Part shown: piece by piece, positions 1-64,000 of the stretch | Position numbering within the stretch: position 1 is the stretch's first letter | Layout of the letters: every line of letters starts with the position of its first letter | Source: Candidatus Eremiobacterota bacterium | GTDB lineage: Bacteria > Vulcanimicrobiota > Vulcanimicrobiia > Vulcanimicrobiales > Vulcanimicrobiaceae | Length of the DNA stretch: 64,000 bases | Direction of reading: 5' to 3' | Assembly: GCA_019240525.1 (NCBI GenBank) | Contig: JAFAYE010000001.1 | Span: 2,453,300-2,517,299 of the forward strand | Translations under genes and position numbers: made by a program | The notes under the pieces: generated by a model | Database searches by the model: none | What the model was told of the DNA's origin: nothing | The model's input: only the letters and a program-made list of their open reading frames with translations

Positions 1-12
1 TTTGCGTCGTGT

Positions 13-18
13 TACAAT
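13..18 (+). promoter_or_regulatory. Putative -10 element of the first gene
   Basis: TACAAT resembles a sigma-70 -10 box and ends 8 bases before the GTG at 27, so transcription would begin at or just before that start codon. The -35 box would lie outside the window. There is no Shine-Dalgarno between the box and the GTG, which fits a leaderless mRNA. The topA promoter has the same geometry. Confidence 0.35.
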
Positions 19-26
19 GGCGCACG

Positions 27-1508
27 GTGAGCCTTACGACCGAACTGAAAGTCCCGCCCGATGCGGCTTTTGTTTCTCTCGTGCAAAGCTTCGCGCACGA
101 CGCGGCACAGCGAAGCGGGTTGAGCGAAAGCGAGCAAGACCGGCTTGCCGAGGCGGCCCGGCGAGGGTTTGCGGCGATCGTCGAAGAGGCAATGGCGCGA
201 GCGCGCGAACCGCTTCGGATCGTGGCGACCTGCGCGCCCTCGAACTTGACCCTTGCATTCTTCGAGCGGGGACTTCCGATCGACGACGCGCTCGCACGGC
301 GCGATCCGCGCTGGAACGAAATCGTCGAGTGTGTCGATACGGCAAATTGGAAACTGCACGGAACGTCCGGCAGCGAACTGCGATTGGTTGTCAATCGCCC
401 GCACGGCGAGACGGCGAGTACTGAACCGGCGCAACGCGGAGAGACGGACGTGCCCCTCGCTCCCGCGCAGGAGTACACGATTCGGCGTTTCGCGCCGCGC
501 GATGCGGAAGGCATTGCGCGGGCCTTCTATCTCACCTATGGCTACGCGTATGACTTCAGCGCCGTTTACGTTCCCGACAGGCTCATCGAGCTCAACCAAA
601 GCGGCTGCTACGTTTCGATCGTCGCCGTCACGGCGAGCGGGGACGTCGTCGGCCACTACGCACTCGCGCGCGACGGGGATGCACCAATCGCCGATGCGTG
701 CGCGGCGGTGGTTCTGCCCGAGCATCGCGGACGCGATTTGCTCAACCGACTGCGCGCGAAGGCCGAACTTGAGGCGATCGCTTTAGGCCTGGAGGCGTAC
801 TATTCCGAACCCGTCACCGACCACGGGAGAACGCAGCACGCGAGCGAGAGTTTTGGAGCAAAGGCTTGCGGCATCACGTTGGGAGAAGCACCTCGGAGTT
901 TCATCGCGAAGCATATGGAACTCTCGACGACGAGTCAACGTCAAAGCTGCATGCTCTACGTCAAACCGCTGCAGCCTCGCGAGCCGCGCGCGATCTACGT
1001 TCCGGAGCATCATCGAGCGATCGTCGAGCGCATCTACGAAGAGCTCGATGTGCCCGTCAAGTTCGGAAAAATGTTGCAGCGCGGCGGGCACGGCGCCTTT
1101 CACACCAGCCTCGCTCGCAGAGATGCCACCGCAACCGTGCAGATTGAAAGCGTCGGGGCGCAAACGCCCGAACTGGTCGGTCAAACCGTGGCCGATCTGC
1201 AGCTCGTCCGCCGGCTCGGTGCGATCTATGCGCTTTTGCCGCTGGAAGATCCGGGTATGCCAAGGCTTTGCGAGGTGCTGGAGTCCCGCGGGATGTTCTT
1301 TGCGGGTGTCGGCCCGTGGAGTCTGGGCGGTAAGGACGCACTGCGACTGCAAATGCCGCTGACACCGATCGATCTCGATGCGCTCGTCGTTGTCGGCGAG
1401 TTCGGGAAAACGATCCTCGAGTACGTCGGGCGCGAGCGTGCGCGTTGCAGTAACAACCGTACCAGAACGACGGCCGGAGGAGCGCAGTCGGGACTGGAGC
1501 AAGGATAG
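27..1508 (+). CDS. GNAT-family N-acetyltransferase fused to an RsbW-like ATPase-fold domain
   Basis: The protein is about 493 residues. Residues 1-130 resemble the HATPase fold of anti-sigma regulatory factors (RsbW type), with a long helix followed by beta strands ending in RLVVN. Residues ~145-310 read as a GNAT acetyltransferase, opening [18 protein letters not shown] and carrying an acetyl-CoA-binding-like stretch [14 protein letters not shown]. Residues ~315-480 form a further alpha/beta region, possibly a second GNAT-like half. Substrate is unknown. I chose GTG 27 (protein begins MSLTTELKV) rather than GTG 9 because 9 lies upstream of the -10-like box. A GNAT linked to an anti-sigma kinase fold suggests a partner-switching or regulatory acetylation role, but that is inference. 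Confidence 0.6.
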
Positions 1509-1543
1509 TCGAGCGACACCATTCGCGGAAAGGAACGGCGGTC

Positions 1544-2265
1544 ATGGCCCTCTCCAGACGCGTTTCGGCGGAGTTTCTCGGCACTTTCTGGCTCGTGTTC
1601 GGCGGTTGCGGAAGTGCGGTACTCGCGGCCGCGTTTCCTCAGTTCGGCATCGGCTTCGCGGGCGTTGCGCTGGCTTTCGGACTCACGCTGCTGACGATGG
1701 CCTATACCATTGGCCCAATCTCGGGTGTCATATTAACCCAGCCGTAACGTTCGGTCTGTGGCTTGCGCGGCGTTTTCCAGCACGGGACGTTCTGCCGTAC
1801 GTGATCGCACAAGTGCTGGGCGCCGTTGCGGCGGCGGCAGTGCTCTATGCCGTCGCCAGCGGCAAGACGGGTTTCGTCGTAGGACAGTTTGCGAGCAACG
1901 GATTCGGAGCGCTCTCTCCGGGCGGCTATACAATGCTCTCAGCGTTGATCGTCGAAATTGTCTGCACGTTTGGCTTTGTGACGGTCATACTCGGCGCGAC
2001 AGATAAACGCGCACCCGTCGGTTTCGCGGGTTTGGCAATCGGGCTCGCGCTGACCCTCTTGCACCTCATCAGCATTCCGATCGACAACACGTCGGTCAAT
2101 CCCGCGCGCAGCACGGGTCCGGCGATCTTTGCGGGAGCTGCGGAACTTTCGCAGCTCTGGCTGTTCTGGCTGGCGCCGCTCATCGGCGGCGGCCTGGCGG
2201 GACTGCTGTACCCAACGCTCTTCGGTGAAGAGGTCAGCGAGGAGCCGATTGTGGGCGAGCATTGA
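1544..2265 (+). pseudogene. aqpZ: Aquaporin Z-like MIP channel, broken by a one-base frameshift
   Basis: The reading frame from ATG 1544 gives an N-terminal aquaporin half ([19 protein letters not shown]) that runs out of frame near base 1726. The next frame continues exactly with the first NPA loop ([10 protein letters not shown]) and then the rest of the channel, including the second NPA loop NTSVNPARS and the C-terminal helices. Joining the frames needs one inserted base at the GGTGTCAT site, which restores the family motif [10 protein letters not shown] and gives about 240 residues, the usual AqpZ length. Both NPA motifs and six membrane segments are intact otherwise. The family conducts water in the inner membrane. 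The lesion is either a real inactivating deletion or a sequencing or assembly error; the good conservation downstream favours a very recent event or an error. Confidence 0.85.
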
Positions 2266-2277
2266 AAATCCGTTCGC

Positions 2278-3045
2278 GTGCGAGTCATCACCTTCAACGC
2301 CAACGGCATCCGGTCGGCTGCGCGACGCGGTTTCTTCGACTGGGCGCAGGCGCAGGGCGCGGATGTGGTCTGCCTGCAAGAAACGCGCGCACAGGAGCAG
2401 CAGCTTCTCCCAGAAGCCTTCGGAATCGGCGGGTTCACCGCGCTCTTCGCCGATTCGCAGCGACGCGGATATAGCGGCGTTGCGCTCTATTCGCGTCGGG
2501 AGCCTCTCGCGATCACGCGCAGCCTAGGATGGGAAGATCTCGACTCGGAGGGGCGTTTCATCCAAGCGGAGTTCGAAAATTTCAGCGTCGCGTCACTCTA
2601 TGTGCCGTCGGGCATCAGCGGTCCGGCGCGGCAGGCCTTCAAGATGAGTTTTCTCGAGCGGCTCCTCGTCGTTCTCGCGCGGCTTCGTCATTCGGGGCGT
2701 CCACATATCGTCTGCGGCGACTATAACGTGGCCCACAAGCCCATTGACACCTATAGCCCCGCGCGCAACGCTCACGTCAGCGGCTTCTTACCACAGGAAA
2801 GGGCGTGGATGGACGCGCTCGTCGAGCAGGTGGGCTGGGTAGATGCGTTTCGCACGGTCAATCGGCGGCCGAAGGAGTACACATGGTGGTCGAATTGGCC
2901 GGGCGCCTGGCAACGCAATCTCGGCTGGCGCATCGATTACCAAATGATCACGCCGGATTTAGCGGGCTGCGTGCGCAGCGCCTCGATCCATAGAGAGAGC
3001 CGCTTTAGCGATCACGCTCCGCTCACGATCGACTACGAACTGTGA
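2278..3045 (+). CDS. xthA: Exodeoxyribonuclease III
   Basis: 255 residues from a GTG start, the usual size for ExoIII (AP endonuclease and 3'-5' exonuclease in base-excision repair). The endonuclease/exonuclease/phosphatase fold motifs are all present: N7/N9 in TFNANGIRSA, the metal-binding E35 in CLQETR, the LYVPSG tyrosine, CGDYNVAH, GWRIDYQ, and the C-terminal catalytic SDHAP. The gene starts 12 bases after the aquaporin stop and may share its transcript. Cytoplasmic. Confidence 0.93.
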   Translation: MRVITFNANGIRSAARRGFFDWAQAQGADVVCLQETRAQEQQLLPEAFGIGGFTALFADSQRRGYSGVALYSRREPLAITRSLGWEDLDSEGRFIQAEFENFSVASLYVPSGISGPARQAFKMSFLERLLVVLARLRHSGRPHIVCGDYNVAHKPIDTYSPARNAHVSGFLPQERAWMDALVEQVGWVDAFRTVNRRPKEYTWWSNWPGAWQRNLGWRIDYQMITPDLAGCVRSASIHRESRFSDHAPLTIDYEL

Positions 3046-3054
3046 CCGGGCAAC

Positions 3055-4545
3055 TCAAAGGGAGCTGCGATAAACCGCCTGCAACGTGCGGTACAGCGGA
3101 TTTCCACGGTTGACTTCTTCGACGAAATACCACCAGAACGTGCCGCCCCCCGAATAGGGATATCCGACGATAGCCGATTGATACGTCGCGGCGACGGCGT
3201 CGCGGCCTTTCGGCGATATCGAGTCGCGCGAACCCCACCACCATCCTTTTCCACGGTCGTAGTCGAGTTCGGTAATCACAACTCGCGCACGTGGAAAGGC
3301 GGCGTGAACGAGCGATACCACGCGATCGAACGGCTCGCCCATCGGATTTTGCCGCGGATACAGCGAAATTCCCACGTCGTCAACATCGGCGACGAACGAC
3401 GTCATATGTTCGGCCGCCCAGTTAAAGAGCGCGTTTTCCGGGCGCCCCTCGCCCAGCTCCCAATAGAGCGTGACGAGCACCCGCGCGCGGGTGTGCTCCT
3501 TGACATACTTCGAGGCGAAGGCAGTCTTCGCGACAACGCTCGAAATGGAACCGAGCCAGCTTCCATTCACTTCGTTTCCCGTTTCCCATTCGTCGACGCC
3601 GGGTAGCGCATCGACATACTCCCGCGTGCGCCGCTCAAAGGCGTCGACGCTCCATCGACGCATCTCCGACGAATCCAGTATCTGCCCAACGACGCGCAAC
3701 CCCAGTTCATGAGCGCGATCGATCTCCGCGGTATAATACTGCGGTCTTTCCCCCGGATCAAAACAAATCCGCAGCCAGCCGTCCTTCGGATAGAGATCGC
3801 GCGCGGTTCTGAGATCGCGCGTTCCGCCGGCAATCGTATCGAAGGTTGCGCCCCACTCGATGGTATCGCGATGAGTGGAAGCATAGGCAATACCGGCTTC
3901 GGTCAGCAGCTGCATCTCTGCGCTCGTTCCGGCGTCGAGCGATTGCGCGAAGAGTGCGCCTTGGCGAGCAGCGCTCTTCGTTCGCTGCGCCTGTAGGTAC
4001 TCTCGTTTTGCATCTGAGTAGAGTGTCGAAAACTTCTTGCTCGGAAGGTACCAAGAACGTGCAGCGAGGCTCGCGCCGACGTCCGCGAGTACTTGTCGGG
4101 CGGCAAGCTGATTAAAATCGTAGGTGCCGCTGCGTTGCGGAAGCGCAAAGATGATATCCGAGTAGCCGAGCCTCGATGGCCACGCGAGCGACAACGCCTC
4201 GGGATTCGCCTGAAGGTCGACTGCGGGATCGCCGCCTGGTGTGCCGTCTGAGGAGAATAGAGGCGCTTGACGCGTCATCTTCAAGCTGCTTGGATCGACG
4301 AGCGCATCATCGAGTCCGATTCCGGTCTCTCCATCGCTGGAGAGACGCACGAAGCTGCTCCAATCGAGCCGATGCGCGTATCGATCGTAGACTCGTAGTA
4401 TGACGTGCGGCGCCGCCTCGGCCGCGGATGGCCTGCTTGTTCGTGCGTTATAAAAGGTTGGCGGAACGTCGCTTCGGAGTTGGCCCACGCAGCCCGACAG
4501 CAGCACCGCGGTAAAGAAAGACGTCCACCAGCGTGCGACGATCAC
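3055..4545 (-). CDS. Lipoprotein with GH-A-type (alpha/beta)8 glycosidase-like domain
   Basis: 496 residues from a GTG start. A lipoprotein signal peptide ends in LLSGC, so the protein is probably membrane-anchored on the periplasmic side. After about 180 residues of unassigned N-terminal sequence, the C-terminal 280 residues look like a clan GH-A TIM barrel. They contain WETGNEVNGSW, with the Asn-Glu pair expected for the acid/base catalyst after strand 4, and VITELDYD, with the candidate nucleophile Glu after strand 7. Late WWWG and TFWWYF stretches resemble an aromatic substrate cleft. The family and substrate cannot be assigned from reading alone. It converges on xthA with 9 bases between stops and diverges from the lipoprotein gene at 4695. 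The 149-base gap to that gene shows no ORF. Confidence 0.6.
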   Translation of the reverse strand: MIVARWWTSFFTAVLLSGCVGQLRSDVPPTFYNARTSRPSAAEAAPHVILRVYDRYAHRLDWSSFVRLSSDGETGIGLDDALVDPSSLKMTRQAPLFSSDGTPGGDPAVDLQANPEALSLAWPSRLGYSDIIFALPQRSGTYDFNQLAARQVLADVGASLAARSWYLPSKKFSTLYSDAKREYLQAQRTKSAARQGALFAQSLDAGTSAEMQLLTEAGIAYASTHRDTIEWGATFDTIAGGTRDLRTARDLYPKDGWLRICFDPGERPQYYTAEIDRAHELGLRVVGQILDSSEMRRWSVDAFERRTREYVDALPGVDEWETGNEVNGSWLGSISSVVAKTAFASKYVKEHTRARVLVTLYWELGEGRPENALFNWAAEHMTSFVADVDDVGISLYPRQNPMGEPFDRVVSLVHAAFPRARVVITELDYDRGKGWWWGSRDSISPKGRDAVAATYQSAIVGYPYSGGGTFWWYFVEEVNRGNPLYRTLQAVYRSSL

Positions 4546-4694
4546 CGAAATCTATTCGGAGCGGAACCTCCGTGCAACCTTGCGCGATGACCTTGGTTAG
4601 CTTCCAGCAGTTTCGAGATTCTTGCTGCAGGTAAGTGGTATCCGATCAAAAAGAGCTACCGCATAAACCAGCACGCCATTAATTGAGGTGCCGC

Positions 4695-5888
4695 ATGTTC
4701 CTGTCGAAAGCCCGCGCGACATTGCCGATTTGCGCGGCGTTCGCATTCCTCTCCGCCTGCAGCCAAAATCAGGCCGTCCCGTCGAACCCGAGTACGAGCG
4801 TCGCGCCTGCAGGGTCGCAATCGCAGAGCCTGCGATCGAGCTCTAACGCGGCGTCGCCCGCCGATACGACATCAATTCTCAAACAAGATACGAAAAATGT
4901 CGTCATCGGTTCGACCGTCGACCCCACCAATGGCGACACGGGCCCCCATTCGCTGCAGATCGACGCCTTCAAAGTGAACTACGGAAAAATAAAGAAGGGT
5001 CAGCTCGTGTTCTGCAACTATGCCGACTCCAGCGGCACGCCCGGCAACGGCACGACCATCGACGTGCTCAATCCAACGCCGAGCTCGAGCCCGACGCGGT
5101 TTGCGCAGAGCAACGATATCAAAGGATGTTCCGGCTCTTCGGTGAGTTCCAACACGAACTTCGTGTACGGGGCCGGGATGACGAGCGGCCTGATGACGCA
5201 GTTTACGGCGAAGGGTGCGGAGAACGCGACATATGGACCTCCTCTTCAAGAGCCGTTTTCCACGCTTGACGTCAGCAACAAGAAGGCGTATTCGTCGGAA
5301 TACGTTTTTACGACCGACGTCAAGACGGGTTCGATCGTCAGCACGATCTTCGCCGCGTCCTCCGGCGGCACGACGTATCTGCAAGGCGTGACCGGCTTTG
5401 CAGTGAATTATCCAAGTGGGACCGGCTGGAACGCGCTGGGACCTGCGGGCCTCCAATACTACGCAAAGAAGAACTTGCTCTACGTCGCCGATGGCGTCAC
5501 CGACACGATCGTCGAAATAACGAACCCGAATGACATCCTCCTGAAGAACGAAATCGTGGTCGGCCCGAGTGGTAAGACGTTCACCTGCCTGCATAAGAAG
5601 ACAACCTGTGCGAAACTTGTCTACGCCGGTTCGCCGCTCAACGGCCCGGTCGCGATGACCTTGCTTCACAACGGCAATCTGGTCGTTGCGAATGCGGCGC
5701 CTGCCAGCGGCGGCGGCAACGAGCTGGTCGAATTGACTACCACCGGACAGGTTCTCGATACCGAGGTCGTGGACACCGGTAACGCCCCGGCGATCTTCGG
5801 GCTCGCGTCGAGTGGAACCACCGACGCTAATACGGTGATCTACTACACCGATACGAACGATAATACCGTTCACGAACTCGAACCATAG
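4695..5888 (+). CDS. Lipoprotein, predicted beta-propeller, function unknown
   Basis: 397 residues. ATG 4695 is preceded by GAGGTG (4685-4690) and opens a lipoprotein signal ending LSACS. A Ser/Ala/Asn-rich linker follows, then repeats of the form 'value, aggregate, TIVEITNPND, NGNLVVANA, VIYYTDTND', typical of NHL/SMP-30-like propeller blades. No catalytic motif is evident. Similar exported propeller proteins occur elsewhere in the window (7491-8432, 15738-17207). A perfect hairpin follows the stop at 5913-5936. Confidence 0.5.
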   Translation: MFLSKARATLPICAAFAFLSACSQNQAVPSNPSTSVAPAGSQSQSLRSSSNAASPADTTSILKQDTKNVVIGSTVDPTNGDTGPHSLQIDAFKVNYGKIKKGQLVFCNYADSSGTPGNGTTIDVLNPTPSSSPTRFAQSNDIKGCSGSSVSSNTNFVYGAGMTSGLMTQFTAKGAENATYGPPLQEPFSTLDVSNKKAYSSEYVFTTDVKTGSIVSTIFAASSGGTTYLQGVTGFAVNYPSGTGWNALGPAGLQYYAKKNLLYVADGVTDTIVEITNPNDILLKNEIVVGPSGKTFTCLHKKTTCAKLVYAGSPLNGPVAMTLLHNGNLVVANAAPASGGGNELVELTTTGQVLDTEVVDTGNAPAIFGLASSGTTDANTVIYYTDTNDNTVHELEP

Positions 5889-5912
5889 TTTCTCGACCTC
5901 GAACGAAATGAT

Positions 5913-5936
5913 GCGGACCCGCGACTGCGGGTCCGC
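5913..5936 (+). terminator. Hairpin terminator after the propeller lipoprotein
   Basis: A perfect 10-bp inverted repeat, GCGGACCCGC at 5913-5922 and GCGGGTCCGC at 5927-5936, with a GACT loop. It lies 24 bases after the stop codon and 17 bases before the next start. There is no long T-run (TCTATG follows), so it is either a weak intrinsic terminator or a processing/stability hairpin. Confidence 0.6.
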
Positions 5937-5953
5937 TCTATGAAGAGCGCGGT

Positions 5954-7117
5954 ATGAGTAAGACGTGGCGAACTCGCCTGATCCACTCCGAAGCGAGCGT
6001 CCCTGACGGATATCGCTCGCTGGTGACGCCAGTCTACCGCGGCTCGACGACGATTTTTCCCTCGGCGGCGGAAGTAAGCGACTCGTGGGACCAAGAGCGT
6101 GTGGGCTACACGTACGGATTGTATGGCACGCCCACCGCGCTCGAGCTTGCGGCCCGGATTTGCGAACTCGAATCCGGACGACACACGATTCTGGCGCCCG
6201 GCGGTCAATCGGCGATCTCGCTGATCGATTTTGCGCTGCTCGAAGCCGGCGATCACATGCTGATGCCGCGCAGCGTCTATGGGCCAAATCTGCTACTCGC
6301 AAAAACCTTGCTCGCGCGCTTGGGCATTCGCACCACTTTTTACGACCCGCTCATCGGCGAGGGCATTGCCGACCTCATCGAAGATCGGACGCGTCTTGTT
6401 TGGACCGAAAGCCCAGGTTCGGTCACCATGGAGGTTCAGGACGTGCCCGCGATCGCGCGTGCCGCGCATGCGCGCGATGCGATCGTCGTACTCGACAACA
6501 CCTGGTCAGCGGGCGTTTTTTTCGACGCCTTTTCACACGGGGTCGACGTTACGATGCAGGCCATCACCAAATATATCGGCGGCCACAGCGATCTCTTGCT
6601 CGGATCGGTGACGGTCCGGGACGAGGCGCTCCATCAACGGCTCGGTGCGGCGCGCCAGGTCATCGGCTGTGCGGTTTCTCCCGACGATTGCAGCCTCGCC
6701 TTGCGCGGCCTGCAAACCCTCGCCGTTCGCCTGAACGCGGTCGGGGAGTCGGCGTTAGAAATTGCGCAATGGTTGTCGAAGCGCGCCGAAGTCGAGCTCG
6801 TGCTGCATCCAGCGCTGCCGTCGTGCCCAGGCCATGATCTCTGGAGACGAGACTTTACCGGCTCGTCGGGCGTCTTTTCGATCGTTTTCGCGCCGGGACC
6901 GACGCGCGAGCAGATATTCGCCTTTGTGGATGCGCTCGAGTTGTTCGAAGTGGGTTACAGTTGGGCGGGTACCCAAAGCCTCGCCGTCGCCTACACGATC
7001 TCGCCTCGCCACGGCAGACCCGCATACGACCATCGCTTGGTGCGGTTAAGCATCGGCTTGGAATCGCCGAGCGATTTGATCGCCGACATCGAACGAGCCC
7101 TCGCGGCGCTTCGCTGA
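5954..7117 (+). CDS. metC: Cystathionine beta-lyase-type PLP enzyme (Cys/Met metabolism family)
   Basis: 387 residues, fold-type I PLP enzyme of the Cys/Met metabolism family. YTYGLYGTPTALELAARI near the N-terminus is the region where YxR-type phosphate-binding residues normally sit. The internal aldimine lysine is K206 in AITKYIGGHSD, with the PLP-ring Asp in VVLDNTW about 35 residues earlier. C-terminal SLAVAYTISP and RLSIGLE contain the family's substrate-carboxylate Ser/Arg region. The overall pattern is closest to MetC (cystathionine to homocysteine, pyruvate and ammonia), but gamma-lyases and synthases of the same family cannot be excluded. Cytoplasmic. Confidence 0.8.
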   Translation: MSKTWRTRLIHSEASVPDGYRSLVTPVYRGSTTIFPSAAEVSDSWDQERVGYTYGLYGTPTALELAARICELESGRHTILAPGGQSAISLIDFALLEAGDHMLMPRSVYGPNLLLAKTLLARLGIRTTFYDPLIGEGIADLIEDRTRLVWTESPGSVTMEVQDVPAIARAAHARDAIVVLDNTWSAGVFFDAFSHGVDVTMQAITKYIGGHSDLLLGSVTVRDEALHQRLGAARQVIGCAVSPDDCSLALRGLQTLAVRLNAVGESALEIAQWLSKRAEVELVLHPALPSCPGHDLWRRDFTGSSGVFSIVFAPGPTREQIFAFVDALELFEVGYSWAGTQSLAVAYTISPRHGRPAYDHRLVRLSIGLESPSDLIADIERALAALR

Positions 7118-7119
7118 AG

Positions 7120-7494
7120 ATGCGTTTGCTCTTTTACGCCGTGCTTTGGGCCGCGCTGGTAGGCGCGGCATCGCCAACTTCGTCGCCGCTCACGTCCGCC
7201 GTGCAAATCGAGCGAACGCGGCTCGATTCCATGCTGCGCACCGGCCACGCCGACGCGGCCTGGTTCAGCGATTCCTTTCTATCGCAAATCCCGGCGACTG
7301 AGGTCGACCGTGTGATCGCAAGCGTCACCACAGCGCTGGGTGCGTATCAAAGCCTCGAAATCGGCAGCGACCAGTTCGTCGCGCATTTCCTCAAAGGGAC
7401 CGACGTGGTTCTCATTCACCTCGATACCGATGACAAGATCGACGGCCTGCTCTTCAAGCCGCCGCACCCGATCGTCGGGCCTACGCCGCCTTAG
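7120..7494 (+). CDS. Small secreted protein, possible DUF3887/NTF2-like
   Basis: 124 residues. ATG 7120 follows the metC stop by two bases, so the two genes probably share a transcript. The N-terminus MRLLFYAVLWAALVGAAS is a Sec signal peptide. The remaining ~100 residues (AWFSDSFLSQIP, then VVLIHLDTDDKIDGLLF) resemble the small domain found in front of some secreted hydrolases, whose last strand often reads 'G.I.GL.F'. No catalytic residues are visible. The stop overlaps the convergent lipoprotein gene by four bases. Confidence 0.45.
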   Translation: MRLLFYAVLWAALVGAASPTSSPLTSAVQIERTRLDSMLRTGHADAAWFSDSFLSQIPATEVDRVIASVTTALGAYQSLEIGSDQFVAHFLKGTDVVLIHLDTDDKIDGLLFKPPHPIVGPTPP

Positions 7495-8432
7495 GTTCCG
7501 TTTGCGACGCTGATGGTCGCGCCGCTGGGGTTCTGAAAGAGGCCGGTGCCGATCGTCTTCGCCGGGGGGCCGCCTTGCGGATATTTCCAGAATCCGGCGT
7601 CGTGTTTGGCGCCGTTCGGACCGTCGGGAGCGATCACCGTCGATCCGGCGATCCAAAATTGTAGTACGTTCACCGAGCGTTTCAGCGAAACGACGCGAAT
7701 CTTTTTGGCCTTGGTGCCGCTAACGGAGTACTGATACAGAGCCGTACCGTCGCTGATGGCCACGTCCTTACCGTCCCATTTCACTCCGCCCCAGCTCGTG
7801 AATTTCTGATTCAAAGCAATCTGCTCGAACGTGCTCTTCCCCTTCGGCAACTTGAGGAGGACGAAGTTATACGAAAAATCGAGTCCGTCGACGAAGAGAT
7901 TTCCGCTGTCGTCGTAGCTGCAGTAGAGATAGGCCTGTACGCTTGGGTCGCGATATGCCTTCGGTGATCCCTTCCCGTCGGTGTAGATCACGACGTCGCC
8001 GGTGTTCGAATTCGAATAGGGGCCGTAGTTCGTTACCGCAAGGTTCCCAGTTGTCGGGTCGACCGAACAGTCCCACGGCAAATAGTTCGAATCGTGAAGC
8101 GCGGCCTCGGGTTTGGCGGCACCGTGCGCGTATTTCAAGAGCTCGTACGAATACGTGTTCGTTATATAGACGTTCCCATGGGAATCAGAACAGTCGCGGA
8201 GGGGAGAGTTGAAGTTGCGCAAGGTGCCCACGAGCGAGCCTTGCGGGTAGGAATAGACGTAAACGTCGTTCGTTCCGATGTCGGTGACGTAGAGCAGGTC
8301 GCTCGTTTTGGCGTCGGTCGTCATCCACGAGCTGCGCTCGAGCGCGACGGGCATGTCAAGCTGGGCCGGCGCCGCACATCCTGCAAGGACCACGACGGCG
8401 CTCCCCACCGTCACGCAAATCAAACGTTTCAT
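7491..8432 (-). CDS. Lipoprotein, predicted beta-propeller
   Basis: 313 residues from ATG 8432, chosen over the longer open frame because it opens a clean lipoprotein signal (VVVLAGCAAP) and has GAAAGGG just upstream. The mature part shows repeated blades such as DLLYVTDIGTNDVYVYSYP, GNVYITNTYSYELLKY, GNLAVTNYG and GNLFVDGLDFSYNFVLLKLP, typical of NHL-like or lactonase-like propellers. No active site can be assigned. It diverges from the ECF sigma gene at 8508, so the 75 bases between should hold both promoters. Confidence 0.55.
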   Translation of the reverse strand: MKRLICVTVGSAVVVLAGCAAPAQLDMPVALERSSWMTTDAKTSDLLYVTDIGTNDVYVYSYPQGSLVGTLRNFNSPLRDCSDSHGNVYITNTYSYELLKYAHGAAKPEAALHDSNYLPWDCSVDPTTGNLAVTNYGPYSNSNTGDVVIYTDGKGSPKAYRDPSVQAYLYCSYDDSGNLFVDGLDFSYNFVLLKLPKGKSTFEQIALNQKFTSWGGVKWDGKDVAISDGTALYQYSVSGTKAKKIRVVSLKRSVNVLQFWIAGSTVIAPDGPNGAKHDAGFWKYPQGGPPAKTIGTGLFQNPSGATISVANGT

Positions 8433-8507
8433 GCGAAGCGGCCCTTTCGGGGAATTTTTGCTCCGCCCTGTGATTTTTTGGACGGGCCGAGCGACTGACC
8501 GGTCGGA

Positions 8508-9017
8508 ATGAGCAGCAGCGATACGCAGCACGCCTTTGTCGAACGGCTGGACCGGCACCGAGGCATCCTCCTCAAGGTTGCCAGGGCGTACTGTCGCAAT
8601 TCGTCGGACCGCGAGGATCTCGTCCAGGAAATTATCGGAGAGCTTTGGCGCTCGTACGAGCGTTTTGCCGAGCGCTCGAGCTTTTCCACGTGGATGTACC
8701 GGATTGCGCTCAACGTCGCCATCTCGTTCTGCCGGCGCGACGTGCGCGCGCACCGGCGAGCGGCGCCGGTCGACGGCTCGATTCTCGAACGGACTTGCGT
8801 CTTCGAGGATCCTCGCGCGGACGACCGAGTCGATCGCCTGCACGAACTGATCGACAATCTCGATTCTCTGAACCGCGCATTGATGCTGCTCTATCTCGAC
8901 GATTATCCGTATGCGGAGATCGCCGCGATTCTCGGCATCTCCGAAACGAACGTCGCAACGAAGATTGCGCGTATCAAGACTTCCTTCAAACGCACTCTAG
9001 TGGCAAATGGAGAATAA
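8508..9017 (+). CDS. ECF-family RNA polymerase sigma factor
   Basis: 169 residues with the two ECF domains. Region 2 is at ~20-85 (DREDLVQEIIGELWRSYERF and STWMYRIALNVAISFCRR). Region 4 is at ~110-160 (ELIDNLDSLNRALMLLYLDDYPYAEIAAIL, helix-turn-helix GISETNVATKIARIK). It would direct a specialised regulon. It overlaps the following membrane protein by 11 bases and so is translationally coupled to it, but that partner lacks a zinc anti-sigma motif. Confidence 0.88.
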   Translation: MSSSDTQHAFVERLDRHRGILLKVARAYCRNSSDREDLVQEIIGELWRSYERFAERSSFSTWMYRIALNVAISFCRRDVRAHRRAAPVDGSILERTCVFEDPRADDRVDRLHELIDNLDSLNRALMLLYLDDYPYAEIAAILGISETNVATKIARIKTSFKRTLVANGE

Positions 9018-9681
9018 CGTGGAAATCGACGAGATCAAATCTCTTTGGGCACAAAGCAATCGCAGACTCGAGCAGAGCATGCGGCTCAACACGCTGCTGC
9101 TTGAACAGTGGAACTTGCGCGAGTTCGGCACATTTCTCACGCGATTCCGTCGCGAGGTCGGCAGGGAGCTGGCGATCAATATCGGGGGCGTCGTTCTGCT
9201 TGGCTTCTTCGCCAGCCAGCATTTGCGCGAGCCGCAGTTCTTGATCCCGACCGGGGCGATCTACGTGTATGGCATAGCGCTCATCGTAGCAGCGGCGCGG
9301 CAACTTGCCGCCTGCAGCGCAATCGATTACGACGAACCGGTTGCCACGATCCAGATGCGCCTCGAAAGATTGCGCATCGCCCGCATCAAGAGCACGCTCT
9401 GGACGTTACTTTTCGCGCCGCTGATGTGGCTGCCGCTGTTCATCGTCGGTGCTCGAGGCGTCTTTGGCTGGAACGTCTACGCTGCCGGCCCCGCATGGAT
9501 CGCTGGGAACCTATTGTTCGGCTTGGCCGTCATTCCGTTGGGGGTGTTTGTAGCGAAGCGTTACGGAACGCGACTCTCTCATAGCGCGGCGATGCGCCGC
9601 ATGGCCGACGAGATCGCCGGCCGCAGCTTGACAAAGGCGCTCGAATCGCTCGACTCGATCCGTCGCTTCGAGCTCAATTAA
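9007..9681 (+). CDS. Membrane protein coupled to the ECF sigma gene, likely anti-sigma or sensor
   Basis: 224 residues starting inside the sigma gene. The N-terminal ~55 residues are soluble and helical (EIDEIKSLWAQSNRRLEQSMRL). Four hydrophobic segments follow (near 57-75, 80-98, 133-150 and 160-180), then a soluble C-terminus that includes RRMADEIAGRSL. There is no H-x3-C-x2-C zinc anti-sigma motif. In such two-gene pairs the second product normally controls the sigma factor; here the cytoplasmic N-terminal helix would be the candidate contact. That role is inferred from overlap only. Confidence 0.5.
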   Translation: MENNVEIDEIKSLWAQSNRRLEQSMRLNTLLLEQWNLREFGTFLTRFRREVGRELAINIGGVVLLGFFASQHLREPQFLIPTGAIYVYGIALIVAAARQLAACSAIDYDEPVATIQMRLERLRIARIKSTLWTLLFAPLMWLPLFIVGARGVFGWNVYAAGPAWIAGNLLFGLAVIPLGVFVAKRYGTRLSHSAAMRRMADEIAGRSLTKALESLDSIRRFELN

Positions 9682-9689
9682 TCGCGCGG

Positions 9690-11096
9690 CTACTCGGTGT
9701 CGACCGGTTGATATGACGGGCGTCGCTGCAAGAAATAACGCTTCGAGAGGCTGGAGGGAATCGCCTGAAACGTTCGCGGCGGCTGCGTGAAGTCGAAACA
9801 ATCTTCGATGCTCGTTGCGCGCGAATCGGTCGTGCCGAGCCGGCCCAGGTTGAACGTGTCTTCGATGAACTTCAGAATGCTGCCGAACTCGTATTGCGTG
9901 TGCGAGATGTAGCCCGGTTGGCTGGGAGAGGCTTCGCGGGCGTATGGCGAGACGACGAGCATCGGCACGCGGAATCCTAAGCCGCCCCACTCGTCGTGAA
10001 ACGGCGGCGCCCAGTTGTCGTAGAAGCCGCCCCAGTCGTCCCACACGACGACGACGGCGGTCGTCGACCAGTACGGGCTCTCTCCGATTGCGTTGACGAT
10101 GCTCGCCACCCATGACGGGCCGGTGTCGGGGCCCGGGCCTGGATGGTCGGAATCCTGACGGTCGGGTACGACCCACGAAACCGCGGGCAACTGGTTGTTG
10201 GAAATGTCGCTAAAAATCTGCGTGTTGGAGCTGGTCACATTGACGCCCCATTCGGAAGGATCGTAGCGCACCGCAGAGATTGCATCGAAGGCGTTCCACA
10301 AGCTGCCCTCACCCCCGACGACGGGCGGCGAGTAATATTTCCACGACACCGAATGCGCATCCATGAGGTCACGGAGCGTCTCATAGGTGAGGCACGGAAA
10401 CGGACCTCGGTGTTGCTCGAGTTTGAGGATCGACCCGACCGGCTTGAGCAGGCTCGTCTTCGTCCCCTTCGGCGCGTCGCATCCCCACGGTGTTCGATCG
10501 GGCGTGTCGACGATACTAATATTTTTTGCGGGGTCGATCACCGTACCGCCGGCAATGAGATCCTGGTGCGCGGTGAAACTGCCGCTGCCTTGGGTTTGGA
10601 AGAGCTGATCGGCGAGCACGTATTGCTGCGCGATGGTCCAGTAGGGCAGGATCTGCTGGGGATCGACGTATTGATACGCCGCCGTCGTGTGACCGCTGCA
10701 GGCGTACGGCGCCAGTCCGAAACCGTCCATTTTGCCGCCGTCGTAGTTCACCAAGTATCCGTTGTAGCCGTGCCCGAAATCGCAATGCTCTTTGAGCGGG
10801 ACCATCTGTAACGGAACCTCGGTGTCGCCGCCGCTGCCCGTTTTCATCAGACCCTGGGTGGCTCCGTAGGCGTTCGGAAAGGTCGCGAAGAGATCGTCGA
10901 AGCTCCGGTTCTCCTGGATCACGACGACGATGTGCGAAATATAACTCGACCCGCTTCCCGAGGTCGTCGTGCTTGCCCGCGAGACCGACGATGCCGGCGT
11001 CGTGCTCGTCGCCGTGCTCGAACAGGAAGCAGTGATGAGCGCAGAGACCAGCAGCGCCGTACGACCGAGTAAGTTTCTCAACGCGCCGGCGTTCAA
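9690..11096 (-). CDS. Secreted phosphoesterase family protein (AcpA/phospholipase C type), paralogue 1
   Basis: 468 residues from TTG 11096. A lipoprotein-like signal (ALITASCS) and a Ser/Thr linker precede the alkaline-phosphatase-fold phosphoesterase domain. Family hallmarks are VVVIQENRSFDDLFATFPNA (metal ligands and nucleophile region), GGKMDGFGL, the histidine-containing GSFTAHQDLIAGG, VVVWDDWGGFYDNWAPP (metal Asp residues) and HTQYEFGSILKFIEDTF. Relatives hydrolyse phosphomonoesters or phospholipids outside the cytoplasm. The gene starts 18 bases after paralogue 2 ends and is probably cotranscribed with it. Confidence 0.85.
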   Translation of the reverse strand: MNAGALRNLLGRTALLVSALITASCSSTATSTTPASSVSRASTTTSGSGSSYISHIVVVIQENRSFDDLFATFPNAYGATQGLMKTGSGGDTEVPLQMVPLKEHCDFGHGYNGYLVNYDGGKMDGFGLAPYACSGHTTAAYQYVDPQQILPYWTIAQQYVLADQLFQTQGSGSFTAHQDLIAGGTVIDPAKNISIVDTPDRTPWGCDAPKGTKTSLLKPVGSILKLEQHRGPFPCLTYETLRDLMDAHSVSWKYYSPPVVGGEGSLWNAFDAISAVRYDPSEWGVNVTSSNTQIFSDISNNQLPAVSWVVPDRQDSDHPGPGPDTGPSWVASIVNAIGESPYWSTTAVVVVWDDWGGFYDNWAPPFHDEWGGLGFRVPMLVVSPYAREASPSQPGYISHTQYEFGSILKFIEDTFNLGRLGTTDSRATSIEDCFDFTQPPRTFQAIPSSLSKRYFLQRRPSYQPVDTE

Positions 11097-11114
11097 GGCG
11101 GGACGCCGTCTTTC

Positions 11115-12527
11115 CTATTCGCCGTCGACCGGCGCATACGAGGGACGCTGCCGTTCGAAGAATTCTTTGGAGTATTTCGAGCCGATCGGTTGGAAAGCGT
11201 GTGGGGACTGCGAGAAGTCGAAGCAGTCTGCGATGCTGTTCGCTCGTACGTCGGTTGTACCCAGCCGTCCCAAGCCGAACGTGTTTTCGACGAACTTGAG
11301 GATGCTGCCGAATTCATATCGAGTATGCGAGATGTAGCTATGACTCGATTTCGATTTGGGAGGGTACGCCGAAACGACGATCATCGGTACACGAAAGCCC
11401 AGGCCCCCCGCTTGATCCGTGAGCGGCGGCGGCACGTTGTCGTAAAAACCGCCCCAATCGTCCCAGACGATGACGATCGCGGTATTCGGCCAATAGTACG
11501 AGCTCTCTCCGATCGCATCCACGATGCTTGCCACCCACGAAGGCCCCGTATCCGAGCTGCTCGCAGGATGGTCAGAGTTCGCCCTGTCCGGTATGACCCA
11601 CGAAACGGCCGGAAGCGCGTGCGCTGAGACGTCGGCGAAGATTTGTTTCTCCGATTTCGTCACGTTGGTATGCCATTCCGAACTATAGCGTACCGCCTTA
11701 ATGGCATCGAAGGCGTTCCAGAGCGCGCCGGTGCTCCCCATCACCGGCGGGGAGTAATACTTCCAAGAGACTGATTTCGCGTCAAGGAGGTCGCGTAACG
11801 TCGGATAGGTCATGCAGGGGAAGGGACCGCCGTTGTATCGGTAAACGAGGCGCTCCCCAGTCCATCGAAGTTTTGACGTTACCGTTCCCGCAGGCGCGTC
11901 GCATCCCCAAGGAGATGCCGTCGGATAGTCGACCAGCGTTAACGCCTTGGCCTCATTGAACGTCGTGCCTCCGGCGATGAGATCCTGATGCGCGGTAAAG
12001 CTGCCGCTGCCTTGCGTCTGAAATGCGTTGTCGGCAAGTACGTACTGCTGCGCCAACGTCCAATAGGGCGCGATTTGACTGGGATTCACGTATTGATAGG
12101 CGGCCGTATGATTACCGCTGCACTTGTTGCCGGCGAGGCCGAATCCATCCATCTTACCGCCATCGTAGTTTCTCAAGAAGCCCTTATAACCGTGGCCAAA
12201 ATCACACCCTTCGGAAAGATTGACTTCTTTGAGCGTAACCTCCGTGTCGCTGCCGCTGGCCGTCCTCATGAGGCCTTGCGTCGCTCCGGAGGCCCCTGGA
12301 AACGTGGCGAAGAGATCGTCGAAACTTCGGTTTTCTTGGACCACGATGACGACGTGCTGGATCGTGCCGGCACTTTGGTGCGAAACCCTCGACGAGCCGA
12401 GCGGAAGCGCGCCGCCGCCGATCGTTTCGTTCGAAGCATTACCGCATGAGGCTATGCCGAGGCCGGCGACGGCGGCCGCCAACTGAACGCAGCCCGTCAG
12501 TCGATTCAGAAAACGTCTCCAACGCAA
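11115..12527 (-). CDS. Secreted phosphoesterase family protein (AcpA/phospholipase C type), paralogue 2
   Basis: About 470 residues. The open frame extends far upstream, but its 5' part lies inside the MFS gene. I chose TTG 12527, which has GGAAAGAG seven bases upstream, opens a signal/lipoprotein sequence (GLGIASCG) and gives the same length as paralogue 1. The catalytic landmarks match paralogue 1 almost residue for residue: IVVQENRSFDDLFATFPGA, GSFTAHQDLIAGG, VIVWDDWGGFYDNVPPP, YISHTRYEFGSILKF. It arose by tandem duplication with its downstream neighbour and probably shares an operon with it. Confidence 0.82.
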   Translation of the reverse strand: MRWRRFLNRLTGCVQLAAAVAGLGIASCGNASNETIGGGALPLGSSRVSHQSAGTIQHVVIVVQENRSFDDLFATFPGASGATQGLMRTASGSDTEVTLKEVNLSEGCDFGHGYKGFLRNYDGGKMDGFGLAGNKCSGNHTAAYQYVNPSQIAPYWTLAQQYVLADNAFQTQGSGSFTAHQDLIAGGTTFNEAKALTLVDYPTASPWGCDAPAGTVTSKLRWTGERLVYRYNGGPFPCMTYPTLRDLLDAKSVSWKYYSPPVMGSTGALWNAFDAIKAVRYSSEWHTNVTKSEKQIFADVSAHALPAVSWVIPDRANSDHPASSSDTGPSWVASIVDAIGESSYYWPNTAIVIVWDDWGGFYDNVPPPLTDQAGGLGFRVPMIVVSAYPPKSKSSHSYISHTRYEFGSILKFVENTFGLGRLGTTDVRANSIADCFDFSQSPHAFQPIGSKYSKEFFERQRPSYAPVDGE

Positions 12528-12586
12528 CTTTTTGCTCTTTCCCAAATAAGGCGCCACTCCCGCGCCGCCGTTGATGACTTTGGTTA

Positions 12587-13993
12587 CTAGTGAGCGCGGT
12601 TCACGTACCGGGGAAACCCTTTTGCGGCGACCGCCGCAGCCATCAACGAGATCAGGGCCGAAACCGTCATTGCGCCGCGGAATCCGTTCAGGTACGTTGC
12701 TGCATTCGTTACGACGATTCCCAAGATGGCGATACCCAAGAGGCCGGCTGTGCGAGCGACGGCATTGTTGACGCCCGACGCAACTCCGGCGTGTGCGACA
12801 GGCACGGATCCCATCACGGTGGTCGTCAACGGGGCGACGAAGAGCGCGCCGCCAAAGCCGAGAAGCGCTGCAGCGGGAAAGAACGTGGTCCAATACGATC
12901 CGCCGATACCGGGCACGGCGTACGCACAAAAACCCAACGCGGCGAGAGTTGCTCCGAGAACCAAGGGCGTTCGCGGACCGATTCGGCCGACGAGCCCCCC
13001 GGACCATCGCGACGCCGCAACCATGATGCTGACGAAGGGAAGGAGCGCGGCGCCCGCTTCGAGCGGGCTGTAATGGTGAACGTTGATCAGCACGAAGGGA
13101 ACGAAATACAGACTTCCGCCGATTGCCGCGTAAAGCAAGAACGTGTAGATGTTCGCCGCGCTAAACGTCGATGACGCGAAGAGATCGCAGCGTACCATTG
13201 GATCGCGGGCGCGGCGTTCGAAAAGAACGAAGAAGAGAAGCAATACGACTCCGGCCGCGATCGCGGCTAGCGCTATGCTGGAAGCACGTTGGCCATTCGT
13301 TTCGATCAGGCCATAGACGAGCGACCCTAGCCCGAGGGTCGCGAGTGCTGCACCCGTAAGGTCGATGTGGCGGGCCGCGCTGTCGTCGCGGCTTTCGGGC
13401 ACGCGCAATGCAACCACCAGCAGCGCGACGATCGCGATCGGTAGGTTGATAAGGAAAACGTAGCGCCAGGAAAACGTCTGCGTCAGCCAGCCGCCCAGCA
13501 GCGGCCCTGCCGCCGAGGTGAGTGCGCTCAATCCAGACCACAGACCGATTGCGCGGCCCCGCTCTCGTCCATCGTACGCGGCGCTGAGTAATGCTAGGCT
13601 TGCCGGCATCGAGAGCGCTCCGCCGATTCCCTGAATGCAGCGCGCCGCGATCAGCACGGCGATGCCGTTCGCGAGCGCACATCCCAACGACGCGAGCGCA
13701 AAGAGGACGATGCCTGCGGCGAAAACACGCCGGCGTCCGTAAACGTCGCCGAGCGCGCCGCCCAATAGAATGAGTGCCGACAAGAAGAGCGCGTAACCTT
13801 CGATGATCCATTGCGTTTGAGCGGCCGTCGCGTGGAGTTCGCGCTGAATCACGGGCAAGGAGACGTTCACGGCCGTGCCGTCGATGAACGTCATCGACGA
13901 GCCGAGGATTGCGGCGACCAATACCCACCGCGGCTTCACGCGAGCGCCGTTCCCTGCACTGCAGTCGCTTCCTATCGGGTGAAGAAGTACCAT
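12587..13993 (-). CDS. MFS drug transporter, DHA2 (EmrB/QacA) family
   Basis: 468 residues from ATG 13993, with about 14 hydrophobic segments as expected for DHA2. Motif C-like and motif A regions are visible: SSMTFIDGTAVNVSLPVIQ (conserved acidic residue of TM1), LGGALGDVYGRRRVF (motif A) and GPLLGGWLTQTFSWRYVFLINLP (motif C followed by the family's WR(Y/W)xFxINxP). A GTG at 13939 with GGGAAC upstream is a plausible alternative start and would leave room for promoters before the divergent proline dehydrogenase. Predicted proton-coupled efflux in the inner membrane; substrate unknown. Confidence 0.85.
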   Translation of the reverse strand: MVLLHPIGSDCSAGNGARVKPRWVLVAAILGSSMTFIDGTAVNVSLPVIQRELHATAAQTQWIIEGYALFLSALILLGGALGDVYGRRRVFAAGIVLFALASLGCALANGIAVLIAARCIQGIGGALSMPASLALLSAAYDGRERGRAIGLWSGLSALTSAAGPLLGGWLTQTFSWRYVFLINLPIAIVALLVVALRVPESRDDSAARHIDLTGAALATLGLGSLVYGLIETNGQRASSIALAAIAAGVVLLLFFVLFERRARDPMVRCDLFASSTFSAANIYTFLLYAAIGGSLYFVPFVLINVHHYSPLEAGAALLPFVSIMVAASRWSGGLVGRIGPRTPLVLGATLAALGFCAYAVPGIGGSYWTTFFPAAALLGFGGALFVAPLTTTVMGSVPVAHAGVASGVNNAVARTAGLLGIAILGIVVTNAATYLNGFRGAMTVSALISLMAAAVAAKGFPRYVNRAH

Positions 13994-13995
13994 GT

Positions 13996-14928
13996 GTGAG
14001 CTCGATCTTGGAGCGACCGCTGCGCGCAGGAATTCTCGCTGCTGCCGATTCCGCGCTCGTCCGGCGTGCCGTCACTCGATATGGCATGCGCTTAGGAGCA
14101 CGGCGGTTCGTTGCCGGTGAGAGCGTAGAGGAGTTCATGCCCGTCGCCCGGGCCGCGGCCGGGAGTGGGTTTTCTATCGCTGCAACGCTGCTTGGCGAGA
14201 GCGTTCGCGACCCGGGTCTGGCGGTTTCGGTTGCCGATGAATACTGCCGGCTGTTGCGGACCTTCGCGCACGAGCGGCTCGATGCCAATGTCGCTTTCAA
14301 ACTGACCCACGTCGGCCTCGACGTCGACCCCGAGCTCGCCTATGAAAATGCCGCGCGGATCGCGGCGGTTGCCGCACAAGGCGGAAATACGGTGCGAATG
14401 GACATGGAGCAGTCGCGCTACGTCGATCCGACCTTGGCAATCTACCGGCGTCTGCGCGAGCGCTTCGATAACGTCGGCGTCGTCTTACAATCGTATCTCT
14501 ATCGCAGCGGTTCCGACCTAGAGACGTTGCTGCCGCTGCATCCAAACGTCCGTCTCGTCAAAGGTGCCTATCTCGAGCCGCCCGCAGTTGCGTATCCGCG
14601 AAAATGCGACGTTGATGCGAACTACCGCCGGCTCGCAGAAGCGGCGCTCTCCGGCAAAGGCTACACCGCCATCGCGACGCACGACCCCAGAATCGTTGCA
14701 GACGTCGAACGCTTCGCCGCGGAGAAAGGATTACCGCGGCGTGGGCGCTTCGAATTCCAGATGCTTTACGGTATCGCAACGGCGCTTGCCCGCAGCTTGC
14801 TCGAACGCGGTTATCGCGTGCGGCTTTCGATTCCTTATGGCGCGTCGTGGTTTCCGTATCTCATGCGCCGCCTTGCAGAACGCCCCGCCAATCTCGCGTT
14901 TTTTCTCAAAGGCGCGTTTTCGTCGTGA
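13996..14928 (+). CDS. Proline dehydrogenase, monofunctional PRODH
   Basis: 310 residues from GTG 13996 (GAAGAAG about 7 bases upstream), the size of single-domain PRODH enzymes. The FAD barrel motifs are visible: NVAFKLTHVGLDVD, TVRMDMEQSRYVDPTLAIY, VVLQSYLYR, VRLVKGAYLEP (flavin- and proline-contacting Lys/Glu region), and the C-terminal FEFQMLYGI and RVRLSIPYG. It oxidises L-proline to pyrroline-5-carboxylate and passes electrons to quinone at the membrane. No P5C dehydrogenase is in the window. The stop overlaps the next gene (GTGA), so the aldolase is translationally coupled. Confidence 0.9.
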   Translation: MSSILERPLRAGILAAADSALVRRAVTRYGMRLGARRFVAGESVEEFMPVARAAAGSGFSIAATLLGESVRDPGLAVSVADEYCRLLRTFAHERLDANVAFKLTHVGLDVDPELAYENAARIAAVAAQGGNTVRMDMEQSRYVDPTLAIYRRLRERFDNVGVVLQSYLYRSGSDLETLLPLHPNVRLVKGAYLEPPAVAYPRKCDVDANYRRLAEAALSGKGYTAIATHDPRIVADVERFAAEKGLPRRGRFEFQMLYGIATALARSLLERGYRVRLSIPYGASWFPYLMRRLAERPANLAFFLKGAFSS

Positions 14929-15788
14929 AAGGCATCTGGGCCGCCGTTTTGACGCCCATCGACGAGCACGATTCGCCCGATGCCGGGTGCGCGCTGCCAT
15001 ATTATCGCGTCCTCTTACAACGCGGATGCGACGGCATCGCGGTGCTGGGCACGACGGGCGAGGCGATGTCGTTTAGCGTCGAGCAACGCGTGCGCTACAT
15101 GGAAGCGATTGCATCGAGCGATTTGCCGATCCATCGCATGATGGCGGGTACGGGCGCCGCGTCGCTCGCCGACGCGGTGCGACTCACGCGCGCTGCCTTC
15201 GCCCATGGCTTCAAGGCGGCGCTGGTCATGCCGCCATTTTTCTTTCGAGACGCAGGCGATGACGGTATTCTCGCCTTTTTCGACGCGCTCTTTTCGCAGG
15301 TCAATCCCCCCGCCAGCGGCGTGCTGCTCTACAACTTTCCGCGTATGAGCGGCATAACGTTTCATCTCGCGCTGGTCGAGCGTCTGCTTACCGCATTCCC
15401 GCAGGTTATCGCGGGAATCAAAGATAGCTCGAACGATGCGCGGTTGCAAGTGGAGTTACTGGCGCGGCATCCGCAACTGCGCGTCTTTCCTGGCTCGGAG
15501 CGCGATTTGCTCGACGCGAAACGACGCGGCGCGGCGGGCTGTATCTCGGGAAGCGTCGCGCTCTGGCCCGAACTCGCGGCCGCGGTCTATGCCGGTGAAA
15601 ACGAAAACGATGCGGCCGAACTCGCTCGCCGGCGCGATTCGCTCGGCGCGCTTCCGTTTATTCCGGCGGTTCGCTATCTCGTCGCGCGGGAGTGCGGCTC
15701 CGAACAATGGGAGCGGGCGATGGCGCCGCACATGCCGCTAACGGCGAAGGAACGGTGCGCGGAGGCTCCCCAGGGCGAATGCGGTTAA
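14925..15788 (+). CDS. DapA/NanA-superfamily aldolase or dehydratase
   Basis: 287 residues from GTG 14925. It is a class I aldolase barrel of the dihydrodipicolinate synthase superfamily, with GTTGE near residue 44, proton-relay Tyr136 in LLYNFPR, and Schiff-base Lys166 in AGIKDSS. The position equivalent to the DapA substrate Arg (YNxPxR) is not arginine here: the sequence runs YNFPRMSG, more like lyases and deaminases of the superfamily. A true lysine-pathway DapA is therefore unlikely. The GTGA overlap with proline dehydrogenase suggests a role in proline, hydroxyproline or related acid catabolism. The last 51 bases overlap the convergent propeller gene. Confidence 0.75.
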   Translation: MKGIWAAVLTPIDEHDSPDAGCALPYYRVLLQRGCDGIAVLGTTGEAMSFSVEQRVRYMEAIASSDLPIHRMMAGTGAASLADAVRLTRAAFAHGFKAALVMPPFFFRDAGDDGILAFFDALFSQVNPPASGVLLYNFPRMSGITFHLALVERLLTAFPQVIAGIKDSSNDARLQVELLARHPQLRVFPGSERDLLDAKRRGAAGCISGSVALWPELAAAVYAGENENDAAELARRRDSLGALPFIPAVRYLVARECGSEQWERAMAPHMPLTAKERCAEAPQGECG

Positions 15789-17207
15789 ATTGCCGTTCTG
15801 GTCGGAACAATAGACCGAGCCGTTAACGACGATCGGGCTCTGCCAATGAACCGGCCCGATGGATTTGCTCGAACCGTACTTGGCGCTGTTCCAGAGCACG
15901 TTCCCGTTGATTGCATTGAGAGCAAAAAGGGCGCCGTCGAAAGCGACGAAGACGATTCCGTTGGCAACGACCGGAGAGGTCCCTTCACCGTTGGTTTGTC
16001 CCGGACTCGACTGCCACATCAGCGCGAGTTTGCTCTGGCCAGAACCGTTGGTCTTGAGCTGGTACGCTTCGACGACGTACGAGAAACCAAGGAAGAGCCA
16101 CGCGTTCTTCGAGGCATCCGTCCAAACCGCCGCAGCCGAAAAGAGCCCTTGCGGCATCTCGAGCAGCTGCAGCTCGTTACCGAGGCCGGGAAGTGCGGCT
16201 CGGTTGACCAGTTTCAAAACGGCATCTTTGCCCCCCTGGGCGAGCATCAAGGGGGTTTGGCTCGTCGATTGGACCGGTAACATCGCGGGCGCGGTGCTTC
16301 CCAAATCGACGTCACCATTTTGCAGTTGCTGATAGTCGGTCGGCGTGTAACTGCCCAGCAGATTGCCGAGATCGGCACTGAGCGATACCACTGAATCGCC
16401 GTAGTTGTGGCCGCCGGCGTTCGCATTGAAATCGCCGTTCCCAGTCGAGGCGTAGACTCGGCCATTCATGGATGACTCGGGATCCACGACTGCCCCGCCG
16501 CGCGCCCAAATTCCGGACCGCTGCTGCGGGCAACCGTTCGGGCCGAGCAGGCCGTGCTTATCGCTGCAGAGCGAATTGAAGACCGTTTTCTTGCCGCTGC
16601 CTAGGTTGACCGCGACGACATGCCCGTCGTACGGCGGCGCGTCACCGTCGTAACCGGACGTGGTCGCGTAGAGATAGCCGTTGGCGACGTTGAGCGGTGA
16701 TTCGATTGCCTCACTGCTGGGCATCCGCGTCACCCGCGCGGGGAAACCGCTCGTACGAATCTCTCGGCCGGTAGCGGCGTTGAGTTTGTGTACTTTGCCA
16801 TCGAGACCGGCCGCATAAATTGCGTTGCCGGACGGGTCGGCTGCGGGAGTCGAGTGGGTGTAGTGCGGACCCTGCGTCGTAAAGCGCCAGAGGATGCTGC
16901 CGCTGGCCGCGTCGATCCCGAGTGTGGCGCCGCTCATCGTCGTTTGGTAGAGCATCGTACGGTACGTGCGTTTGATGCGAACGCGCTGCAGCAGAATCGG
17001 CGTCGAATCGGCGACGGCCCCCAGGGAGGTTTGCCATTGCTCGCGCAGACCGTGAACGTTTGCAACCGTCAGCGTCGTTTCGGACGAGTTGAAACTGCTG
17101 CGAGCCGAATCGAATCCGAAAAGCGGCCAGTCAACGGCTCGTGCGGGAAGGAACGTTGACATCGTCAGGGCGAGCGCTAGGATCGGTGCGCCGAATACTC
17201 TTGCCAT
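15738..17207 (-). CDS. Secreted PQQ-binding-like beta-propeller protein
   Basis: 489 residues with a Sec signal (MSTFLPARA). The mature protein shows WD/PQQ-enzyme-repeat-like blades: DAASGSILWRF, GLDGKVHKLNAATGREI, YDGHVVAVNLGSG, DGALFALNAINGNVLWN, DQNGNLTAFALGS. These resemble the eight-bladed quinoprotein dehydrogenase family. I do not see the vicinal disulphide or heme motif of known alcohol dehydrogenases, so enzyme activity is unproven. The 3' end overlaps the aldolase by 51 bases tail to tail. Confidence 0.65.
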   Translation of the reverse strand: MARVFGAPILALALTMSTFLPARAVDWPLFGFDSARSSFNSSETTLTVANVHGLREQWQTSLGAVADSTPILLQRVRIKRTYRTMLYQTTMSGATLGIDAASGSILWRFTTQGPHYTHSTPAADPSGNAIYAAGLDGKVHKLNAATGREIRTSGFPARVTRMPSSEAIESPLNVANGYLYATTSGYDGDAPPYDGHVVAVNLGSGKKTVFNSLCSDKHGLLGPNGCPQQRSGIWARGGAVVDPESSMNGRVYASTGNGDFNANAGGHNYGDSVVSLSADLGNLLGSYTPTDYQQLQNGDVDLGSTAPAMLPVQSTSQTPLMLAQGGKDAVLKLVNRAALPGLGNELQLLEMPQGLFSAAAVWTDASKNAWLFLGFSYVVEAYQLKTNGSGQSKLALMWQSSPGQTNGEGTSPVVANGIVFVAFDGALFALNAINGNVLWNSAKYGSSKSIGPVHWQSPIVVNGSVYCSDQNGNLTAFALGSLRAPFLRR

Positions 17208-17299
17208 GGCGTTCGGTTGGCCTTCGCAGTGCGCGGCGCCTCTTCGAGGAAGCCGCTAGGGATGCAGCGCCGGCTCCATTAAGAATACCGGCGTACATT

Positions 17300-18121
17300 A
17301 TGTCCGAACATCGCGACGCCGCCGATCTGGCACCACCCGTTGAAAATGTCGTCGTTGACGTTCCGGGCTGGCAGAAGATTCGTCCGCGAATTCCCGACAC
17401 GCAACAGCGTCGCACGCTGGAGAAGCGGCGCAGCGTCCGCGAGATCGTCTTCGGCGTGCAGGATGGCATTCTCACCACGCTGGGCATTATCACGGGCGTT
17501 GGTGTCGCCGAGAACGAGCGAGCCGCGGTCCTCATCAGCGGATTCTTGGCGCTGTTGGCGGGGGCGCTCTCAATGGGCGTCGGTGAGTATCTGGGCCGGA
17601 AGGCGGAGCGAGAGGTCGTCCAGGCGACCATTGACATGGAAAAGCGCGAGATGGCCGCCGATCCACAGGGCGAGTTCAGCGAACAGGTTGCGTTCTATAA
17701 ACTCAAAGGCTTTAGCGCCGATGAGGCCGAGATGATCGTCAGACGCTTGACGCAGCATCCCGACATCTACCTGTACGAGATGGTGCGCGACGAGTTCGGC
17801 ATCGACCCGCGCGAAGCCGAAGACAGCGGATTGCGAGGCCCGATCGCAATGGGTGTCTCATTTGGAGTGGGCTCGCTCATTCCAATCGTCGCTTTCTTGT
17901 TGCCGCTAACGGTCTTCGTCTCGACCTTGACGTCGCTTTGTTTTGCTCTCGTCGGTCTCTTCGGCGTCGGCTATTACGCCGGCACGTTGAGCGAGCGCAG
18001 CGCAGCCGGGAAGGGTTTCGAAGTGGCCGCCTACGGTTGCGCCGTCTTCGCTATCTCGTACCTAGTTGGGCATTTCATTCCACCGCTCTTCGGACACGCG
18101 CCGGTTGCGGTCGGCGGCTAA
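17300..18121 (+). CDS. VIT1/CCC1-family metal transporter
   Basis: 273 residues from ATG 17300. The family core is clear: REIVFGVQDGILTTLGIITGV (TM1 with its conserved Asp), GALSMGVGEYLGRKAEREVV (TM2), a cytoplasmic metal-binding helical domain at ~110-180 rich in Glu/Met and ending in DP, and three C-terminal membrane segments. Relatives move Fe2+ or Mn2+ across membranes. The stop and the next start share a base (TAATG), so this gene and the permease downstream form an operon, suggesting joint metal handling. Confidence 0.85.
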   Translation: MSEHRDAADLAPPVENVVVDVPGWQKIRPRIPDTQQRRTLEKRRSVREIVFGVQDGILTTLGIITGVGVAENERAAVLISGFLALLAGALSMGVGEYLGRKAEREVVQATIDMEKREMAADPQGEFSEQVAFYKLKGFSADEAEMIVRRLTQHPDIYLYEMVRDEFGIDPREAEDSGLRGPIAMGVSFGVGSLIPIVAFLLPLTVFVSTLTSLCFALVGLFGVGYYAGTLSERSAAGKGFEVAAYGCAVFAISYLVGHFIPPLFGHAPVAVGG

Positions 18122-19203
18122 TGCCCATCGTCGACGCGCTCGTCGCCGGCGTCGCGCACGCGGCAGCATTTTTTTGGGATAGTCTCTTCGGCCTGATCTT
18201 CGGATTTCTGATCTCGGCGGTTGCGCAGGTCATGCTGACGCCGGCGGCGATGCATCGCTATCTCGGCGGCGGCATCAAGGGCCTGCTGTACGGTGCCGGC
18301 TTTGGCATCATATCATCGGCATGTTCGTACGGTGCGGCGGCGGCGGCGCGGGGCTTCTATCGCAACGGCGCCGACGTGCGAGCGGTCTTCGCCTTCTTGA
18401 TCTCGTCGACGAATATGAACGTGGCGATTCTCATTCTCTTTTGGTCGCTGCTCGGCTGGAAGTTTGCGTTCGCCGAATTCTTTGGCGGAGTCATTATTAT
18501 CGCCGTCGTCACGATCGGCTGTACGCTGCTCTTTCGCGGCGGCGAGTTAGAACGTTTGCAGGCGCAATACGTGAACGCCGCCGACGTGACGCAGGCTCGC
18601 GACGCCGGTGGGTGCGCGCATCACTCGTGCGAAGAATCGCCGCGGCGACGATGGGATGCCGTGGCCGCCACTGCGCTCGGCGACGTTGGGATGCTTCGCA
18701 CCGAGCTGATCACCGGCTATTTGATTGCCGGATTTGCCGCCGCATTGATCCCGGCAAGCTGGCTGTCAAATGCGCTTCATGCAGTCGGTGCGGTTCCCAT
18801 CGCCGGGTACACGCTGCTCCTGCTCGTCGGGCTGCTGCTCGCGATAGCGACCTTCGTTTGCTCGATGGGAAACGTACCCGTCGCGCGATTTCTTGCCAAC
18901 GCCGGCATCCCGCTCGGCGCGAACACCACCTTTATCTATGGTGACTTGTTGATTCTGCCGCTCGTCGCCATCTATCGGAAGTCGCTCCCGCCGCGCATAG
19001 CCTGGAGCTTCGTCGCACTTTTTGCAGTCGGCGCAATGCTTGCCGGGGCCGTCATGGAGAGGCTCGTCGGCAGTACCTCGGGTGCCCCCCACATGGGGTC
19101 GATGAGCCTCAACGATCGCTTTACCTTGATCTCGAATACGATCGCGTTGGCCGCCGTTGGCGCGCTGGCGTTTGCCGCCTCACCGCGCAAGCGCCCCGCG
19201 TAA
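18121..19203 (+). CDS. ArsP/DUF318-family permease with Cys/His-rich central loop
   Basis: 360 residues. Two membrane halves carry the family's duplicated signatures SSACSYGAAAAARG (TM2) and VCSMGNVPVARFL. Each holds a conserved Cys, as in ArsP/SO_0444-type permeases associated with organoarsenical or metal efflux. The cytoplasmic loop between the halves contains CAHHSC at residues 165-170, which looks like a metal-binding site and is not a general family feature that I recall. Coupling to a VIT1-like transporter supports a metal or metalloid substrate. Confidence 0.75.
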   Translation: MPIVDALVAGVAHAAAFFWDSLFGLIFGFLISAVAQVMLTPAAMHRYLGGGIKGLLYGAGFGIISSACSYGAAAAARGFYRNGADVRAVFAFLISSTNMNVAILILFWSLLGWKFAFAEFFGGVIIIAVVTIGCTLLFRGGELERLQAQYVNAADVTQARDAGGCAHHSCEESPRRRWDAVAATALGDVGMLRTELITGYLIAGFAAALIPASWLSNALHAVGAVPIAGYTLLLLVGLLLAIATFVCSMGNVPVARFLANAGIPLGANTTFIYGDLLILPLVAIYRKSLPPRIAWSFVALFAVGAMLAGAVMERLVGSTSGAPHMGSMSLNDRFTLISNTIALAAVGALAFAASPRKRPA

Positions 19204-19209
19204 CGCGCT

Positions 19210-20571
19210 TTATGGATCCTCGTCGGAGCTTTGTTCGGCGCCGGCCCGAAACGGCGGCGCTTTGATCGGCACGAAGGCGCGCGGCTTTTGTGTAAAATCA
19301 AAAGCATCCTTGAGATCGTCGGCCCGCTCGTCGGTAGTTCCGAGGGAACCTTTCGGTATTCCAAACGTCTCTTCCGTAAAGGCAAGAAGGCTGCCGAATT
19401 CGTGCGGCACTTTGGAAACGTATCCGCGCTTCGCGTACGGCGAAATGACGACGAGCGGGACGCGACAGCCCAGCTCGTAGGCGTTGTCGATCGGCGGAGC
19501 GACGTGATCGTACCAGCCGCCCCAGTCGTCCCAAACCACGAAGATCGCGGTGTCCTTCCAATACCGGCTCCGGCCCACCTCATTGACAATGGCCGCAACC
19601 CATGACGGTCCTTGCGAGGTCGCGTGCCTGCCAGCATGATCCGACCACTGATCCGCGGGAGAAATCCAGGTGACGCCGGCGAGCTGGCCACGACCGATAT
19701 CGGTGAGGAATTGCTGCGAAGACGTGACGACGTTCGCGTAATCCTTTCCATACCGGACATGCTTGATCGCATCGAACGGATGCCAGAGTCCCGCGCCGTC
19801 CTTCTCTTGATAGTAGCGCCACGAGACGTGCTTCGCATCGAGCAAATCGGAGAGCACGGCGCGGTCGAAACAGGGGAAGGGCGTTGGACCTTTAGCGCCG
19901 TTCGTAATTTCGATTGTGGCGACGACGACTTGCGAGCGTGCATCGCAGCCTCCGGCTTCGGCATGGCCGGAGAGGGCGTCGTACGGATTGTCGCGGACGC
20001 GGTAGCCGGTGAGTGCCGGATCCGTCGCCGTACCGCTGATGAGGTAGAGATGTGCGGGAAAACTGGGACCTTCATTGCTTTGGAACATGCGATCGGCAAA
20101 CACGTATTGCTTGGCCATGTCGTGGTAGGGCGCGACCTCGGACTCGGGCGCGTAACCGAATGGGCGGAGATGAGTTCGCCTCGACATGCCCGCGTCGAAA
20201 CCGTCCATTGCGCCATCGTCATAGTCCGTGAGAAACGAAGCGTGCTCGTGATGCAAGTCGTAATGAGCGCTGAGCGAAACCGGATGCAACTCGACGCGCT
20301 CCCCCTGGGAATCCTTGGCGAAACGCGAGATGTCGGCTCCGGGGATTCCTTGAAAGAGATTGTCGGGGGTTCGATTCTCCTGGATCACCACCACAACGTG
20401 GCCGATGGGAGTGGGAAGCTCGTTCTGCACCAGCGCAGCGCGCTCGACGCTGCCCACGACGGCCCGGGCCGGTCCGGCGGCGGTTGCCGGCAACGCCGAG
20501 GTCGAGGCCCCTTGAGCGCAGGCCGTCAACGCGAAAACGATGAGCGGAGCAACGATCTTCGCATCAGTCAT
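19210..20571 (-). CDS. Secreted phosphoesterase family protein, paralogue 3
   Basis: 453 residues with a lipoprotein-like signal (FALTACAQG). It shares the catalytic layout of the other paralogues (VVVIQENRTPDNLFQGIPGAD, DDGAMDGFDAGM, SFPAHLYLISG, FVVWDDWGGWYDHVAPP, PHEFGSLLAFTEETFG) but is more divergent: the nucleophile region reads ENRTPDN instead of ENRSFDD. It lies convergent to the permease with six bases between stops and divergent from the sigma gene at 20721. Confidence 0.82.
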   Translation of the reverse strand: MTDAKIVAPLIVFALTACAQGASTSALPATAAGPARAVVGSVERAALVQNELPTPIGHVVVVIQENRTPDNLFQGIPGADISRFAKDSQGERVELHPVSLSAHYDLHHEHASFLTDYDDGAMDGFDAGMSRRTHLRPFGYAPESEVAPYHDMAKQYVFADRMFQSNEGPSFPAHLYLISGTATDPALTGYRVRDNPYDALSGHAEAGGCDARSQVVVATIEITNGAKGPTPFPCFDRAVLSDLLDAKHVSWRYYQEKDGAGLWHPFDAIKHVRYGKDYANVVTSSQQFLTDIGRGQLAGVTWISPADQWSDHAGRHATSQGPSWVAAIVNEVGRSRYWKDTAIFVVWDDWGGWYDHVAPPIDNAYELGCRVPLVVISPYAKRGYVSKVPHEFGSLLAFTEETFGIPKGSLGTTDERADDLKDAFDFTQKPRAFVPIKAPPFRAGAEQSSDEDP

Positions 20572-20720
20572 GGCTTCATGCTATCGAGAACCCCTGGATA
20601 AATCCTGGGATTGCGCCGAGAAGCTGGTGCTGCCCGAACGCGCCGTGAAATAAATCTGCCGGCTGGTTTGCGCCGTTAGAAGGGCAGTGCAGAACCCTCA
20701 ACATAGCGAAGGACGTCGAC

Positions 20721-21254
20721 GTGGAAGAGGCAGGCCGCCTCATGGAGCGAGTGCGGGCCCGTGATACCGCCGCGTTTGAAGCGATCTACGATCGCTATCA
20801 TCGGCTCGTCTACGGCGTGGCGTTGCGGGTACTTTCCGACCCGATTGCTGCCGAAGACGTGACCCAAGCGGTTTTCATGAAGGTTTGGAGCGATCCGACC
20901 CTCTTTCGCGATGGCAACTTCGGCGCGTGGATCGCGCGCATCGCCCGCAACCGAGCTTTTGACGTCGTCCGCGGACGTGCGCTTCACGGCGAGAGCGAGT
21001 TTCCGGCCTCCTTACCGGCCGACGATACGCTCGAAGACACCGCGCTGGCTCATATCGATGCCGCGCAGGTTCGAGCGGCGCTCGGCAACCTGCCGCCCGA
21101 ACAGCGCGAACCGATCGAGTTGGGATTTTTCGGCGGCGTCACGCAGGAGCAGATCGCGCGACAGACCGGATTGCCGCTCGGGACGGTCAAGACCCGCATG
21201 CGAACCGGCCTTCGCAAGTTGCGCAACGCGCTCGAAGGTGTGTTGACGCTATGA
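20721..21254 (+). CDS. ECF sigma factor, SigK-like
   Basis: 177 residues from GTG 20721, with AAGGA about nine bases upstream. Region 2 (FEAIYDRYHRLVYGVALRVL, EDVTQAVFMKVWSDP, FGAWIARIARNRAFDVVRGR) and region 4 (LGNLPPEQREPIELGFFGGVTQEQIARQTG, LPLGTVKTRMRTGLRKLR) are complete. ATGA overlap with the downstream zinc anti-sigma gene makes this a classic SigK/RskA pair. Confidence 0.92.
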   Translation: MEEAGRLMERVRARDTAAFEAIYDRYHRLVYGVALRVLSDPIAAEDVTQAVFMKVWSDPTLFRDGNFGAWIARIARNRAFDVVRGRALHGESEFPASLPADDTLEDTALAHIDAAQVRAALGNLPPEQREPIELGFFGGVTQEQIARQTGLPLGTVKTRMRTGLRKLRNALEGVLTL

Positions 21255-21961
21255 TGTCACACGACGAGATGCTCGACAACGTCGCCGCGTATGCGCTCGG
21301 CGTACTCTCTCCCGCGCAAGCGGCGATGACTGCGCGCCATCTGGAGACGTGCGAGCAATGCCGCGAAGAGTATCGTTTCTTGCGTCCGGCGGTGACCGCG
21401 ATCGCCTACTCCGCGCAGGCTGAGGGAGCGCAAGCGCCGGCGATTCCTAGCGCGCTGCTCAAAGCGCGTATCATGAAGCAAGTCCGGGCGACGACTCCCC
21501 GCCGGTTCCCGATGCACGTTTGGCCGGCATACGCCGTCGCCGCCGCGTGTCTGGCACTCGCGATAATCGCCGGCGCCGCGGATTTCAGGCTCAACGCGCG
21601 GCTCGACCGCGACCGCGCGCAGCTGGCGGCGCAGGCGGCGGTCATGGCCGATCTTTCGGCACCCGATTCGCAACGCTACGCTTTTGCGGGCGGTCAGGTG
21701 TTCACCCGCGGCGAGCGCCTCTACATCGCGATGCACGATTTGCCGCAGCCGCCGCGCGGGCGCGTCTATCAGGCCTGGACGCTCGCAAAAGGCGCCAAGA
21801 CCGTCGCGCCTTCTCTCACCTTTCTCCCGGCAGCCGGAAGAGTGGCGATTGTAAAGCTTCCGCAAAACGCGACCAATGTCGCCGCCGTGGCCGTCAGCGT
21901 CGAACCGGTGGGCGGTTCGAAACAGCCGACGACAAAACCAATTGCGCTCGTGCGCATCTGA
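21251..21961 (+). CDS. Zinc anti-sigma factor, RskA-like
   Basis: 236 residues. The N-terminal zinc anti-sigma domain has H30-x3-C34-x2-C37 (ARHLETCEQCREEY). One membrane segment lies at ~95-110 (YAVAAACLALAIIAGAA). The periplasmic C-terminal half matches the RskA domain (RGRVYQAWTLAKGAKTVAPSL and the beta-rich end). It would hold the sigma factor at the membrane until regulated proteolysis. It is followed after 80 bases by a secreted protein that is a candidate regulon member. Confidence 0.9.
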   Translation: MMSHDEMLDNVAAYALGVLSPAQAAMTARHLETCEQCREEYRFLRPAVTAIAYSAQAEGAQAPAIPSALLKARIMKQVRATTPRRFPMHVWPAYAVAAACLALAIIAGAADFRLNARLDRDRAQLAAQAAVMADLSAPDSQRYAFAGGQVFTRGERLYIAMHDLPQPPRGRVYQAWTLAKGAKTVAPSLTFLPAAGRVAIVKLPQNATNVAAVAVSVEPVGGSKQPTTKPIALVRI

Positions 21962-22043
21962 GTCCTCAATCCAAAGACGCCGGTTCTCCGTTCCTTTACC
22001 GTCTCATCGGAACGAGTCGAAACGTCGGCTCAGAAAGGAACTC

Positions 22044-22673
22044 ATGAACAACCTGCGATTGGTTACCGTTTTTGCGGTTGCCATGGCGGCGATCGGTACC
22101 GGGATCGCCTCGGCCAAACTGATGGCAAGCGTCGTCAACGCTCCAACGCGCTTCTCGGGATCCTGCTGTATTTATACGGGCGCACCGGCGCTCGCCGTCA
22201 CCCTTTCAATGGTCGAGGCCGGCGGCGGGCCGAGCGATTTTAGCACGGCGACGTTATTGAAAACGCTGGCCGGTTCGCACTTCGATGCCGAAGTCGCAAA
22301 GCTCACGAATCAGTATGGCAAGGCTCAAGTCGGGCAATTCCTCAAAACGTTCGACTTCGTCGTCTCGGACTCGCTGGCAATCGTCACTGCGAAGAAAATC
22401 GCACTGCCAAGCCAGCCGAATCCAGATCCGCACAACGGTGCGGCTCTCGCCGGGGCGCTCTGGGCGGCGGGTCAAACCGGAGACGGTTACAACGTCGAGG
22501 TCATGCTCGACCGCGCCGTCTCACATCCGATTCACTTCAAAGTCATGAGCGACATTGACGTGAAGTACGGGGTGGCGGCGGACGCATCGTATCACGCGAT
22601 CCTTACCACCGCGATGAAGGATCTCGCATCGGCCTACCATTTGAACGCGTCGGGTTCGATGGAGAGCATGTAA
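22044..22673 (+). CDS. Secreted protein of unknown function
   Basis: 209 residues from ATG 22044, preceded by AGAAAGGAA. A Sec signal (MAAIGTGIASA) precedes a mature domain with an adjacent cysteine pair (SGSCCIYTG), a helical region (LAGSHFDAEVAKLTNQYGKAQVGQFLKTF) and an amphipathic C-terminal part. I do not recognise the family. Its position directly behind the SigK/RskA pair suggests dependence on that sigma factor. Confidence 0.45.
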   Translation: MNNLRLVTVFAVAMAAIGTGIASAKLMASVVNAPTRFSGSCCIYTGAPALAVTLSMVEAGGGPSDFSTATLLKTLAGSHFDAEVAKLTNQYGKAQVGQFLKTFDFVVSDSLAIVTAKKIALPSQPNPDPHNGAALAGALWAAGQTGDGYNVEVMLDRAVSHPIHFKVMSDIDVKYGVAADASYHAILTTAMKDLASAYHLNASGSMESM

Positions 22674-22694
22674 CCCAAGCAAGGCAGGGCGGGG

Positions 22695-23660
22695 ATGCCC
22701 AGCGCGACGAATCGGCAGACCATGTATCGATATCGCGCTTTCGCCGCCCTGTTTGCCGCCGGTCTTCTCATGACCGCGTGCACGCAGTCGAGTAACTCGA
22801 GCGCGCAGTCCAGCGCATCTCCGGAATCTTCCGCTGCCGCGACGGCAGCCGTCGCGGAATCGCCAATGACATCGGCGCCCCCGGCGACGGCAAGCGGCGC
22901 GATGGGTGAAGCGGAATCGCCGGCCGCGAACAGCGGAACGCCGGTAAGCTATACCGACCTCAACGGCGTCTTTGGGCAAAAGGAGATCACCGAGCTGGCG
23001 GCGCTGGGGGTCTTCGGAACGCCGAACGGCAACTTCAATCCGGCAGGTACCATCACTCGCGCGGAGTTCGCGAAATGGCTCGTTCTAGCGAATAACGCGA
23101 TCTTTGTAAACGACTCGGGCAAACAAATTTCGCCTTCACAAGGCACGAGCTCCGCCTATCCCGACGTCGCGACGTCGAATCCGAACTTCTCCTACATTCA
23201 GGGACTGTACGATGCCGGTTTTGCGGTTGGATATCCGGACAAGACGTTCAAACCGGACGCACTGCTGACGCACGAGCAGCTGATCGCCATGAAAGAGAGT
23301 GTCGATCGCGGCGGTCTGCAGCAGTATTACGTTTCGAATTGGGATTCGACAATGCCCGATTGGAAGGACAAGGCGCAAATCAACAAGCTGTTTCGCGGCG
23401 CCATCGCCGAGGACAACGGGTTAGATCGCTCGGCCGTCCTAAGTTGGGGCCATCCGAATCTCGTCATCGGTAACGTGCCGCGCACGTTTGGCGCGATCGC
23501 CATGTTTCGCCCGCAGCAGCCGGCCACGCGCGCCCAAGCCGCGCTCGTCTTATGGAAGATAGGACCGCATAACGACCACATTTCGAACCCGACGACCGAG
23601 GACATGCCGCGCAGCGCAGCCGACGCGCTCGCGCCGCCGACGCCAACGCCGACGCCGTAA
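22695..23660 (+). CDS. Lipoprotein with S-layer homology (SLH) repeats
   Basis: 321 residues. A lipoprotein signal (LLMTACTQS) is followed by ~70 residues of Ser/Ala/Glu-rich linker. Next come SLH-type segments: a first at ~75-115 (EITELAALGVFGTPNGNFNP, TITRAEFAKWLVLAN), a second at ~150-190 (IQGLYDAGFAVGYPDKTFKP, LLTHEQLIAM) and a partial third ending in TRAQAALVLWKIG. The tail is a Pro/Thr-rich PTPTPTP. SLH domains usually bind secondary cell-wall polymer or peptidoglycan, so it may tether the envelope. MYRYR at 22722 is an alternative start. Confidence 0.7.
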   Translation: MPSATNRQTMYRYRAFAALFAAGLLMTACTQSSNSSAQSSASPESSAAATAAVAESPMTSAPPATASGAMGEAESPAANSGTPVSYTDLNGVFGQKEITELAALGVFGTPNGNFNPAGTITRAEFAKWLVLANNAIFVNDSGKQISPSQGTSSAYPDVATSNPNFSYIQGLYDAGFAVGYPDKTFKPDALLTHEQLIAMKESVDRGGLQQYYVSNWDSTMPDWKDKAQINKLFRGAIAEDNGLDRSAVLSWGHPNLVIGNVPRTFGAIAMFRPQQPATRAQAALVLWKIGPHNDHISNPTTEDMPRSAADALAPPTPTPTP

Positions 23661-23685
23661 CCATCCGGTCGGCACGAGGACGATC

Positions 23686-25047
23686 GTGAAATCGCTAGGG
23701 ACGCTCCTCACGCTCGGCCTCGTCGCTTGTTCGACGATAGCGAATAACGCCTCGTCCGGCGCGTCGGGCACGTCGCTCGTGCCACGCGCAGTCGGTCATC
23801 ACCATCCCAGTTTGTACATTACGCACGTCGTCATCATCGTCCAAGAGAACCGATCGTTCGATAATTTGTTCAATGGTTTCCCTGGCGCCAATACGGTACA
23901 GCAGGGGATGAACTCCCACGGTCTTTACGTGCAGTTGCAGCCCGAGCCCCTGACGGCTCCGTACAGCCTGGGCCATTCGCATGTACCCTCCTGGACGACC
24001 GACTACGATAATGGTGCGATGAACGGTTTCGATCTGGAAACGAGTGGGTGCAAAGGCGAGTGCCCGCCCAAAGACACACGCTCCTACGCCTACGTGCCCG
24101 AATCCGATGCTCAACCTTATTGGGATATCGCTTCTCAGTACACGATCGGCGACGACATGTTCGAGAGCAGTCAAGGTTGCAGTTTTCCCTCGCATCAGTA
24201 CTTAGTGAGCGGAACCTCTGCGATTAGCGATACATCAACGCTGAAATTTGCCGAGTGCCCGGTGACGCCGGCGGGACGAAAAACTGCCGGTTGCGATTCG
24301 CCGCCACATACGCTGGGATTGCTGATCGACGAGTATGGAAATGAAAACCAGTCGGCATATCCATGCGTCGCTCGAAACTCGCTCATGCAAGAAATCGAAC
24401 AAGCCCCCTCCGGACTGACGTGGGCGTATTACGCGTCGACCACGTTGGATAGCCTCTTGAATGCTCCCGACGCCTTGCAAACAATTCGCTCCGAGAACAG
24501 CTACGCCGAGCACGACATTTCACCGCCATCGCACGTGCTGACGGACATCGGCAATGGAAATCTGGCCAACGTCGTCTGGGTGACGCCGACGGCCGCCGCA
24601 TCGGACCATCCCGAAAGGAATAACGGATCGGGTCCATCCTGGGTGGCGTCGGTCGTAAACGCCATCGGCGAAAGCCCCTATTGGAACAACACCGCGATCT
24701 TCGTCGTCTGGGACGATTGGGGAGGATTCTACGACCACGTCGCTCCGCCGATCTACAACTCTTACGAGTTAGGCTTTCGGGTGCCGCTTCTCGTGATCTC
24801 TCCGTATGCAAAACAAGGCTACGTATCCCACGTGCAGCACGAGTTCGGGAGCATCCTAAAATTTACCGAGGAGCAGTTCGGCTTACCGTCTCTCGGTACG
24901 ACCGACGCGCGCGCCGACGATCTCTCAGATTGTTTCAACTTCGGCTCGGGTTCGCCGCGAGCGAAGTTTCGAAAGATCCGCGCCAAGTATAACGCTGCGT
25001 ACTTCCTGCATCAGCCGAGGTCGACCGCCGTGGTCGACGAGGAATGA
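23686..25047 (+). CDS. Secreted phosphoesterase family protein, paralogue 4
   Basis: 453 residues from GTG 23686, with GAGGA about five bases upstream. A short lipoprotein-like signal (GLVACSTIA) leads to the phosphoesterase domain: IIVQENRSFDNLFNGFPGAN, DNGAMNGFDL, CSFPSHQYLVSG, FVVWDDWGGFYDHVAPP, QHEFGSILKFTEEQFG. Compared with paralogue 1 it has extra cysteines (GCKGECPP, GCSFPSHQ, PYPCVARN-type region) that could form disulphides. It is on the plus strand, unlike the other three, and converges on the oxidoreductase at 25049. Confidence 0.83.
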   Translation: MKSLGTLLTLGLVACSTIANNASSGASGTSLVPRAVGHHHPSLYITHVVIIVQENRSFDNLFNGFPGANTVQQGMNSHGLYVQLQPEPLTAPYSLGHSHVPSWTTDYDNGAMNGFDLETSGCKGECPPKDTRSYAYVPESDAQPYWDIASQYTIGDDMFESSQGCSFPSHQYLVSGTSAISDTSTLKFAECPVTPAGRKTAGCDSPPHTLGLLIDEYGNENQSAYPCVARNSLMQEIEQAPSGLTWAYYASTTLDSLLNAPDALQTIRSENSYAEHDISPPSHVLTDIGNGNLANVVWVTPTAAASDHPERNNGSGPSWVASVVNAIGESPYWNNTAIFVVWDDWGGFYDHVAPPIYNSYELGFRVPLLVISPYAKQGYVSHVQHEFGSILKFTEEQFGLPSLGTTDARADDLSDCFNFGSGSPRAKFRKIRAKYNAAYFLHQPRSTAVVDEE

Positions 25048-25048
25048 T

Positions 25049-26626
25049 TTAGCGACGCAGCATGACGCGAGCTGCGTTCCAGCCGGCTGCGCCCATCACG
25101 CCGCCGCCGGGATGGGCGGCCGCTCCGCAGAGATAGAGACCGCGAATCGGCGTGGCATAGCCCGCGTAGCCCGGGACCGGGCGAAAGGCAAAGAGTTGAT
25201 GTAGGGGCATGGCGCCCTGAAAAATACTTCCGCCCGTCAGACCGAACTTCGATTCCAAATCGACCGGAGTCAGAATCTGGCGGTCGATCACCGAATCTTT
25301 GAAACCGGGCGCATAACGCTCCACGACCTCGAAGCAGCGATCGGCGTATTCATCGCGTAATGCATCGGTCCAATCGCCTTCTTTGAGCCGGTATGGCGCG
25401 TACTGCGTGAACATCGACATCAGATGCTTGCCGGCCGGGGCTACGGTGGAGTCGAGCGAGGAGGGCATCGTACACTCGACGACCGGCTCGCGCGAGATTG
25501 CGCCGTATTTCGCGTCGTCGTAAGCACGCTCGATAAAGTCTTGGTCGGGACAGAGATGTACCGTACCGAAGTGTTGCGGTCCGGGCTCGTGTCCCGGCAA
25601 TGCGCTGAAGCTTGGCAGGCGCTCGAGCGCGACGTTGATCTTGCAGGATGCGCTGGCATATGAAATGCGAGCGATAGCGTCGCGAAACTCGGGCGGGAGT
25701 TCGGCCTGGTCGAGCAGCTTTTCGAAGGTCAGGTGACAGTCAACGCCGCTGGCGACGCGCTTCGCCGCGAACTCGTCACCGTTGGTGAGGGCGACGCCCG
25801 TCACGCGCCCGCCGCGTGTGAGGATACGCGCGACCTCCGCATCCGTGCGAATCTCGACACCCAATGCCCTCGCGGCCGCCGCAAGAGCCTGCGTTAAGCC
25901 TCCCATGCCGCCGCGAACGTAGCTCCACACCCCACGCTTGCCGTTCGTTTCGCCCATAACGTGATGGAAAAGCACGTACGCCGTTCCCGGCATCGAGGGA
26001 GCCATGAAGGCGCCGATGATCGCATCGGTTGCAATCGTTCCTTTGAGCTCTTCGCTTTCGAACCAGCGATCCAAAATCGGTCGCGCGGCGCCCGTTAGCA
26101 CTTCGATCGCCTCGCCCATCGAGGGACCGAGACGCTGCAGCGCGCGTCCCATCTTCCCGGCTTCCAGCAACTGGCCCAAGCTCGGGCGCAACAGGTTGGG
26201 TGGAATTTGCGTGAGCGTCGGCTCGACGACGGAGGCGACCCGCTCGAGCATCGCTTCGTACTTTGGAAAATTTTCGGCGTCGCGCTTGCTAAACTTCGCG
26301 ATCTCTGCGGCGTCTTGCGTGAGTCCTCGCCCCAGCATCAAGAAACGTCCGTCCAGGAAGGGCGAAAACGAGGCCGGATTACGCTCTATTGCTTCAAAGC
26401 CGAAGTTCGCAAGATGCAGATCGGCAATGATCTCCGGCCTGAAGAGACTGTTGACGTAAGCCGCGGTCGAGACTTTGAAACCCGGAAAAACTTCTTCGGT
26501 CACGCATGCGCCGCCGACGACGTAGCGGCGCTCCAGAACGAGTACGCGCCACTTCGCGCGAGCCAGGTAGCAGGCCGTAACCAGTCCGTTGTGGCCGCCA
26601 CCCACCACGATTGCGTCGTACTTCAA
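25049..26626 (-). CDS. FAD-dependent oxidoreductase, PYROXD2/phytoene-desaturase-like
   Basis: 525 residues from a TTG start, giving a TTGA overlap with the TonB receptor stop. The N-terminal dinucleotide-binding motif is DAIVVGGGHNGLVTACYLA, followed by VLERRYVVGGACVTEE. This is the usual opening of the PYROXD2 branch of phytoene dehydrogenase-like flavoproteins. The C-terminal FAD motif reads YLCGAAAHPGGGVMGAAGWNAA. Relatives desaturate or oxidise hydrophobic substrates; the substrate here is unknown. Last gene of a tightly overlapping operon with the TonB receptor, propeller protein and Rieske oxygenase. Confidence 0.82.
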   Translation of the reverse strand: MKYDAIVVGGGHNGLVTACYLARAKWRVLVLERRYVVGGACVTEEVFPGFKVSTAAYVNSLFRPEIIADLHLANFGFEAIERNPASFSPFLDGRFLMLGRGLTQDAAEIAKFSKRDAENFPKYEAMLERVASVVEPTLTQIPPNLLRPSLGQLLEAGKMGRALQRLGPSMGEAIEVLTGAARPILDRWFESEELKGTIATDAIIGAFMAPSMPGTAYVLFHHVMGETNGKRGVWSYVRGGMGGLTQALAAAARALGVEIRTDAEVARILTRGGRVTGVALTNGDEFAAKRVASGVDCHLTFEKLLDQAELPPEFRDAIARISYASASCKINVALERLPSFSALPGHEPGPQHFGTVHLCPDQDFIERAYDDAKYGAISREPVVECTMPSSLDSTVAPAGKHLMSMFTQYAPYRLKEGDWTDALRDEYADRCFEVVERYAPGFKDSVIDRQILTPVDLESKFGLTGGSIFQGAMPLHQLFAFRPVPGYAGYATPIRGLYLCGAAAHPGGGVMGAAGWNAARVMLRR

Positions 26627-29600
26627 ATGCTTAACCTCAGGCTGAAATACGCGTTGAATGGCTGGGCGAGTGAGCTCGTCTGATCGTTATAGGTGCCGAT
26701 ATATGGTTCGTAGGGATAGCGTAGGAATGTCTGCACGTTCGCACCGGGATTGTACGCATTGCCGACGGGCGGCGACGAAGGTCCGCCGATTAAGTTCGTG
26801 TAGAGACAGGTCTGGTTGCTCCAGAAATAGGTAAAGGCCGTGTGCTGCCCGCCAAAGCACGTCTGCAGCAAGTTCGCCAAGGTTAGCGATGCGTTAATCC
26901 GCGGCGAAACCTGATACGAGATTTGCAGATGACCGAGCAGCTGTGCCGGCTCGCGAAACGCGCCGATGCCATCGAACTGACCCGTGTATGGGTCGGGAAT
27001 CGAGAGCGTCGCGGCGCAGCCGGGGTTATCGGCGTTGAACGGGCTTCCGCCGGCGGCACCGTACGGATATCGCGGGTCGCCGACGGTCGACCCCGATAGG
27101 GGCTTTCCGCATCCCGCCGCCGGATCGACACCCGGCGTCGTGAGCGGCGCGCCATAGCGATTGCCGGCTACGAATTGCAACGACGGCGTGAGCGCGAAGC
27201 GATTGTGTTTGTAGTTGAGAAGCAACGTCGCAACGTAGGGATAGTTGAATGCGTTGACTCCCGATCCGACGGGCCCCGGAAAGATCGAGTAGGGTAGGTA
27301 CGACGCATTCGGATCGTAGAGCGAGAAGGCCGGCGAGAGCCAATACGGATTGGCGACGTCGCCCGCTTTACATGACAGATCGGCGTGACCGTTGTGTGTG
27401 TAGCACGGCGCCGCGGAGGACCCGTCGCTCGTCGCACCGCAGAGCGACTGGCCAAACTCGGTCTTTCCATACGCGCTGCCGCCCGGCGAGCACGCTTTGG
27501 TATACGCATTATACTGCGCGATCCCCGAGTTGATGGGTGAGAGGACGTTCGTCCCGTTCGGCAGGAGGCTATATTTCACGGTGGCATAGGTGTACGCAAA
27601 GGAGAGCTGCGCGGCAAAACCGTTCCGGCTGAAATCGCCCTTGTCGAACTGAAACTCGAATCCACGCGAGGTTTGATAGCCGGCGTTGAGGCCCGAGGTC
27701 AAGCCGGTGGTGTAGTTGATGTAGAAGTTTTCTATTTGGTCCTGCGTCTGGCGCAAGAAGGGCGTCAGCTTGAACGACATATCGGTCCCGGCAAAGTGAT
27801 GCTCGAGTGAAAAATCGCTGTTGTACGAGACGGAAGGGGCGACTTGGTGCCCCGGGGTGGTAAAGCCGAGCGGGTAGAACTGCGCGAGGGCATCGGGCAG
27901 GTTCTGTTGGAGGCCGTTGTATTGCTCGTAAGCAGCGCTCGGCTGTTCGTTGTAACGGCCGTAGCTCGCGCGTACGACGGTGTTCGGGCTCAGCGTATAG
28001 GTCGCGCCCAAACGCGGCTGTGGAATATTATAGTCGAAGGATCCAGGGGTATTCTGCATATTTGCGTTGACGTATTGCTTGCCGAAGGCCGAGCAGGGCT
28101 TCTGCGAGTTGGTGCTCCAGGGCGATGACGCGAGGAGCGCGCTGCGGTCGACGAGCGTCAATGTCTGATTGTCGAAGCACGTATCTTGGTTGAAGGCATT
28201 GAACCAGAAATCACGCGCGGCGCCGAAATTGGTGTTCGCACCGACGTAATCGTAGTTGTCGACGCGCACTCCGAAGTTGAAGAAGAGACGGTCGTTGGGC
28301 CGCCATTGATCGGTGATCGAATAGCCGGTGAAGTACGGCGTGACGGTGTTGTTCAGGCCGTAGGCCCCATTTTCAACGACGTAATAGGCGCACGGACCGC
28401 CGCCGCAGCTCGCACCGTCGAGGTCGTCATGGCTGGTTGGATTGTTCAACCGAAGAAATGTGGGAAGCAGGCCGTAGCTGACGCCGCTGGCTTGTCCGTC
28501 GGAGCAGGTCGTCGGCGTCGCCGGCGCGCCGCCGCCATTGAAGTGATAGCAGGTTCCGCTGAACGGGTTGTTACGGTTCACCAACACCGCAAACGCGTTG
28601 GCATAGCCGTTGCCGAACTGAAACATCTGTTCGTTATAAATGCGCGCGCCGGTCGAGGTGGTATACGAGCCTTCGGCTTCGAGCAAGTTCTCCGGGCTGA
28701 GCTGATCGGCAAAAGAAACGCTCACGCCTCGGGTGTGATTGTTGATCTCGTAGTCTCCCGAATCATAAAATGCATACGGCTGGAGAGACTCCAGCGGGCC
28801 GTTCTCGATCCAATCGGAATAATACGTATAACCGTAGACGCGCAAATAGGCGCTTGAGTTAAAGTTTTTCTGATACTGTAATTTTACGATCGCCTGACCG
28901 TTGTAACCGCGATCGCGTTGGTTATACGGGTCCGGAATCGCGCCGTCAAACGGATGGGGCGGCGAGGAGGGATAGAAGTACGGCGTCACCAGCGACGTAT
29001 AGCGGGGCGGCAGAAACGTGCCGACCTGACCTTTATATTGCCACGCGTCGAGATAGTATGGCGGAAACGTACCCACGGTGTTGATCCAGTTGTTGAAACC
29101 TTCGTCATTGACGGAGCTGAAGAAGGTGGTGAAGATCTCGTCGTTGTCGTAAAGCAGTTGAATGTCATCGCGAAGCCCGTCGTCGCGGTGGGGGACTGCG
29201 ATATGGAAGTTCGCGACCGAGGTGCGCACTGCCAGATTTGCGGCGTTAATAGTGCCAAAGCCGAACGGTCCCAGAATCCAGCCCGGCTGGCCGTTCAGCC
29301 CGACGTTGGGCGCCCCGTTCGTGTAGCACGACGGCAGGACGGTACCGGGCAAATTCTTGGCCGTTGGGCACTGACCGATCTGCTGGCCGAACTCGTTGGC
29401 CAGCGCCGCACCGCCAAACTGGTCGACGTACCGATAATCTTGATTGTAGCCCCCGATGCCGACATAGTACGAGAACATGCGATCCGGCGTCGCGCCTCCC
29501 GCCTCGACGTTGGTGCTGTGATAAAATGTCGGTGTTCCCGCGCTCAGATCCGCTGTCGCGTAGCCCGGATAGGTGCCCGTCTTGATAACCTGATTGATGA

Positions 29601-30315
29601 AACCCGCGAGACCCTGCGCTTCCGCATTGGCGGGCGTCGCACCGGTGTACACCTGCAACTCCAGCTGGCCGAGGGACGAGAGCGAACCCGATGGATAATT
29701 ATCGAAGGCTCGGTTGACCGGAATCCCGTCGAACTCATAGCCTACTTCGGAAGAATCGCCACCCCGCACGTGCACTGCCTGCAAATAGCCGTTTTGATTT
29801 GCCGGAACGTACGCGCCGGGAACCGATGCGATGGCCGAATAGGCGCTATTTAGCCCCCCGCCCCCACCCAGCACGGCGGTGCGCGCTTGCTGTGCGGCGT
29901 TGATCGAGTAAACGTCGGCAGTGGTCCCGGAGCGAACCAAGCTCGAAGTGCTTCGTGAGGTTACGTTCGCGATCGTGCGCAGAGCGACGCGCATGCTCAA
30001 CGACAGCGTTTGCTGTGCGTCCGCGAGCACGGCGATTCCGGCGTACGAGAGCGGCGTATACCCGTTCTTTTGTAACGAGATCGTGTACTCGTCGGGCGCG
30101 AGTGAAACGAAGGCAAAGTGTCCACGCGCATCGGTCGTCGCGATCGCGGTCTGAGACGGGCTCGTGACGCTGACCGTGACGTCCGCAAGCGGCGCCGTCG
30201 TGCCGTATGCGGTAACGACCCCGCTGATGCCTCCCGTCGTTCCAGCCTTCGTAACCATCATCGCCGCGATGAAGAGAACGCCGGCGATGGCTACGTGTCG
30301 CGTCGCCTTCGTCAT
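26623..30315 (-). CDS. TonB-dependent receptor with N-terminal carboxypeptidase-regulatory-like domain
   Basis: 1230 residues. Domain order: signal peptide (~1-24); CarboxypepD_reg-like beta-sandwich (~28-110, GGISGVVTAYGTTAPLADV and HFAFVSLAPDEYTISLQKNG); plug (~130-250, including ADVYSINAAQQA, VRGGDSSEVGYEFDGIPVN and LAGFINQVIKTG); then a long outer-membrane barrel with aromatic-rich strands. It ends YFSLRLSI, a barrel-type C-terminus. Such receptors import large or scarce substrates using TonB energy. Its start overlaps the upstream gene (ATGA) and its stop overlaps the oxidoreductase, so import and oxidation are probably coupled. Confidence 0.9.
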   Translation of the reverse strand: MTKATRHVAIAGVLFIAAMMVTKAGTTGGISGVVTAYGTTAPLADVTVSVTSPSQTAIATTDARGHFAFVSLAPDEYTISLQKNGYTPLSYAGIAVLADAQQTLSLSMRVALRTIANVTSRSTSSLVRSGTTADVYSINAAQQARTAVLGGGGGLNSAYSAIASVPGAYVPANQNGYLQAVHVRGGDSSEVGYEFDGIPVNRAFDNYPSGSLSSLGQLELQVYTGATPANAEAQGLAGFINQVIKTGTYPGYATADLSAGTPTFYHSTNVEAGGATPDRMFSYYVGIGGYNQDYRYVDQFGGAALANEFGQQIGQCPTAKNLPGTVLPSCYTNGAPNVGLNGQPGWILGPFGFGTINAANLAVRTSVANFHIAVPHRDDGLRDDIQLLYDNDEIFTTFFSSVNDEGFNNWINTVGTFPPYYLDAWQYKGQVGTFLPPRYTSLVTPYFYPSSPPHPFDGAIPDPYNQRDRGYNGQAIVKLQYQKNFNSSAYLRVYGYTYYSDWIENGPLESLQPYAFYDSGDYEINNHTRGVSVSFADQLSPENLLEAEGSYTTSTGARIYNEQMFQFGNGYANAFAVLVNRNNPFSGTCYHFNGGGAPATPTTCSDGQASGVSYGLLPTFLRLNNPTSHDDLDGASCGGGPCAYYVVENGAYGLNNTVTPYFTGYSITDQWRPNDRLFFNFGVRVDNYDYVGANTNFGAARDFWFNAFNQDTCFDNQTLTLVDRSALLASSPWSTNSQKPCSAFGKQYVNANMQNTPGSFDYNIPQPRLGATYTLSPNTVVRASYGRYNEQPSAAYEQYNGLQQNLPDALAQFYPLGFTTPGHQVAPSVSYNSDFSLEHHFAGTDMSFKLTPFLRQTQDQIENFYINYTTGLTSGLNAGYQTSRGFEFQFDKGDFSRNGFAAQLSFAYTYATVKYSLLPNGTNVLSPINSGIAQYNAYTKACSPGGSAYGKTEFGQSLCGATSDGSSAAPCYTHNGHADLSCKAGDVANPYWLSPAFSLYDPNASYLPYSIFPGPVGSGVNAFNYPYVATLLLNYKHNRFALTPSLQFVAGNRYGAPLTTPGVDPAAGCGKPLSGSTVGDPRYPYGAAGGSPFNADNPGCAATLSIPDPYTGQFDGIGAFREPAQLLGHLQISYQVSPRINASLTLANLLQTCFGGQHTAFTYFWSNQTCLYTNLIGGPSSPPVGNAYNPGANVQTFLRYPYEPYIGTYNDQTSSLAQPFNAYFSLRLSI

Positions 30316-33080
30316 TCACAAACCTCCGGTTTGGGATCGGGTGATAATTTGTGCTCGGCCAAGAACCGCCGATAAGCGATCATGGCCGTTTCGAACTGAT
30401 CGTGAATCGCGGCAGCTTCACGCTGGTGTGGGGGCAATGGCGGACCTTGCGAGAGCGCAACGACACCTTGCAGAATCGTCAGGCGCTCGCGAAGGCGGTC
30501 GGGACGCAGCAGTTCGTCTTCGGAGTTCACCACTCCCGACGTGAGCATCGCATAGACGCCGTTGGCATCGCGTCGAAGTGACCCGCGAAGCGAATCGAGC
30601 CGATTCAACGCAAGGTCGGTGACCGAAAGCTCGTCATTGAGCTCGGTGATAAAGCGGTACCGTTGGAGATATTGCTCGGCGGTCCACGATGCGCGCGGGT
30701 CAGAACGAACGTCGAGCGATTGCGACACGGTGGTGGCGCCGGCGTGAAGTTCGACGGCGTAGCTTCCGGGTAGGACGGTCGCACCCGGGCCGCCGCGATT
30801 CCACGAACGCGCGCGAAGCCACGGAACCGGCGAAGTTTCGGCAAGATCCCAGGTGGTGCGCTGGACCCCCGCTCCGTTCGGCGCATCGAAACAACGCACT
30901 CTGTGGCCGGCTGCATCGCGGACCTCGACCCACGTACGTGTCGGCGCCGGGAGGTAGTACGTCAGCAGGGCGCCGTCGGGCGGATTCTCGCCGGAATATG
31001 CACCTGCGGCCACGCAGCATTCGTCGGGATGCGTTCCGTAATCGCTCGTCCACCAGCGATACCACGTGTACGCGGTCCGCAGGGGAAAGAGGCGCGGCGC
31101 GGCGCTCGCAATTGCGCCGCCGAGCCCGCGGATCGCACCGATGTCGTCGAGAATCCAAAATCCGCGACCATGTGTCGCTACGAGCAGATCGTGACGATCG
31201 GGTTGGACGCGCATGTCGTGCACCGCAACCGACGGCATATTCAAACGGAGGCTCTGCCAACGCGAGCCGCGGTCGAGGCTGAACCAAACGCCCTGCTCTA
31301 AGCCCGCGTACAGAACGTTGGGATCGCCGGGATCTTCGCGTACGACGTGAACGTATTGATCGTGCGGTAAGCCGTTGACGATTGTGCGCCACGTGGCGCC
31401 CGAGTCGTCGGTGACGAGGATATACGGTTTCGGATCGCCGAGATTGTGGCAATCCAGGGCGACGTAGGCTCGGCGCGCATCGGCACGCGACGCGTCCACC
31501 GTGTCAATTCGTCCCCATTGCGGAATATCGCGCGGCGTGACGTTCTGCCAGTGCACTCCGCGGTCGGGGGTCAACTGGACCAAACCGTCGTCGGTGCCGA
31601 CCCAGATTCGCGACGAATCGACGGGCGAAGGGGCTATGTCGAGAATGGTGTCGTAGAACTCGGCGCCCGATACGTCGGTGTTGATCGGACCGCCGGGAAG
31701 TTGTTGTTTTGTCGAATCGTTGCGCGTTAGATCGGGACTGATGACTCGCCAACTGCGCCCCCGATCGTCCGTTTTGAAAAGCACGTTCGCTCCGTAGTAT
31801 GCGACCGGCCCGGCTTCGCCATTGGCGGTCCCCAAAGGGGCGAATGCGATCGGCGCCTCCCAGTTCGAGCGGAAGGAGAGGCCCGCCAGCGCGCGTCCGT
31901 TCGTGTCCGTCACGGAAGGTGAGATATCGTAGTTTTGCCGCGACCGCAAATCGAAAATTCCAAGCTGCCCGTTGAGCTGGTTCACTCCGACGTTCCAAAT
32001 TGAAGACGGAGATCCGGGTTCGGGCCAGACCCACGAGCCATCGCCGTCGTTGCCGACGTCGCGCCAATCGCTGTTTTCGATTCCAAGCTGGCTCAGCGAG
32101 TCGGAGGGTCCGCAGTAGGCATCGTTGTCTTGAATGCCGCCACAAATCTGATAGGGATTCTGATCGTCGTATCCGATGTGGAATATTTGCGCCAACACGA
32201 CGTTCGAGCGCCAATCCCACGTTTGACCGCCGTCAACCGAAATCGGCGCGCCGCCATCGTTGGCTTCGATGATGCGCCGCCCGTCGCGCGAGATCCACAT
32301 GCCGTGGTGATCTTGATGCACCGCGCTGGTGATGTCGCGATACGTCCTGCCGCCGTCGCGCGTTTCGATGAGGTCCTCCGATGAGAAGAAGACGTGATCG
32401 GCGTTCGTGGGGTCGACGGCAAGCCGGCTCATGTAAAACGGCCGCTGATTGACGAGCGTATCGCGGGTCATCAGACGCCAGCGATCGCCGCCGTCATCCG
32501 AGCGCCATACGACGCCTTCGTTGGACTGTATCACGGCGTAGACGCGCTTCGGAGCTATTCCCAAACCAATGCGACCCATGGCTCCGCCCGGCAATCCATT
32601 GCCGCGGAGGCGGCGCCACGTCGCGCCTCCGTCGACCGATCTGAAGATACCGTCGAACGGACCGCCGCTCGAAAAGCTCCACGGTTTGCGGCGGAACTGC
32701 CAAATGCCGGCAAAGAGCCGGTTGGAGTTGCTCGGATCGAGCACGATGTCGGAGGCTCCGCTCGATGCGCCGACGTAGAGCGCGCGCTGCCAGTTTTTTC
32801 CGCCGTCGAGGGTGCGATAGACGCCGCGTTCGGAGCTATCGCGATACGGGTTGCCGACGGCCGCGATCCAGAGGTGCCGCGAGTCGTGCGGATCGATGAC
32901 GATCTGCGCGATCGCCCAAGTCCGGCGCAACCCCGCGTTGCGCCAATGAGTGCCCCCGTCGTGCGTTACCCAAATGCCGTCTCCATAAGAAATATCGTTG
33001 CGCAGGTTGGGCTCGCCGGTTCCGACCCATACCGTGTTGGGATCGCGCGGATCGATCGCGATTGTCCCAATGGCTCCCAC
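30312..33080 (-). CDS. VPS10/sortilin-like beta-propeller protein (BNR repeats); true start lies upstream
   Basis: 922 residues from the first canonical start, GTG 33080. The frame stays open upstream and encodes the usual family beginning: a hydrophobic signal (LALILGAGVALPPLPGLA), then WRNVGPAVAGGRTSGVAG and DGGVWKTSNAGLTW, placing the real start near 33302 or slightly before. No ATG, GTG or TTG occurs in this frame between an in-frame stop near 33411 and 33080. BNR Asp-box blades recur (SVDGGATWRRL, SDDGGDRWRLM, DDRGRSWRVI, SLDRGSRWQSL). A C-terminal domain follows the propeller. Probably periplasmic or surface-located; ATGA overlap with the TonB receptor. Confidence 0.75.
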   Translation of the reverse strand: MGAIGTIAIDPRDPNTVWVGTGEPNLRNDISYGDGIWVTHDGGTHWRNAGLRRTWAIAQIVIDPHDSRHLWIAAVGNPYRDSSERGVYRTLDGGKNWQRALYVGASSGASDIVLDPSNSNRLFAGIWQFRRKPWSFSSGGPFDGIFRSVDGGATWRRLRGNGLPGGAMGRIGLGIAPKRVYAVIQSNEGVVWRSDDGGDRWRLMTRDTLVNQRPFYMSRLAVDPTNADHVFFSSEDLIETRDGGRTYRDITSAVHQDHHGMWISRDGRRIIEANDGGAPISVDGGQTWDWRSNVVLAQIFHIGYDDQNPYQICGGIQDNDAYCGPSDSLSQLGIENSDWRDVGNDGDGSWVWPEPGSPSSIWNVGVNQLNGQLGIFDLRSRQNYDISPSVTDTNGRALAGLSFRSNWEAPIAFAPLGTANGEAGPVAYYGANVLFKTDDRGRSWRVISPDLTRNDSTKQQLPGGPINTDVSGAEFYDTILDIAPSPVDSSRIWVGTDDGLVQLTPDRGVHWQNVTPRDIPQWGRIDTVDASRADARRAYVALDCHNLGDPKPYILVTDDSGATWRTIVNGLPHDQYVHVVREDPGDPNVLYAGLEQGVWFSLDRGSRWQSLRLNMPSVAVHDMRVQPDRHDLLVATHGRGFWILDDIGAIRGLGGAIASAAPRLFPLRTAYTWYRWWTSDYGTHPDECCVAAGAYSGENPPDGALLTYYLPAPTRTWVEVRDAAGHRVRCFDAPNGAGVQRTTWDLAETSPVPWLRARSWNRGGPGATVLPGSYAVELHAGATTVSQSLDVRSDPRASWTAEQYLQRYRFITELNDELSVTDLALNRLDSLRGSLRRDANGVYAMLTSGVVNSEDELLRPDRLRERLTILQGVVALSQGPPLPPHQREAAAIHDQFETAMIAYRRFLAEHKLSPDPKPEVCE

Positions 33081-33300
33081 AGCTTCGGACGGCCAAACGT
33101 TCTGCCACGTCAGCCCAGCGTTGGAGGTTTTCCAAACGCCGCCGTCCGCGCCCCCGAAATAATAAAGATTCGCATCGGCGTTGGTGCCCGCGACGCCCGA
33201 TGTCCGGCCGCCCGCAACTGCCGGGCCGACGTTGCGCCATGCGAGGCCTGGCAGCGGCGGTAACGCGACGCCGGCGCCGAGGATGAGCGCGAGCGTCGGC

Positions 33301-34416
33301 TTAGGCTCCCATGACGCCGAGATAATGGCGATCGAAGGCGCTGAGCAATCCTTCCGCGTTGGAGTATGGGCCGGGTGAGTAGACGCGCGAATGCAGGCCG
33401 AGCTGCGTCAACTGATTCACGTGCCAATCTTGGCGGTTCGTCAGATCCCAAAAGTCGACGGCGTCGCTGGGATCGAAACCCGGCTGGGCGATCGTGGCCG
33501 GGTCGAAAAGAAATGCGCAGACGACTTCGGTGCGATCCGGTGACAGCGGTTTGAGGTAGTGCACCATGACGTAGTCCGGATGGAGGCTGAGCAAGAGCGA
33601 CGGAAATATCGTGTAATAGTAGACTCGATCCAGATCGGCGCCGCTAACGCTGCCGATCGGTGGCCGCGACGTATGGCCGGTCGTCGTCAGCGCCGTACCG
33701 TGCGCGCGCAACTCGGAGTATCCGCCGAGAAATGGACCCTCGGGCAAATCGTTTCGGCCGCTGTCGGACGGCGAAAGCTTGTCGAGTTGCGGGTGTACGA
33801 GCGGACAATGGTAACACTCGGAATAGTTTAAGAAGACGAGCTTCCAATTACATGCAAGTTCGTAGGTAATGCTGCGTGCGGTTCGTAGGCTAGCGATCTT
33901 CCACCGAGCGAATCGATCGAAGATTGGCGCAAACGCGCGCTCGAAGGGGACAACGTCATCCTGCTCGAGCGAAACGAAAATGAAGCCTTCCCACAGGCCG
34001 ACCGAAGCCTGATGCAGCGGATACTCGCTGCGATGGAAGTTCGGGACTTCAGCCATGTTGCGCGCGGCTTTGAGCGCCCCATCGAGACCGTACGTCCAGG
34101 CATGATACGGGCATTGGATCGAGCCCGAAAACCGGCCCGAGGCGGCCTCGCACATACGCGATCCGCGGTGGCGGCAAACATTGTAGAAGGCACGGACGCG
34201 TCCTTCGGAATCGCGCGTGACGATGAGGTTTTCTCCGCCGCGCTCGACCGTGAAGAAGTCGCCGGTCTGCGCGATCGACTCCTCGCGTCCCACGGCGAGC
34301 CACTCGCGGCCAAAGATGCGTGCTTGCTCTTGCGCGAAGATTTCTGGTGAGATATACCACGGGGCTGCCAGCGTTCTAGCGCCGGCACTAACGTTGGGCC
34401 TCACAAACGTCCGCAT
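33301..34416 (-). CDS. Rieske [2Fe-2S] ring-hydroxylating-type oxygenase, alpha subunit (1)
   Basis: 371 residues. The Rieske cluster ligands are C81, H83 (NVCRHRG), C102 and H105 (CPYHAWTYG). The mononuclear iron site is in E200-x2-H203-x4-H208 (ECYHCPLVH), with an Asp near the C-terminus (DFWDLTNRQDW). The pattern is closest to oxygenases that demethylate quaternary amines (glycine betaine or stachydrine type). It needs a reductase that is not in the window. First gene of the minus-strand operon with the sortilin-like, TonB and PYROXD2-like genes; divergent from a paralogue at 34526. Confidence 0.87.
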   Translation of the reverse strand: MRTFVRPNVSAGARTLAAPWYISPEIFAQEQARIFGREWLAVGREESIAQTGDFFTVERGGENLIVTRDSEGRVRAFYNVCRHRGSRMCEAASGRFSGSIQCPYHAWTYGLDGALKAARNMAEVPNFHRSEYPLHQASVGLWEGFIFVSLEQDDVVPFERAFAPIFDRFARWKIASLRTARSITYELACNWKLVFLNYSECYHCPLVHPQLDKLSPSDSGRNDLPEGPFLGGYSELRAHGTALTTTGHTSRPPIGSVSGADLDRVYYYTIFPSLLLSLHPDYVMVHYLKPLSPDRTEVVCAFLFDPATIAQPGFDPSDAVDFWDLTNRQDWHVNQLTQLGLHSRVYSPGPYSNAEGLLSAFDRHYLGVMGA

Positions 34417-34525
34417 CTCAAACCTGCAACTTCCTTAGCGCTGCGCGCGACGCAGGGGATTCTATCTCGTTTGACGGAATCCGCCGTTAACCACCGATTT
34501 GTTTGGCTTTTTGGTAACTGAACCG

Positions 34526-35629
34526 ATGAAACCTTCGGAGATAAGTGGACTTGAGCCATCTCTTTCTCGAGAAGCCTATTGGGGCGATGCGTTCTACGCG
34601 AGGGAGCGGGATGCCATTTTTTGGAGCCAATGGTTTTACGTTGGGCGTGCCGAGCAGTGGTCCGACATCGGCGCCTATCGCGTCCTCGACATCGCCGGCG
34701 AGAGCGTCATCGTCGTACGCGCGCATGAGGGGTTGCACGCCCACCTCAACTTCTGCCGCCATCGCGGATGCCGGCTCCTTCGCGGCGAAGGCGTCGTGCG
34801 GGGCAGCATTCGCTGTCCGTATCATTCGTGGACCTATGCGCTCGACGGCCGACTGCTGGCCTCGCCTCACGTGCCGAACGATGCGGTGCCCTCGAAGTCG
34901 CGCCGTCTCCACGCCGCCGCCGTTGCCGAATGGGAAGGTTTCGTCTTCGTGCATCTTTCGCCCGAACCGGCGAACGCGCTGCGCGAGCAGCTTGGTCCGA
35001 TCCCAGCCCGCCTCGCCCGTTATCCGCTCGCGCAGCTGAAAGCCGCGACGTCGATCGCCTACGAAGTCGCGGCGAATTGGAAAGTCGTGCTGGAAAACTA
35101 CAACGAATGTTACCATTGTGCCGGCGTCCATCCCGAACTCTGCCGAGTCGTCCCAGCTTTCAAACGTGAAGGCGGCAACGAGCTTGACTGGGAGCGCGGA
35201 ATTCCTCATCGAGACGGCGCCTGGACCTTCACCAGCAACGGCACGAGCGCTCGCGCTCCCTTCGTGAGCCTCAGCGATGACGAAAAGGTCCGTCACAAAG
35301 GCGAACTGATCTATCCGAATTTCATGCTAAGCCTGGGCGCCGATCACGTCGCGGCGTTTTCGCTCTGGCCACATGGACCGGCGTCGACCACGGTTCGCTG
35401 CGACTTTCTCTTCGATCCGGCTGAAATCGCCAAAACAACCTTCGACCCGAACGACGTGGTCGAGTTTTGGGATCTGGTTAATAAGCAGGACTGGGAGATC
35501 TGCGAGAGCGTTCAGGCGGGAATGCAGTCGCGCGCCTTCGATCACGGCTACTACGCGCCGATGGAAGACGCAAGCCTTGACATACGGCGCTATCTCGCCT
35601 CCCGGGTCGGCGAAGGGAACCTCCGCTGA
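34526..35629 (+). CDS. Rieske [2Fe-2S] oxygenase, alpha subunit (2)
   Basis: 367 residues from ATG 34526. An in-frame TTG at 34499 would add nine residues, but ATG is preferred. Rieske ligands are C77, H79, C97 and H100 (FCRHRGCR, CPYHSWTY); the catalytic iron triad begins with E194, H197 and H202 (ECYHCAGVH). It resembles the divergent paralogue. The stop is overlapped by the sarcosine-oxidase-like gene (CTGA). Pairing a Rieske demethylase with a sarcosine-oxidase-type enzyme fits stepwise removal of N-methyl groups, for example betaine to dimethylglycine or sarcosine-like products. The 109-base gap to the divergent gene should hold both promoters. Confidence 0.87.
   Translation: MKPSEISGLEPSLSREAYWGDAFYARERDAIFWSQWFYVGRAEQWSDIGAYRVLDIAGESVIVVRAHEGLHAHLNFCRHRGCRLLRGEGVVRGSIRCPYHSWTYALDGRLLASPHVPNDAVPSKSRRLHAAAVAEWEGFVFVHLSPEPANALREQLGPIPARLARYPLAQLKAATSIAYEVAANWKVVLENYNECYHCAGVHPELCRVVPAFKREGGNELDWERGIPHRDGAWTFTSNGTSARAPFVSLSDDEKVRHKGELIYPNFMLSLGADHVAAFSLWPHGPASTTVRCDFLFDPAEIAKTTFDPNDVVEFWDLVNKQDWEICESVQAGMQSRAFDHGYYAPMEDASLDIRRYLASRVGEGNLR
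35612..35617 (+). promoter_or_regulatory. Shine-Dalgarno deciding a CTG start
   Basis: GAAGGG lies eight bases before the CTG at 35626. That CTG overlaps the upstream stop as CTGA and is in frame with the conserved N-terminus of the sarcosine-oxidase-like protein. No ATG, GTG or TTG occurs in this frame before GTG 35665, which would cut into the first beta strand. Confidence 0.5.
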
Positions 35630-36804
35630 GCGGCATTGGCGGGCGCGACTACGACGCTATCGTCGTGGGTCTTGGCGCACTTGGGAGCGGCGCGTCGTAC
35701 TGGCTTGCAAAGCGCGGGGCCAAGGTATTGGCGCTCGAGCAGTTTGCTCGCGGGCACGATCGCGGAAGCTCTCACGATTGGTCGCGCATCATCCGAAAGT
35801 CATACTTTACGCCTGCTTACGTAGCGCTGGCAAAAGAAGCATACGTCGCTTGGGAATCACTCGAACGCGACGCGGAGGAGCAGCTCGTCCTGAAGACCGG
35901 TGGACTCGACCTCGGGCCGCGCGACGGGGCGATCGCGCTCTCGAGCTATGCGGATTCGATGCGTAGGTGCGACGTCGAATTTGAAGAGCTCGACGCGGCG
36001 GAAATTCGCAAGCGCTGGCCAGTCTGGCAGATTGGCGACGAAATTCACGGCCTTTTTGCGCCCGAGAGCGGCATTGTCGCCGCCGAACGCGCGACGGCCT
36101 CGTTTCGCCGTTGCGCGACCGCCTTTGGTGCGACTCTGCGCGACGGAACGCCGGTTACGGCGCTGCGCGACGTCGCCGGTGAGATCGAAGTCGAAGCCGG
36201 CGGTGTGCGGTATCGCGCCGGCAAGCTGATCATTGCGGCGGCGGCGTGGACGCCGCGGCTGCTGGCGCACTTCGGCCTCTCGATCCCATTCGAGGTGACC
36301 AAGGAGCAAGTGATCTACTTCACGCCCCGCGATCTCGCGAGCTTCGCTTTCGGCTCGTTCCCTATTTGGATTTGGATGGACGATCCGTCGTTTTACGGAT
36401 TTCCCGTATTCGGCGAGTCTGGTGCCGTCAAGATCACGCAGGACTGCGGCGGAAAGCCGGTCGACCCCGACAGGCGCGGATTCGAAGAAGATCCGGCGAT
36501 CACGGCGCGAGTTACCGGCTTTCTACAGCGATATCTTCCAGCGGCGCTGGGGCCCGTGCACCGTTTGAAGACGTGTCTTTACGCGCTCACCCCCGATCGC
36601 GACTTTATCGTGGACAGACTTGCCCGCCATCCCAACGTTTTCGTGGCGGTCGGCGGGGGTCATGGCTTTAAGTTTGCCTCGGTGCTGGGACGTATTCTCG
36701 CCGAGCTTGCCCTCGATGGTGCAACCAACTCCGACATCTCGGCTTTTCGAATCGATCGGGAAATCTTGCAGATGGCCCACCCGCCGAAAACATATATGCT
36801 CTAG
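35626..36804 (+). CDS. Monomeric sarcosine oxidase / N-methylamino-acid oxidase-like flavoenzyme
   Basis: 392 residues if initiated at CTG 35626; GTG 35665 gives 379 and removes YDAIVV of the first Rossmann strand. FAD motif DYDAIVVGLGALGSG, then SHDWSRIIRKSYF, the MSOX-type Arg-rich flavin contact. The residue for covalent flavin attachment is present: C317 in KTCLYALTPDRDF, aligned by me with MSOX Cys315. The C-terminal GGGHGFKFASVLGRILAEL is also family-typical. The enzyme oxidatively demethylates secondary or tertiary N-methyl amines to formaldehyde and H2O2. It is translationally coupled to Rieske oxygenase 2. The stop overlaps the convergent gene by four bases. Confidence 0.85.
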   Translation: MSGIGGRDYDAIVVGLGALGSGASYWLAKRGAKVLALEQFARGHDRGSSHDWSRIIRKSYFTPAYVALAKEAYVAWESLERDAEEQLVLKTGGLDLGPRDGAIALSSYADSMRRCDVEFEELDAAEIRKRWPVWQIGDEIHGLFAPESGIVAAERATASFRRCATAFGATLRDGTPVTALRDVAGEIEVEAGGVRYRAGKLIIAAAAWTPRLLAHFGLSIPFEVTKEQVIYFTPRDLASFAFGSFPIWIWMDDPSFYGFPVFGESGAVKITQDCGGKPVDPDRRGFEEDPAITARVTGFLQRYLPAALGPVHRLKTCLYALTPDRDFIVDRLARHPNVFVAVGGGHGFKFASVLGRILAELALDGATNSDISAFRIDREILQMAHPPKTYML

Positions 36805-37271
36805 GAGTGCTGCGTCCAGGACCAGGCGGTGATCAGCCAGCCACTCGCGCTTCGTTTCATCGCGAACGTAAAAATGCCGGACTCGGTGCGCGGTTTCCCG
36901 GATTGCCGGTACGCATACGTCGCCGGACAGACCACGTAGGCGACGCTGCCGGTAATTGCGAGATGCAGAGGCGTGCCGAGCCTCACGGCGCCGTCGGTAA
37001 CGTGATTGTTTTTCGCATCGGCGGCAAAGGCGCGCCACCAATCGCCGCAAGCGCTGACGCCCTGCCACGTGTGCGGTGGTATATCGTCGATGATCGCGGC
37101 CGGTACGGCGCATGAGGCGATCCACGCCGCTCGATTGCCGCCGTTCAGCGCGTCCATCGCCCGATCGATCGTCGCCATCACGTCGGCGCCCTCGGCGGCG
37201 CGCGCTCCGTGCACGCCCATCACGACGCAAATGAATGCGAGCACGGCCGCGCCGATCCCGTACTTTTTCAT
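36801..37271 (-). CDS. Small secreted NTF2/SnoaL-like protein
   Basis: 156 residues from ATG 37271, preceded by AAAGGAGAGG, a strong ribosome site. Sec signal MGVHGARA. The mature domain (DVMATIDRAMDALNGGNRAAW, then CGDWWRAFAADAK and a final strand GWLITAWSWTQ) fits the DUF4440/SnoaL NTF2-like cone. Three cysteines could form a disulphide. It begins 11 bases after the PDZ/GAF membrane protein ends and is the last gene of the borosin-led operon. Confidence 0.6.
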   Translation of the reverse strand: MKKYGIGAAVLAFICVVMGVHGARAAEGADVMATIDRAMDALNGGNRAAWIASCAVPAAIIDDIPPHTWQGVSACGDWWRAFAADAKNNHVTDGAVRLGTPLHLAITGSVAYVVCPATYAYRQSGKPRTESGIFTFAMKRSASGWLITAWSWTQHS

Positions 37272-37282
37272 GGCCTCTCCTT

Positions 37283-39031
37283 TCACGCCGAGCTCGTTCG
37301 AAGCATCTCGATCTCGCGCTGCTTCGCGTCGCGATCGCGGATGAGGGACTCGACTTGCGCGCGCAAGGTCCGCGCTTCGATGTGATCGTACGCTGCGCCG
37401 GCCCGTTCGACGAGCAACACGACGCCGCGAATCTCGTCTGGATCGATATCCGCGCCGCTTCGGTGCGGGCCATAAAGAACGATGGCGACGAGCTCGTCGC
37501 GCAGCAGCACCGGCATTGCGAGCACGGCATCTCCGACGTGTTTGGCCGACGCTTCCGATCCCCACACCACATCGGCAAGTCGCACGGGCGCCCCCTCGGC
37601 AAGCAGATGCAAGACGAGTGGATCGTCCGATGTCAGCTCGCGCGTCTCGACGCGCTCCCAATGCGCGGATGCGTCGCGAACGAAGTGGCCGCTGCCGGAA
37701 TCTTTGTGAAAGACGGCTGCTGAGGTTAGATCCAGGGCGCGGAGCGGTTCGTGGACTAAGAATCGATCGACGACTTCGTGCGACTCGGCGCGCAGCACCG
37801 CGGCGGCCGCCTTCGCGAGCCGTTGTTCCGAGAGATGGCGCTGCCGGAAGAATGTGCTGTCGACGAAGCGGTCAACGTTGCGGTGCAGCATGTTGAGCCA
37901 GGAGCCGATCGCTAAGGCGACGATGATCTCGGCGGTGAGCGTAAACCGAGTTGCCGCAAATTGCTTTGACATGAACCAATCGAGAAGCAGAAACGTTCCG
38001 GCGATGAGGCTCGTGATTGCAGCATACACGAGCGCGCGGCTTATTGCGAATTCTACGTCGAAGACGCGGCGGCGAACGACGGCATAGGCGACCGTCAGCG
38101 GAACGCTGATTGCCAAAATCGCAAGAGCCTGCGGGAACCAATCCGGCAGCGGAAACGCGAAGAGGCCGTCCCCGACGAGAATCGCAATGACCCGCAGCAC
38201 GAGAACCACGGGAAAAATCAGCACCCAACGCAACTTTTGCCGATTCGCACCGTGACTTTGCAGGAACGTTACCACGAAAATCGCCGAAGCTCCGAGGTAC
38301 ATGGCGGCAGTGAAGAGCGTTAACGCGTTGGCGGGCGTTTGCGACGGCAATCCCAGCCACAGACGCAGAAAGACACAGAACCAGGCGATCGGGAGGGCGA
38401 TCGAAAGCAGTGCTGCGATCCCCTGTGCACGCCGCCGCCAACCATCCACGCGATCGGCCGGGAATCGGAGAGCAAAAATGGCGACGAAGGCACAGGTCGC
38501 GCCGCTCAGCGCGCTTAGTACGAGCAGGTTCGTCCAATAGAATTCGTTCGATCCTGGCCAATAGAATCCCAAATCGCCGTATCGGCGCAACACGCAGTAG
38601 AGATAGAACGACCACGTCATGGGACTGGGCCGCAGCAGCAGCACCATGGACCCGACCACGAGAAAGACGAAGTACGAGATGAAGAGCGCAAGGTAGAGCA
38701 GTCGCTCGACACGCGTCGGCACTCTGCTGCGGGGAGCGATCGTGACGGTGCGAACCGCTCCGTCGTGATTCAAACGAAATGAAAACGTTGGGGGAGGATC
38801 CCGAAAGAGGTCGGCGGGCAGCGGTGGCTGGACGCGGTCGCCCGGCTCGATGCCGAGTGACGCCGCGGGTGAATCCGGGGTAACGTAGCCGATCGTGCCG
38901 TCGAAGTCGACGTTTCCCACGAGCCCGTTGTCGGGATACGGCTGCCAACAACGCTCGAGCGAAGGTAGAGCGCTTCCGAGCATCCACGCGCCGACAACGA
39001 TCACGACGATCGCGCGAATGACGGCGGGCAT
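37283..39031 (-). CDS. ComP-like sensor module: PDZ-like loop, multi-TM region, GAF domain, no kinase
   Basis: 582 residues. TM1 (~6-24) is followed by a periplasmic PDZ-like domain (~35-95: GTIGYVTPDSPAASLGIEPGDRV), about eight membrane helices (~110-360), then a cytoplasmic GAF-like domain (~400-545) ending in a short coiled coil (LRAQVESLIRDRDAKQREIEML). The stretch AYAVVRRRVFDVEFAISRALVYA matches the linker between the membrane and GAF regions of Bacillus ComP as I remember it (VYQFVANKMFDIEFILGR). The protein stops before any HisKA or HATPase domain. It starts six bases after the borosin methyltransferase stop and is almost certainly cotranscribed. ComP senses a modified peptide, so peptide sensing is an attractive but untested guess here. 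Confidence 0.75.
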   Translation of the reverse strand: MPAVIRAIVVIVVGAWMLGSALPSLERCWQPYPDNGLVGNVDFDGTIGYVTPDSPAASLGIEPGDRVQPPLPADLFRDPPPTFSFRLNHDGAVRTVTIAPRSRVPTRVERLLYLALFISYFVFLVVGSMVLLLRPSPMTWSFYLYCVLRRYGDLGFYWPGSNEFYWTNLLVLSALSGATCAFVAIFALRFPADRVDGWRRRAQGIAALLSIALPIAWFCVFLRLWLGLPSQTPANALTLFTAAMYLGASAIFVVTFLQSHGANRQKLRWVLIFPVVLVLRVIAILVGDGLFAFPLPDWFPQALAILAISVPLTVAYAVVRRRVFDVEFAISRALVYAAITSLIAGTFLLLDWFMSKQFAATRFTLTAEIIVALAIGSWLNMLHRNVDRFVDSTFFRQRHLSEQRLAKAAAAVLRAESHEVVDRFLVHEPLRALDLTSAAVFHKDSGSGHFVRDASAHWERVETRELTSDDPLVLHLLAEGAPVRLADVVWGSEASAKHVGDAVLAMPVLLRDELVAIVLYGPHRSGADIDPDEIRGVVLLVERAGAAYDHIEARTLRAQVESLIRDRDAKQREIEMLRTSSA

Positions 39032-39037
39032 CGGAAG

Positions 39038-39826
39038 TTAGCGCACCAGTCCGAGACGACGCGCGGTGACCCTATCGATCTTCGGATTCGTCATCGGCGG
39101 TACGTAGAGCGTTGACAGCGCCGTAACCGGAGCCTCTGCGAGTCTCTCTAGCGGAACGCGGATAACGGTTGAGTCGCAGAGCGGTAGGCGCGCTGCTTCG
39201 TAGACGATGACTTCGTGGTTGGGGCGATAATCTTCGGAAAGCCGCTGCGCGAGCACGAGCAACCCGTCGCGATTCCAGGCATCGTCGCTGTTGCGGACGC
39301 TCGACTCGGCGATCGAGCCTATTTGCCAGAGCAGCAGACCGGTCGTGGTATCGGTCGCGCGCCGATAGACTAAAAAATCCGTCGCTTCGTAACTACGACA
39401 GCCCCCTGCCGCCGGGTCGATTCCCGCATCGGCAAAGAAGCAATCTTGCGCCGAAATACCGGGCAGCATCGAGGCGGCGTATCCCATCTCGCGCAAAATC
39501 CGAATCGACTCGTGAAGTGGATAGGCGAAGATGCCCGGATGTCCGTACGCTACGGCGCAAACGCGTAAGCCGTCGCAGACTGCACCGGTAATGCGCTCGA
39601 CCATCTCGCGATACGTCTGTTTGCGAGGCTTGCCCACGGCGTAGAGCGTGCCGAGCGATTCAGTCTTTGCATTGAGTTTTCTGATCCAATATGCCGCGAG
39701 CGGATCGGCGACCACCGAAAAGACCTTCTCGGCTCGCTCGATCTGTGCCGAAACTTCGAGCGTCGCCTGAGCGGGTGCCCGAATGCCGATGCCGACGGCG
39801 ACGAGCGATCCCCCTTGAACGCTCAC
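39038..39826 (-). CDS. Split-borosin alpha-N-methyltransferase (OphMA/SonM-like)
   Basis: 262 residues from GTG 39826, overlapping the precursor stop as GTGA. The tetrapyrrole-methylase fold matches the catalytic half of the omphalotin enzyme OphMA almost without gaps: GSLVAVGIGI at the SAM site, YGHPGIFAYPLHESI, GYAASMLPGISAQDCFFAD, IDPAAGGC, YEATDFLV and the late STLYVPP. Residues that I align with the OphMA catalytic set are conserved: Y62, R68, Y72 and Y94 for Y66, R72, Y76 and Y98. It lacks OphMA's C-terminal clasp and core, which are supplied by the separate 90-residue neighbour, as in the Shewanella SonM/SonA pair. Predicted reaction: SAM-dependent methylation of backbone amide nitrogens of the precursor core. 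Confidence 0.9.
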   Translation of the reverse strand: MSVQGGSLVAVGIGIRAPAQATLEVSAQIERAEKVFSVVADPLAAYWIRKLNAKTESLGTLYAVGKPRKQTYREMVERITGAVCDGLRVCAVAYGHPGIFAYPLHESIRILREMGYAASMLPGISAQDCFFADAGIDPAAGGCRSYEATDFLVYRRATDTTTGLLLWQIGSIAESSVRNSDDAWNRDGLLVLAQRLSEDYRPNHEVIVYEAARLPLCDSTVIRVPLERLAEAPVTALSTLYVPPMTNPKIDRVTARRLGLVR

Positions 39827-40095
39827 TCCTCGGCGTCAAAGGCAATTTCGAACATCCGAATCTTTCCCCAGTAGATCGCATCGAGAAGGTCGCCCGTCTC
39901 CTCGATCACGGCTTGGTGGAGGATCTTTGGGTCACAACTGAGCACCGCGTCGATTTGATTTTGGCTCAGCCCGTAATCGGCGAGCATGGTGGATCTTCCC
40001 ACAGCGTTAGCCCCTGTGAAGGCTTCCGTCGTCTCCGGATCCGTCGCGAGCAAGAGCAGAAATTCGGCAAGCGGTGGTCCCGAGGGGTCGTTCAT
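39823..40095 (-). CDS. Borosin precursor peptide with borosin-binding domain and C-terminal core
   Basis: 90 residues from ATG 40095, with a perfect AGGAGG six bases upstream. Residues 9-66 form the helical binding domain (LAEFLLLLATDPETTEAF, then DYGLSQNQIDAVLSCDPKIL). It parallels the OphMA clasp (LALDPKALADYKAD, LTPQERAALELGD), complete with the 'LATDPE..' and 'GLS..Q...L...D' landmarks. The tail after ~residue 66 (DLLDAIYWGKIRMFEIAFDAEE plus a few residues) is the candidate core, hydrophobic and aromatic with a charged end. It overlaps the methyltransferase by four bases, which fixes stoichiometric coupling. No protease or exporter gene adjoins. Core boundaries and methylated positions cannot be read from sequence. 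Confidence 0.85.
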   Translation of the reverse strand: MNDPSGPPLAEFLLLLATDPETTEAFTGANAVGRSTMLADYGLSQNQIDAVLSCDPKILHQAVIEETGDLLDAIYWGKIRMFEIAFDAEE

Positions 40096-40101
40096 TGCGG
40101 G

Positions 40102-40107
40102 CCTCCT
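40102..40107 (-). promoter_or_regulatory. Consensus Shine-Dalgarno of the borosin precursor
   Basis: AGGAGG on the minus strand, six bases before ATG 40095. It is the most consensus ribosome site I saw in the window, consistent with high expression of the precursor. Upstream in the 78-base divergent gap is a GGGGG/CCCCC inverted repeat (40143-40147 and 40157-40161). Confidence 0.7.
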
Positions 40108-40173
40108 GTCAGAAGGGTCCGGGCGCGTACACGACTCTTACCGGGGGACGAAGTGGCCCCCTGCTTAACTCTC

Positions 40174-40932
40174 GTGCGCGTGCGCATTGTAGCCGTGAAT
40201 CTTCGGTCCGGCGGGAGCCTCGCCACCTCCGCGCGATTGATGGCTCGATGCATTCAACATAACCCGGACATCGTGGTGTTTTCAGAGTTTCGAAATAACG
40301 CTTGCGGAGCGCGTATTCGGACGATGCTCGAAGATTCGGGTTACCGCCATCACGCTGGAAGCAGCCCTCAGTACCGCGGCAACGCCGTGCTCCTCGCGGC
40401 GCGCGAACGATTCACGCCGCTCGTCAACCCGTTTGGACTCGCGGATGACGAGTATCCCAACGCAGTGGTCGAAGCGCGCTTCGATCGGCTGCGCGTTTAT
40501 GGAGTCTACCTTCCCGGACAGGATCGCAAGCGGCCCCATCTGCGCTGTTTGATCGCGGCGGCGCAACGTTGGAACGAACGCGATGAGCGCGCCCTCGCGG
40601 TCGGCGATTTCAACTCGGGGCGAAATGCGACCGATATCGAGTTGAACGTGGGACGAAGCCGCCTGGCCGATGAGTTCAGTACGGCCGATCTCTATGCCGA
40701 GCTGGAAGAACATTGGACGGAGGCGTGGCTCCATTTGCACCCCGAAGCCTTAGAATTTAGTTGGTATCCGTTTCGCAAGGAGGCGCCCGAGAAGCGCCGC
40801 AACGGCTGGCGCATCGACAAGGCATTCGTTTCGAACGCTCTCTTGCCTGGATTGCAAAACGCGCAGTACGATCACGGCTTTCGATTGGAAGGCCTTACGG
40901 ATCACTCGGGGCTCATCGTCGACGTCGTTTGA
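40174..40932 (+). CDS. Endonuclease/exonuclease/phosphatase-family protein
   Basis: 252 residues from GTG 40174 (GTG 40180 is also possible). Family motifs: VNLRSGGS with the early Asn, FSEFRNN with the metal-binding Glu, YLPGQD, VGDFNSG, GWRIDKAFVS and the C-terminal catalytic LTDHSGLIVDV. The overall plan is like ExoIII but shorter and divergent from xthA at 2278. The substrate could be DNA, RNA or a phospholipid. It is divergent from the borosin operon. Confidence 0.75.
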   Translation: MRVRIVAVNLRSGGSLATSARLMARCIQHNPDIVVFSEFRNNACGARIRTMLEDSGYRHHAGSSPQYRGNAVLLAARERFTPLVNPFGLADDEYPNAVVEARFDRLRVYGVYLPGQDRKRPHLRCLIAAAQRWNERDERALAVGDFNSGRNATDIELNVGRSRLADEFSTADLYAELEEHWTEAWLHLHPEALEFSWYPFRKEAPEKRRNGWRIDKAFVSNALLPGLQNAQYDHGFRLEGLTDHSGLIVDVV

Positions 40933-40975
40933 GCGCCGCGCCCTGGGGTACAAAGGCAGCGAAAGCGAGGGAGTA

Positions 40976-41569
40976 ATGCAAGATTACGACGCATACGAGA
41001 CGGAAATTTACTATGAGCGCGAGCCGGCGGCAGCAGCCGTGGAGCGACTGCATAGTTTGGGATATGGGCGGGACGACATCAGCGTGATGATGGACGACAA
41101 GACCCGCGAGCGTGCCTTCGGCGCGATGGTCAACACCAAGGGAAGCGAAGGAGTCGCCGCCGGTGCGACGATCGGCGGCGTGCTCGGCGCAATCGTCGCC
41201 GGAATTACCGCAACGGGCGCGGTCGCGTTGACGGGGGGCGCTGCGGTGCCGCTTGTCGCCGGGCCGCTGGCCGCTGCGCTCGCTGGACTCGGAGCCGGCG
41301 CCGCGGGGGGAGGCATTATCGGTGGCCTCATCGGGGTCGGCGTCGGCGAGAAACGCGCGAAGGAGTACGAGAAGGGCTTGCGCGAGGGTGGAATTTTGGT
41401 CGCTGTCAAGCCGAAATCAGGAGAACACCGTCATGAGGTGCGACAGGCGCTGAATGCGGATAACGGATCGTCAGGCGACGCATTCGAGCGAGACGATATC
41501 GATGACCGTGCAACGCAGCCCGATATCGAGTACGCGGGGGAGACCCGCGGCGATTTGAACCAACGGTAA
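40976..41569 (+). CDS. General stress protein 17M-like, glycine-rich membrane-associated
   Basis: 197 residues. The N-terminal ~60 residues (EIYYEREPAAAAVERLHSLGYGRDDISVMMDD) have the fold pattern of the YflT/GsiB-neighbour '17M-like' heat-induced proteins. A glycine/alanine-rich hydrophobic stretch at ~60-120 could insert as a membrane hairpin or glycine zipper. It is followed by AKEYEKGLREGGILVAVKP and a highly charged, disordered tail. SD AGCGAGGGAG precedes the ATG. Stress role is by family only. Confidence 0.6.
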   Translation: MQDYDAYETEIYYEREPAAAAVERLHSLGYGRDDISVMMDDKTRERAFGAMVNTKGSEGVAAGATIGGVLGAIVAGITATGAVALTGGAAVPLVAGPLAAALAGLGAGAAGGGIIGGLIGVGVGEKRAKEYEKGLREGGILVAVKPKSGEHRHEVRQALNADNGSSGDAFERDDIDDRATQPDIEYAGETRGDLNQR

Positions 41570-41594
41570 ACCGCAAAGGTTCCGAATCGACCTT

Positions 41595-43178
41595 TTGAAC
41601 GGCGCCGCCGATCTGATCGTTACCGCCGCGAGCGTGTATCGGGTCGACGGCGGCGCTGCGCGAGCGGAAGCGTTCGCGATTCGCAATGGGCGATTCGTTT
41701 TCGTGGGCGCCGCGCAGGACGCGATGTCGCTGCGCGGGCCCCGCACCCAAGTGCTCGAACTGGGCGGCCGAAGCGTGCTGCCTGGAATCGTCGATGCGCA
41801 CCTTCATCTGACGAATCTGGGGTTGAAGCTCGAGCAAGTCGAGCTCGATGGGGTAGACTCCGTCGACGAACTGATTGGAAAGAGTACAGCGTACGCCGCC
41901 GTCGCGGAGGGACGTTGGATTCTCGGCCGCGGATGGGACGAAAATCGCTGGGCCAAGCCGGTATTTCCGACCCATCGCGGTTTGAGTGCCGCGATTCCCG
42001 ATCGTCCCGTGGCGCTGGCACGCGTCGACGGACACGCCGTTTTAGCGAATGCCTGCGCGATGCGCATCGCCGGGATCGACGCTTCGACGCCTGATCCGCC
42101 GGGAGGGCGCATTCTACGCGATGCCGCGGGCGAGCCGACGGGACTTTTCGTCGACGCGGCCGAGGCGCTCATCTACAACGAAGTACCGAAGCCCTCGCAC
42201 GAAGCGCTTGTGCGGGCAACGCGAGCGGCCGTCGCACACTGCAATCGCTGGGGCATCACGGCGGTTGCCGAGCCGGGCTGCGGCGAGGACGTCCTCACCG
42301 CGCACCGCGAGCTCATCGATCGCGGCGAGTATTCGATCCGCAACCACGCTATGATTCACGACGAGCCCTCGCTGCTCGAACGATATCTGGCAAATTGCGC
42401 GGCGGAACGCGCACACGGCGGCCGGCTCTCGGTCCGTGCAATCAAGTTGTACGCCGACGGCGCACTTGGCTCCCGAGGCGCGGCATTGCTGGCGCCCTAT
42501 AGCGACGATCCTACCAATGCCGGCTTGATCCTGGCGTCGCGAGAACGTATCGAGCGCGTTGCGGAAGAAGCCGCGCGCGCTGGATTCCAAGTCTGCGTTC
42601 ACGCCATCGGCGATCGCGCAAATCGAATGGTTCTCGACGCGTTTGCGGCCGTGTCGCGGCGGACGAGTGCTCGAGAAGCCCGTCCCCGAATCGAGCACGC
42701 CCAGGTACTTGCACCCGACGATGTTCCCCGCTTTGCCGAGCTGGGCGTCATTGCATCCATGCAGGCAGCGCACGCACTGAGCGATCTAAAGTGGGCGCAG
42801 AGTCGCCTTGGCGCCGAGCGTCTGCGAGGCGCGTACGCCTGGCGCGCGCTGCTCGACCGGGGGACGATCATTGCCAACGGCACCGACGCGCCGGTCGAAC
42901 CGGCGAGCCCGACGCGCAATTTCTTCGCCTCAATCGCGGGCCAATCAGATTCCACGCGATGCATGACGCGAACCGAAGCGCTCGCGTCAATGACGGCGAA
43001 TGCGGCCTATGCGAACCTACAGGAGCGAGAAATCGGCTCGATCGCGCCCGGGAAGTACGCCGATTTCGTTGTAGTCGATCGAGATTGGATGACGATTCCA
43101 TCCGATGAAATCGAAGGCACGAAGATCGTCGCTACATATTTCGAAGGGCGACGAGTTTACGATGGCGGGGAGGGCTAG
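41595..43178 (+). CDS. YtcJ-like amidohydrolase
   Basis: 527 residues from TTG 41595. Metal-dependent amidohydrolase of the YtcJ/amidohydrolase_3 branch. Metal ligands are in the HxH motif VDAHLHLTN, in AIGDRANRM and IEHAQ (His ligands), and in NGTDAPVEP (catalytic Asp). The strand carrying KLYADGALGSRGAAL is the family signature. C-terminal GSIAPGKYADFVVVDRD completes the composite beta-sandwich. Substrates of the family are diverse N-acyl or cyclic amides; none can be assigned here. Cytoplasmic. Confidence 0.85.
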   Translation: MNGAADLIVTAASVYRVDGGAARAEAFAIRNGRFVFVGAAQDAMSLRGPRTQVLELGGRSVLPGIVDAHLHLTNLGLKLEQVELDGVDSVDELIGKSTAYAAVAEGRWILGRGWDENRWAKPVFPTHRGLSAAIPDRPVALARVDGHAVLANACAMRIAGIDASTPDPPGGRILRDAAGEPTGLFVDAAEALIYNEVPKPSHEALVRATRAAVAHCNRWGITAVAEPGCGEDVLTAHRELIDRGEYSIRNHAMIHDEPSLLERYLANCAAERAHGGRLSVRAIKLYADGALGSRGAALLAPYSDDPTNAGLILASRERIERVAEEAARAGFQVCVHAIGDRANRMVLDAFAAVSRRTSAREARPRIEHAQVLAPDDVPRFAELGVIASMQAAHALSDLKWAQSRLGAERLRGAYAWRALLDRGTIIANGTDAPVEPASPTRNFFASIAGQSDSTRCMTRTEALASMTANAAYANLQEREIGSIAPGKYADFVVVDRDWMTIPSDEIEGTKIVATYFEGRRVYDGGEG

Positions 43179-43184
43179 CCCCGG

Positions 43185-44054
43185 TCAGTACCACACGCCG
43201 GTAATATCTTTCGCCGTGCATGCATTCGCGGTGCACGGAATGCCGGCGATATCTTCTATCGTCCGCAGAGTCGAGTAATGGGTGATGTCCTGATTGTATT
43301 GGCCGGCCTTGACCGTGGGACCAATCAACAAAGTCGGAACTTGATTCTTGCCGTTCTTGTCGGGGGCGGCCTCATCCCAGGTGAGGATAAAGAGACCGCC
43401 GTTTTTCTTATTATATTTCAAGATCGGCGGCAAATGCTTCTTCAGCCACGTGTCGCCGGTCTGGGTGCTGCAATCGTGCATATCGTTGCAGAGATTCGGA
43501 ACGATGATCGCGAGCGTCGGCGGTGGCGTTACAAAGTGCGTATAAACGAGGTTCGACGACGCCGGCACGTTCGTAAAATTGACCCACGGATTATGTTTTC
43601 GAGCGTACTCGCCCGAATAACAACCAGTGTAGCCGTCGGACGGCATGGACTCGGAGTAACCGTCGAAGCTCTTGGCGCTTCCGAGCAGTTCTTCGCCCAC
43701 GTTCACCGTGCCGAACGTGTGCGGACAGGAATCGTCGGTGACGCCTTGCGTCGAGCCGGAGAACAGCGCCAAGTAATTCGGCTCGCTCGGGTGCGTGATC
43801 GCATGGCTATTGGTCATAAGCGCGGCTTCGGGCACGAGCGTCTTATTGATGTACGGCGCCTCCTTACTGCCGATTACCAGATCGTAATCGCGGTTCTCCA
43901 TGATGACAACGACGACGTTATTGGCATGCGGGGCGCGCGAGTGCAATCGATCCGCCACCGACGCAAGCATCGGCGAGGCGGCGCCAATCGTCGGGGCGCC
44001 CGAGCATCCGGCGACGAGCGGCGCCGCTGCAAGTACGATCCACCATTGTTGCAT
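43185..44054 (-). CDS. Secreted acid phosphatase/phosphoesterase, short form
   Basis: 289 residues with a lipoprotein-like signal (LVAGCSGAP). The short alkaline-phosphatase-fold phosphoesterase has VVVIMENRDYD (metal and nucleophile region), THPSEPNYLALFSG (conserved Ser/Asn loop), FILTWDEAAPD and PTLLIGPTVKAG. It is a distant relative of the four long paralogues in the window. It starts one base after the amino-acid permease stop with GAGGAG just upstream, so the two genes are cotranscribed. Confidence 0.8.
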   Translation of the reverse strand: MQQWWIVLAAAPLVAGCSGAPTIGAASPMLASVADRLHSRAPHANNVVVVIMENRDYDLVIGSKEAPYINKTLVPEAALMTNSHAITHPSEPNYLALFSGSTQGVTDDSCPHTFGTVNVGEELLGSAKSFDGYSESMPSDGYTGCYSGEYARKHNPWVNFTNVPASSNLVYTHFVTPPPTLAIIVPNLCNDMHDCSTQTGDTWLKKHLPPILKYNKKNGGLFILTWDEAAPDKNGKNQVPTLLIGPTVKAGQYNQDITHYSTLRTIEDIAGIPCTANACTAKDITGVWY

Positions 44055-44055
44055 T

Positions 44056-45480
44056 TCAAACTCCTCTCACGCCGGAGGCCCTTCGGCGTCCGGCCAGATA
44101 AATGGCGACTCCGCCCAAGAGCACCATCGCCGTCAACCCGATCACTTTAATGACGGCAAGCGCTTTGTGGGGATCGTCGTCGGCGGGAAACCCGGCAAAG
44201 ACGATTGCCGAGGCGGTCGTGGCCAAACCGACGAGTGAAGCCACGGCAACGGTCCACTTCCCGCCGGGTATTCGAACCATCTCCGGTGTTTGCGGCGCCG
44301 ACCGAAACTTCAATGCCGACGCAAACAAAAACAGAAACGGAACCATCGTGATAACGACGGTGGAACTCACTAGGACGTCGTAAGCGCCGCGGACGCTCGT
44401 TCCGCCTTGTCCCAGAAAGATGAAGATCGCTGCAATTCCGGCTTGCGTCACGAGAGCGGCCACAGGAGAACCCCAGCGCGGATGCATGCGCGCAAATGCG
44501 TTCGGAAGATAACGATCGAGTCCCGCGACGAAGGGAATGCGCGCTACCGCGCCGAGCCAAGCGCCGGTGCTGCCCAGGCAACTGAGCGCGACGAGCGCCG
44601 CAGCAACCGGCGTGAGCGCAAGCCATCCGAACCGCGTGGCGACGTGTCCGATCGCTTGCATTACTCCCGAGGACGGATTGACGTCGTGTGCGGAAAGCGC
44701 GACCAAGACGCTCGCGGTGCCGCCGATGTAAATAATGGCGATCAAGGGTGCGGCAACGACAAGGCCCAGAGGAATCGTGCGCCGGGGATCCTTGATTTCG
44801 CCGCCCATGAACGGCATTGACTCGGGGCCCGTCCACGCAAATGCGATCACCGACCAGAAGATGAGGTCCTTGATATGCGCTCCCGGGCGCATCGACGCGA
44901 GATCGATGCGAGTTGCCGAGCCGAACTTCCACCACGCGAGCGCACCGACGACTAGCAACAGCAAGGTGACGACCCAGCGCGAGATTGCGCCGGCATTATT
45001 GAGCCACTTTCCCACCTGTAGGCCGTAAACGTTCACGATGGTAGCCAGCACCAGCCCGGCGAGTGCGAAAGTGACGAAATAGATTGGCGAGCCGGCGAGC
45101 GCGGCTCCGCTGCTGCCCCCGATAAAGAGCGCGTTCCCGGCGGCGAAGTACAGCAGCGCAGGAAAATACGGCAAATTGCTGGCCCAGTAGGTCCAACCCG
45201 TGATAAAGCCGGCGAACGGCCCGAAGGCGCGCTTGCTCCAGATGTAGAGACCGCCCTCGTCGGGGTGCTGCGACGAAAGAAAAACCACCGCGATGGAGAG
45301 GGGCAAGAACATTGCGATTGCGCCGATGAGCCAGACCGGAATCGAACTGGCTCCGGCCGCAGCAGCGGTGGCCACCCACTGCAAATTCGATCCGGCGACG
45401 ACAAAAAAAAGTACGACGTCCGGAAAATTTAACGTACGCCGTAGCTGCATCGAACGCGGGTTCAACGCACGAGAGGGCAT
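44056..45480 (-). CDS. APC-family amino-acid permease
   Basis: 474 residues with about 12 hydrophobic segments. TM1 carries VVLFFVVAGSNLQWVATAAAAG (unwound helix), then SSQHPDEGGLYIWSKRAFGP, the family's E-G-G-x-Y signature between TM2 and TM3. Later are WTGPESMPFMGGEIKDPRRTIP and LGSTGAWLGAVARIPF. Predicted amino-acid/polyamine:proton symporter or exchanger; substrate unknown. The start codon and its ribosome site lie in the right arm of a strong hairpin (45478-45510). Confidence 0.87.
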   Translation of the reverse strand: MPSRALNPRSMQLRRTLNFPDVVLFFVVAGSNLQWVATAAAAGASSIPVWLIGAIAMFLPLSIAVVFLSSQHPDEGGLYIWSKRAFGPFAGFITGWTYWASNLPYFPALLYFAAGNALFIGGSSGAALAGSPIYFVTFALAGLVLATIVNVYGLQVGKWLNNAGAISRWVVTLLLLVVGALAWWKFGSATRIDLASMRPGAHIKDLIFWSVIAFAWTGPESMPFMGGEIKDPRRTIPLGLVVAAPLIAIIYIGGTASVLVALSAHDVNPSSGVMQAIGHVATRFGWLALTPVAAALVALSCLGSTGAWLGAVARIPFVAGLDRYLPNAFARMHPRWGSPVAALVTQAGIAAIFIFLGQGGTSVRGAYDVLVSSTVVITMVPFLFLFASALKFRSAPQTPEMVRIPGGKWTVAVASLVGLATTASAIVFAGFPADDDPHKALAVIKVIGLTAMVLLGGVAIYLAGRRRASGVRGV

Positions 45481-45510
45481 CGCCCACCTCTGTGTCAGGG
45501 GTGGGCGATG
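45478..45510 (-). promoter_or_regulatory. Hairpin burying the permease ribosome site and start codon
   Basis: A perfect 11-bp inverted repeat: CATCGCCCACC at 45478-45488 and GGTGGGCGATG at 45500-45510, with an 11-base loop. Read on the minus strand, the 3' arm contains the GGTGGGCG ribosome-site region and the ATG at 45480. Folding would therefore block initiation. It sits between the small secreted protein stop (45529) and the permease, and has no U-run, so translation control is as likely as termination. Confidence 0.55.
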
Positions 45511-45528
45511 TCGTATGCGATTAACCGA

Positions 45529-45858
45529 TTAGTAAGGGCGTCCCCAGTGTCCCGGGCGCCAGTACCAGCCGTTCGGCCCGTGCGCCCAGTGGCCCGCATG
45601 CCAGGCCGCCCCGGCGTACGGTGCAGTTGCGTAGTAGCCGCGTCGCCAGACGTAACGGTAACCGTTCCACGTCCAGTAACCGGCAACCCAGTAATAACCC
45701 GGGCCTGGTGCCGCCGGAACCGTCTCGTAGATCGGCGCCGGAGGTGCGGTTTGAATGTAGATGCCGCCCGAGACCTGCGCGGCGGCGGGAATAACGGCGC
45801 CTGCCGCCACTGATCCGCCGAGCGCGCACGCGAGAAGAAGATTTCGTAGGTTCATCAT
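45529..45858 (-). CDS. Small secreted YXWGXW-repeat-like protein
   Basis: 109 residues. A Sec signal (GAVIPAAAQ) precedes a Tyr/Trp/Gly-rich mature part with repeated W-x-x-G-x-W units: YYWVAGYWTWNGYRYVW, AGAAWHAGHWAHGPNGWYW, RPGHWG. This matches the YXWGXW repeat proteins common in Gram-negative envelopes, whose function is unknown. The gene lies upstream of the hairpin before the permease. Confidence 0.75.
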   Translation of the reverse strand: MMNLRNLLLACALGGSVAAGAVIPAAAQVSGGIYIQTAPPAPIYETVPAAPGPGYYWVAGYWTWNGYRYVWRRGYYATAPYAGAAWHAGHWAHGPNGWYWRPGHWGRPY

Positions 45859-45917
45859 GACTACCTTATTACCACTCCAGCGCAGCGGGCTCGCAGACGG
45901 AGTGATTAAATCATCAT

Positions 45918-46328
45918 TTAGATCGGATGAGAGTCGAGCGCTTGCATTAATTGCTCGAGCTCGCGCCAGAGGGCGGCGGCTTGGTCAACATAGCCTTCGC
46001 GCTCGTTGCGAAGCTGCCGCTCGGTCTGCAGCATGGCGGGCGGTACGATCGTCAGCAGCACGTCCCGATCGTGGGCTTCGCCGAGCGCATCCTGCAAGCA
46101 CGCCAAACGAACGGCGGCCTGGGCCAGATCCGGCGCGATCGAGCCGAAACGCTCCAGCGCGTAGCGCAGCCGTTTGCAGGCGATGCGAAAGTCGTGAAGA
46201 CTTTGCATGTCGCGCGATCCCAAAGCACCGGCCAACCCGTGTGCCTCACGCACCCGCATTCGCACGATCCGATCGATGAGCTCGTTGACCTCGGTGACGC
46301 CATCGAGATCGACTCGTTCGGGCTTCAT
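45918..46328 (-). CDS. Half-CHAD protein, C-terminal type
   Basis: 136 residues. The helix SLHDFRIACKRLRYALERF is the conserved His/Arg/Lys helix of the second half of CHAD (polyphosphate-binding) domains. Helices follow (LACLQDALGEAHDRDVLL). A normal CHAD protein carries two such four-helix halves in one chain; here only one is present. The other half is encoded by the gene immediately upstream, 26 bases away and in another frame. Confidence 0.7.
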   Translation of the reverse strand: MKPERVDLDGVTEVNELIDRIVRMRVREAHGLAGALGSRDMQSLHDFRIACKRLRYALERFGSIAPDLAQAAVRLACLQDALGEAHDRDVLLTIVPPAMLQTERQLRNEREGYVDQAAALWRELEQLMQALDSHPI

Positions 46329-46354
46329 TGCGCAGCTAGGAGCCTGTAGAGTCC

Positions 46355-46723
46355 CTAGGGCGCGAAGCGCATTCGTTTGAGCTTCACTCGCGCACGCGAC
46401 ATGGCCGCGCGCTCGCGTTCGCGGAGCTGTTCGAGCAAGGCTCGCGCCGCTTCCAGCTCGCTCTGCGGGGTACTGCGCTCGAGCAGCTGTAAGGCGATCG
46501 TGGCGTCGCGAGCGGCATCGGTCGCGGCCGCGGCGCTCTTAACTTTTCGGCAGAGGGCGCCGGACGGCGCGATCGTTGCGACGTCTTCCAGCAACGAGCG
46601 AAATCGCCGCCCCGTCGTACGAACCTCGTGCAACCGCTTCTCATTCGACTTGGCGACGAACCGCCGTCGAGCGCGCTCCAACGCGCGCAACTCGCGCCGA
46701 ATTGTTTTCGTGAGCCACTTCAT
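46355..46723 (-). CDS. Half-CHAD protein, N-terminal type
   Basis: 122 residues. KRLHEVRTTGRRFRSLLEDV matches the conserved basic helix of the first CHAD half. Next are TDAARDATIALQLLER (the Asp/Arg-containing second conserved helix) and RARVKLKRMRF. It ends 26 bases before the second half-CHAD gene. Either the two proteins assemble as a heterodimer on polyphosphate, or an ancestral full CHAD gene was split by a frameshift and re-adapted. Confidence 0.65.
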   Translation of the reverse strand: MKWLTKTIRRELRALERARRRFVAKSNEKRLHEVRTTGRRFRSLLEDVATIAPSGALCRKVKSAAAATDAARDATIALQLLERSTPQSELEAARALLEQLRERERAAMSRARVKLKRMRFAP

Positions 46724-46788
46724 TGAGACGGCTCGCTCATGTTCGGCGGATTCGACGAGGGTATTTCTGCCGACCTTCGCGAAGGAAG

Positions 46789-47319
46789 ATGCCCGACGTG
46801 AGAACGCCGCGCCTGCCCATCCTCGTTGCGCTTCTGGTCATCGTCGCCGCGGTCTACTGGTATTACCATTCGCAACGCGCGACGAACAACGGCGAAACGA
46901 TTGCGGTTTATTACACAAAGCTCGACGGAAACTCGCTTGGCGAAGTGCGCGTTTCGCTGCGGCCGCGTCAGGCGGGAGAAAGCGCGCCCGAGCATTTGCG
47001 CAACGCCGCACTCTATGCGGCGGTCGAGGCGGTGGCCGGTCCGCCGAACGACATCAAAGCGATTCGCTTTCCGCCGGGAACCCGCGTGCGCAACGTCGCG
47101 ATTGACGGTTCGACTGCGAGCGTGGACCTTTCTAAGGAAGTCGAGTCGCAAGCCGGGGGGTCGTTTGGCGAGAACGGCGTTTTCAAGGGCCTCGTCTACA
47201 CGGTGACGGGCATCCATGGAATCGACGCGGTGCAGATTACGATCGATGACCACCGCCTCGAAACACTACCGGGGGGACATCTTGAGCTGGATCAACCGCT
47301 TCGTCGCTCGGATTGGTAG
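46789..47319 (+). CDS. Membrane-anchored GerMN-domain protein
   Basis: 176 residues from ATG 46789. GTG 46798 has better spacing from GAAGGAAG and may be the real start. An N-terminal membrane anchor (LPILVALLVIVAAVYWYY) precedes a GerMN domain (~40-165: TIAVYYTKLDGNSLGEVRVSLRP, RNVAIDGSTASVDLSKEV, ENGVFKGLVYTVTGIHGIDAVQITID). GerMN proteins sit outside the membrane and often accompany cell-wall enzymes. It overlaps the amidase gene start, consistent with a cell-wall operon GerMN-amidase-MurI. Confidence 0.8.
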   Translation: MPDVRTPRLPILVALLVIVAAVYWYYHSQRATNNGETIAVYYTKLDGNSLGEVRVSLRPRQAGESAPEHLRNAALYAAVEAVAGPPNDIKAIRFPPGTRVRNVAIDGSTASVDLSKEVESQAGGSFGENGVFKGLVYTVTGIHGIDAVQITIDDHRLETLPGGHLELDQPLRRSDW

Positions 47320-49180
47320 CTCCGCGGCGGCGGCCGCGCTCACGCTCCTCGCCACACGCGCACTACCGGCGTGCGCCGACGCGCCGCTTACCGCGCTCTA
47401 TCAGGAGCAACCGATTCGCTTCACGCACGTTGCCGAGCAATCGGGGGCGCTCGCGATCGGCCTCAACGATCCCGGTTTCCGCACGTTGCTCCACGATACG
47501 GGATCGTTGTTAACGTGGAAATCCGGCGAGCGGTATATCTTAATCACGACCTCAGCGCCGACCGTGGTGAGCTTTGCCGTCGGCGACCGTCGCTACGACG
47601 TGGGACCGATATCGTTGCAGGCAAGCTTCGCGCCCTACGAGCGGGAGAACGAAGCATATCTCCCGTTCGCGGAGGTATTGCGCGCTCTCGATCTGGCATT
47701 GCGGCAGGACGGCGGAGAAAAAATCCTTCAGCCTCAGCTCGCTTCCCTCGACGTTCGACAAGAGAGTAATCGTGTTTCATTGTTTGCGCATGCCGGTGCG
47801 CCGGTGCAAGCTCGCGTCGTCCGCCAAAGCGCGACCGCGATAACGTATGCATTCGACGGAGTCGGAACGTCGTTGGTCGGGACGCGCCGAATCGGCCAGG
47901 CTGGGGTGCGCAATGTCGACGTTGACAGCGCAGGAACAGTACGCGCACCGACCACGCTGGTGACGGTTTCGTTCGATGCGGGTACCGTCGCGCAGCCGCC
48001 GCAGAACAGCGCCGAGCGCGATGTATCGCTCGCTTTCGATCTCCGCGCGACCGCCGCACCGGCGGCTGTTGCGCTTGAATCTTCGACTCCGCAACCCGCG
48101 TCTTCGACGAACGGTCCCGCGCTGGTCACGGCGGTGACCGCCCAGCCGGCGAGTGACGGAGCATCGGTAACCATCGCGGTGAACGGGGACGCGACGTACG
48201 AGTGGCATCGGCTGCGTGACCCCGACAATCGCTTTTGGATTGACATCAAGAACGCGCAGCTTCAAGGGCCGCCGGTCGAGGAGCCGGCGCCCAACCCCGT
48301 CATCTCCGTGCGCGTTCGTCAGGACGATTCCACGACCGTTCGCGTCGCGTTATCGCTCGACGGCCCAAAGACGATCTCGTTCGAGCCGTCGGCGACGGGG
48401 TTGACGATTGACGTCGGTACGGAAGATGTCGCCGACGCGCCGCGTTCCGGGAACGGCAGTATCGGACAAGTCGTCTCGAGCAGCGCGCAGAGCGTTACCG
48501 CGGTCACTCCGGCGCCACTTGAACCTAGCCCGAGCGATTTCGGTAGCTCCGACCAGCCTGGTTGGAAGTTCGGTGCGCGAAGCAGTTACGTACCGACGAA
48601 CCCACGGCTCATTGTGATCGATCCGGGACACGGTGGCAGCGACCGCGGCACGTTTCACGGGGGAGTCGCCGAAGCCGATCTCACGCTCGACATGGCCAAG
48701 CGTTTACGCGAGATTCTTATTGCGCGCGGATGGGAGGTTAAGCTCACGCGTGAGACCGACGTCGACGTCTACGCGCCAAACGACAGTCCTCGTGACGAGT
48801 TGCAAACCCGCGACGATATTGCTAATAAAGCCGGCGCGCGGCTCTTCCTAAGCATTCACGCAAATGCGTTCATCAACTCTGGGCCGTACGGTACGACGTA
48901 TTACGTCTCGAAACCCGACGATCTCGCGCTCGCTCGTGCTCTCGAGCGCGACCTTGCGAACGATGGTACGAAAGATGACGGCATCGTCAAAAGCCACATG
49001 TACGTCACGTTACACGCGCGGATGCCGGCGGTGCTCATCGAGACGGCCTTCTTATCGAATCCGAGCGATTACGCGTTGCTTACGTCGGCCGCTTGGCGCC
49101 AGAAGGTCGCCCAAGAAATCGCGGACGGTATCGCCGAGTACGCGCAAGAGTATCCGGCTCGTAACCAACCGGCTCAATGA
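47282..49180 (+). CDS. AMIN-domain N-acetylmuramoyl-L-alanine amidase (amidase_3)
   Basis: 632 residues from TTG 47282, chosen for GGGGGGAC upstream and the signal peptide it opens (LTLLATRALPACA). Two AMIN-like beta-sandwich regions (~75-260 and ~285-390) are joined by Ser/Ala/Pro linkers. The catalytic amidase_3 domain (~440-630) has the zinc ligands in IDPGHGG (His), GVAEADLTL (Glu) and LSIHANA (His), with catalytic Glu in LIETAFLSN. It cleaves the amide between MurNAc and L-Ala in the periplasm, and AMIN domains usually direct it to the septum. ATGA overlap with murI. Confidence 0.9.
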   Translation: MSWINRFVARIGSSAAAAALTLLATRALPACADAPLTALYQEQPIRFTHVAEQSGALAIGLNDPGFRTLLHDTGSLLTWKSGERYILITTSAPTVVSFAVGDRRYDVGPISLQASFAPYERENEAYLPFAEVLRALDLALRQDGGEKILQPQLASLDVRQESNRVSLFAHAGAPVQARVVRQSATAITYAFDGVGTSLVGTRRIGQAGVRNVDVDSAGTVRAPTTLVTVSFDAGTVAQPPQNSAERDVSLAFDLRATAAPAAVALESSTPQPASSTNGPALVTAVTAQPASDGASVTIAVNGDATYEWHRLRDPDNRFWIDIKNAQLQGPPVEEPAPNPVISVRVRQDDSTTVRVALSLDGPKTISFEPSATGLTIDVGTEDVADAPRSGNGSIGQVVSSSAQSVTAVTPAPLEPSPSDFGSSDQPGWKFGARSSYVPTNPRLIVIDPGHGGSDRGTFHGGVAEADLTLDMAKRLREILIARGWEVKLTRETDVDVYAPNDSPRDELQTRDDIANKAGARLFLSIHANAFINSGPYGTTYYVSKPDDLALARALERDLANDGTKDDGIVKSHMYVTLHARMPAVLIETAFLSNPSDYALLTSAAWRQKVAQEIADGIAEYAQEYPARNQPAQ

Positions 49181-49923
49181 TCGGACTCTTCGACTCGGGC
49201 CTTGGCGGTCTCACCGTGCTGGCTCGGGTACGCGAGCGGCTTCCAGCGGCCGACGTAATTTTTTTTGCCGATCAAGCGCACGTGCCGTACGGGGACCGCA
49301 CGCACGGGGAGCTGCTACAGTTATTGCGGGTGAACCTCGAGCGCTTCGATACATATGGCGTCGAGGCGGTGGTCATGGCTTGCAATACGTCGTGCGCTAT
49401 CGCCGAACGCTACGGTTGGCCGCACTCGCGTGCGCCCGTGCTCGACTTGATCGAATCCGCTGCGATCGCGGTGGAGCGCGGAGGTTTTCGACGCGTCGGT
49501 GTGGTCGCCACGGAGGCGACCGTCGGTGCGGGTTCGTACGGCCGCACTCTGCGCCGCCGTATCGAAGGCATCGACGTTGTCGAGGTTCCCGCGCCGGCGC
49601 TCGTGCCGCTCGTTGAGAGCGGCACCGTCGACGGCACCCACCCGCAAGCGGCGGTAGCAAACGTTTGCGCGCATCTGCCGCTCGATCTCGATGCGCTCGT
49701 TTACGGCTGCACCCATTACCCGCTGCTCGAACGTCATTTTCGCGCCGTACTCGGGAGTACGATCGCATTGATCGATCCCGCGGTCGTGCAGGCGGAACGC
49801 GCCGCGCTGCTGCTCGCTCATGGCGGGGCCGGCACGGGAAAGACCACCTATGTTACGAGCGGGGATGAAGCTGAATTCCAGTCAAAAATTGCGCGCTTGT
49901 CCGGGCTCGTCAGCTCATTTTGA
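49177..49923 (+). CDS. murI: Glutamate racemase
   Basis: 248 residues. Catalytic pair Cys69 (MACNTSCA) and Cys178 (YGCTHYPLL); substrate-binding DSGLGG at 6-11 and ADQAHVPYG. Makes D-glutamate for peptidoglycan. It overlaps the amidase stop by four bases, so the two cell-wall genes are translated together. The 3' end overlaps the convergent membrane protein by nine bases. Confidence 0.94.
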   Translation: MIGLFDSGLGGLTVLARVRERLPAADVIFFADQAHVPYGDRTHGELLQLLRVNLERFDTYGVEAVVMACNTSCAIAERYGWPHSRAPVLDLIESAAIAVERGGFRRVGVVATEATVGAGSYGRTLRRRIEGIDVVEVPAPALVPLVESGTVDGTHPQAAVANVCAHLPLDLDALVYGCTHYPLLERHFRAVLGSTIALIDPAVVQAERAALLLAHGGAGTGKTTYVTSGDEAEFQSKIARLSGLVSSF

Positions 49924-50454
49924 GCTAGTCGGGGAGTCGGCGACGGCAAGGTACGTCACGATGTCCCAAGCATTGCGAATGCCGATGAAAATGAGGACGA
50001 TGGCGCCGCAGGCAATCGCGAAGAGCGCCTGCGCGGGAGCGATCGCCAATGCGATCGCACCGCCTAAGAGTGCGCCGTAGGCAAGAAACGGCAGCACGTT
50101 GTACCAAGTCCAGTCCTCGAAATCCGGCGTATACGTTCGCAACCGTCTGGCGCGGTAGGTTACGCGGACGACGTATATAACGCCGAGGAGGCCGACGAGT
50201 GCCACGCAAACGCCGGCGATGACCAGCGAATGCCAGGGAGCGACGAGAATCGCGGAAACGAGCAATGCCGCCCCAAAGTGCATCACGGTCGGCGTGCTGA
50301 ACGTGGATATTCCGTCTCGATTGGCCCCCCGTTCCCAGCCCGTTACGAGACTGATGACGACGAACATCAGTCCGGTCAATCCCGCCGCGGCAGAGCCCGT
50401 CATAACATAGAAGCTCGACCAGGGCGTCAGGAGCGCTGCTGCATTTTCAGGCAT
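49915..50454 (-). CDS. Multi-pass membrane protein of unknown function
   Basis: 179 residues from ATG 50454 (GGAGGA eight bases upstream). Five hydrophobic segments: GSAAAGLTGLMFVVISLV, FGAALLVSAILVAPW, VIAGVCVALVGLLGVIYVV, LPFLAYGALLGGAIALAI and FAIACGAIVLIFIGIRNA. The pattern is seen in a family of uncharacterised bacterial membrane proteins. It overlaps the amine oxidase stop by eight bases and is cotranscribed with it. Confidence 0.6.
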   Translation of the reverse strand: MPENAAALLTPWSSFYVMTGSAAAGLTGLMFVVISLVTGWERGANRDGISTFSTPTVMHFGAALLVSAILVAPWHSLVIAGVCVALVGLLGVIYVVRVTYRARRLRTYTPDFEDWTWYNVLPFLAYGALLGGAIALAIAPAQALFAIACGAIVLIFIGIRNAWDIVTYLAVADSPTSSK

Positions 50455-51763
50455 TGCATATTTCCTCCGCGGCGCGTTCGCCGGTTTCGAACGCGCCATT
50501 GACGGTGCCGCCCTGACCATCGCTCGACGTAGCTTCGCCGGCGAAGAAGAGCGTACCATCGATTGGCTTGGCAAGTAGGGCGCGAGCGCCCTCGCCGCCG
50601 ACGGCAAGATAGCTGTAGGCTCCGCACGCGAACGGATCGTTCGTCCAATCATGGACGTACGCGCATTGGAACTCGTTGCGCGCCGTCTGCGCATCGTCGA
50701 TCAATGCGCCAAATCCCTCCAAAGCGCGCTCGATGACGCCGTCGCGGGAGAACGTTTGGAGCGCCGTTGCGCTCGGTCCGCCGGCCCACGCAGCGACGAG
50801 CGTGCTGCGTACGGGCATCCGGGTCCAGTAGACCGGAAACGCTCCGCGATCGTCGCGAAAGAATGCCGCATCGCGATATCGCCCGCTCTTGACTCTCTCC
50901 CAAAAGGCGGTCTGAAAAGCGAGCGTCACCTTTGCGACGTGGCCCATTTCGATGTAACGCAACGCATCGAGCTTCTCTTCGGGGAGCTCGGGATCGAAGA
51001 CCGGACCGCCGTCGCCGCGTGCGCGCAATACGCCGACCGGCAGGGTCACAATCGCTCGCCGCGCGCGAAAGAAGAGTCGCTCGCCATGGCGACCGATCGC
51101 CTCGACCACAGTTTGCCCGTGACGCCAAGAAATGCGGCGTACCGTCGTTGAGAGCCAGAGCGTTACGGTTCGCGAAAGCGTTTTCTGAAGGTAGTCGAAC
51201 AAGCGCCCGTAGCCGGTCAGCGGACGTGAGCTCGTAAGATCGACGCCGGAACGCCACTCGTCGGCAATGCCTCGCACGCCGGCGATTGCCGGATCGGCGG
51301 CGTCGAAACCCTCGACAAAGGCGCGCGCGAGGACGGCGCGGTCGCGCAGCTTCTGATCATCGCTGTATCGGCGAAGATATTCGTCAACGCTTTCGTCGCG
51401 TGGGAGCCGCTGCGCGTCATCGAAGATGCCGGCTGCGCTGCGAAAGTCATCCTCATCAGGCTGCAGCGAGCCGTTACGATCGCGACGCCACGATTCTTCA
51501 CCCAGCTCGACTGCCGTTAACCCGGCTTCGCCCAGCATTGCGAAAGTCTGTGGAGCGGGGCCGTGGATAAACTCCGCGCCGAGCTCTGCGGGCGTGTCGG
51601 CGTCGTTCGTGGGGATGGACCACGCGCGTCCGCCGGCTCGATCGCGGGACTCAAGAAGTGCGACCTGCAGCGAGCGTTCGCCAAGACGTCGCGCGGCCGC
51701 CAAACCTGCTGCGCCCGCTCCGATAACGATTACGTCGGCATCCGCGCCGGCCGGCGATCCTAA
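50447..51763 (-). CDS. FAD-dependent amine oxidase (monoamine-oxidase family); start unclear
   Basis: About 438 residues from the PAP2 stop onward. The FAD motif DVIVIGAGAAGLAAARRLG with LLESRDRAGGRAWS opens the conserved part, and TLFFAGEATSSDGQGGTVNGAFETGERAA closes it, both typical of flavin amine oxidases. No ATG, GTG or TTG precedes the Rossmann motif after the upstream gene ends: the first is TTG 51703, which would delete GAGAAG. The longer open frame to 51991 lies inside the PAP2 gene. A non-canonical start near 51763 or an N-terminal sequence error is therefore likely. Substrate unknown. Confidence 0.8.
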   Translation of the reverse strand, partial: LGSPAGADADVIVIGAGAAGLAAARRLGERSLQVALLESRDRAGGRAWSIPTNDADTPAELGAEFIHGPAPQTFAMLGEAGLTAVELGEESWRRDRNGSLQPDEDDFRSAAGIFDDAQRLPRDESVDEYLRRYSDDQKLRDRAVLARAFVEGFDAADPAIAGVRGIADEWRSGVDLTSSRPLTGYGRLFDYLQKTLSRTVTLWLSTTVRRISWRHGQTVVEAIGRHGERLFFRARRAIVTLPVGVLRARGDGGPVFDPELPEEKLDALRYIEMGHVAKVTLAFQTAFWERVKSGRYRDAAFFRDDRGAFPVYWTRMPVRSTLVAAWAGGPSATALQTFSRDGVIERALEGFGALIDDAQTARNEFQCAYVHDWTNDPFACGAYSYLAVGGEGARALLAKPIDGTLFFAGEATSSDGQGGTVNGAFETGERAAEEICNA

Positions 51764-52455
51764 TGCGCCGACAGTAAACCGACGTGGAAAAGCGAGAAGA
51801 AGAATGCGGTGGTCGCCACGGCCAACCCGGCGCCGGCAACGACCTGTGCGACGGTGTGCGCTTTGAGATAGACGCGCGCCCAGCAGACCATTGGAATGAG
51901 AACCATGAAGGGCAACGGCTGACGTCCGTAGATCAACGTCAACGCCGTTAGCGGCGCCGTGATTCCCAGCGCATGCGTGCTGATCTTCCAATACCGCGTA
52001 ATGTACTGCACGATCAAGGTTGAGACGAGATACCCAAGCATCGCCGCGATCATCAGGCGGGGGGCATGGCTGAGCCAGAGCGCCCCCGCGCCGAGCGCAT
52101 CGAAGACGACGAATGCCGTGAAGACCAGCTCGCGCTCTGGGCGGACCGACATATCCAAATCCGAAATTCGGTCGGTCGCGTTCAGCCAGAAAACGTAGAG
52201 CATTGGGCCAATTGATACGAAGAACGTCGAAATGAAGAGCAGCCGCCAGAAATCGAGGGTATCGCGCGCTCCGATGTTGGCGAGGATGACGAAGAGCGCG
52301 AACGCGGTTAGAAACGGATTGAAAATCGTCGAAAGGCTGCGCGCAAGATCGCGCCAGACCCCGCGTTTCTTGATCGGAACGATCGCTTGGCGCGGCTCTC
52401 CAAGCGTCCCTGAATTGGGCACGCTGGCTGCTTCGGCGGTAGCCTGCAGGCTCAT
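51760..52455 (-). CDS. PAP2-like membrane phosphatase
   Basis: 231 residues from ATG 52455. About six membrane segments follow a basic N-terminus. The phosphatase residues appear in weakened form: YWKISTHALG (cf. PSGH-type motif 2) and ARVYLKAHTVAQV (cf. SRxxxxxHxxxD motif 3, with Gln/Val where Asp is usual). It may be a divergent phosphatase acting on lipid phosphates or an inactive relative. The start is divergent from secG by 31 bases. Confidence 0.6.
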   Translation of the reverse strand: MSLQATAEAASVPNSGTLGEPRQAIVPIKKRGVWRDLARSLSTIFNPFLTAFALFVILANIGARDTLDFWRLLFISTFFVSIGPMLYVFWLNATDRISDLDMSVRPERELVFTAFVVFDALGAGALWLSHAPRLMIAAMLGYLVSTLIVQYITRYWKISTHALGITAPLTALTLIYGRQPLPFMVLIPMVCWARVYLKAHTVAQVVAGAGLAVATTAFFFSLFHVGLLSAH

Positions 52456-52486
52456 TTGAGGCGCCGGTCGTAGAGAGGATGCCGCA

Positions 52487-52864
52487 ATGAACCCGCTATT
52501 CATGGTCGCGGCGACCCTACCCAAGGTCGTACCATCGGCCCCGGTAACCGCTTTGCCGAAGGGCGCGGTGCCGCCGACCGCGCCGCTCGTTCCGCAGCCA
52601 ATGCCCACCACCTGGTTTCAAATGCACATGCCGTGGTTCACGCACGGCCTCGCCGGACTCTTCGTAATCTTCTCGATCTCGCTCATCGCGCTACTCGCGA
52701 TTCAGACCACCAAGCAGGAGGGTCTTTCGGGGTCGATCGGCGGACGAGTCGAATCGGCGTATCGCGGACGTCTCGGCGCAGAAGAGCAGCTCAAGCGCGT
52801 TACCGGGATGGTGGCCGTCGGTTTTGTTATCGTCGGGTTTGCGCTCTCACTGACCGGTATCTAG
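52487..52864 (+). CDS. secG: SecG preprotein translocase subunit with N-terminal extension
   Basis: 125 residues from ATG 52487 with GAGAGGA upstream. The C-terminal ~75 residues fit SecG: one membrane segment (LAGLFVIFSISLIALLAIQTTKQEGLSG), a polar Gly/Ser loop (SGSIGGRVESAYRG), then LKRVTGMVAVGFVIVGFALSLTGI. The first ~45 residues are a Pro/Ala/Val-rich extension not found in short SecG proteins, with a hydrophilic run before TM1. SecG assists SecYE-driven export across the inner membrane. Confidence 0.75.
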   Translation: MNPLFMVAATLPKVVPSAPVTALPKGAVPPTAPLVPQPMPTTWFQMHMPWFTHGLAGLFVIFSISLIALLAIQTTKQEGLSGSIGGRVESAYRGRLGAEEQLKRVTGMVAVGFVIVGFALSLTGI

Positions 52865-52885
52865 CGCAGAGGTTACTAGGACCGA

Positions 52886-53914
52886 GTGCCTCTGCTCGAG
52901 GTCGTCAATCTTCGAACCACTTTCCGCACCGAAGACGGTCCGGTCACCGCAGTTAACGGTCTCTCGTTTGCGCTCGATGCGGGCGAAACCCTAGGAATCG
53001 TCGGCGAATCAGGTTCGGGCAAATCTGTAACGGCACTGTCGGTCATGCGTCTTCTCGCGCGGAGTGCGACCGTTAGCGCCGATCGTATGGCGTTCGAAAA
53101 CGAGAATCTTCCCGAGAAGAGCGAAGCCGAAATGCGTCGCATCCGAGGATACAAGATCGCGATGATCTTTCAGGATCCGATGACATCGCTCAATCCGGTG
53201 CTCAGCATCGGCGAGCAGATTGCCGAAGCCGTCCGGCTCCATCTGGGCTTGAACAATCGGGAGGCGCGGGATCGCGCCGTCGAGATGCTGCACAAAGTAC
53301 GCATACCGCGCCCAGAGAAGCGCCTCGGCGACTATCCGCATCAGTTCTCCGGCGGCATGCGTCAGCGGGTCATGATTGCGATGGCGCTTTCGTGTAATCC
53401 GCAACTGCTCATCGCCGACGAGCCGACGACGGCGCTCGACGTTACGATTCAAGCTCAGGTCCTCGAGCTCATGAACGATTTGCAGCAGGAGACCGGCGCG
53501 GCGATCGTTCTCATCACTCATGACTTAGGCGTGGTCGCGGAGTTTTGCCGCAACGTGCTCGTGATGTACGGCGGAAATATGGTGGAATATGGGACCGCCG
53601 AACAAATTTTTGGGGAGCCGCGTATGCCGTATACGCAGGGTCTTCTTGCATCGTTGCCGCGCCTGGACGAGCGCGAACGCCGGCGACTCGAGCCGATTCC
53701 GGGCCAGCCGCCCAATCTGTTACGCCTCCCGCCGGGCTGCGCTTTTGCAAGACGCTGCGCGTACCGCATGCCGATCTGCGACAATCCCGTGCCGCTGTAC
53801 GATTTCGGCGGTGGACACGTAGCGCGTTGCTACCTTTACGATCAGCGCGCGCTCGACCAGCGACCGGCAGAGACCCGCGACCTTCCGGTCGTTCCCGCGG
53901 GCGGCGGCGCATAG
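52886..53914 (+). CDS. oppD: Oligopeptide/dipeptide ABC transporter ATP-binding protein (OppD-like)
   Basis: 342 residues from GTG 52886. Walker A GESGSGKSVT, Q-loop in IFQDPMTSLNP, ABC signature FSGGMRQRV, Walker B LLIADEPTTALDVT, H-loop LITHDLGVV. The C-terminal oligopeptide_transporter extension carries the Fe-S-type cysteine cluster region (PPGCAFARRCAYRMPIC). It pairs with OppF in the next gene. The permease and binding-protein genes are not in the window. Confidence 0.88.
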   Translation: MPLLEVVNLRTTFRTEDGPVTAVNGLSFALDAGETLGIVGESGSGKSVTALSVMRLLARSATVSADRMAFENENLPEKSEAEMRRIRGYKIAMIFQDPMTSLNPVLSIGEQIAEAVRLHLGLNNREARDRAVEMLHKVRIPRPEKRLGDYPHQFSGGMRQRVMIAMALSCNPQLLIADEPTTALDVTIQAQVLELMNDLQQETGAAIVLITHDLGVVAEFCRNVLVMYGGNMVEYGTAEQIFGEPRMPYTQGLLASLPRLDERERRRLEPIPGQPPNLLRLPPGCAFARRCAYRMPICDNPVPLYDFGGGHVARCYLYDQRALDQRPAETRDLPVVPAGGGA

Positions 53915-54922
53915 ATGGCGGGTACGCTGGTCGAGACCAAGGATCTCTATAAGTATTTTCCGATTCATGCCGGCTTGATGTCGCGCCACGTCGCCGACGT
54001 CCGCGCCGTCGATGGGGTGAGCTTCTCCATCAACGAGGGCGAGACGCTCGGCCTCGTCGGCGAATCGGGATCGGGGAAGACGACGATTGGAAGGCTCTTA
54101 CTGCGATTGCTCGCGGCAACGAAGGGCGAAATAACGTTCGAGGGCCAGCAGGTGCTGACGATGACGCGCGGCGGCATCCGCCGGTTGCGTCGCTCGATGC
54201 AAATTATCTTTCAGGATCCGTTCGCTTCGTTGAATCCGCGCATGACGATTCGCGAAATCGTTGCGGAGCCGCTGCGCATTCACGGACTTGCCTCCGGAAG
54301 CGAGATCGAAGACCAGGTTGTCGAACTTCTCAAGCTCGTCGGCCTCCAACCCTATCACGCCAATCGTTACCCGCACGAATTCTCCGGCGGCCAGCGGCAG
54401 CGCATCGGCGTGGCGCGCGCCCTTGCCGTACGCCCGAAGTTTATCGTCTGCGACGAACCGGTCTCGGCGCTCGACGTTTCGATTCAGGCGCAAGTGATCA
54501 ACCTGCTCGAGGATCTGCAAGAGCGCTTCAATCTGACCTATCTCTTCATCGCGCACGATCTCTCGGTCGTGCGCCATATCTCGACGCGGGTCGCGGTCAT
54601 GTACGTCGGCAAGATCGTCGAGCTCGCCGATCGTGACGACCTTTATCAAAATCCACTCCATCCGTACACGCAGGCCCTGCTCTCAGCAATTCCGATTCCG
54701 GACCCTGCCGTCGAGCAGCGCCGCAAGCGCATCGTACTCACGGGCGATATCCCATCGCCGGTGAATCCGCCGTCCGGATGCCGCTTTCACACGCGGTGCC
54801 CCGTCGCGTTCGACCGTTGCGTCGTTGAGGAACCGCCACTTCGCGAATATGCCGCCGGACATTTCGCCGCGTGTCATTGGGTGGAAGAGCACGGGGGCAC
54901 CGGGCCCGACCTAACGCGATAA
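53915..54922 (+). CDS. oppF: Oligopeptide/dipeptide ABC transporter ATP-binding protein (OppF-like)
   Basis: 335 residues, ATG directly after the OppD stop. Walker [22 protein letters not shown] (Q-loop), FSGGQRQRI (signature), [14 protein letters not shown] (Walker B), FIAHDLSVV (H-loop), and C-terminal cysteine cluster ([12 protein letters not shown]). The HGL residue pattern before the signature matches OppF/DppF. Followed by a strong intrinsic terminator. Confidence 0.88.
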
Positions 54923-54930
54923 AATGGAAA

Positions 54931-54956
54931 ACGGGCGACCTCGATCGCCCGTTTTT
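54931..54956 (+). terminator. Intrinsic terminator of oppDF
   Basis: 8-bp stem ACGGGCGA (54931-54938) and TCGCCCGT (54945-54952) with loop CCTCGA, followed by TTTTT to 54956. It lies 9 bases after the OppF stop. The opposite strand also has an A/T run, so it probably ends the convergent histone-like transcript as well. Confidence 0.88.
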
Positions 54957-54975
54957 CGTTCCGTTTGCCGAAGCG

Positions 54976-55440
54976 CTAGGCTTTTTTCTTCCGTCCGCCT
55001 TTGCGTTTGCGTCCGCCTGTACTCTTCTTGCGTCCGCCGGCACTCTTCTTGCGTCCGCCGGCACTCTTCTTGCGTCCGCCGGCGCTCTTCTTGCGTCCGC
55101 CGGCACTCTTCTTGCGTCCGCCTTTTTTGCGACCGCTACCCTTCTTGCGACCGCTGCCTTTTTTGCGTCCGCCGGTGCCTTTCTTGCGTCCACCCTTGCG
55201 CGTGCCTTTGCGTCCGCCCTTACGCGCGCCGGTACTCTTCTTTCGGCCGGCGCCTTTCTTGCGTCCGCCTTTGCGTCCGCCGGTGCTCTTCTTGCGTCCG
55301 CCCACGGCGGCACCCGCACGCGACGATTTCTTTCGACCGTTTGCCGACTTCTTTCGGCCACCGGTTGCCGCGCCTTTGCGGCGACCACCCCGACGTTTCG
55401 GTTCTTCCATTGGCGGGCCGCCGCCAAGCATGTCGTCCAT
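54976..55440 (-). CDS. Histone H1-like lysine/arginine/glycine repeat protein
   Basis: 154 residues of extremely low complexity: MDDMLGGGPPMEEPKRRGG at the N-terminus, then about 20 GRKKS(A/T)G or GRKKG-type repeats and a KKKA end. Lysine, arginine and glycine make up most of the protein, as in bacterial histone H1-like (Hc1/BpH1-type) DNA-binding proteins, although those use more alanine. It should bind nucleic acid non-specifically and could compact DNA. The coding DNA contains a 21-base tandem repeat that could expand or contract. It is divergent from topA across a 170-base gap. Confidence 0.7.
   Translation of the reverse strand: MDDMLGGGPPMEEPKRRGGRRKGAATGGRKKSANGRKKSSRAGAAVGGRKKSTGGRKGGRKKGAGRKKSTGARKGGRKGTRKGGRKKGTGGRKKGSGRKKGSGRKKGGRKKSAGGRKKSAGGRKKSAGGRKKSAGGRKKSTGGRKRKGGRKKKA
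55021..55122 (+). repeat. 21-base tandem repeat inside the histone-like gene
   Basis: Units beginning at 55021, 55042, 55063, 55084 and 55105 read actcttcttgcgtccgccgg plus a final c, with one change (g for the first a in unit 4) and a shortened fifth copy. Each codes for a heptad of the repeat protein, so copy-number change keeps the frame. Confidence 0.85.
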
Positions 55441-55540
55441 TCAATCCTCCTCGTCCCGCGGGGGACGAATTACGTTAGTGGACAGCGCATTTCGCGCTTT
55501 TGAACGCATCATAGATGATTTCATAGAATGATGCAAATTC

Positions 55541-55570
55541 GCGCGCGTACGCGCGCGTTGTCACAACGCG
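55541..55570. promoter_or_regulatory. Palindromes upstream of topA
   Basis: GCGCGCGT followed by ACGCGCGC (55541-55556) is a perfect palindrome. CGCGTTG-TCA-CAACGCG (55554-55570) is a 7+3+7 inverted repeat that ends 4 bases before the topA -35 box. They are candidate operator or supercoiling-responsive elements, or cruciform-forming DNA. No known regulator site is recognised. Confidence 0.35.
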
Positions 55571-55574
55571 AGAT

Positions 55575-55603
55575 TTGCCGGGGATTGACCCCGGCGGTAT
55601 ACT
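55575..55603 (+). promoter_or_regulatory. topA promoter, leaderless type
   Basis: TTGCCG (55575-55580) and TATACT (55598-55603) are separated by 17 bases, a near-consensus housekeeping promoter. The -10 ends seven bases before the GTG at 55611, so transcription should start on or next to the start codon. There is no Shine-Dalgarno before the GTG. Confidence 0.65.
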
Positions 55604-55610
55604 AGGCCCC

Positions 55611-57704
55611 GTGAAAAAGCCCCTGATCATCGTGGAATCGCCGACAAAGGCGCGAACGATCAAGAAGTTTCTGCCGGCGCGTTACGCGGTAAAAGCATCG
55701 GTGGGGCACGTGCGTGACCTTCCAAAGAGCACGCTCGGCGTCGACGTGGAGCGCGATTTCGCGCCCAAGTACCTCACGATCAAAGGCAAGGGCGACGTCA
55801 TCAAGGAGTTGCGCGGTGCGGTCAAAGGCGCAACCGACGTCTATCTGGCGACGGATCCGGACCGCGAAGGTGAGGCCATTGCCTGGCATCTTGCGGAACT
55901 ATTGAAACTGTCGAGTCCGCAGCGGATCGAGCTGCACGAGATCACCAGAGAGGCGGCACTCGCGGCTCTCAAGGATCCGCATCACATCGATATGGATCGC
56001 GTCAACGCACAGCAGGCGCGGCGAATTCTCGACCGACTCGTCGGCTATAAGATATCGCCCTTACTCTGGGCAAAGGTCCGCAGCGGCTTGTCGGCGGGGC
56101 GCGTCCAGTCCGTCGCGGTCAAGCTTATCGTGGATCGCGAGCGCCAGATCGAGGCGTTCCTTCCGAAAGAGTATTGGACGATCGCCGCATTGCTCGCAGG
56201 CGAGAATGGCGCGGAGGCGACCGAATTCTCAGCTGAGCTGGTCAGCCGCCGCGGCGAGAAGATTGAGGTAAGCACAGAATCGCAAGCATCCGCAATCGTC
56301 AGTGACCTCGACCATGCCGAGTTCCGTGTTTCGGCGATCAAGCGCCGCGAAGTGCGCCGCAACTCCCCGGCTCCTTTTACGACCTCGACTCTCCAGCAAG
56401 AGGCGTCGCGCAAGCTCAAGATGCGCGTGCGACGGGCGATGCAGGTCGCGCAGAGCTTATATGAAGGCGTCGACCTTGGCGGCGAGGAGGGAACCGTCGG
56501 CCTCATCACCTACATGCGGACCGACTCAACGCGAATCAGCGATCAGGCGCGCGCGACGGCTCGCGAATTCATCGTCGGAACGTTCGGCGAAGAGTTTCAC
56601 GGCGGCCGGCTCCATCGCGTTAAGGAAGGGGCGCAGGATGCCCACGAAGCGATCCGCCCGACCTCGGTTTGGCGTACGCCCGAGCGTCTTGCCGGCGTTT
56701 TGCGACGCGACGACCTGAGACTCTATTCGATTATCTGGGAACGTTTCGTCGCCTCACAAATGGCCGCCGCGCTCTTCGATCAAACGGTTATCGATATTGC
56801 TGCAGGTCAGTACGGCTTCCGCGCGACGGGCACCGTCATGCGTTTCCCCGGCTTCACGCGCGTCTACGAGGAGTCTCGCGACGACCAAAGCTCGGGCAAA
56901 GCGCGAGTCCTTCCCGAGTTACATGAGGACCAGCGCCTCGAGTGCCGCAAGCTCGAGCCCAAGCAGCACTTCACGGAACCGCCTCCGCGCTACACCGAAG
57001 CCGCGCTCGTCAAGGCGCTCGAAGAAAACGGCATTGGGCGACCCTCGACGTATTCGACCATCGTTGAAACCATTCAAGCGCGGGGCTACGTTACGCAGCA
57101 AGAACGCCGGTTCTTGCCGACGCCGATTGGCGCTGCCGTGAACGATTTGCTGGTCGAACACTTTCCGAAGATCGTCAACCTCGACTTTACCGCGAAAATG
57201 GAGGGCGATCTCGACCGCGTCGCCGAGGGGAACGAGGACTGGATCGGCCTGCTGCGGCGCTTTTACGGTCCGTTCGAGAGCGAACTCGAGCAAGCGGAGA
57301 AGAAGTTGCCGCGTCTCGAGCTGCACGACGAGCCGACCGACGAGATCTGCCCGACCTGCGGGCGGCCGATGGTGATCAAGCATGGGCGCTTCGGTAAGTT
57401 CATTTCTTGCAGCGGTTATCCCGAGTGCAAGACGACGAAGCCCATCGTCAAAGAGACCGGAGCAGCCTGTCCAAAGTGCGGGGGCGCGATCGTCGAACGC
57501 CGCTCCAAGAAGGGACGCACGTTCTACGGTTGCGCCAATTATCCCAAGTGCGACTTCATTTCATGGGACGCGGTCGTTCCCGAACGATGCCCGGTCTGCG
57601 GCTCGCACGTGCTCGCCAAAACCAGGCGCGGCGAGGTGCATTTGCAATGCGCCGCCGACCGCACGCACGATGTTGCGGGACTCGCGAAAGCCGCATCTTC
57701 GTAA
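55611..57704 (+). CDS. topA: DNA topoisomerase I
   Basis: 697 residues from GTG 55611, chosen because type IA enzymes begin KKPLIIVESPTKART. Toprim domain (ATDPDREGEAIAWHL, acidic metal ligands), DNA-gate domain with active-site Tyr301 in LITYMRTDSTRIS, and HEAIRPT, the conserved motif after the catalytic Tyr. The C-terminus has three zinc-ribbon modules: CPTCG and CSGYPEC; CPKCG and CANYPKC; and a shortened CPVCG/C form. Relaxes negative supercoils in the cytoplasm. Ends at the AAGGAG of trmFO. Confidence 0.95.
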   Translation: MKKPLIIVESPTKARTIKKFLPARYAVKASVGHVRDLPKSTLGVDVERDFAPKYLTIKGKGDVIKELRGAVKGATDVYLATDPDREGEAIAWHLAELLKLSSPQRIELHEITREAALAALKDPHHIDMDRVNAQQARRILDRLVGYKISPLLWAKVRSGLSAGRVQSVAVKLIVDRERQIEAFLPKEYWTIAALLAGENGAEATEFSAELVSRRGEKIEVSTESQASAIVSDLDHAEFRVSAIKRREVRRNSPAPFTTSTLQQEASRKLKMRVRRAMQVAQSLYEGVDLGGEEGTVGLITYMRTDSTRISDQARATAREFIVGTFGEEFHGGRLHRVKEGAQDAHEAIRPTSVWRTPERLAGVLRRDDLRLYSIIWERFVASQMAAALFDQTVIDIAAGQYGFRATGTVMRFPGFTRVYEESRDDQSSGKARVLPELHEDQRLECRKLEPKQHFTEPPPRYTEAALVKALEENGIGRPSTYSTIVETIQARGYVTQQERRFLPTPIGAAVNDLLVEHFPKIVNLDFTAKMEGDLDRVAEGNEDWIGLLRRFYGPFESELEQAEKKLPRLELHDEPTDEICPTCGRPMVIKHGRFGKFISCSGYPECKTTKPIVKETGAACPKCGGAIVERRSKKGRTFYGCANYPKCDFISWDAVVPERCPVCGSHVLAKTRRGEVHLQCAADRTHDVAGLAKAASS

Positions 57705-57708
57705 GGAG
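57703..57708 (+). promoter_or_regulatory. Consensus Shine-Dalgarno pointing to an ATA start
   Basis: AAGGAG overlaps the topA stop and lies six bases before ATA 57715. That ATA is in frame with the conserved trmFO N-terminus ([12 protein letters not shown]). No ATG, GTG or TTG occurs in this frame before the FAD motif. Confidence 0.6.
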
Positions 57709-57714
57709 CGTCCC

Positions 57715-59067
57715 ATAGAGCGTCTCGGCATTATCGGCGCCGGCCTTGCGGGCTGCGAAGCTGCATGGCAGGCGGCCCGACTCGGCGTTCAGGTTGACCT
57801 CTACGAGATGCGCCCAGTGCGTAGCGGACCGGCGCACAAGACCGGCACGCTCGCGGAACTGGTTTGCAGCAACTCGCTTCGCGGTGTCGCGCTGGAGAAT
57901 GCCGTCGGATTGCTGAAGGAGGAACTTGCGCGTTTCGATTCGCTCATCATCACGGCGGCGCGCGAAACGGCGGTTCCGGCCGGCGGAGCATTAGCGGTGG
58001 ACCGGGAGAAGTTCGGCGCGGTCATCGAAGCGCGCATCGCCGCTCAGCCGCGAATCCGTCTGCATCGCCAGGAGATGCAAGCCATTCCGCTCGACCGTCC
58101 CACCATCGTCGCCTGCGGCCCGCTGCCGAGCGAAGATTTTTTGGCGAACCTCGACGCGCTCTTGCGCGAGCACCATCCGCAGGACGGCCGCCGCCTGCAC
58201 TATTACGATGCCGCTTCGCCTATCGTCGCGGCGGACTCGATCGACGAAACTCCGATGTATCGGAAGTCCCGTTATGACAAAGGCAACGGTGACGACTACC
58301 TCAACGTTCCGCTCGATCGCAACGAGTACGCGCAGCTGCTTAACGATCTGCGGAGGCTCGAGCGCCATCCGGCCAAGGAGTTCGATGGGACGAAGTATTT
58401 CGAGGGATGTCTTCCAATCGAGGAAATGGCCGATCGCGGCGACGAGGTATTGCGCTTTGGGCCGCTCAAGCCGGTGGGCCTGCGCGATCCGCGCAACGGA
58501 GAGACGCCTTATGCGGTCGTTCAGTTGCGTAAGGAGAATCGCGAAGGCACAGCATACAACCTCGTTGGTTTCCAGACGCGGATGACGTGGCCGGCCCAAC
58601 GGGAAGCCTTCGCGAAGCTTCCCGGTCTGGCGCAGGCGGAGTGGCTTCGTCTTGGCGTGATGCATCGAAACACGTTCATCGACTCGCCGCGGTTACTCGA
58701 TGCGCGGTTAAAGCTGCGCGGTACCGAGGCGCTCTACTTTGCCGGGCAAATCACGGGTGCGGAGGGATACGTGGAGGCTGCGGCATGCGGGGCGATGACC
58801 GGCGTTCACGCTGCGCGAGCGATTTTGGGCTTGGCTCCAATCGATTTTCCGCCCTTCACCGCCTTCGGGGCGGTCGTCGCGCACTTGCAAAATGTGGAAA
58901 CGCCCGACTTCCAGCCGTCAAACGTGACCTGGGCGCCGCTCGTGGCCCGGTCGTCGCCGGGCGAGAGGCGGCGAGGCAAGCGCGAGCGGCGGCGCATCCT
59001 GGCGGAGCATGCGATTGCGGCGATCGAAGCGCTAGCAGCTGAAACCCTCTGCGCACCGGTAGGGTAA
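57715..59067 (+). CDS. trmFO: Methylenetetrahydrofolate-tRNA (uracil-54-C5)-methyltransferase
   Basis: 450 residues if started at ATA 57715, the normal TrmFO length; the first ATG in frame (about residue 32) would remove the FAD-binding [12 protein letters not shown]. Family hallmarks: [71 protein letters not shown], and [19 protein letters not shown] at the C-terminal FAD site. It makes ribothymidine at tRNA position 54 using folate and FAD. Cotranscribed with topA and hslVU. Confidence 0.88.
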
Positions 59068-59078
59068 GCCACGATAGC

Positions 59079-59603
59079 ATGAAGTCCACGACGATACTCG
59101 CGGTACGCCGCGACGGAAACCTCGCGATCGCGGGTGACGGTCAAGTGACCCTCGATAAGACGATCGTGAAACACGGCGCCCGCAAAGTGCGCAAGATATG
59201 CGGCGCGAAGGTCTTGGCCGGTTTCGCCGGCTCGGCCGCCGACGGAATTACGCTGCTCGAGAAGTTCGAAGCGAAGTTCGGCGAGTTCAAGGACTTGCGG
59301 CGGGCCGCCGTCGAGCTGGCCAAGGACTGGCGTCAAGATCGCGTCCTGCGGCGCTTGGAAGCGCTGATGATCGTCGGCAATCCCGAGCATCTCTTTCTGC
59401 TCTCCGGAACCGGTGATGTTATCGAGCCCGACGAGGGAATCGCAGCAATCGGCAGCGGAGGCGCCTACGCGCAAGCGGCGGCCGCCGCGCTGTTGCGTAA
59501 CACGTCGCTTGGGGCAGCCGATATCGCGCGAAACTCTCTGGAAATCGCGTCGGAGATCTGCATTTATACGAATCGCGACATCACCGTGGAAGTGCTCCCG
59601 TGA
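59079..59603 (+). CDS. hslV: HslV protease subunit (ClpQ)
   Basis: 174 residues. [22 protein letters not shown] matches HslV, with the catalytic N-terminal Thr expected to be exposed after removal of a short MKS propeptide. K32 and the RKVRKI stretch of the active site, [10 protein letters not shown], and [11 protein letters not shown] follow, then ICIYTN. Proteasome-like dodecamer that degrades proteins unfolded by HslU. GTGA overlap with hslU. Confidence 0.94.
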
Positions 59604-61042
59604 CCAGCATGGTCGCCACGACACTCGATCCTGCGCGGCTGACGCCGCGCCAGATCGTCGAGGAGCTCGACAAATATATCGTTGGCCAATCTAAGGCCAA
59701 GCGCGCGGTGGCGATCGCGCTGCGCAATCGATACCGGCGAGCTCGTGCGCGTGAAGATTTGCGCGACGAGATTACGCCAAAGAACATTCTGATGATCGGT
59801 CCCACGGGCGTCGGCAAGACCGAGATCGCCCGCCGGTTAGCGGCGCTCGTCGGCGCGCCGTTCGTGAAGGTCGAAGCGACGAAGTACACCGAGGTGGGAT
59901 ACGTCGGTCGCGACGTCGAGTCGATGGTGCGCGATCTGGTGGAGGCGTCGATTCGCACGGTGACGGGAGAGCGTCGAGAAGAAGTACGTGAATTAGCGCG
60001 CGGCCACGCGGTCGAGCGCGTTATCGACGCGCTGCATCCCGAGACGCGGCCGCCCTCCGCCCCCGGACAGGGCAATCCGCTGGGCGCCGCGCTCGGCTCG
60101 ATCTTTGGGAGCGGCTATTCGGCGCAACAGCCGCAGCCCGGCGGCGCGCCGTCGGTCTCTCCCGATGCGCAACGCGTACGCGATCAGACGCGCGGTGAGA
60201 TCGAGCGCGGATTCTACGACGTGCGCCTCATCGAAATCGAGATCGAGGAGTCTGCGAGTTTGCCGATTGGGGTGATCGGCGGCGGCGTAGAGCAGGGGGC
60301 GGACATCGGCGAGATGCTCGGTGGAATTCTTCCAAAACGCCGAACGAAGAAGCGCGTTACCGTGGCCGAGGCGCTGCGGATTTTCGAGCAAGAAGAAGCC
60401 GGCAAGCTCATCGACATGGACGCGGTCAAGCGCGAAGCGCTTCGCAGAGCCGCCGAAGACGGAATTATTTTCATCGACGAAATCGACAAGGTCGCCGGGT
60501 CGTCACAGCATCGCGGCGGTCCGGACGTCTCGCGTGAAGGCGTACAGCGCGACATTCTTCCGATCGTGGAGGGATCGACGGTCAATACTAAACACGGACC
60601 GATTAAGACCGACCACGTATTGTTCATCGCTGCGGGCGCCTTTCACATTAGCAAACCCTCCGATCTGATTCCCGAACTGCAGGGACGTTTGCCGATTCGG
60701 GTCGAGCTCGATTCGCTGACGGCCGAAGATTTCAAAACGATTCTGACGCAACCCAAGAATGCGCTCGTCGAGCAGTACAAGGCGCTGCTTGCTACCGACG
60801 GAATGGCGCTTGAGTTTGCGCAAGACGGCATCGATCAGCTGGCGAGCTTTGCCATGACGGTTAACGAGCAGACGGAGAACATCGGAGCGCGCCGCCTGCA
60901 TACGGTGCTCGAGCGCGTGCTCGAAGACGTCAGTTTCGACGCTCCGGAAAAGACTGGAACGGTCACGATCGACGGAGCCTACGTGCGCGCGCGGCTTGCC
61001 GACGTTGTAGCGAATGCCGACTTATCTGGGTATATTCTCTAA
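59600..61042 (+). CDS. hslU: HslU ATPase subunit (ClpY)
   Basis: 480 residues. [15 protein letters not shown] start, Walker [10 protein letters not shown], pore motif GYVGRD, Walker [11 protein letters not shown], sensor regions ([19 protein letters not shown]) and C-terminal [13 protein letters not shown]...YIL, the tail that docks into HslV. The I-domain insert (~130-265) contains a Gly/Pro/Gln-rich loop. Unfolds substrates for HslV in the cytoplasm. Confidence 0.95.
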
Positions 61043-61099
61043 GGTAATTCACATTAGGCTGGGAAGGGTCCCAACGAACCGCAGAGGATTTTCTAGGTT

Positions 61100-61570
61100 A
61101 TGAAAAAGTCGATTGGCGCTATCTTGGCTCTCACGTCAGCAGCGGTGCTGGCTGCATGCAATAATAACGGCAACGTTTCCGTGCCTGGACAGGGGCAAAA
61201 CTGCGGCGGTCCTCCGAGCTCGAATCAGCTCGAAGTACTTTGGCCGATTCCAAACACAAAGAAGGCCCCACCCAATGTCGGAAACATCTACGTCTCCACC
61301 AAAGGCACGTTGCCGCCAAGTAATTCGTTCAACTTCTACATCGTGCAATCCAACGGCGCTTCGACGTTTACGTCGACGTTCTACGGGATCAGCGAATCGG
61401 CAATACCGACCCCGCACGCAAAGCCAACCTACTCGAATCCCACGTACTACGCATCGTCGTTGCCGTCAAGCTATATCATCGGCCCCAAGCAGCCCGTCAG
61501 CATCTTTTGGAACGACGGCGGAACCGGCTGCTCGCCGCACGTCTTGGTTTCATCCTTCACCACAAAGTAG
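61100..61570 (+). CDS. Small lipoprotein of unknown function
   Basis: 156 residues. A clear lipoprotein signal (LTSAAVLAACNNNGN) precedes a Pro/Ser/Thr/Asn-rich mature part with Fn3-like strands (SFNFYIVQSNGASTFTSTFYG, YIIGPKQPVSIFWNDGG) and two later cysteines. The codon usage looks less GC-biased than the flanking housekeeping genes. It interrupts the hslU-def run and is flanked downstream by a hairpin. I do not recognise the family. Confidence 0.5.
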   Translation: MKKSIGAILALTSAAVLAACNNNGNVSVPGQGQNCGGPPSSNQLEVLWPIPNTKKAPPNVGNIYVSTKGTLPPSNSFNFYIVQSNGASTFTSTFYGISESAIPTPHAKPTYSNPTYYASSLPSSYIIGPKQPVSIFWNDGGTGCSPHVLVSSFTTK

Positions 61571-61598
61571 TAGCGGCGAAGGGTTCTCCCAGAGAGTA

Positions 61599-61630
61599 GC
61601 GGGCCGCTCGAAGGCAGAATAGCGGCCCGC
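61599..61630 (+). terminator. Hairpin between lipoprotein gene and def
   Basis: A perfect 10-bp inverted repeat, GCGGGCCGCT (61599-61608) and AGCGGCCCGC (61621-61630), with a 12-base loop. Its 3' arm ends one base before the def ATG and there is no U-run or separate Shine-Dalgarno. It may end the lipoprotein transcript or restrict def initiation. Confidence 0.5.
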
Positions 61631-61631
61631 G

Positions 61632-62138
61632 ATGCCCTACGTACGCGAAATTCTCAGCGAAGGTCAGCCGACGCTGCGAAAGGTGGCCAAGCGGGTTGAT
61701 CCCAGAGAGATCGACGATCCGCTCTTCCAACAGCTGATCGACGATATGTTTGCCACGATGTACGCGGCGCCGGGCGTCGGATTGGCCGCGCCGCAGATCA
61801 ACGTCGCCAAGCGAGTTTTCGTTATGGACGTCCACGACGGCGAGCACGAGCCCGCGGCCGTCATCAATCCCAAGTTACACCTTCTCGGCGAAGAGATCGA
61901 GCTCAAGGAGGGTTGCCTGTCGGTGCCGGGCATCGTGGGCGACATCGTTCGGCACGAGCGCGCGGCCGTGACCGGTCTCGATCGCTACGGCCAAAGAATT
62001 CGAATCGAGGGAGATGGTTTGCTAGCGCAGTGCATGCAGCACGAAGTCGACCATCTGGACGGCACGCTCTACATCGATCGCGCGAAGAACCTGCGCCCAG
62101 TCGCCGGCGAAGAGGAGAAAGAAACCGCCGAAGCTTGA
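61632..62138 (+). CDS. def: Peptide deformylase
   Basis: 168 residues. The three family motifs are present: GVGLAAPQI, EGCLSVPG (metal Cys) and QHEVDHLDG (metal His pair and catalytic Glu). Removes the N-formyl group from nascent proteins. Followed after 10 bases by fmt, the enzyme that adds that group. Confidence 0.96.
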   Translation: MPYVREILSEGQPTLRKVAKRVDPREIDDPLFQQLIDDMFATMYAAPGVGLAAPQINVAKRVFVMDVHDGEHEPAAVINPKLHLLGEEIELKEGCLSVPGIVGDIVRHERAAVTGLDRYGQRIRIEGDGLLAQCMQHEVDHLDGTLYIDRAKNLRPVAGEEEKETAEA

Positions 62139-62148
62139 GGCGGCTGCC

Positions 62149-62985
62149 GTGAAGACGCTCTTCTTTGGTACCAGTGCCTTCGCGGTGCCGAGCCTCCGCG
62201 TTACCGCTGCGCGCACTCACCTCGCGGGCGTCGTCACGCAGCCCGATCGCCCTGCCGGACGGGGCCAACGTCTGCGGGCCAGCGCCGTTAAGACCGCGGC
62301 GAACGAGATGGGCTTACGCGTATTCGAGCCGCCGCAACTCCGCCGGTTTGCGCAAGAAATGGCTGCGGAAAGCTTCGATCTCTTCGTGCTCGCGTCGTAC
62401 GGCCGAATTCTTCCCAAAGAACTCTTGGATCTGCCGCGTCTGGGGGCGCTGAACGTTCACCCGTCGCTCTTGCCACTCTACCGTGGGGCGACGCCGATTC
62501 AGAGTGCGATCGCCAACGGGGACCACGAAACCGGCGTAAGCATCATGCTCATGGATTCGGGCCTCGATACCGGCGATGTCGTGTTGCAGGAGAAGACGGA
62601 AATCGAGATTGGCGAGACGTTCGGTCAACTGCACGAGCGCCTCGCCCGCTGCGGTGCAACGCTGCTCGACAAGGCACTCGAGATGGCCTTGCGTGGCCGG
62701 CTCGTCGGACATCCTCAAACCGGCGAAGCGAGCGTGACGCGCCCGTTCACGAAGGCGGATCTGGTCGTCGACATGAGTCGTTCGCCCGAGCGCATCGTCG
62801 ACTTCGTGCGCGCCTTTTCACCGCAGCCCGCGGCGCGCGCAATGCTCGGCGGTCAGATGGTCAAACTACTGCGCGCCCACGTTTCGCCTGATGGCACGCT
62901 CGAAATCGACGAGCTGATCGCACCGAATCGCGGCAGGATGAGCGGCGCGCAGTACTTCGCCCTTCGCCGCGGCTTGGAAGATTGA
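62149..62985 (+). CDS. fmt: Methionyl-tRNA formyltransferase
   Basis: 278 residues from GTG 62149. FFGTSAFAVPSL and the folate-binding active site NVHPSLLPLYRGATPIQ (catalytic Asn/His), DSGLDTGDVVLQ. A C-terminal OB-like domain follows, somewhat short against the usual 310 residues. Formylates initiator Met-tRNA using 10-formyl-THF. The stop shares a base with the rsmB start (TGATG). Confidence 0.94.
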   Translation: MKTLFFGTSAFAVPSLRVTAARTHLAGVVTQPDRPAGRGQRLRASAVKTAANEMGLRVFEPPQLRRFAQEMAAESFDLFVLASYGRILPKELLDLPRLGALNVHPSLLPLYRGATPIQSAIANGDHETGVSIMLMDSGLDTGDVVLQEKTEIEIGETFGQLHERLARCGATLLDKALEMALRGRLVGHPQTGEASVTRPFTKADLVVDMSRSPERIVDFVRAFSPQPAARAMLGGQMVKLLRAHVSPDGTLEIDELIAPNRGRMSGAQYFALRRGLED

Positions 62986-64000
62986 TGAACGCGCGTGAAC
63001 TTGCGCTTTGCGTCGTCCGCGACGTCTTTCCGCCGCCGGGCGTAGCCACGCCGGGGCGAGCCGCTCAGGCGTCGTTCGATTATCGGGCGCGACGAGCGCA
63101 GCTCGACGCCCGCGATCGTGCCTTTGCCGCCGAACTCGCGTACGGCGCGATCAAGATGCGTCGCGCTATCGATTGGCACCTCGCGCCATTTATGACTCAT
63201 GCGTCGCTCCCGCCGGCGATTCACGAGATTTTGCGTTTAGCGGCTTACGAGCTTGTTTATACCAGGGCCGACGCGCATGCTACCGTCTTCGAATTCGTCA
63301 ATCTCGCTAAGCGTTTTGGGCATCGCGGTCTGGCGAATCTCGTCAATGCGGTTTTGCGCTCGCTGCTCCGCGCCGGGCCACAGGAACCGCAACGTGGTAG
63401 CTTTGAGAGCGACGACGAGTATCTGGGCACGCGCTTTTCCCTACCGACGTGGCTGGTGCGGCAGTGGCGCCCGCTCTTCGGCGATGCTTTGGAATCCATT
63501 TGCGCCGCGGTCAACGAACCGGCGGCGCCCGCTATTGTCGTCAATACGCTGGCCGGTACGACCAACGATGTGATCGCGGTTTTGCAGGCGCATGGCGTCG
63601 AGGCAATACACTCCGCTTTTGTTGCGGAGGCGCTTCTCATCGAACGCGGCCCTCCGGTGGGCGCGACCGACGATGGAACCTGGTGGCCGCAATCGGAAAG
63701 TTCGGCAATGGTCGTCGACGTGCTGGGACCGCAGCCGGGAGAGGCGATCCTCGACGTCTGCAGTGGTCGCGGAAATAAAGCGTTGCAAATCGGTGCGCGT
63801 CTCGCTAACCAGGGGACTCTCTGCTGCATCGAACGTGACGAAGGCCGCGCCGCTATCTTGGAGGGGCGATTGAAGGAATGCGGCATTATTGCTTCACTGA
63901 TCGTCGGCGATGCTACCCAGGAGATCTTACCGGAAGGTCAACGATTCGATCGCGTCCTGGTCGACGCGCCGTGTTCCGGCGTCGGCGTCGTCGGCCGGCA
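62985..64000 (+). CDS. rsmB: 16S rRNA m5C967 methyltransferase RsmB/Sun, 3' end beyond window
   Basis: At least 338 residues, open to the window end. The N-terminal NusB-like RNA-binding domain (~1-150: ARDRAFAAELAYGAIKMRRAIDWH, LRLAAYELVYTRADAHATVFEFVNLAKRFG) is followed by a Rossmann methyltransferase domain with SAM motif LDVCSGRGNKALQIG and catalytic motif IV VDAPCSGVGVVGR, both as in Sun. Completes the usual def-fmt-rsmB operon. The missing part should include motif VI and the C-terminal end. Confidence 0.9.
   Translation, partial: MNARELALCVVRDVFPPPGVATPGRAAQASFDYRARRAQLDARDRAFAAELAYGAIKMRRAIDWHLAPFMTHASLPPAIHEILRLAAYELVYTRADAHATVFEFVNLAKRFGHRGLANLVNAVLRSLLRAGPQEPQRGSFESDDEYLGTRFSLPTWLVRQWRPLFGDALESICAAVNEPAAPAIVVNTLAGTTNDVIAVLQAHGVEAIHSAFVAEALLIERGPPVGATDDGTWWPQSESSAMVVDVLGPQPGEAILDVCSGRGNKALQIGARLANQGTLCCIERDEGRAAILEGRLKECGIIASLIVGDATQEILPEGQRFDRVLVDAPCSGVGVVGR

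Follow-up and report, generated by a model that had tools for sequence, protein, structure and literature searches.

Sequence comparison points to AUA as the start codon of trmFO in an uncultured Candidatus Eremiobacterota bacterium

AUA is rare as a start codon in general because it is rejected by IF3. Near-cognate starts autoregulated by IF3 have been described for infC, which begins with AUU in E. coli, with ATC in Streptomyces (PMC5472188) and with AUA in S. aureus (PMC13009471). The AUA starts of S. aureus comprise infC, ccpN and citZ and give reporter yields of about 10-30% of AUG (PMC13009471), while in Streptomyces the GTC start of sigR is repressed by IF3 (PMC5472188). Near-cognate initiation driven by a Shine-Dalgarno (SD) sequence thus has precedents in infC, Streptomyces sigR and S. 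aureus ccpN, and the trmFO gene described here would add a further gene with an ordinary mechanism.

The trmFO gene of the uncultured soil bacterium studied here resembles the infC class in having a near-cognate AUN codon at the conserved N-terminus together with a properly spaced SD (AAGGAG, 6 bases), and infC of the same genome itself starts with ATA. TrmFO differs in not acting on initiation, so that there is no feedback loop; control of trmFO by IF3 may nonetheless occur. With ccpN and citZ of S. aureus (PMC13009471) trmFO shares AUA and a strong SD outside infC, and the AUA of citZ is likewise restricted to one lineage; the S. aureus starts were shown by ribosome profiling and reporters, whereas that of trmFO is proposed by comparison alone. 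Streptomyces sigR is likewise a gene other than infC with a non-canonical start, for which automatic annotation wrongly chooses a canonical codon further upstream, but there the codon is GTC and is part of a regulatory balance with rsrA, whereas trmFO would use AUA and has no known partner.

The genome is a Candidatus Eremiobacterota draft of 2.8 Mb in 5 contigs. The window, i.e. the whole stretch of DNA that was analysed, comprises 64,000 nucleotides, and the features of the topA-trmFO locus are collected in Table 1. The trmFO product was matched over its full length and above the curated cut-offs by the NCBIfam models NF003739 (564.6 bits, cut-off 262) and TIGR00137 (517.9 bits, cut-off 428.65). 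Its translation, also when aligned to the T. thermophilus protein (PDB 3g5q), contains the N-terminal FAD motif GxGxxG and the conserved Cys-containing motifs. The open reading frame is intact, shows 76-80% identity to relatives and retains the conserved Cys of the LVCSNS and EGCLPIEE motifs. By these matches the product is a member of the folate/FAD-dependent m5U54 tRNA methyltransferase family and is predicted to be a tRNA-modifying enzyme.

Table 1. Features of the topA-trmFO locus (positions in the window)
Feature	Position	Strand	Remarks
Probable sigma-70-type promoter of topA-trmFO	55575..55603	+	TTGCCG 55575-55580, 17 bases, TATACT 55598-55603
topA, upstream gene	55611..57704	+	TIGR01051, 804 bits; GTG start at 55611 conserved in relatives
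In-frame ATG, rival trmFO start	57670..57672	+	465 aa, inside topA, without SD; adjoined by TTG 57673
AAGGAG (SD)	57703..57708	+	six-base spacer to the trmFO ATA
ATA, proposed trmFO start codon	57715..57717	+	aligned with ATG, GTG or TTG of relatives
trmFO coding sequence	57715..59067	+	450 codons, from ATA (57715-57717) to the stop (59065-59067)

A preliminary description of the locus had placed the trmFO start at ATA behind a strong SD. The sequence confirms AAGGAG six bases 5′ of the ATA and in the proper frame, the region being read as GTAAGGAGCGTCCCATAGAG, and the 450-residue product predicted from that start was borne out. The topA stop codon TAA (57702-57704) overlaps the SD. When relatives within the Candidatus Eremiobacterota were aligned, as the same description had suggested, the ATA (ATA GAG CGT CTC GGC) fell into a column occupied by ATG (ATG GAA CGC TTG ACG in G018, ATG GAA CGG CTA ACC in G014), GTG (GTG GAG CGG CTG CTG in G030) or TTG (TTG GAA CGG TTG ACG in G008). 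Support for the proposed start also came from T. thermophilus TrmFO (3g5q), which belongs to the same family and shares the N-terminus ERxxxxGAGLAG from residue 2, the difference being the ATA as first codon in the present gene. Residue 2 of the T. thermophilus protein, the E of ERVNVVGAGLAG, aligns with the E that follows the ATA, so that the ATA falls on Met1. In most TrmFO homologues the start lies 3-9 residues ahead of the FAD motif.

The SD of trmFO ranks among the strongest in an SD-poor genome: among 66 genes with a conserved start, AAGGAG or better was found in only 6, and 39 had no recognisable SD. Out of 71 AGGAG-N5-8-ATA sites examined in the genome, that of trmFO was the sole one heading a long conserved open reading frame without a nearby canonical start. 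This class of sites was not enriched in the genome (69 versus 119 for the reversed pattern), and the genome-wide search for further AUA-start genes by this pattern did not return a second convincing case. A search of the genome for a 16S rRNA carrying the anti-SD gave no match, and the predicted RNA fold at the trmFO start was unremarkable, the site being not especially open (z -0.34).

Among 68 distinct Eremiobacterota N-termini of TrmFO, a canonical start was absent within 12 codons in five, namely ATA in the present genome and in G003 and ATC in G007, G009 and G031. In other bacteria one of 25 trmFO genes was flagged, and that one has an ATG at codon -14, leaving effectively 0/25. In the trmFO tree the present gene groups, with modest support, with those of G002 and G011 (both ATG), while that of G003 groups with those of G006 (GTG) and G008 (TTG). 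Since the two are not sisters, their ATA starts appear to have arisen separately, and on these alignments the canonical trmFO start is lost more than once within the family. Where the start is expected, the trmFO genes of G009 (L182/L039) and G007 (L009) read ATC GTA, and the 22 codons upstream contain no canonical one.

Of the alternatives to a start at ATA, the strongest, though considered unlikely, is an error of sequencing or consensus: the gene would in truth carry ATG, with base 57717 misread or a minority variant taken up in the assembly. A single substitution would be enough, the assembly has draft status, with 5 contigs, and ATG is present in G014 and G018 as well as in G002 and G011, the nearest relatives sampled, so that one wrong base would explain the present trmFO taken by itself. 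Against an error stand the independent recurrence of ATA in G003 and the ATC in G007, G009 and G031, and also the purA, SolA-like and sortilin-like genes of the same genome (see below), which are without any canonical start and which errors cannot explain without wrecking reading frames. A systematic G-to-A error at CCATGG was considered as well and rejected; the window shows no sign of it, as CCATAG is not in excess (8 on both strands versus 9 CCATGG).

Translation from the in-frame ATG 57670, 45 bases upstream of the ATA, or from TTG 57673 is less probable still. Upstream of the FAD motif the trmFO frame stays open for 118 codons, in which ATG 57382 occurs besides these two. Hence the earlier statement that every ATG, GTG and TTG of the frame lies downstream of the conserved N-terminus does not hold for these three, but between 57676 and codon 26 of the conserved core the frame is free of such codons. 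A gene caller would probably choose ATG 57670 or TTG 57673, both being canonical codons in an open frame, and the product would then be 15 (14) residues longer, 465 (464) in all, with the added codons overlapping topA. However, all three upstream codons are located within topA, lack an SD and would add an N-terminal extension that is not conserved, while the strong SD would be left serving nothing. The position of the start before the FAD motif in homologues and the Met1 of the T. thermophilus protein likewise argue for the ATA. A decaying start in a trmFO that is losing function, the enzyme being dispensable given a RumA/TrmA-family methyltransferase encoded in the genome (RumA-family gene, 335 bits), would fit the repeated loss of the canonical start in the family but is very improbable in view of the intact and conserved reading frame, the complete TrmFO match, the retained Cys residues and the excellent SD.

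Translation of trmFO from AUA at 57715 is therefore regarded as probable on the comparative evidence. The SD would place the AUA in the P site, where the ordinary fMet-tRNA (anticodon CAU) would read it with a third-position C-A mismatch, so that TrmFO would begin with Met. As IF3 discriminates against AUA, initiation would be damped and a low TrmFO output is expected, which would follow the IF3 level as for infC of this genome. Coupling to the termination of topA is plausible, since the topA stop codon overlaps the SD. The ATA itself may have replaced a canonical start recently.

The infC gene of this genome, inspection of which had also been proposed, starts at ATA, and the encoded IF3 looks normal: it is well conserved and aligns normally with solved IF3 proteins. 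ATA is the infC start in every genome of the same genus with a complete N-terminus and in the other genera of the family examined, with G030 (ATC) as the one exception. Outside the family, the infC start was ATC in f2 and ATT in f3 and f7; one f6 genome has ATA, and one f5 genome apparently ACG. In G056 (L371), a more distant relative, infC seems to begin with ACG (GGGAGGTGAAAGGATACGAGTAAG). The rarity of ATA starts through IF3, as assumed beforehand, applies in general, but AUA is an established infC start codon in this lineage. By likeness to E. coli, Streptomyces and S. aureus (PMC5472188, PMC13009471), the ATA of infC suggests IF3 autoregulation. An altered or UAU-anticodon initiator tRNA as cause of the AUA start was searched for and none was found; the single initiator tRNA is standard, with CAU anticodon, C1xA72 and three G-C pairs.

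Further genes without a canonical start were identified. The SolA-like gene (N-methyl-tryptophan oxidase family; to about 36801, plus strand) has ATT at 35635-35637, 5 bases past the TGA of the upstream gene, where relatives have ATG or GTG, and no canonical start occurs in the 22 codons upstream as far as the in-frame stop. The sortilin/VPS10-like gene (30315-33407, minus strand, about 1000 residues, N-terminus near 33284-33311) has no ATG, GTG or TTG in frame before the conserved core, over the 56 codons that reach up to the in-frame stop, and its start site in relatives is CTG (G013), GTG (G007) or TTG (G026). The near-essential purA (L356, G000:C1, about 2562199) has no ATG, GTG or TTG among the 47 codons that separate it from the upstream in-frame stop; its start column reads GTG, TTG or ATG in the genus, CTG in G015 and G017, ATA in G013 and GCC in the present genome, where a GTA is located two codons upstream. 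In G013, ftsY lacks a canonical start in the 8 codons up to its in-frame stop, and fmt starts with CTG in G025 and with GTG or TTG in five relatives. An oppD-like gene and topA were also considered as start-less and were rejected, both having conserved GTG starts. In several relatives (L003, L006, L032; the rsmB region of G007, L228) a repeat like CATCCTGAGCTTGTCGAAGGA is located directly at gene starts and sometimes supplies both SD and ATG (AGGATG).

For an estimate across genes, 264 kb of the present genome were set against 280 kb of syntenic G013 sequence, and the N-terminus was well defined in 73 ortholog pairs. At the conserved N-terminus, a canonical start was absent from trmFO, purA and the sortilin-like gene in the present genome and from the sortilin-like, purA, ftsY, phosphate-transport-like and AlkB-like genes in G013. 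The same procedure applied to 68 pairs of two Exiguobacterium genomes returned no gene without a canonical start. The difference (8/146 versus 0/136, Fisher p = 0.007) was obtained by hand inspection that was not blind, and with a control that is less GC-rich and has more similar pairs (median identity 84.5 versus 73%). Class-mates of matching GC content, taken as a further control, yielded only 12 usable pairs, with one ambiguous case (purL-like). As baselines, in 36 genome triplets with about 69,000 start codons only 4 had switched to CUG and 2 to AUU (PMC5622118), and annotated AUA, AUC and AUU starts amount to about 0.1% in both E. coli and M. tuberculosis, with M. leprae reaching 1.9% (PMC11052298); the two baselines are based on annotation, which favours canonical codons.

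It is possible, and we hold it tentatively, that near-cognate starts (AUA, AUU, AUC, CUG and perhaps others) occur in several percent of the genes of this Eremiobacterota family, including the essential purA and ftsY, i.e. far above model bacteria, with normal IF3, normal initiator tRNA and AUA-start infC, stringency of start-codon choice then being a lineage-level trait. This lineage-wide reading is plausible only, given a hand check that was not blinded, an unmatched control, too few GC-matched pairs and baselines biased by annotation. The wider pattern is plausibly a more novel and more interesting lead than trmFO taken singly. As gene callers normally recognise no start codons but ATG, GTG and TTG, they give genes like trmFO wrong starts or miss them. 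If true, the lineage would offer a natural setting in which to ask how strict ribosomal start-codon choice must be and whether slow-growing soil bacteria relax it.

Upstream of topA, the TATACT of the putative promoter and the stretch before it are conserved in six genomes. The TATACT ends 7 bases before the conserved GTG at 55611, and this closeness suggests that the topA-trmFO mRNA may be leaderless. The TTG at 55575, with which the longest listed topA reading frame starts, is part of the -35 element.
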